Source: a virus. Taken from it: 25,271 nucleotides of DNA. A model generated the notes under the pieces. That model did not search any database. It saw nothing but the letters and a program-made list of their open reading frames with translations, and was not told where the DNA came from. Both the position numbers and the translations under genes were made by a program. Positions 1 through 25,271 of this stretch are shown here, in pieces (the stretch's first letter is position 1; the number at the start of each line of letters is the position of its first letter). The stretch lies in IMG/VR virus record IMGVR_UViG_3300010354_011211, positions 1-25,271 of that record; one strand, given 5' to 3'.

Positions 1-3000
1 AACCAAGGCTTCTAAACTGTGAGTAGCAGTTGCTACAATGTTAGATCCTCCGCTATCTGTAGCAATTTCTATATAGTAAGACACTTCAATTTGTCTTGGA
101 GTGCTAATTGATCCTGCACTGACACCAAAAGAGCGATTCGTTGACAGGGGCAGCCAAAATACCGAATCTCCATCATAGTAATTACCTGAACCAGTATTAT
201 AAATTACTGTAGTTGTCCAGCGCATAAAATAGCCTGATCCTATAGCAGCAGTTTCAGGTGTGTACCAACTACCCAAGTCAACTATATCGCCTTGACCGTT
301 TTGGGTGGTAATATTACCATTAGGGTGAAAATATATGTACATATTGCAAGCTAATACGCCGGTTCCTATATCAGCGAAATGAGTTGATTTAGTTAAATTG
401 ATGGCTGCTAGGCTAACCGGATTGGCAGCAGTTGTTGTAGTTGTGGTCGATGTACTTGTTGTTAAGGATAAACTAGTATCTTGTATTTCAAATAGTAGAG
501 CATTTAGTATTGATAATGGACCACCGGTAACGCTAAAAGTAACTGCTTCTTGTCCTTCTGTGGTGATGTCAGCCACTGCTGTAAACGTAACACTTCCTTT
601 GTAGTAACCGCCGACTAATGTACTACCCAAGGTAATTGTTCCAGTTAATGTGGCAGGATTAAAATCTGAACTAGTCACCCCTGTACCGCTTAAACTACAA
701 GGTACTTCCATGCCCGGAGTTACACCAGATCCAACACCATATACAGACAATACAAATGATCTACCTTCTGGGATAAGATAACGACCAGGACTGATTTCAG
801 TAAAGGCTGGGTCGCCACTAACCGGGTCAATACCTAAAAACCCAGATGTTGCTTGAGTAGTTGTAGAAGTAGTCGATGTCGAAGTTGTTGCCGGCGCTTC
901 TGTAGTAGTCGAAGTCGTTGAAGTCGTTGAAGTCGTTGAAGTTGTTGAAGTTGTTGAGGTCGAAGTCGAGGTCGGTGTACCTGAGCATGATATAACAACA
1001 GACTTACTAGTAAATATTTCAGTATCTGTAATAAACCTTACAGTAACATAATAAGTACCGTCTGCTAAACCAGTTCGTTGTAGATAATTCGTAACTTGAT
1101 AAGGACCACGATCATCACTCGATTCAGAGGGAGCGTAAGGAGTAGTCCTTGGCATATAGGAAATTTCATAGTTTCCTGGAGGGTAAGGGCTAAGATTATC
1201 TACTTCATAAACACCCAACCCACCAGAACAACTGGCATTAAGAGTAAAGTTAATTATGCCCCCGCCAGGTGGTGGTGCTACTGTAGTAGTGGCTGGGGCT
1301 TCTGTAGTGGTGGTTGTAGAAGTTGTAGACGTTGAGGTTGAGGTTGTTGCCGGCGCTTCTGTAGTAGTTGAAGTCGTTGAAGTTGTAGAAGTTGTAGAAG
1401 TTGTAGTCGAAGTTTCAGGAGCTGCTGTGGTAGTTGAAGTTGTCGAGGTCGAAGTAGAGGTCGTTGAGGTTGATGTTGTTGTAGTAGTTGATCTATTATC
1501 AATTGGTAAAGAAATAGTTCTACCAGCAAGATTTGGATTACCAACCGAATTAGTAAATTGCCCGGCAGCAACACTGACTGTACCTGTTCCTAGAGTATTA
1601 GTATCCGGAGTAACTAATACTGTGAATACTTTGCTGTTAACCTGAGTAAACGAGGACAAGGAAATAGGCCCTGACGTTTGTACATCAGCTAGACTAAAGT
1701 CTGAAGATTCAGAAACAACAAAGGTTACTGTGGCATCTTCGCCTTGAGTTAGATTTTGATCGTTCGAATAAATTGATATCATTGGACGTCTTGTATCATA
1801 TGATACAAATAGATCATTGCTAACAGTGTTCGGGTTGCCTACTGAGCTAGTATATTTTCCAGCCTCAACATTGGCACTGGATGTCCCTGCTTGGCCTTGA
1901 TAACTTCCAGTAGCCCACCCCGATGCCCCATCAAACACAATGTCTTCATATGCTTGGTAACCTGATACATTCTTATAACCAATAAACACATGGCTATATC
2001 TCTCAGAAGTCCAAGTTTCTGATCTGTATCCACCAAAATTAGAATTTAATAAAGTTCTTGTTGCCGAGTCAATGCTAGTAGCATCAAAGGACGTTATAAC
2101 AACTAACTTACCATTAGCAATAGCATTCAGTCCTGCGATCATACCAGAATTACCTGCTACATAATCATATGTATCGTATGTGGCAGCACTTTCAAAAGCC
2201 ATTGTTGTGGCATTAAAAACAGCGACGGTGTGACCGCGACCGTATGTAGTTACACTTGTTCCATTAAGTTTGATAAAGGAAACAAAGTCGCCAGACGGCT
2301 GATTGTAATTACTAGCTTGAACTTCTATAAGATCGGCAGGTGGAGTATATGTTGCTGTATATACTGCGCCCGATCCCGATAACGCACTTAACGCACCTAA
2401 ACCACTTGTTGTAATATCAGACCTAACAAAGTTAGTAGTAGCCAAATTGCTAGTAAAGGTCAAGGTAGCTGTTTGCCCGTAATTTAAACTGTTATCATCA
2501 ACGGTCAGCACCATCGACGGGATACGAGTATCAATAGGTATAGTCAACACATTACTGGGTTTATTTCTATTTCCAACAGAGTTAGTGAAACTTGCTGCTG
2601 CTACATTTACAGTAAATGTTCCCTCTAAACTTACATTAGGAGTTAGGGTAACAGTATAAACCGAAGACGACACTGATACAAAATTGCTAACCACAGCATT
2701 GGCACTGCCACGTATGTCATTAAACCCAAAACTTGTTGTAGCGTTGCTAGTGGTAAATGTTAGAGTAGCCACTTCGCCGGCAATAAGACTAGCTCGATTA
2801 CTGGTAATCACTATTTCCGGCAAGATCGAATCAATAACGAATTGAAGCGTATTTGAAACTAAATTGAATTGGTTAGATATACCCCTAGCAGATCCTGCTG
2901 GTAGGAACATGCTGAATACATCAGAAGTTTCTAAAACAGGTTCTATCAACATTGTAGCCGATGTACCACCACTATAGGAAAAGTTAGTTAGGCTAGCTGC

Positions 3001-3933
3001 GCCACTATTAACAAAGTCACTTAATTCTAAATTGCCAGGTTGTGCCGGTTCACTCAATGCCACAGTAATAACCGGACGTTGATGTGCTAGTATTGTACCA
3101 GTCAGATTTGAACTCAACACAACAGTAAAGGGCGGTGGTGGTTCTGTTGTAGTAGTCGAAGTTGTACTGGTAGTACTTGTGGTCGTAGTTGTGGTTGGTA
3201 CCGGCGGTCTGGTAGTAGTTGTCTGTAGCACTACAGGACCCGGTATAGTAGCTGCCAGATGTGTCATCGAAAAGGTTGTGTTTAACACATTCCCTGCGGT
3301 GTTGGCAATAAAAACAAATTTTTGTTTTCCAGGAAATGAAATATTCTTACTGGCGTCTAATCTAAGATACAAACCATCGCTTGGAATTTCTGCTTGAACT
3401 TGATATAATGTAACAGCAATATGACTAAGATACATGGCTTCGTCAGACTGTCCTTGATCATGCCCTAAAGTGAACTCTGCTGAAAAAGTACTAGAGGAAT
3501 GTGGTGTCCAACCTGTGTCAAACATTACATAGCCATTTTCTGTTAGCAAATTGTTACCCCACGGAGAATAGCTATATGCTGCTGGTACCCAAGTAGATTG
3601 TGTAAAAGTATTGTACAAATAATTAGGGGCACCAGGAGCACCGGCTCCTGGAAATCCAGTTTTATTAAATACTGCCCATGTAGCACCATCTAAGGTTACT
3701 TTACTCTGTTCGTTGTCTAAACTGTCAACAAAGTGCCAATAAAAACTAAAACGCAATTTGGCGTGAGCTGGTAAATTGTTCAACGTAAAAGTATAAACAC
3801 CAGGATTCGGACCGTGCATGGTAACAGTACCTAAACTACCAACGCTGGTCATTGTGTAGGTATTAGTGTTACTCCAGTTTGCCAAATTACTATTAGCTAG
3901 AGCACCCTCAGAATAATAATTGATAATAGGCAT
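1..3933 (-). CDS. Modular Ig-like tail adhesin, 3'-partial
   Basis: The frame is open from ATG 3933 to the left edge (1311 codons, no stop), so the C-terminus is missing. It starts 9 bases after the giant gene. Modules in order: an N-terminal beta-sandwich (residues about 1-185, YTFTLNNLPAHAKLRFSFYW); a second beta domain; Thr/Ser/Pro linker (about 234-264); four tandem bacterial Ig-like domains (about 265-813), typified by LNYGQTATLTFTSNLATTNF and YTVTLTP, sharing the ends FTNSVGN.N and IPID; the third is interrupted by a FAM3/ILEI-like domain; long Thr/Ser linker (814-892); a Cys-containing beta domain (NASCSGGLGVYEV to VVISCSG); third linker; a Calx-beta-like domain (LIPEGRSFVLSV, DITTEGQEAVTFSV); a fourth linker; and a beta domain with NMYIYFHPNGNITTQ. 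No enzyme motif is visible. Such linked Ig-like arrays are typical of phage receptor-binding or decoration proteins. A late tail role is inferred from position. Which part binds the host is unknown. Confidence 0.85.
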   Translation of the reverse strand, partial: MPIINYYSEGALANSNLANWSNTNTYTMTSVGSLGTVTMHGPNPGVYTFTLNNLPAHAKLRFSFYWHFVDSLDNEQSKVTLDGATWAVFNKTGFPGAGAPGAPNYLYNTFTQSTWVPAAYSYSPWGNNLLTENGYVMFDTGWTPHSSSTFSAEFTLGHDQGQSDEAMYLSHIAVTLYQVQAEIPSDGLYLRLDASKNISFPGKQKFVFIANTAGNVLNTTFSMTHLAATIPGPVVLQTTTTRPPVPTTTTTTSTTSTTSTTTTEPPPPFTVVLSSNLTGTILAHQRPVITVALSEPAQPGNLELSDFVNSGAASLTNFSYSGGTSATMLIEPVLETSDVFSMFLPAGSARGISNQFNLVSNTLQFVIDSILPEIVITSNRASLIAGEVATLTFTTSNATTSFGFNDIRGSANAVVSNFVSVSSSVYTVTLTPNVSLEGTFTVNVAAASFTNSVGNRNKPSNVLTIPIDTRIPSMVLTVDDNSLNYGQTATLTFTSNLATTNFVRSDITTSGLGALSALSGSGAVYTATYTPPADLIEVQASNYNQPSGDFVSFIKLNGTSVTTYGRGHTVAVFNATTMAFESAATYDTYDYVAGNSGMIAGLNAIANGKLVVITSFDATSIDSATRTLLNSNFGGYRSETWTSERYSHVFIGYKNVSGYQAYEDIVFDGASGWATGSYQGQAGTSSANVEAGKYTSSVGNPNTVSNDLFVSYDTRRPMISIYSNDQNLTQGEDATVTFVVSESSDFSLADVQTSGPISLSSFTQVNSKVFTVLVTPDTNTLGTGTVSVAAGQFTNSVGNPNLAGRTISLPIDNRSTTTTTSTSTTSTSTSTTSTTTAAPETSTTTSTTSTTSTTSTTTEAPATTSTSTSTTSTTTTTEAPATTTVAPPPGGGIINFTLNASCSGGLGVYEVDNLSPYPPGNYEISYMPRTTPYAPSESSDDRGPYQVTNYLQRTGLADGTYYVTVRFITDTEIFTSKSVVISCSGTPTSTSTSTTSTTSTTSTTSTTSTTTEAPATTSTSTTSTTTQATSGFLGIDPVSGDPAFTEISPGRYLIPEGRSFVLSVYGVGSGVTPGMEVPCSLSGTGVTSSDFNPATLTGTITLGSTLVGGYYKGSVTFTAVADITTEGQEAVTFSVTGGPLSILNALLFEIQDTSLSLTTSTSTTTTTTAANPVSLAAINLTKSTHFADIGTGVLACNMYIYFHPNGNITTQNGQGDIVDLGSWYTPETAAIGSGYFMRWTTTVIYNTGSGNYYDGDSVFWLPLSTNRSFGVSAGSISTPRQIEVSYYIEIATDSGGSNIVATATHSLEALV
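846..980 (-). repeat. Thr/Ser linker with exact 9-base units
   Basis: At 911-955 a 9-base unit occurs five times in a row (three GAAGTCGTT and two GAAGTTGTT on the plus strand), encoding Thr-Thr-Ser each time. Positions 884-924 repeat 1343-1383 with one mismatch over 41 bases. Unit number could vary by slippage or recombination without breaking the frame. Confidence 0.8.
1258..1494 (-). repeat. Low-complexity Thr/Ser linker encoded by short tandem repeats
   Basis: About 79 codons, nearly all Thr or Ser, with interspersed TEAPATT motifs. In DNA it is a run of imperfect 3-, 6- and 9-base units of the GAAGTTGTT type (plus strand). It would be an extended flexible hinge between the Ig-like array and the next domain. 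Confidence 0.8.
1498..3141 (-). repeat. Four tandem bacterial Ig-like domains
   Basis: Four units of about 95-100 residues (not counting the insert in the third) share the pattern 'P.I.L.....L..GE.ATLTF', 'Y.V.LTP' and 'G.FTNSVGN.N......IPID'. They resemble the Big-type domains of bacterial surface proteins. The first is the most diverged. Similarity is at protein level; the DNA is not a simple tandem repeat. Confidence 0.7.
1893..2330 (-). other. FAM3/ILEI-like domain nested in the third Ig-like domain
   Basis: Residues about 535-680. Motifs SFIKLNGTSV, GRGHTVAVFN, YDTYDY, GKLVVITSFDAT, LLNSNFGG and YSHVFIGYKN follow the FAM3/ILEI order. The flanking sequence continues one Ig-like domain: YTATYTPPADL before, and SSANVEAGKYTSSVGNPN after, which lines up with the uninterrupted domains on either side (VNVAAASFTNSVGNRN and VSVAAGQFTNSVGNPN). 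Confidence 0.65.
3142..3231 (-). repeat. Thr/Ser/Pro linker before the Ig-like array
   Basis: About 30 codons, mostly Thr with Ser and Pro (TTTRPPVP, then Thr/Ser runs ending EPPPP). It separates the N-terminal beta domains from the Ig-like array. A shorter relative (Thr/Ser run ending in Ala-Ala-Asn-Pro) lies at about 418-470. Confidence 0.75.
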
Positions 3934-3939
3934 ATGTGA

Positions 3940-3947
3940 TACTTATA
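3940..3947 (-). promoter_or_regulatory. Possible late-promoter-like box before the adhesin gene
   Basis: TATAAGTA on the minus strand matches the T4 late core TATAAATA at 7 of 8 positions, overlaps the stop codon of the giant gene and ends 6 bases before the adhesin ATG. The same 6-base distance is seen before gp25. Chance is possible in AT-rich DNA. Confidence 0.25.
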
Positions 3948-6900
3948 ATGAATACCTATCACGAGTTTGGAAATATAAAGATAAGACTTCGTCTTCGGAT
4001 AGTTCTCTATTATAAGCATAGAACTCACCTATATCGCCACCAAACTCAAAAACATCTGGTGTCACTGCGGGATCGCTGCTGTTAGCTATAGTAATGCCGA
4101 TACCAGCAGTTCCTGAAGTTGCCGAACCATTAACCTGTGTTAGTGTACGAGATACCCCGTTTATGTAAATCTTATTGTAGTCAACATAAGTGCTTCCACT
4201 AATTGTGTTATGGAATACAGCAGTAACAAACACCCAAGAATTTTTAAATGGTAAGAATTCAAGGGCAGTAACACCGTATAGATCACCATCACCATTATTG
4301 AATCCTAGTGCGCCACCTGGCATCCACAAACGATAGTTAGTCTTGAATTCCATAGGAATCGCGTTATTGTCGCCGGTCCAACGCATCCAAAAACTAATAG
4401 TGTTATATCCGCCAGGGTCAGTATTAATTCCTGTCATGGTGCCCACTGAGCTGGCACGATCATTTACATTCACGCCACTGTTGAATGTAAACACACCTTG
4501 CTTATCTATGCTCCAGGTTGGGCTGTTGTCTAATAACTCAAAATTATTGCCAAATGCCGACATGTCTAACCAGTTTTTGCTTAACAGCATATTATTGGTT
4601 GCTGTTACTGTAACTGACTGCTGCTGCCCAGGAAGTAAACTAAACGAGCTAGGTGATATAACTGCTGTTCCGCCTGCGGGATTCGCTAGTAATCTTACTG
4701 TAATCGCTTGCGGCGAATCGCTGTTACTAGATCCCAAGAAGCCAATAGCGTATGTTTCGGTAGTACTAAACCCTGGCTCGTTGTATGGAACCTCGATTGT
4801 GGTTTCTGTTTTTCCAAATACATTAAGTGTTAATTCATGTGGCCCAACCGGTGCTGCTGTAGTTGTGGTTGTAATTGATCCGCTACCCTGTGTTAACACT
4901 CGAATACTTAAACTATCATATACATAACCAGGTAACAATTCTTCCGGAGCATGGGAGAAAATTCTATCAACAAATTTACCACCAGAAATTTTGATATTTC
5001 CTGCGCTAATACCGGCATTGCTACCAAAAGTGTCTCCGAGCAGTATAGTATCTTGAGTTGAGCTAGAGCTACCAGTATATGTACTGTATAGTGGGTCTAT
5101 ACCATTAACTAACAATTTTAGATCTTTTGGTACCGATTGACTATTCTCAGGAACATAAAAACCCATAATTCTATCATTAGCATTATCAAAAGATTCGCTG
5201 CTTATTACAGATAAATTACTGGTAGTGAAAACCACTGATCTATATGTTTGGCTGGTTACCTGATATGCTTGACCATTGTAGCTGATAATATTACCTTTAA
5301 AATAGGTAACATTAGACTGCCAATCAACCACCGACGATTTATAGGATACGCGATCAAACTTTATCGTTGTTATAAGTTTTCTTGTTTGAAGATTACGAAG
5401 TCTAGGTGATAGTTGTGCTGATATAGGTTCACGATTGCCAGATAATGTACTGGTTACTGTTTTAGTACCCGTCCAACGATATCCATCATAAACATAACTT
5501 CTTTCGCCGTATGTGTAAGATTCGCCGGCTTTGGGATTTTCTGGTAGAGCAAACGAGAAGCTAAATTTATAGAATTGCGGAGTAGCCACTAGCGGTGCTA
5601 AGTACCCTCTTTCTATCTTAAACTTAATACTACAATAAGCATCTGCTGCGTTATCAATCGATCCAGCATAGTGCTCGATTCCGCGACCCTCGCCGCAACC
5701 TGGTATACCAACTAAAATATAACTGCTTCTAAATTTAAATGTTTGACCAGCAAACACTTCTCGACTAGCACCACAACGTAGCATTTCTCTTAATAAAGAT
5801 GTCGGTTGCTGAGTTAATCTGTTTAACGAAGGTTCATCGTATGTGTGGATGACTACTACATACTCATCTGTAGTGCGTTGAAGTTCTTTAGCTAGATCAG
5901 ATGAGGTTCTACCTGTGTAGCCGAATTGATTTTGAGCGTATATATCAAATATCTCTGATGTAACAACTTGTCCGTCACTTCTACGAATACGATGAAAGTG
6001 ATATCCACGATTTTTAATACTATACAACACATCTTGATAGGGACCGTAATTCAAGAGTTCCTGTACACTAGGCGCCGAGTCATTGAGTTCTTCAAATCTA
6101 GGAAAAGCAAACTGACTCCTTGTAGAAGAATCATCACAATAATAATGATAACAACGCTGCATAGCTTGTGTAGCATTGGGAGGAAATTTACAATCTGTTA
6201 AATTACCGCTGTTTATTAAAACTTTTCCATTTAAGCGTGTGTAAATTCCGCTATCAGGATGCGCTGCGGTACCGGTATGGTCGGCAGGGAAAATATGACC
6301 GACATGTAGATACCACTCACCCTGTGTGTAGTCCGCTGCGGATCTAAAATTCCAGTAAGGGTTTTCTTCACCTGCGCCGTCTACTAATCTTCTTACACTA
6401 CCTGTTGGATTTGTTGATCCAGCATAGGACGGCCATGAACCGTTAGTATGGAGACCATGATATAACGATCCGCCAGAATCAGAAGTTGTGCGGCGCATCC
6501 ATACCACACTGCGATATGTCTTAGTGGGGTCAATGTTAGAGTTAACATGGTTCCAACCACCATCGGCGTCGCCGTCGCCACTAGGACGATTTTCCCACAC
6601 TATACTAGAGTTATTCCAAGGATCTTGATCTCGAACACGTTGATTTTCTACTACCAAGCCAATCGATTGGAAGTTACTGGTCCCGCCCGATCCTTCAGTC
6701 CAATCTAAAACATTTAACAATGAATTTTGATAGTTCGTTGTTAGTGTGTCTTTTCCACCGCGCCCAAACAGACCAAATCCTAATTTATTTCTTTCTCCTA
6801 CTGTGAAATAACTATAACCTTGTGATACTACTGTAAATTCGTGTCGTTGAGCGTCTATGGGCTTGGTAGATCCAGTACCAATTAACCGAATTGTGGGGGT

Positions 6901-9900
6901 ACTTGTAAAATTAGTGCCCGAGTCAATGACATAGGCTTTGCTTATTCCATATGTACCGCTAGCAATTTCAATAGAAACATTGGCTTCTTGTCCTGAATTC
7001 AAGTCAGTTCTTATGACCTCAACACTAGGAACTATTTCTTCAGAATTATCCGGAGTCTTAAATCCATAACCAGGACGACTGATTACAACTTCGCCTAATG
7101 TGTATTTGTGATTGTTTACCCATTCTTGATATTCAGGACGCTGTATTTCCACTAGATCAATGTCAGGGTATTCGCCACTTGGACTACGATATACGTTTAA
7201 GTTTTTATCATAGTAAGGCTGTAGATCAAAATCGGTAACCCCTAACTGATAAGTATCAATCTGATCATAGGCATTAACAAATTCTCTTATCTTGGTTCTG
7301 TAAGGCTTTACTTCTTGAACATACGATTCAATATTCTTTTGTCTATCTTTGACTAAACTAGGAAGTTGATTTAGCCCCGATATTTTACTAACGATAGTTA
7401 CAAAGCTAGTTTTGAAAAACCAATCAATATATTTTTGTTCAGTTAATATGTAATCGATCAATGAAAACAACATGATATTGTATTCATCTTTTAGATCATC
7501 AACAAAGATATCTTGTTTAAGAGCAGCTAGTACATAGCGTAACTCAGTTAAACTATTAGAATCGTATAAAGGTACATCAAAGTCTCCCACGTCAAAGCCG
7601 TCGGGCTGATATAAAATATCTTTTAATCGAATAGTTTTATTCTGTATACCTATTAATTCTAGATTTGACTTGCCATCAACAAATGTGTAGACATACATTT
7701 CCCAGTCGCCAGCCATTTGTTGATTTCTTGTAACGATGCTACCATACGATGTAGTCTTATTCAATGTAAAATTGTTAACACGTATGATATCACCGTTAGA
7801 CAAGGTTAATTTATAAATGTCTTTGAACTCGTCTATAGTATATGTTGGTACAGTGCTTGAGGAATAACCAGTCTTGTACCAATCTTTATATTCCCACAAA
7901 GTAGTTACGTCAAAACTCTGTTTACGAATCAGTCTTACAGTAGTATTGGTTGAATTGGCTAAGACATTAACTACCCCTGTCCTATCATAGAAAGCCCAAA
8001 AACCACCATAAGTGGCATCAAATCGAACTAATATTTTGATAGTAGCTTTTGTTTGCGGAGGAATGTATATATCGGTGATATAGTCTACAGCATAATCATA
8101 TTCAGATGAATCGGGTTCAGGGTCTTTGGCAAACAGATTGTCTGAATAGATTTTGTTATTATCTCTAATCTTGAATACCACAGGATATTGTTCAAACTTC
8201 GAGTTAATATAAGAAATAAAATTCCTTCTAGCATCCGGTAGATCAACAATCAAAGTCTGTCTTGGTCTTATTGATAGTCCTATTTGATTAAACTTTCCTA
8301 ACTTGGGATCGGGCACAGGGTTTCCTGATGCGTCGACTCCGGCCAAGCTGTCAATTAATTTCTGCTCAATCAAATCTGGAAACTGCTTTAAAGTATTGCC
8401 TTCTTGTAGCAACTTGAAATCGCTGTGAATAATCTTTTCATTTAGCAATTTCTTAGTAGCAATAAACATGACCGCATTATCAGTCTGTGTGTACGAACCA
8501 ACATTGTACAATGCGATTGTGTCATTCCTTAAGGCTGACATATACGGTATGCCTTGATTGCTAGGGTTTAGAATCATTTCCGCTAGACTAGCGGTGCTGG
8601 AATTTTTATGTTTAGCTGTTTTGTTTGTACGGCCTTTAACCCAAAAGAAATATCTGGACACAAAAGTATTTGTATCAGGATCTACAAATACGCTGTCACT
8701 ATAATATTCATCATTGGCAAACAGTGGTGTGCCTTCGCGACCTTCACTAACATGTACACTAGGCAGAACATCACTAACTATCCATTCGTAAACTTCTATG
8801 GTGCTACCAGGGAAAAGTTTACCCCAATTTGCGGCTCTATAATCTAAATCACCTTGCTCATAGTCTATAAATCTAGACTTATTAGTATTCCACCAGTAAG
8901 TTCCTACTTGATCATTGCCCCAATAGATTTCTTCAGAATATCTGTATTCTGAAGAATTATCTGTGTTCCTGTACGAAGCAGGATCATCGTCAGATATGAT
9001 ATCAATATCAGCTCGTGCTTGACCTAGTATTTTACCTTTATTAGGATCGTACAAATCAACTCTGGTTAAGATGTTTCTATCTTTAATGTCGTAGATATAA
9101 AGATTTTTAATACTTTCAATGTCAACAATGGGCTCAGCTGATCGAATTAAATCAAAATCATATATGTCAGTACCGACTTCAACACTACTATTCGAGTATG
9201 ATACTAGTGTTCCGTCAATGATAGGTGTGCTTGCTAGATCCGCTGCTGTTGCTGGCTCAATTGTATAGTAGAGATTTTCGCTGTCATCGTTTGAGAACAC
9301 GCAGAAATTAATTTGTTCCCCGTAAGTAACAGTCGACACCAAGCTATTAGCAACAATACAATTTATACCAATAATGCTATATGTGTTAGCAGTTATTACA
9401 TTACTGTAAAATACTTGCTTATATACAGTATCAACCTTTTTAGGTCTATATATTTGCCAAGAGTTATTAAGACCGCGATCAATGTAGACTAAATCTAAGT
9501 TGTAAGACGGATTAATTACATAAGGATCGTAGGCTAACCATCCACGTTTAGGTTGATAAGCTCGAGCATGAGATAATGTCTTAAATCTCATTTTATCAAA
9601 ATCAAACAAAGTTCCTGTGCGATTTGTTAGATTTAAATCTATACTAACACCAAGTTTTTCTACAATGAATTCGATATCGGTTGTTGACAAGACTTGATAA
9701 AAACCATTTACACTAGCGTCTATGTTACGCACAGCCACCATGTCGCCGATACTTAGATAGTGTAAACTAGAACATGTTAACACTATTTGATTATTAAGCC
9801 CAGCTCTTGCTCTAGTAATAGTAGTTGGGTTTAGAGTGGCGCGATAAACTTGCCAGTCATTATTAAAATCTTTAGCTACCCAGATTTTATAACCTGTGAC

Positions 9901-12900
9901 TAAATTAGTGAGTAACTCAGCATCAAATAATGAATAGTTTTTTATATCAAATATTTGAACGTCTACTTCATCTGCCATGGCATAGCCGGCAGTTTTGAGG
10001 TCGTCTTCGTAATATTGATATTGGCTCGAAAGATAGTCATCAATAGCCTGTTTTACAGTAGGTGCCAGTAACTTGGTTACTATGGCCCGATATCCTTCTT
10101 GTGTTGGATGAATTCCGTCGACTGAGATGTAGCTAAGATAATCAGGCATGCTGTTAACATCAACAACATAGTCCGAATTCTCTAAAGCGACTGCTCTCAT
10201 GGCATTGGCATACGGTTTAAGATCTCTAATGCCAGGGCTTTCAAAGTTGGTATTAGGATTGTTTAGATCCAATTGGGCCGGAGTTTGCCAAATCACAATC
10301 TTGTTTGCTGGCAGTCTGCGACGAATCATTCGCAAATTTTCTTTGTAGACTTCGATGTCAACACCATTCTTGGCATCCTCAAAGCCATGATTTAATATAA
10401 CAATATCAGCTTCGATGTTGTCAGGCCAAACCCCATTAACTCCATCATTGCCGTTTAATAAACTAGCTGTGGTAGAACCTTCAACACTGCGTGTTGTAAT
10501 TGCTACTTCATACTCGCTTGATAATTCTTGATATAATAAGTAGTCTGGTGGTTCGTTAACTCTACCACTGACTTTGTCTGTTAAGCAAACTCTTGTAAAA
10601 TCCAGTTCGCCTAAACCCAAAGTTGTAGTCTCTGGGAATTCTGTCGCGGCAACTTCTTCGATAGTATAGTATAGTTCTTCAGTTTGTAGTAAAGAATCAG
10701 CTTGAATAAATGCTTCAGTGCCACTCTTGACAGAATCAGGGTAATAAACAGAACCATCTAATAGTTTTGTCCTTGGAAGTTCATTAGCAGAAATAGGTTC
10801 AAGCGACATCCAGACACGTTCAAAAGGCAACCTGGTAGTAAAATTAACTAGAAGATTAGTTGAAGGTAACACAACATCAGCTGACGAAACCGCAGTCTTA
10901 TAAGCTGAGGTTGTTAGTGGTCTATCATTTTCAACAACAGGTTCAATAGTAATATACAAATCCTCAGCCGAATCTAACGATGAAAATGCTATTTTAAAAC
11001 TTTCATTATTTCTAACAAAAGATTTAGCCTCACCCGACTGAACATCTGTAACTGCTACACTGTATTTGTTAAGTGTTTGAACATCAACAGAATAACCGTG
11101 TCTCTTTATAAAACCAACTGCGTACTGAGAACTATTAATATTTTTTCCGCACATGATACTATCACCAAACATTTCGATTTTCCAAGATTTCGAAATTTGT
11201 GATATATCATTTCTATTCAAAAAGACTTGTGGACTGTAGTCTATGGGAAATGCCAATAGATTAGATGGGGTAAGCGTTACAAATTTTTCACTTTCGGCCA
11301 GTGAGTTTGAGTTTAGGAATTCAAACAACAATGGATCGTTATCATATAAAGAATTTTTAATTAAAAAGCTGTACTCTGGATTACTGTCAATAGCACCATA
11401 ACTGCCTAATCTTGCCGCCCATTCTTCGTAAAGATCAATAGTGGCATCAACGTCGTCAAACCTTCCTTTGGCAAATGCTGTAATAGCATTTTTAGTTCCT
11501 TTGGTTTTAATGTAACCTTGATAAAATTTAATTTGACTAATTCCACTAACACCTAGATTATCTAAAAAGCTTCTTGGTTTGAATCCTATCAAACTGTTAC
11601 TATAAGCTGCCAAAGATTCGTTCGTGGGTAAATTATCAACATCATAAATTTCATCAAACTTTACAGCGTTTTGACTAAAGTTAGGAGCTAGGCCTTCTCT
11701 AAATACACTGTCTAACTTGGTCCATTTATTGAAATTAAAAATTTCGCTGCCATCGATATTTTCGAGTGCGCTATAGTTAAGTCCCTTGTAAGATACAATG
11801 GAGCCTTTCCTATAATCATAGTTTGGCAACCATTGATCAATTATTCCATTACTATAAACAAATCCAGGAGGTGTTAAATCACCATCCCATGAATTGGTTA
11901 CACTGCCTAGTAATTTTAATCTGTACTGTCTATCACCTATAGCGGGGTTAAGAATTACGTCATTAAAGATTGTGGTATTGTCTAAGACTAACACATGTTC
12001 AAACTGTACCAAGTTGAGTCTAATCAAGGCAATAGTTTGTTCGCTTAGAGTTTTTATTGTTGTTCGCTTGTTCTCACGTAAAACAGTGAAGTCGTTATTT
12101 CTTATAACATTAAAATTGGTTCCTACAATCTGTGATCCATAAACATAGTTGTCGATAGTATCAACAAAATAATTTTCGGTGAAGACGCTTAGGCTATCAT
12201 TGACTGGACTCAGGACTAAAATATTTCCATTTTTCCAACCTTGTTTACTCCATGTAACAAATTCTTTTACACTAAGCAACCAATTTTTTACAGTTTTCAA
12301 ATTACTGTCATATTCATCAAACACTAAACCTTGAGCTACAAGATAACGTTGATAGCTTACTAAAAAGTCTACTACTTGTTGAATGCTGGTAAATTCGAAA
12401 CCATAAGGTATTCTTATTTTTTGTGGGAAATATTTTTCAAATATTGTTACGTTTTCGCCTAATATTTCCATCTTATAATTAGTACCAGTGCTTCGACTTG
12501 GTATGATTATAAAATAAGGTAATCGTTGATCATAACCCGTTACAGTGTATCCTCGACTAGTCTTTTCAATTATGACTCCACTGTATGTGATAGTCTCTTG
12601 TGGAAGACTCTTATTCAAAAATATATCATAACTTTCGTTAGGAATAACGACACTTTCACTAGTGCTAGTTAGACTAATTTGATTAGCCAGAACAGTAATA
12701 TAATTTTTGTCCGTAAACCCACCAAACTTGTATGATAAATTTACATCACTATAGTTAATAAATTCTCGAAGTTTACTGTTAGCGTCAAATCCAAGACTGG
12801 TCAAATAACCATGTATCCAGTTAATGTAACCTGCGCTATATGTTGTTGTACCATTAACTGTTTCACCATTGATTATGATGTCTTTGAATGAAAATTTAAC

Positions 12901-15900
12901 ATTTTGTTTTTTACTGAAATACTGCGAAAGAGTACTAAAAGTACGTCTCTCAACATTGTAGGTATCAAACAGTATACCAAAATATCTTGCTGGCTTTAGC
13001 AATGCTAAACATTTTTGTATAGCATAGGCATAATTACTAGTCCTAGCCCAGGCAGTCTCAACTGGACCGTAATCGCCTAGTCCAAAGTTTTTAGATAACC
13101 TTTCACTATTAAAACCAGTAACTAGAACTTTTTGTGGCGAAAGTAATTGCCCATCAATGCCAACTGGTACATATTGTTCTATGTTTGCTCTAGCATAGAT
13201 CGAGTTTGTAGCTGTAAGATAATTTGTAGCAGTAGGTATCAGTCTTCTACCATTCTTTAATGCTTGTATAAGATTTGATCGTTTAACCAGGTCAGTCCAT
13301 GAATAATGAGTATCCCACCAAGTCGGTTTGACACTATAACCAAGCATTTCCCATGGATGGCTGTCAGGACGATCTGTGTCGTAGTAATAACGATATACAC
13401 CCCTCCAGTATCCTGGTAATCTATCACCACCAAAGTCAACTGATTGATTGTAGTTCCATGTCCATTCGTCGTTGGGAGAAAAATAACGGTTAGTAGAGTA
13501 ATCAAGCTGATTTTCACCAACCCACTTTAAAAATTCTATCCCTAAAACATTATTAAATTCATTTCTAGTATATTCAGTTGACCTAAACTTGCCAGGCATG
13601 AATTGGTGTATGTTGACTAGGTTAGGGTTGTAATTTACCTTAATATTACTGTAAATTCTTCTTTCTAATTCTAAAATCAAATCGTCTCTTATGTCATTGA
13701 ACGCTGGAAATAGGCTACCGTCATGGCCCTGGATCAAGTACATTCCGTTACCAGTTGATTCATCTAGAATTTTCTGTGGGTAGAATTTGGGATACAAACC
13801 CAGCTTAGTTGGGGTTTCAGGAATATAACTACCGTTGGTGTTTTGAAATTCTTTGAAAGTTATGATATCATATTCTTTCAAATCATAATTAGAGCTGATA
13901 GTAACAGTAATATTGTTAGTGTCAATTACATAATCAATGTCCCTAGTAATTAAGACATCATTAATATAAATTAACAGTGCTCGATTGGATGGTTCAATCG
14001 AAATAGAATTGTTTAGATTGTAAGTTCTTTGTCCTGTGTTAGTTACTCTTATAGTGGTTGTGAGAAAATTCTTTCCAAAAGGAACCATGTCAGAGTAGTA
14101 CCAAGGAAAATCTTGGTTCTTTACTTGAGCAAAACTCAGTAGAACTTCGTCAACAATATCGGGTACTTTGTTAAAACTACCAATATGGTTACCAATAGTT
14201 TCGAAAAATTTATATTTGAATCTTTCATATTCTTTGGCAGCGAAGTCGATACTATTGATAAAATTAATTTGCTGGTTGGTTAAAAATGCCATGGCCGGAA
14301 TAAGACTGGCACTGTTTTGAATTAATGTTCCGCCTACATCGAGTTTGATGTCTCTTAAATTTGAACTACCAAAAACTTCACCTACTAAGTCTTTGTGGTT
14401 CTCACCTATTCTTTCTAAATGATTTCTTAGTTGACCAAAAGAAACTTGATCAAATGTTTGATTAAACGGATTGAATTCTAGATTTTTAGGGATTTCGTAG
14501 TATCCCGATTTGATAGGAGAAGCAGCGTAGACAAATATATCTATCTTGTCTCCTTTAGTTAGAAGGTTATGATTTATTTTTACTGCTACAGTTTCGTTAA
14601 CATACTCTATACTATACTCAGGATCATCAATAGTTTGTAATCTTAGAAACTTATTGTTAACATAAACTCGAACACTGGCATCAGAATCTAAACTGGCTTT
14701 TGGATCCTGACTGATCTCAAAATAGTTAGTTACAGCATCGTACTTTGCTTCAATATGCTGAAACTGCTTTGATGTTCCTGCAGAAGAAAAATTAGTTAGA
14801 ACATTAAATCTCGATGATGTTAAATTCTTTCTTATGTATCCTATGTTGATAGGTGTTTTAACTTTATCCTCAAGAACACTGCCGACTCTATAATAAAAAG
14901 AATCATGATCGTAATTGTTGTCAAATAAAATATCAGAAGTAAAACTTGTTGTACCTGAATATTTCATTGGAAACCCAAGAACAATATCATTTGTACCAGA
15001 TCCAATTCCATAGCTGAATAATGGGCTTCCCGCAAAAGTACTTTCAGGATAAGAGTCCAAGCTAGTACCATTTAACGTTATTATGTCAAACAGTGGAGGT
15101 TGATTTAATTTTTTCTTTTGCTGCGAAACGCTCCACTTATTTCCTATATCAAGATAAAAAGATATGCCAGTGTTTGTGCCAGAAAGCACTACAATCGAAT
15201 CCCAAACGTCACAAGTTGTTATTTCCGATAAAACAACACGAGCATAGTTGACTAATACACCAGAATAATTTGAAAGAAAATAGTTAATAGGTGATTCTAA
15301 TATTAGATCATTACTGCCTAAAATTTGTTTCACACGACCCAAATAACTTCGATCGGCTAGATACAAATCGCAACCAATTTCTAATTCTGTAGTAAAGTTG
15401 GTGTTTGACCCTGTGACACGATCTGTGCCTGTCATTGATATGGTACCAGTGATAGAGGTTTGGTTGTTAGGCACAACTCTATCAAATACTGTAGCACCGG
15501 CTTGATCTAACCTGTTAACACGATAAATTGTTTTTGAATAATTTGTATCTGTAGCAAAAATTGCTGTTTGACCTGCTACTAAATTGATTTTTTTAGCAGC
15601 AAGATCTCTAAATCTTACTCCATTAATAGTCTCTAAGATATTATCAATACGATTGGGCTGACCTTGGTAAACGTACCTGAAATTTTCATCGAAGAACTGA
15701 TCTACAAATTGACGAAATTTTCTCCCGGTATTGTAAAGTTGTAAGCTACCTTGAAATTCTATAATTGGTCTATCGGCCCTAATTAGATTCGAAAAGTCTA
15801 AAGGTATGTTGTTGTGTTCAAACGAAGTTTTAATAACATCATAATGTACCCAACGATTAATCCTGGACCAAGCATTGTTGTCTAAACTGTTACGATTAAC

Positions 15901-17400
15901 AACAATGTAATCAGGTTTGTTTGAGCCTAATAAACTTTCATCAAAGTTACCAACGTCAAACTGTTTGCTTTCAAAGGCAATTTGTGTTGTTGCTTCCAAA
16001 ATCTCTGGGACTACAAGCCTATCATAATCAACTAAAGCGATCGACTCGCCTACACCCTCAACAAAATAAGTTTTGTTCCTGTATGATGTAGGTAATACAG
16101 TGTCATCAAACGACACTTTCATACCATTAGTAAATTGTACTCCATCAGGGGTAACGTAATTAACTGATCCAATTATGGCCGATACATTGATATCATAATT
16201 GATACCAGGTTCGACCAATTCAATAACACCAAAGTAATCGCGTCCCGAATGTTGATAATACAGAGTTTTATGTTCTCCGGTAATACCGTTAAATTCTATA
16301 TAAGATCCCGAGCTAGTAACATATTCTTTGCCCCGACTTGTTCCCAGGTTGACTAATACTCTTGTATTATCTTCAATGTTTCTTACAAAATCAACTTCGA
16401 TACGAACAGGTTGTCCAGAGTACTTTACTGTGCTTAATCTAAACACACCGGTTCTTTGATCTTCTGGTATAATTGTACCAAACCGATTAGTCCAATCTGC
16501 GGGGTCGGAGCTGTTATTAATGAAAATTATGTCTGTATTGTCAGGATAAAATTGATCACCACTTAGTTGACCGCTCATGCCTTCGCCAAAGTTCCATACA
16601 CTGTTATCTAATACAGCAAGAGTTTCTGATATAGCATACTCAACATGGTCAACTAAGGGATATTGTAAGTAAACATCCTGAGCTCCTTCAACAGGAGGAG
16701 TAAAAGTAATCGTAGAAGAACCGTTATTAGTTACACCTGCTACTGCCCTAGAGCTTGAATTGTAGCTGTATTGTTTTATACCATTTGATCCAGGTTCAGA
16801 CTGAATGTATAAATTACCAAGGAACATACTGGTATTGATGGTGTATGTTACACCACGCTTTAAATACAGTTTAGGATTTTGTTCTGACCCAGTTAAATTT
16901 GTTGAAATATAAGTGAATTGGTCAGTAAAGTTTATAGTAGTGTTAGAAAAAATTCTACGACTAGTAATTTTAATAGCTTCAGGACCAACTGGCATCCAGT
17001 AATAATTTTTATAATTAACTAACTTGTCAATATCAATTGGCGGAGAGTAAGAATAATATTCGTTATTAAATAGCCTATCGTGATCATTGGTAATACCACC
17101 ATAAACACCAATTCTATTAACAAGATCACTGTATCCAGCATATGTTTTTATGGTGCTGTCGTCTTCTCTTGTGGTAAATCCAATTTCAAGCTGATAGTTT
17201 TTACGTTGTAAACTGGCTTCTTCTACATAGTTTTCGTTAGGTTCATAAGCTGTGCTGAATCTACGGCCAACGAATCCATTGATTCTCTTAAAATCGGGTT
17301 CGCTAACTAACTGATCTAATGTACTAGAAAGAAACTTGCGATTGGCATCTGTTTGAAAAATGCTAGGGAGAAATCTAATTGTACGTCGTGTAACGGCCAT
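3943..17400 (-). CDS. Giant multidomain baseplate/tail structural protein in the gp7 position
   Basis: One uninterrupted frame of 4485 residues, roughly 500 kDa. It starts at ATG 17400, 11 bases after gp6. The N-terminus (RFLPSIFQTDANRKFLSSTL, then NYYWMPVGP) and parts such as AAKEYERFKYKFFETIGNHI and YVQEVKPYRTKIREF have the style of large structural proteins of T4-like marine phages. Its place after gp6 suggests gp7, the wedge protein that contacts the fibres, though I cannot show homology to T4 gp7 (1032 residues). Visible modules: a GTISMTGTDRVTGSNTNF-type repeat near residues 640-700; CBM5/12-like motifs (YDYRKGSIVSYKGLNYSA near 1855; VTYFKGNIISYNGQAY near 4030); an SGNH-esterase-like domain at about 2072-2455 containing small LYYTIE repeats; a jelly-roll-like module at about 3560-3785; a FAM3/ILEI-like domain at about 3793-3925; a Thr linker at 4172-4183; an Ig-like domain; and a LamG-like C-terminus. 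No signal peptide or membrane segment is seen. The last third probably faces the host surface. Confidence 0.85.
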   Translation of the reverse strand: MAVTRRTIRFLPSIFQTDANRKFLSSTLDQLVSEPDFKRINGFVGRRFSTAYEPNENYVEEASLQRKNYQLEIGFTTREDDSTIKTYAGYSDLVNRIGVYGGITNDHDRLFNNEYYSYSPPIDIDKLVNYKNYYWMPVGPEAIKITSRRIFSNTTINFTDQFTYISTNLTGSEQNPKLYLKRGVTYTINTSMFLGNLYIQSEPGSNGIKQYSYNSSSRAVAGVTNNGSSTITFTPPVEGAQDVYLQYPLVDHVEYAISETLAVLDNSVWNFGEGMSGQLSGDQFYPDNTDIIFINNSSDPADWTNRFGTIIPEDQRTGVFRLSTVKYSGQPVRIEVDFVRNIEDNTRVLVNLGTSRGKEYVTSSGSYIEFNGITGEHKTLYYQHSGRDYFGVIELVEPGINYDINVSAIIGSVNYVTPDGVQFTNGMKVSFDDTVLPTSYRNKTYFVEGVGESIALVDYDRLVVPEILEATTQIAFESKQFDVGNFDESLLGSNKPDYIVVNRNSLDNNAWSRINRWVHYDVIKTSFEHNNIPLDFSNLIRADRPIIEFQGSLQLYNTGRKFRQFVDQFFDENFRYVYQGQPNRIDNILETINGVRFRDLAAKKINLVAGQTAIFATDTNYSKTIYRVNRLDQAGATVFDRVVPNNQTSITGTISMTGTDRVTGSNTNFTTELEIGCDLYLADRSYLGRVKQILGSNDLILESPINYFLSNYSGVLVNYARVVLSEITTCDVWDSIVVLSGTNTGISFYLDIGNKWSVSQQKKKLNQPPLFDIITLNGTSLDSYPESTFAGSPLFSYGIGSGTNDIVLGFPMKYSGTTSFTSDILFDNNYDHDSFYYRVGSVLEDKVKTPINIGYIRKNLTSSRFNVLTNFSSAGTSKQFQHIEAKYDAVTNYFEISQDPKASLDSDASVRVYVNNKFLRLQTIDDPEYSIEYVNETVAVKINHNLLTKGDKIDIFVYAASPIKSGYYEIPKNLEFNPFNQTFDQVSFGQLRNHLERIGENHKDLVGEVFGSSNLRDIKLDVGGTLIQNSASLIPAMAFLTNQQINFINSIDFAAKEYERFKYKFFETIGNHIGSFNKVPDIVDEVLLSFAQVKNQDFPWYYSDMVPFGKNFLTTTIRVTNTGQRTYNLNNSISIEPSNRALLIYINDVLITRDIDYVIDTNNITVTISSNYDLKEYDIITFKEFQNTNGSYIPETPTKLGLYPKFYPQKILDESTGNGMYLIQGHDGSLFPAFNDIRDDLILELERRIYSNIKVNYNPNLVNIHQFMPGKFRSTEYTRNEFNNVLGIEFLKWVGENQLDYSTNRYFSPNDEWTWNYNQSVDFGGDRLPGYWRGVYRYYYDTDRPDSHPWEMLGYSVKPTWWDTHYSWTDLVKRSNLIQALKNGRRLIPTATNYLTATNSIYARANIEQYVPVGIDGQLLSPQKVLVTGFNSERLSKNFGLGDYGPVETAWARTSNYAYAIQKCLALLKPARYFGILFDTYNVERRTFSTLSQYFSKKQNVKFSFKDIIINGETVNGTTTYSAGYINWIHGYLTSLGFDANSKLREFINYSDVNLSYKFGGFTDKNYITVLANQISLTSTSESVVIPNESYDIFLNKSLPQETITYSGVIIEKTSRGYTVTGYDQRLPYFIIIPSRSTGTNYKMEILGENVTIFEKYFPQKIRIPYGFEFTSIQQVVDFLVSYQRYLVAQGLVFDEYDSNLKTVKNWLLSVKEFVTWSKQGWKNGNILVLSPVNDSLSVFTENYFVDTIDNYVYGSQIVGTNFNVIRNNDFTVLRENKRTTIKTLSEQTIALIRLNLVQFEHVLVLDNTTIFNDVILNPAIGDRQYRLKLLGSVTNSWDGDLTPPGFVYSNGIIDQWLPNYDYRKGSIVSYKGLNYSALENIDGSEIFNFNKWTKLDSVFREGLAPNFSQNAVKFDEIYDVDNLPTNESLAAYSNSLIGFKPRSFLDNLGVSGISQIKFYQGYIKTKGTKNAITAFAKGRFDDVDATIDLYEEWAARLGSYGAIDSNPEYSFLIKNSLYDNDPLLFEFLNSNSLAESEKFVTLTPSNLLAFPIDYSPQVFLNRNDISQISKSWKIEMFGDSIMCGKNINSSQYAVGFIKRHGYSVDVQTLNKYSVAVTDVQSGEAKSFVRNNESFKIAFSSLDSAEDLYITIEPVVENDRPLTTSAYKTAVSSADVVLPSTNLLVNFTTRLPFERVWMSLEPISANELPRTKLLDGSVYYPDSVKSGTEAFIQADSLLQTEELYYTIEEVAATEFPETTTLGLGELDFTRVCLTDKVSGRVNEPPDYLLYQELSSEYEVAITTRSVEGSTTASLLNGNDGVNGVWPDNIEADIVILNHGFEDAKNGVDIEVYKENLRMIRRRLPANKIVIWQTPAQLDLNNPNTNFESPGIRDLKPYANAMRAVALENSDYVVDVNSMPDYLSYISVDGIHPTQEGYRAIVTKLLAPTVKQAIDDYLSSQYQYYEDDLKTAGYAMADEVDVQIFDIKNYSLFDAELLTNLVTGYKIWVAKDFNNDWQVYRATLNPTTITRARAGLNNQIVLTCSSLHYLSIGDMVAVRNIDASVNGFYQVLSTTDIEFIVEKLGVSIDLNLTNRTGTLFDFDKMRFKTLSHARAYQPKRGWLAYDPYVINPSYNLDLVYIDRGLNNSWQIYRPKKVDTVYKQVFYSNVITANTYSIIGINCIVANSLVSTVTYGEQINFCVFSNDDSENLYYTIEPATAADLASTPIIDGTLVSYSNSSVEVGTDIYDFDLIRSAEPIVDIESIKNLYIYDIKDRNILTRVDLYDPNKGKILGQARADIDIISDDDPASYRNTDNSSEYRYSEEIYWGNDQVGTYWWNTNKSRFIDYEQGDLDYRAANWGKLFPGSTIEVYEWIVSDVLPSVHVSEGREGTPLFANDEYYSDSVFVDPDTNTFVSRYFFWVKGRTNKTAKHKNSSTASLAEMILNPSNQGIPYMSALRNDTIALYNVGSYTQTDNAVMFIATKKLLNEKIIHSDFKLLQEGNTLKQFPDLIEQKLIDSLAGVDASGNPVPDPKLGKFNQIGLSIRPRQTLIVDLPDARRNFISYINSKFEQYPVVFKIRDNNKIYSDNLFAKDPEPDSSEYDYAVDYITDIYIPPQTKATIKILVRFDATYGGFWAFYDRTGVVNVLANSTNTTVRLIRKQSFDVTTLWEYKDWYKTGYSSSTVPTYTIDEFKDIYKLTLSNGDIIRVNNFTLNKTTSYGSIVTRNQQMAGDWEMYVYTFVDGKSNLELIGIQNKTIRLKDILYQPDGFDVGDFDVPLYDSNSLTELRYVLAALKQDIFVDDLKDEYNIMLFSLIDYILTEQKYIDWFFKTSFVTIVSKISGLNQLPSLVKDRQKNIESYVQEVKPYRTKIREFVNAYDQIDTYQLGVTDFDLQPYYDKNLNVYRSPSGEYPDIDLVEIQRPEYQEWVNNHKYTLGEVVISRPGYGFKTPDNSEEIVPSVEVIRTDLNSGQEANVSIEIASGTYGISKAYVIDSGTNFTSTPTIRLIGTGSTKPIDAQRHEFTVVSQGYSYFTVGERNKLGFGLFGRGGKDTLTTNYQNSLLNVLDWTEGSGGTSNFQSIGLVVENQRVRDQDPWNNSSIVWENRPSGDGDADGGWNHVNSNIDPTKTYRSVVWMRRTTSDSGGSLYHGLHTNGSWPSYAGSTNPTGSVRRLVDGAGEENPYWNFRSAADYTQGEWYLHVGHIFPADHTGTAAHPDSGIYTRLNGKVLINSGNLTDCKFPPNATQAMQRCYHYYCDDSSTRSQFAFPRFEELNDSAPSVQELLNYGPYQDVLYSIKNRGYHFHRIRRSDGQVVTSEIFDIYAQNQFGYTGRTSSDLAKELQRTTDEYVVVIHTYDEPSLNRLTQQPTSLLREMLRCGASREVFAGQTFKFRSSYILVGIPGCGEGRGIEHYAGSIDNAADAYCSIKFKIERGYLAPLVATPQFYKFSFSFALPENPKAGESYTYGERSYVYDGYRWTGTKTVTSTLSGNREPISAQLSPRLRNLQTRKLITTIKFDRVSYKSSVVDWQSNVTYFKGNIISYNGQAYQVTSQTYRSVVFTTSNLSVISSESFDNANDRIMGFYVPENSQSVPKDLKLLVNGIDPLYSTYTGSSSSTQDTILLGDTFGSNAGISAGNIKISGGKFVDRIFSHAPEELLPGYVYDSLSIRVLTQGSGSITTTTTAAPVGPHELTLNVFGKTETTIEVPYNEPGFSTTETYAIGFLGSSNSDSPQAITVRLLANPAGGTAVISPSSFSLLPGQQQSVTVTATNNMLLSKNWLDMSAFGNNFELLDNSPTWSIDKQGVFTFNSGVNVNDRASSVGTMTGINTDPGGYNTISFWMRWTGDNNAIPMEFKTNYRLWMPGGALGFNNGDGDLYGVTALEFLPFKNSWVFVTAVFHNTISGSTYVDYNKIYINGVSRTLTQVNGSATSGTAGIGITIANSSDPAVTPDVFEFGGDIGEFYAYNRELSEDEVLSLYFQTRDRYSL
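3946..4605 (-). other. LamG-like (concanavalin A-type) C-terminal domain
   Basis: Residues about 4266-4485. The pattern of a laminin-G type 3 domain is visible: YNTISFWMRWTG, NSWVFVTAVFH, a KIYINGVSRTL strand, FGGDIGEFYAYNRELSEDEV and a final LYFQTRDRY. This fold commonly binds sugars and often ends phage tail or fibre proteins. An Ig-like domain (about 4606-4848) precedes it, joined to the rest by a Thr5-Ala-Ala-Pro linker. Confidence 0.75.
5626..6024 (-). other. FAM3/ILEI-like domain in the giant protein
   Basis: Residues about 3793-3925. The order of motifs (FDIY, a helix, YVVVIHTYDEPSLNRL, LLREMLRCGAS, a FRSSYILVGIPG motif, then a Gly-rich turn) matches the FAM3/ILEI fold known from animal secreted proteins and the POMGNT1 stem domain, where it binds carbohydrate in the latter. 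In a phage tail a sugar- or surface-binding role is the natural inference. The identification rests on motif order alone. Confidence 0.6.
6050..6705 (-). other. Jelly-roll, carbohydrate-binding-like module of the giant protein
   Basis: Residues about 3566-3784. Strand-rich sequence with many aromatic residues (TYRSVVWMRRT, GSLYHGLHTNG, GEWYLHVGHIFP, SQFAFPRFEELND) reads like a beta-sandwich carbohydrate-binding module. Five Cys-rich positions (CKFPPN, RCYHYYCDD) stand out. It lies just before the FAM3/ILEI-like domain, so the two may form one receptor-binding unit. Confidence 0.4.
9215..9335 (-). repeat. Fourth LYYTIE-type repeat, outside the SGNH domain
   Basis: The unit INFCVFSNDDSENLYYTIEP, followed by ATAADLASTPIIDG, matches the three repeats inside the SGNH domain but lies about 1.4 kb further along the gene. 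Its existence shows that this unit is a mobile or duplicable building block within the protein. Confidence 0.55.
10036..11187 (-). other. SGNH/GDSL-esterase-like domain interrupted by repeats
   Basis: Residues about 2072-2455. Block I reads EMFGDSIMCG with the expected nucleophile Ser2081. Block II is probably the Gly in SVEGSTTASLL. Block III reads ILNHGFEDA, with Glu2341 where the family has Asn (G-x-N-D). Block V reads SVDGIHPTQEGY, giving Asp2428 and His2431. About 190 residues separate block I from the PPDYLLYQELSSEYEV segment that normally follows within some 20 residues; this insert contains three small repeats. Such domains in phage tails usually remove acetyl or acyl groups from host surface polysaccharide. 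Activity is uncertain because of the Asn to Glu change. Confidence 0.65.
10614..11025 (-). repeat. Three diverged LYYTIE-type protein repeats inside the SGNH domain
   Basis: Three units follow one another, centred on LYITIEPVVENDRPLTT, VWMSLEPISANELPRTK and LYYTIEEVAATEFPETT, each preceded by a beta-like stretch and followed by a short Leu-Gly or Leu-Asp-Gly turn. The repeats are similar in protein but diverged in DNA. They resemble the short Ig-like 'LYYTI' units of phage tail proteins. Confidence 0.6.
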
Positions 17401-17411
17401 TCGCTAATCCA

Positions 17412-20400
17412 TTATGCTAAAGAAGGTTGTAAATCTATTGCTGTTATCGCTGTAACTACTTCTACATCATCAACTGTGGCAGCACTAATAATCAATTCAT
17501 AGGGCTCAGAGTTAACTTGATACAAATTGCCAAATGATCTGAATACATTTTTACTTACAATTACAATACTAGCTATGTTAGGCACTAAAACCTTGTGTAA
17601 GTAAGCAGCTAATTCACTAAAATAAAATGTATCACCAAAGTCCCAGTTTTCGCTTGAAAAATAAGAATTTATGGCGGCCACTACCGAAGTCTTAATGTCT
17701 GCATCAGTAATACTTAGCGAAGGATTTTTTACTACTTTGAAAGTAGCCTGAAGTTCTGATGCTGCTTTTGCCCCAAACAATGGTTTATATTTGGCTGATT
17801 GAACCACAATAGTATCACTAATACTCTTATAATTTTCTAAATCTTTATATCGATCATATAATTCTAAATCAGTCGGGGAACTAGGTTCAGTAAACCTATT
17901 AGTTGTGTCGGATAACCATAACCTATAGGAATCTTCATATTCACTAGTTAATACGTATAGATCAATGATATTCCCGATACTAGGATCAATCCTGTTAGTA
18001 TTAGGACTGTTATGACGATACTGATAAAATAAATTTTGTCTACCTAAACTAACAATATAATTTGGCACTGCCAAATTTGAAGTTAAATTTAACCCGTCGC
18101 TAACTGCTTTATTTCCAAATTTATTTAAAACAACTTTATAAAATTGATTGTCTTTTCTAGCATAGAATAATTGATCAACATTAAAGTTGCGTATTGATTG
18201 CTCAATCTCGGATTTAGTTCCATAGTAAGAAACAACTTTACTATTGTCTAATAGATTATATTCATTACCATAATCAGTTTTCACTAATTGAAGAAAAACT
18301 AATTCTTTCGCTGTAATGACTCCAGATCGATATAGTACAGATTCTTCTAAACTGGATATAACGCTAGGTAAATCTACTAGCTGATAAAGTCTATTTAATA
18401 AATTTTGTACATATTGATCTAATTCTGATACACTTGGGTACCTGCCCACTAATCGTTTAAATTGATAGTTTACTGTAACAGCAAATTTTTGTGCCTGTAA
18501 TCCAACAATGCTGGTTCTAAATGGGCCGCCTACAACCACATGATCAAACAAGTTGGGTACATCAGGTACTCCGTCCTGATTAGAATCTGCGTAAGTTAAA
18601 TAAACTCTTTTGTTTTCTATGTATCCATCAGGTCTGCGTACTTCGCTGCTAATATACCACTCACTATCAGTGCTCATTGAGCTATTTGTTTGACCAGGCA
18701 TGCCATTGGTTCGTAATATTTTTACACTATCGTTAATGACCTTATTGTTTACGCTGTCAAAAACTTGTAGGCTTTTATCAAAAAAGAAATTGGTTTCAGC
18801 AGGACTATAAAATACATACCTAAGAGATTTGTAAGATATAACATAGTAATTATTAACACTGTTCCAATCAAGTCTTACTAGCCAATTTCCTGATGCTACT
18901 TCATCGGAACTGCGTAGTACCCAATTTTGTACAACCACATTATAATCTAAACCGAATATTTCTTTATTGGCCATGCGAGTGACCATTTCATTTACAACAA
19001 AATCACGTAAAGCATTTTTAAATGGCGGAACTATGGCCTCTACAACCGCACCGGTAGGTATAGGTAAATTAATGGAAACAGGACCAGTGCCGTTAGCAAA
19101 ATTGCCTAAACCATTGTTGGTACCATCTCCAAAAATTTGACTGATAGCTGAATATTTTTCTAACGAGTCACCTGGCGAAAGATTAACTCCGGGAACAATA
19201 TTAAAATTGGCATTAAATCTTGATCCTAAGTCGGGAGTAAACTTAATCATACCACCGGTATTTAAAAAACGGTTGTTGCCTTGAACTCCCATGCCTATAG
19301 ATATTGGGTTACCATTATAAGTAAAATACCCAGTTGTTACGCCATTGCCTATGGAACTTTGATTCCATTTTAAAGACGTAGTGACTGTGCCCGTTCCAAA
19401 TGATTTTACTACAATGGCGCCAGCCATGTAGTTGGTACTCCATCCTTGTGGTACATCAGCGAATCCACATATGCCGTAAGTGCCTATTATAAATTCTTTG
19501 TTTGGTGTGATAGGACGCACAGGGTCAATAAGAATAGCAGCTTCAAAAAATATTTTATAAAATTCAGCAGTTTCGGGATCAGTACCTTGATTAAGACATT
19601 GAGTTGTCCAATAAGCTAACCCGGCATGATCTGGATTCTTAAATAACCCATAACGTATTTGTCCGTTGGGTAGTGTATATTGATTATTACTTCTATAAAG
19701 AGGAATTATTTTTTCAGCCATTGCTTGATAGGTAGCACCAACATAGTTTCCTCTATACTGAGCTACAAACGCAGATATATCATAGCATGGTCCGCCGTAA
19801 TTTCTCGAAACATAATAATATGTTCCCGCAGGAACACCAGTAGTATCCCACGTAACTCTACTAGTGCTACCATTATTTGTTACCGACCCTACAGTAACAT
19901 TTGATAAAAAACCACCAACAACGGAATTTTTAATGTGTATCGGTTGGTTTAAATCAGATTTAAATACTAGTATATCACCAGTTTTTACAGTGATAGTGGG
20001 ATTATATTCGGTTAACTTTCCATCTAATATAAACGCAGCAGTACCAAAACCATCAACAGCATATGTGCGAGTTTTAGTACCAGAATTAACTGAACGAAAA
20101 ACTGTACCGGCTACATTAGCGGTAGCACCATATAATGTAAAGTCAGATGTCCCTACGCTGACTATTTGATAGAGTTCCCCGTCAATCATGTTCTGTTCTG
20201 AAACTTCGGCAGTCGTCGGGAGCTCGGGACTTACTTTCTCATAGTAATAGTGCATTAAATTTTTATTGTCTATGATATCAGGAACTAGAGTTGTTCTTAT
20301 AAATTTTCTAATCTCAGTTTCATTTTTGTAAGAAAAATTAATTGTTTCTGTTATAAGTTCTGAATAAAGAACGCCATCTTCCCCAAATATATTGGTGCTA

Positions 20401-21818
20401 GAATATTTTCCTGTGGTATCTAAAACGTCTAGATACCTGCTGAGACCTGAACTTGTTCTGTTAACTGCTTTGACTTTTCTAATATCACTAAATGATGTAT
20501 AAGGGAAGATATTGTAATCCTCCCCTGTGATCATGCGATTTTGTGTATAGTATTGTTGAGGAGCTCGTTGTTTAATTTCATCTGCGGTTTCGCGACTGCT
20601 GGCATTTGCCACTGTGTATCTTAGACTAGCAGTAAATGTAATTGTTTCGACTCTATTATTTCGGCTAATATAGTCTAAACTGATTTGTATTCCCTGCATC
20701 TCGTCGGGTGTTATTTTATAATTTAAACCATTACTTACTCTGTAAAATAATCTAAAATTTCCTAAAGGCGTGTTGGCAAAACTACCATCGCCAAATACCA
20801 AACTGATTTGATCGTTGGCCCTTGAATTTACTTGGTATAAGTTACGATCATTTAAATTGTTATAAATTACATTAATGCCTGCTGTTGTAGGAACCTGCTG
20901 CCACTGTGTGCTAACAAATCCTTGATTGTCCAATTGATAAAGCCATACATCATTATTATTAATATCATTAACATCAATTTCAACAATTTTATTAGGTACT
21001 TGAGTTTCTATAGAAAAATCATAGTTAGTCAATTCACCCTGTTTAAAATAAAAGAAAAATCCTGTATTATTGCTGCCGTTGCCGTTGCCGTCATTTCTAT
21101 ACAAAACATTTAAAGGTTTGTTGATATCTGGCGGCACTTCGTAAATGTAGCTTTTTCCTGAGCTGCTGGCACTGACTATTTCGAACGGAGTAGTTAATCC
21201 GCCTACACTAGAGTCAAATTTAAAAATTGGTAATATGTTGTTGATTAAGTTAACGCCGTATTCTTCGGTTCTTATTTTATTGATAGATTGACTATTTGAC
21301 GGACTACCAAAGTTTTGGTGTTGTAGTAAACTGGCGTTTAGTACACTGACAAATTGTTCAAACCAGTTTGAATTACTATTGTCGTTCCAGAGAATTATTC
21401 TGTCGCTAAGATCATATCCATCACTATCGTACACTGTTTCAGTAGTCGAAACACTGTCAATTTTAAGATAGCCGCTGGCAGATAGATTACGTTTACTGTT
21501 GTAACTGATTAATCTAGCTAGTTTTAGAATACTATCACGGCGTTCGGCCGTGTCGATGAAATTTTCTCTGGCATTAAGATCAGTTCTAAAAGCTAAACTT
21601 TGCCCTAAGAAAGCTATCAAATCAATTAGAGCTATAAACTCCGAGCTTTCAGTAAAATCATTAAATTCTTCAGCATAATTGATTTTGATATAATCAATCA
21701 TGGTCTTACGTAAAGACTCAAAGTCATAGGAGGTGAAATCAGCGTCCCTGAAGGTTTGGTAGACTTTGGTCCAGTTTTCTGCTGCTAAAGATCCAGTTTG
21801 ACGAGAAGTTATCGGCAT
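17412..21818 (-). CDS. gp6: gp6-type baseplate wedge protein, enlarged by insertions
   Basis: This 1468-residue protein resembles T4 gp6 (660 residues), the wedge protein that dimerises into the ring around the hub. The N-terminus (NFTDWTK-like start, SSEFIALIDLIAFLGQSLAFRTDLNARENFIDTA) and the segment around residues 320-460 (QISLVFGDGSFANTPLG, TITGEDYN-type motif, ISRNNR) are typical of gp6 and the wider baseplate J family. The C-terminus (residues about 1360-1468, with DTFYFSELAAYLHKVLVP) also fits. Between these are additions: an IVSVGTSDFTLYGA-type mini-motif at about 545-580, a cupredoxin-like domain at 585-682, a DUF4214-like segment at 685-775, and another such segment near 1108-1165. 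A conserved gp6 part resumes around 828-870 (GYFTYNGNPIS, NNRFLNTGGMIKFTP). The start ATG is well placed after an ATAAATA-type box. Next to gp25 it would build the wedge. Confidence 0.92.
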   Translation of the reverse strand: MPITSRQTGSLAAENWTKVYQTFRDADFTSYDFESLRKTMIDYIKINYAEEFNDFTESSEFIALIDLIAFLGQSLAFRTDLNARENFIDTAERRDSILKLARLISYNSKRNLSASGYLKIDSVSTTETVYDSDGYDLSDRIILWNDNSNSNWFEQFVSVLNASLLQHQNFGSPSNSQSINKIRTEEYGVNLINNILPIFKFDSSVGGLTTPFEIVSASSSGKSYIYEVPPDINKPLNVLYRNDGNGNGSNNTGFFFYFKQGELTNYDFSIETQVPNKIVEIDVNDINNNDVWLYQLDNQGFVSTQWQQVPTTAGINVIYNNLNDRNLYQVNSRANDQISLVFGDGSFANTPLGNFRLFYRVSNGLNYKITPDEMQGIQISLDYISRNNRVETITFTASLRYTVANASSRETADEIKQRAPQQYYTQNRMITGEDYNIFPYTSFSDIRKVKAVNRTSSGLSRYLDVLDTTGKYSSTNIFGEDGVLYSELITETINFSYKNETEIRKFIRTTLVPDIIDNKNLMHYYYEKVSPELPTTAEVSEQNMIDGELYQIVSVGTSDFTLYGATANVAGTVFRSVNSGTKTRTYAVDGFGTAAFILDGKLTEYNPTITVKTGDILVFKSDLNQPIHIKNSVVGGFLSNVTVGSVTNNGSTSRVTWDTTGVPAGTYYYVSRNYGGPCYDISAFVAQYRGNYVGATYQAMAEKIIPLYRSNNQYTLPNGQIRYGLFKNPDHAGLAYWTTQCLNQGTDPETAEFYKIFFEAAILIDPVRPITPNKEFIIGTYGICGFADVPQGWSTNYMAGAIVVKSFGTGTVTTSLKWNQSSIGNGVTTGYFTYNGNPISIGMGVQGNNRFLNTGGMIKFTPDLGSRFNANFNIVPGVNLSPGDSLEKYSAISQIFGDGTNNGLGNFANGTGPVSINLPIPTGAVVEAIVPPFKNALRDFVVNEMVTRMANKEIFGLDYNVVVQNWVLRSSDEVASGNWLVRLDWNSVNNYYVISYKSLRYVFYSPAETNFFFDKSLQVFDSVNNKVINDSVKILRTNGMPGQTNSSMSTDSEWYISSEVRRPDGYIENKRVYLTYADSNQDGVPDVPNLFDHVVVGGPFRTSIVGLQAQKFAVTVNYQFKRLVGRYPSVSELDQYVQNLLNRLYQLVDLPSVISSLEESVLYRSGVITAKELVFLQLVKTDYGNEYNLLDNSKVVSYYGTKSEIEQSIRNFNVDQLFYARKDNQFYKVVLNKFGNKAVSDGLNLTSNLAVPNYIVSLGRQNLFYQYRHNSPNTNRIDPSIGNIIDLYVLTSEYEDSYRLWLSDTTNRFTEPSSPTDLELYDRYKDLENYKSISDTIVVQSAKYKPLFGAKAASELQATFKVVKNPSLSITDADIKTSVVAAINSYFSSENWDFGDTFYFSELAAYLHKVLVPNIASIVIVSKNVFRSFGNLYQVNSEPYELIISAATVDDVEVVTAITAIDLQPSLA
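19494..19766 (-). other. DUF4214-like segment in gp6
   Basis: Residues about 685-775 carry LYR, then NPDHAGLAYWTTQCLNQGTD and a following helical stretch ending FFEAA. This matches the pattern of the DUF4214 domain, a helical module found in bacterial surface and repeat proteins. It directly follows the cupredoxin-like domain and may be a second module of the same insertion. Confidence 0.45.
19773..20066 (-). other. Cupredoxin-like domain inserted in gp6, copper ligands mostly lost
   Basis: Residues about 585-682. The pattern of a predicted beta-sandwich (NPTITVKTGDILVFKSD, QPIHIKNS, GVPAGTYYYVS) matches the plastocyanin-like domains common in cyanophage structural proteins, where ligands are His near the middle and Cys, His, Met at the end. 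Here one His (PIHI) remains, while the terminal part reads YYYVSRNYGGPCYDI with Val, Tyr and Cys at the other sites, so it is probably structural and not copper-binding. Confidence 0.5.
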
Positions 21819-21837
21819 ATTCTTTTGGTTAATAACT

Positions 21838-21845
21838 TATTTATC
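21838..21845 (-). promoter_or_regulatory. T4-type late-promoter-like box before gp6
   Basis: GATAAATA on the minus strand matches the T4 late promoter core TATAAATA at 7 of 8 positions. It lies in the largest gene gap of the window (47 bases) with 19 bases between box and gp6 start, which leaves room for a short leader. It is the most credible of the three such boxes here. Confidence 0.45.
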
Positions 21846-21852
21846 GGTAATA

Positions 21853-21865
21853 AAAACCCGGTTTT
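21853..21865. other. Small inverted repeat directly after gp25
   Basis: The sequence AAAAC-CCG-GTTTT (plus strand) forms a 5-base stem with a 3-base loop immediately downstream of the gp25 stop. On the minus strand it is followed by further T residues. It might act as a weak terminator or transcript 3' end, but the stem is short and mostly A-T. Confidence 0.2.
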
Positions 21866-22228
21866 CTAGCTAGGACTATTGCGCTCAAAATTAACACGCA
21901 TGATTTCTGTTTGATTTGTTGGTATGTATGTCATTGTAAGTTCAATAATAATACCTAGTTCAACTTCATGAACATCTATAGCATTGATGTTTAATCTCGG
22001 ATCATAGCTGACTATACGCTTGATATCTTCCGCTATAGCATCTTTAACTGACAAACTATAAGGTTCAAATATCAAATCCCATATAATAGTACCAAAATTG
22101 GGATTCATTAGCTTCTCGCCTTTTTTAATATTAAAATAATTAAAAAGGTCTTGTCGTGCCAACTCAAAGTCCGTGAGTCTAAATCGACGAACTCTATTAT
22201 ATGTACTGTGCCCTTTATAGGTTGCCAT
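21866..22228 (-). CDS. gp25: gp25-like baseplate wedge / sheath initiator
   Basis: This 120-residue protein is the size of T4 gp25 (132 residues) and of the TssE protein of type VI secretion. The family signature is visible: an N-terminal helix region (DFELARQDLFNYFNIKKGE), then NPNFGTIIWDLIFEP, an amphipathic helix (VKDAIAEDIKRIV), a DPRL segment and a closing beta region. In this family the protein sits in the inner baseplate, joins gp6 and the hub, and starts sheath polymerisation. The conserved Glu-Pro-Arg motif reads Glu55-Pro56-Tyr57 here, an odd change at a usually charged position. It lies 9 bases after gp5 and 47 bases before gp6, a gene neighbourhood consistent with wedge assembly. 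The ATG at 22228 has no good Shine-Dalgarno, but an ATAAATA-type box lies just upstream. Confidence 0.93.
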   Translation of the reverse strand: MATYKGHSTYNRVRRFRLTDFELARQDLFNYFNIKKGEKLMNPNFGTIIWDLIFEPYSLSVKDAIAEDIKRIVSYDPRLNINAIDVHEVELGIIIELTMTYIPTNQTEIMRVNFERNSPS

Positions 22229-22234
22229 AGTAAT

Positions 22235-22242
22235 TATTTATG
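22235..22242 (-). promoter_or_regulatory. T4-type late-promoter-like box before gp25
   Basis: The minus strand reads CATAAATA, matching the T4 late promoter core TATAAATA at 7 of 8 positions. It overlaps the gp5 stop codon and ends 6 bases before the gp25 ATG, so a transcript from it would be almost leaderless. In AT-rich DNA such a match can be chance. Confidence 0.3.
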
Positions 22243-24424
22243 GACCTTTACCTAAACGTTTTACTGCGTCTGCGCCAATGTTGAATAACTTAGCTGCTGA
22301 GGATCCGTAACTATTAGCTAGTTCAATTCCTTGGCGTCTCCATACTGTTGCTTCTGCTGCTGAAGTTGAGTGAGCTACACTAAGAATTCCACCCACTACA
22401 GCATTGGTATCTGAATTCAAAATGCCACCGTTGCTTAAGGCACGATTGAAATTTGCTCTTAGATTGTCAATCATGATCGCATCTTGAACCGACTTGTTTC
22501 CTAATAATTCATCAAGGCTTTTAATGCCATTTTTACCTGTCCATGAAGCTAAATCTTTCATAGCATTATTAGGATTTTTAATATATTGTTCAATACTGGC
22601 CCTACTCAAATGTCCACTTTCAACCAGGTGGTCGGCATTAAACGCATAGGCGCCAACTGCTCCTTGTCCAGTAATCTCTGAATACAACCCGTCTGTAAGA
22701 TTTTGCTTAGTAGCGACCATCAAGGCCTTTGTTTCTAAGCTAGACAAAGGACCAACAGTTTCGGTCACCGCCGGGGCATCGGCTTCGTACATGGCTGCTT
22801 CAACAGCGCGATCATCAATGGGCAATTGTTCTTCTGCTGCTTGATATATCCCGGGATTTTCTTCTTGTGTTAATCCATCAGTGACATTACTAATCGATTC
22901 ATTAACAGTAGTATCTGTCGCACCTACTAATGAATCAGTAATCTCGTCTGGTGCTGTTTGTGATTCTAATTCAACACCATCATTGCTAGTGTCTTGTACA
23001 GCATTACTAGCTGCGCTGGCTACTCCGGCCTTGCGATTCCAAGGTTCGTGTGTTGGTACCATAGTAGCAACACTTTTTATTTTATTCTCTTCGAGCTGCC
23101 ACTGTCCATTACTGTCCTTTTTAGTGTCGGCCGAACTTTTCAATGGTAAATCCCTAGGCTTACCTACTGCGGGACCAGACCCCGAATTTAATCCTATAGT
23201 TTTACCGGTCATCATTAGACCAGTTTTTGCTGTGAAACTACCACCGCCTGATGTATACAAATCAAGCCTGCCCTCGCTGCCTAACTTCAATGATCCCCCA
23301 AACAGAGTCATAGCTTTATTTCCACGAGCAGTTATACTCTGGCCTTGTATATTAATAGCACCTTTTACATTAAGATTAAAGCTACCACCTACATTAATAT
23401 TCATGTTACTGTCGGCATGGAAATTTATTTCTGCTTTAGTTCTAAGATTTATACTGTTACTAGAGTATATGTTTAGATGCCCAGCAGCATTCATTTCAAT
23501 CCAAGTAGTTCCGGTACTATTAGAAATATAAAAAACTTTTTCGGTATCATCCATTAAGATTTGATGACCACCGGCACTGCGCCAACGGGTAAGATTATTT
23601 TGCCCTTGCTCGTCACCATCATCCATGACAAAAGTATGGCCACCTACTCTTGTTTTAACTTTACGTTGCTGTGTAGTACCTCTTGCTGGTGGATATGCTC
23701 CGAGAGGTCTACCCGGTGTACTGAAACCAAAAACACCACTAGGCGACTCGCCTCTTTGACTACTAGATTTTATAATTCCGCGTGATTTCGTAAGACTGTA
23801 TCTATCTAGGCCTTGCTCTAGCAGTATTTTGAGTTGGTTTTCGTGTACCGGTTTTGGGTTAGCTTGTACATCGGCCCAATTTACAGACTTAGAGGATTCA
23901 TTAAATTCTGCTACTGGATAAGGTTCACCTGTTTTTATAATGCGTTTCAGCAAGGCATCATCGGGGCTAGCAATATTTGTGCTCGAGCCGATCGCCGGAA
24001 TCATGTGATGTCCTATTTGATTCGGCACGCAAGCGAACCAATAACCACGAGCCGGGTCTCCTGCCACAAATGTACATAACACCCAGTTCTCTAAATCCGG
24101 AACATTAAACCACATACCATAGGTATGTCTCACTGTGCGAAAACTATTTTTATCCGATGAACTGGCAGTTGGTGCTTCTTCGCTGTAGGGTTCTTGGACC
24201 GTACTGCCCATAAATGGGCCTGCGTAACTCACTGTTCGCCAATACTTGGGATCATTTTCAGGGCCGCCAAATTCTGCTATCCATATCTGTAATCGACCAG
24301 CATAAAGAGGATCTCTATTTTCTTTTACAATACCTATATATGGCCCAGGGTCAAGTCTTGAACCTTCTAAATTTTCTCGTTGTACCCAATCGGCTACTTG
24401 ATTAGTTCTTGTATCACTTGACAA
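22238..24424 (-). CDS. gp5: gp5-type baseplate central spike with C-terminal lysozyme-like domain
   Basis: This 728-residue protein resembles the T4 gp5 tail spike, the needle at the tip of the tail tube that punctures the outer envelope. Residues about 27-135 look like the gp5 OB fold (GPYIGIVKENRDPLYAGRLQ; later GDPARGYWFACVPNQ). Residues about 262-425 are a beta-helix needle, beginning GGHTFVMDDGD and continuing with short alternating strands rich in Asn, Gly and Ser. An HEPW motif at 459-462 and an acidic, low-complexity linker follow. Residues about 561-727 resemble phage lysozyme-like domains (GAVGAYAFNADHL, SWTGKNGIKSLDELL). In T4 the lysozyme lies between OB fold and needle; here it follows the needle. 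The Glu expected in an 'ESGG'-type motif is not seen (QNLTDG instead), so enzymatic activity is doubtful. The start is TTG, supported by a strong GGAGGGGGAG binding site 7 bases upstream; no in-frame ATG lies nearby. It begins 2 bases after the preceding stop, so translation is probably coupled. Confidence 0.9.
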   Translation of the reverse strand: MSSDTRTNQVADWVQRENLEGSRLDPGPYIGIVKENRDPLYAGRLQIWIAEFGGPENDPKYWRTVSYAGPFMGSTVQEPYSEEAPTASSSDKNSFRTVRHTYGMWFNVPDLENWVLCTFVAGDPARGYWFACVPNQIGHHMIPAIGSSTNIASPDDALLKRIIKTGEPYPVAEFNESSKSVNWADVQANPKPVHENQLKILLEQGLDRYSLTKSRGIIKSSSQRGESPSGVFGFSTPGRPLGAYPPARGTTQQRKVKTRVGGHTFVMDDGDEQGQNNLTRWRSAGGHQILMDDTEKVFYISNSTGTTWIEMNAAGHLNIYSSNSINLRTKAEINFHADSNMNINVGGSFNLNVKGAINIQGQSITARGNKAMTLFGGSLKLGSEGRLDLYTSGGGSFTAKTGLMMTGKTIGLNSGSGPAVGKPRDLPLKSSADTKKDSNGQWQLEENKIKSVATMVPTHEPWNRKAGVASAASNAVQDTSNDGVELESQTAPDEITDSLVGATDTTVNESISNVTDGLTQEENPGIYQAAEEQLPIDDRAVEAAMYEADAPAVTETVGPLSSLETKALMVATKQNLTDGLYSEITGQGAVGAYAFNADHLVESGHLSRASIEQYIKNPNNAMKDLASWTGKNGIKSLDELLGNKSVQDAIMIDNLRANFNRALSNGGILNSDTNAVVGGILSVAHSTSAAEATVWRRQGIELANSYGSSAAKLFNIGADAVKRLGKGP
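22241..22744 (-). other. Lysozyme-like C-terminal domain of gp5, probably degenerate
   Basis: Residues about 561-728. The order 'G-Y-x-F near the start, W-T-G-K-x-G-I in the middle, a helix with Q-D-A-x-M, then an A-H motif' matches muralytic domains found in phage tail proteins. From memory such domains carry Glu about 15 residues before the G-K-Y-Q-F motif. Here that position is around N575-L576 and there is no acidic residue until D578. Either the enzyme is inactive or a different residue serves. Confidence 0.5.
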
Positions 24425-24426
24425 TT

Positions 24427-25271
24427 TTAAGCTCCCCCTCCTGGATAATCATCGGAATTAACAACATCTACTGTTTCCCATTCACGAAATTCAGTGGCAG
24501 CAACAGTAGTTGGTGGCGAGTCTTCTAAGGATCCACCATAATATGTAAATTGGCTAGCTGATTCTCTTTCTTCAAACGCTCTGAGACCAGCGGTGGCCAA
24601 TTCTTCTTCGTAATCATCGATGCTGATTGCTAATCCATTTTTGTCTGAGCTTGTCCTAGATCCCTCAGGACTCTGTGATGGTCTGTTTCTGTTTAAATCA
24701 AAACGTTTTTCTTCTTGCCCAAACAATCTATAACATATTAAACGCTGATAAAATACGCCATCTTTTAAATAATTTTCCACAGTTACTACACTATATACAC
24801 CAGAAAATGCGCTGTTGTACTCACTTTTTTTGTACAGCCCTGTTGAAAGGTCAATGTCATCACGCAATTGAAAATTAACGTTTATGTAAACTTGTTGTCG
24901 ATCTGTTTTTATACCGGTGTCTGTGTATCCCATATCACTACCCGAAGGATACCATACATCATCTTGTTTAATAAAATCGGGATCACCGGCAATTTCAAGC
25001 GTCAAGCTGATCATGTCGCCGCCTTTGTAATTAAACACGCTGCTCCATAAATCTACTGCTTGAATTGATTTTTTACTACCATCACTTTGTTGTTGCGTGG
25101 CGTTATTAACTGTCGTTCTAAAAATTCTTCTTGGGAACAGTTCTCGACTTGTTTCTTTACTTTTAACTACAGCCCTGGGCCTTTGTCCCGACAAATCAAT
25201 ACCTTCAGAGTATTCTAAAGGATCGTCTGTAATATTCAAATTATCTTTTTCAAATCTATTTTCAAAACTAG
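24427..25271 (-). CDS. Virion/baseplate hub-like structural protein, 5'-partial
   Basis: The reading frame is open to the right edge of the window, so the N-terminus is missing. A TTG at 25239 could start a 270-residue protein, but the ten codons before it are also open and no clear ribosome binding site precedes it, so a longer protein is more likely. Visible motifs are a stretch reading LEIAGDPDFIKQDDVWYP, then YSVVTVENYLKDGVFYQRL, followed by a polar, Ser/Asp/Glu-rich tail ending in Gly-Gly-Gly-Ala. The GDP-x(n)-D and 'V..V...F..G.F.Q.L' patterns are typical of tail hub and late structural proteins of T4-like marine phages, and the gene sits directly upstream of the gp5 spike gene, where a gp27-like hub or other gp5 partner would fit. 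That role is inferred from position and motif style. No catalytic motif is visible. The last codons form the ribosome binding site of the next gene. Confidence 0.75.
   Translation of the reverse strand, partial: SFENRFEKDNLNITDDPLEYSEGIDLSGQRPRAVVKSKETSRELFPRRIFRTTVNNATQQQSDGSKKSIQAVDLWSSVFNYKGGDMISLTLEIAGDPDFIKQDDVWYPSGSDMGYTDTGIKTDRQQVYINVNFQLRDDIDLSTGLYKKSEYNSAFSGVYSVVTVENYLKDGVFYQRLICYRLFGQEEKRFDLNRNRPSQSPEGSRTSSDKNGLAISIDDYEEELATAGLRAFEERESASQFTYYGGSLEDSPPTTVAATEFREWETVDVVNSDDYPGGGA
24432..24441 (-). promoter_or_regulatory. Strong Shine-Dalgarno for the TTG start of gp5
   Basis: The last codons of the upstream gene (Gly-Gly-Gly-Ala) read GGAGGGGGAG on the minus strand, 7 bases before TTG at 24424. 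This near-perfect ribosome binding site, at the usual distance, decides the TTG start and suggests that the Gly tail of the upstream protein is partly shaped by this signal. Confidence 0.7.

Follow-up and report, generated by a model that had tools for sequence, protein, structure and literature searches.

An ILEI/POMGnT1-stem-like domain nested in an Ig-like domain of a putative tail adhesin from a relative of jumbo myoviruses

The ILEI/GG domain is a known phage part. In PMC10276149, the GG superfamily comprises FAM3, POMGnT1, TMEM2 and phage gp35, and the description of the domain in phage tail fibres is attributed to Guo et al. 2006. ILEI has further been reported in the tail fibre proteins of Basilisk-like phages (PMC6145125), and it is annotated in Dickeya phages. 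In 2022, the CBM_1 domain of Streptococcus phage TP-778L was read as a POMGnT1-stem-like carbohydrate-binding module with conserved Arg and Asp (PMC9437275). In the "evolved Dit" of siphophages, it is a loop of the galectin domain that has received a carbohydrate-binding module (PMC9437275, PMC9692632). The POMGnT1 stem contacts beta-GlcNAc through Arg129, Asp179 and Arg207, and a worm Fam3L1 domain in which residues equivalent to Asp179 and Arg207 are missing fails to bind GlcNAc (PMC9802357). An earlier note on the DNA analysed here had presented the occurrence of this fold in a phage tail protein as something rare, which was an overstatement, since the tail-fibre reports go back to 2006 (PMC10276149) and concern several phages; only the nesting described below is unusual.

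The window, i.e., the whole stretch of DNA that was analysed, is a 25,271-base IMG/VR virus record, the minus-strand genes of which match baseplate wedge and hub families, and the closest isolates to which are jumbo myoviruses of the PA5oct type, the RaK2 type and Agrobacterium phage Atu_ph07. The virus is an uncultured myovirus related to the PA5oct/RaK2/Atu_ph07 jumbo phage group. Adjoining the baseplate wedge and hub genes is a multi-domain tail/adhesin gene at 1-3933, which is the last gene, starts at 3933 and is 3'-open at the window edge, so that 1311 of its codons lie in the window and the C-terminus is missing. All window coordinates in this text refer to the minus strand. The neighbour of the adhesin gene, at 3943-17400, encodes a baseplate-associated protein of 4485 residues with a GDSL-lipase-type domain at residues 2283-2439 and a chitin-binding CBM_5_12 module at residues 4027-4049.

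The adhesin is composed of an N-terminal domain (residues 1-183; 3385-3933), a Thr/Ser-rich linker, four Ig-like domains and further domains with Thr/Ser-rich linkers. The N-terminal domain, with its DQGQSDEAMYLSH motif, occurs at 22 IMG/VR loci in varied architectures and has a weak match in cyanophage P-RSM6, while a PDB search with its sequence gave no match. The Pfam family Big_12 (PF19078) matches the adhesin with 112 bits in three stretches, the best of them at residues 368-462. Ig-like domain 1 (residues 269-369; 2827-3129) was delimited by alignment to the other repeats, Ig-like domain 2 (residues 370-469; 2527-2826) is uninterrupted, and so is Ig-like domain 4 (residues 715-813; 1495-1791), which was placed by repeat alignment and Ig profile. 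Ig-like domain 3, or Ig3, is divided into a first half (residues 470-535; 2329-2526) and a second half (residues 685-714; 1792-1881), and between them lies an insert of 149 residues (536-684; 1882-2328). Thr/Ser-rich linkers at 904-962 and 1312-1481 are encoded in part by 9-base tandem repeats, and tracts of the same kind also link the other domains of the adhesin; such tracts could be sites of recombination or slippage.

Consider how the two parts of Ig3 score against an Ig profile for which the uninterrupted repeats of the window and of its relatives were used. The first half alone scores 50.3 bits and covers profile positions 3-66, the second half alone scores 20.9 bits and covers positions 72-99, and when the halves are joined the score becomes 69.9 bits across positions 3-99, i.e., that of one complete Ig domain. 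The insert itself scores 1.3 bits, and when the first half is followed by a shuffled second half the score is 49.6 bits, without any gain. From the fact that the halves are complementary, while the insert and the shuffled control are not, it follows that the interruption is real and that the point of insertion can be read. The same complementarity is seen in four orthologues. In the predicted model, comparison with the strands of Ig-like domain 2 places the insert between strands E and F of Ig3. A sequencing or assembly accident is ruled out by three other contigs with an insert at the same site. Among the loci compared, it is only the sister Ig repeats that point to insertion rather than to loss; an orthologue with an empty Ig3 was not found in IMG/VR, where searches with the flanking Ig domains returned the same contigs only, all of them either with the insert or ending before it.

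On the insert, the Pfam profile ILEI (PF15711) scores 39.7 bits with an E-value of 7.2e-10, the cut-off being 27, and in a search of the whole genome the nested domain scores 45 bits. The best PDB chains found by profile from the sequence alone are FAM3A, FAM3C and POMGnT1. An AlphaFold2 model of residues 370-814, made from a five-sequence alignment, has a mean pLDDT of 78 and a pTM of 0.59; pLDDT is mostly 65-88 in the ILEI region, with some loops below 50, and about 73-92 in the Ig strands that flank the insert (73-83 in the second half). Model residues 161-315 superpose on the POMGnT1 stem (5ggj_B) with a Z of 14.7 over 137 residues at 3.0 A, and the model matches FAM3C (5lc3), FAM3B (2yoq), FAM3A (7ecq) and TMEM2 (8c6i) with Z values of 14.3, 14.0, 13.7 and 10.8, respectively. 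The twelve top matches of the structure search are all POMGnT1 stem, FAM3 or TMEM2, and the lower ones include Ig tandems of the FdeC/intimin/invasin type among other beta-sandwich proteins; one of these, intimin 6tpl_B, spans the insert (model residues 2-345, 173 aligned). When the whole model is searched against BFVD, the best match is R4TIA3 (E 8.7e-25, 24% identity), with low TM-scores, as the chain of the model is flexible. A chance match of the ILEI profile is rejected by E-value and fold. By profile and predicted structure, then, the nested domain has the beta-beta-alpha fold of FAM3 and the POMGnT1 stem and belongs to the ILEI (PF15711)/GG domain superfamily. In bacterial genomes, a short exact-pattern scan, which was not exhaustive, found none with the ILEI profile. 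The earlier note had proposed a FAM3/ILEI-type insert within one Ig-like domain, with a readable insertion point and with Ig strands on both sides that close into a single domain, and all of this is borne out by profile, joined halves and predicted fold; its extent, given there as 1893-2330 and about 145 residues, needed a small correction to the limits given above.

Residues that touch the sugar in POMGnT1 can be located in the nested domain through a hidden Markov model alignment to 5ggj_A, in which the chain index plus 86 gives the POMGnT1 residue, with the numbering of PMC9802357 used as a check on the spacing. In this alignment Arg566 (2236-2238) is the equivalent of Arg129, Asp617 (2083-2085) that of Asp179, and Arg645 (1999-2001) that of Arg207. 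In none of the three columns does any of the 17 aligned phage ILEI domains deviate; these are made up of the four nested copies, five from the giant neighbouring protein and eight from other phages. The domain in the 4485-residue neighbour (5698-6009), which at 32.1 bits exceeds the Pfam cut-off, is a second ILEI domain of the window with the same three residues; it is about 61-63% conserved in four relatives and matches Dickeya phage proteins annotated as "putative ILEI domain-containing". The conservation of Arg566, Asp617 and Arg645, together with the reading of the TP-778L domain as a carbohydrate-binding module (PMC9437275), strengthens the case for the exposed sugar- or receptor-binding role that the earlier note had suggested for the nested domain, although the same residues could be conserved for the sake of the fold instead.

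The likeness to TP-778L extends further: its CBM_1 sits in Tal, a tail adhesion protein, belongs by tblastn matches to the same domain family, and has the POMGnT1 stem as its best structural match and the same Arg and Asp contact residues. It differs in that CBM_1 lies in series with its neighbours, between linkers and 3-beta domains, and its sequence identity to the nested domain is only about 30-35%. With the evolved Dit the adhesin shares the principle of a sugar-binding-type module that is lodged in a loop of a structural tail domain and projects outwards, but here the receiving domain is a Big_12 Ig repeat where the Dit has a galectin domain, the folds of the inserted modules differ, and the phage is a contractile-tail relative; Dit and galectin families are absent from Pfam, PHROGs and NCBIfam scans of the in-window part of the adhesin. 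Compared by description, the GG domain of gp35 belongs to the same superfamily, and we know of no nesting there. Human FAM3A-C and the POMGnT1 stem agree with the nested domain in fold (Z 13.7-14.7) and in the Arg, Asp and Arg residues. FAM3 proteins are stand-alone and secreted, with disulfides and conserved cysteines, whereas the nested domain is free of cysteine and lies inside a phage protein of more than 1311 residues. In the part of the literature covered, no report was found of an ILEI/GG domain nested in an Ig-like domain, and what is new is this nesting, which in two relatives occurs twice over.

The insert is found at the same place in the IMG/VR contigs 3300010354_000325 (L007), 3300022752_000104 (L001) and 3300023179_000258 (L005), while contig 3300023179_000409 (L009) stops before it; conservation of the nested domain among the relatives is 54-57%. 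The ILEI domain of L001 and L005 is in turn split, after its strand HVFIGYK, by a jelly-roll domain of about 165 residues, at L001 6880-7420 and L005 8580-9120. By alignment, the loop that receives it corresponds in the window to about residues 655-660 (1954-1971). The inner domain, with 41-43% (L001) and 44% (L005) identity to the N-terminal domain found in this protein family, is a copy of the one with which the protein itself begins. In blastp, the window's N-terminal domain matches the nested jelly-roll of L001 with 43% identity (E 8e-37), and the model of that nested copy suggests a jelly-roll fold also for the N-terminal domain. In the L001 model, the inner domain matches the Eph ligand-binding domain and modules of CBM27 and CBM22 type (Z about 8-10), and the POMGnT1 stem aligns on either side of it (residues 70-430). 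Since the last 50 residues of this AlphaFold2 model are poor, with a pLDDT of 20-40 in the second Ig half, it supports the nesting of the jelly-roll in ILEI, and not the closure of the Ig domain.

The relatives also suggest how the block may have moved. As far as the end of the first Ig3 half, L001 and L005 agree at 42-68% of their bases; from the start of ILEI (codon about 536-537) through Ig4 the figure is 69-100%, and downstream of Ig4 it is about 40%. In the L001 gene the block of high identity takes up approximately codons 536-1011, and elsewhere the two genes are 37-68% identical. The similarity of L009 and L001 likewise rises sharply within Ig2-Ig3, where 224 bases are 84% identical. 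Judged from these identities, the segment from ILEI to Ig4 looks like a recently recombined cassette with one of its edges at the insertion junction.

The reading that we favour, with a probability of about 0.65, is that of a tail or baseplate adhesin in which the ILEI domain nested in Ig3 most likely binds glycan and the nested block is exchanged as a cassette. A POMGnT1-stem-like (ILEI/GG) domain lies in the E-F loop of the third Ig domain of the stalk, and Ig3, by closing around it, would hold the module sideways on the stalk, joined to it by two chain crossings rather than a single one. Presumably exposed on the virion in this way, the module would most likely grip a host-surface sugar via Arg566, Asp617 and Arg645; the grip would add to the avidity or specificity that the terminal receptor-binding parts provide, and may take part in the choice of host. 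In relatives the ILEI loop accepts a further jelly-roll domain, and the whole nested block appears to pass between phages as a cassette. The fuller picture, a Russian doll in which Ig houses a sugar-binding ILEI domain, ILEI in the sisters houses a galactose-binding-like jelly-roll derived from the N-terminus, and the junction-edged cassette is swapped, seems to us somewhat better than an even bet.

The main rival, which we consider unlikely though deserving of weight, is that the nested domain is a structural spacer, a hinge or a protein-protein contact that binds no sugar and would serve to stiffen the stalk or to connect it with a neighbouring fibre. A structural role is possible because the domain is carried by gp35, the hinge connector of T4. 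Among phage carriers of the domain, gp35 was the first to be described (PMC10276149), which speaks for such a role, as does the position of the nested domain mid-stalk among Ig domains and not at the tip, and the second ILEI domain in the neighbouring protein would suit a pairing of the two. These points have to be set against the invariance of the sugar-contact residues, against the occurrence of the ILEI copies of other phages within proteins annotated as receptor-binding or host-range, and against the recombination of the ILEI-led block between relatives. Parts that contact the host are often recombined in this way.

That the module binds host structures other than carbohydrate, or is a decoration without consequence for infection, is quite improbable in view of the 54-57% conservation between relatives with fixed contact residues. 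Least probable is an ILEI domain placed end to end after half a degenerate Ig domain, with the later strands belonging to another Ig: the second Ig3 half does comprise only 30 residues and is weakly predicted in L001, but the halves add up to a full domain in four orthologues, the window's own model forms strands in the second half at a pLDDT of 73-83, and Ig tandems such as that of intimin align across the insert.

For the biology of these phages, the finding means that an animal FAM3/POMGnT1 sugar-binding fold would be in use in tails of the jumbo-phage type, and that Ig stalks of phages can act as sockets in which binding modules are nested, up to a depth of two levels. Should the domain prove to bind sugar, the long multi-domain tail proteins of uncultured phages could be searched at their Ig-loop insertions for means of host recognition that have been missed so far, while the phage copies would offer simple systems for a fold the function of which in animals is debated.
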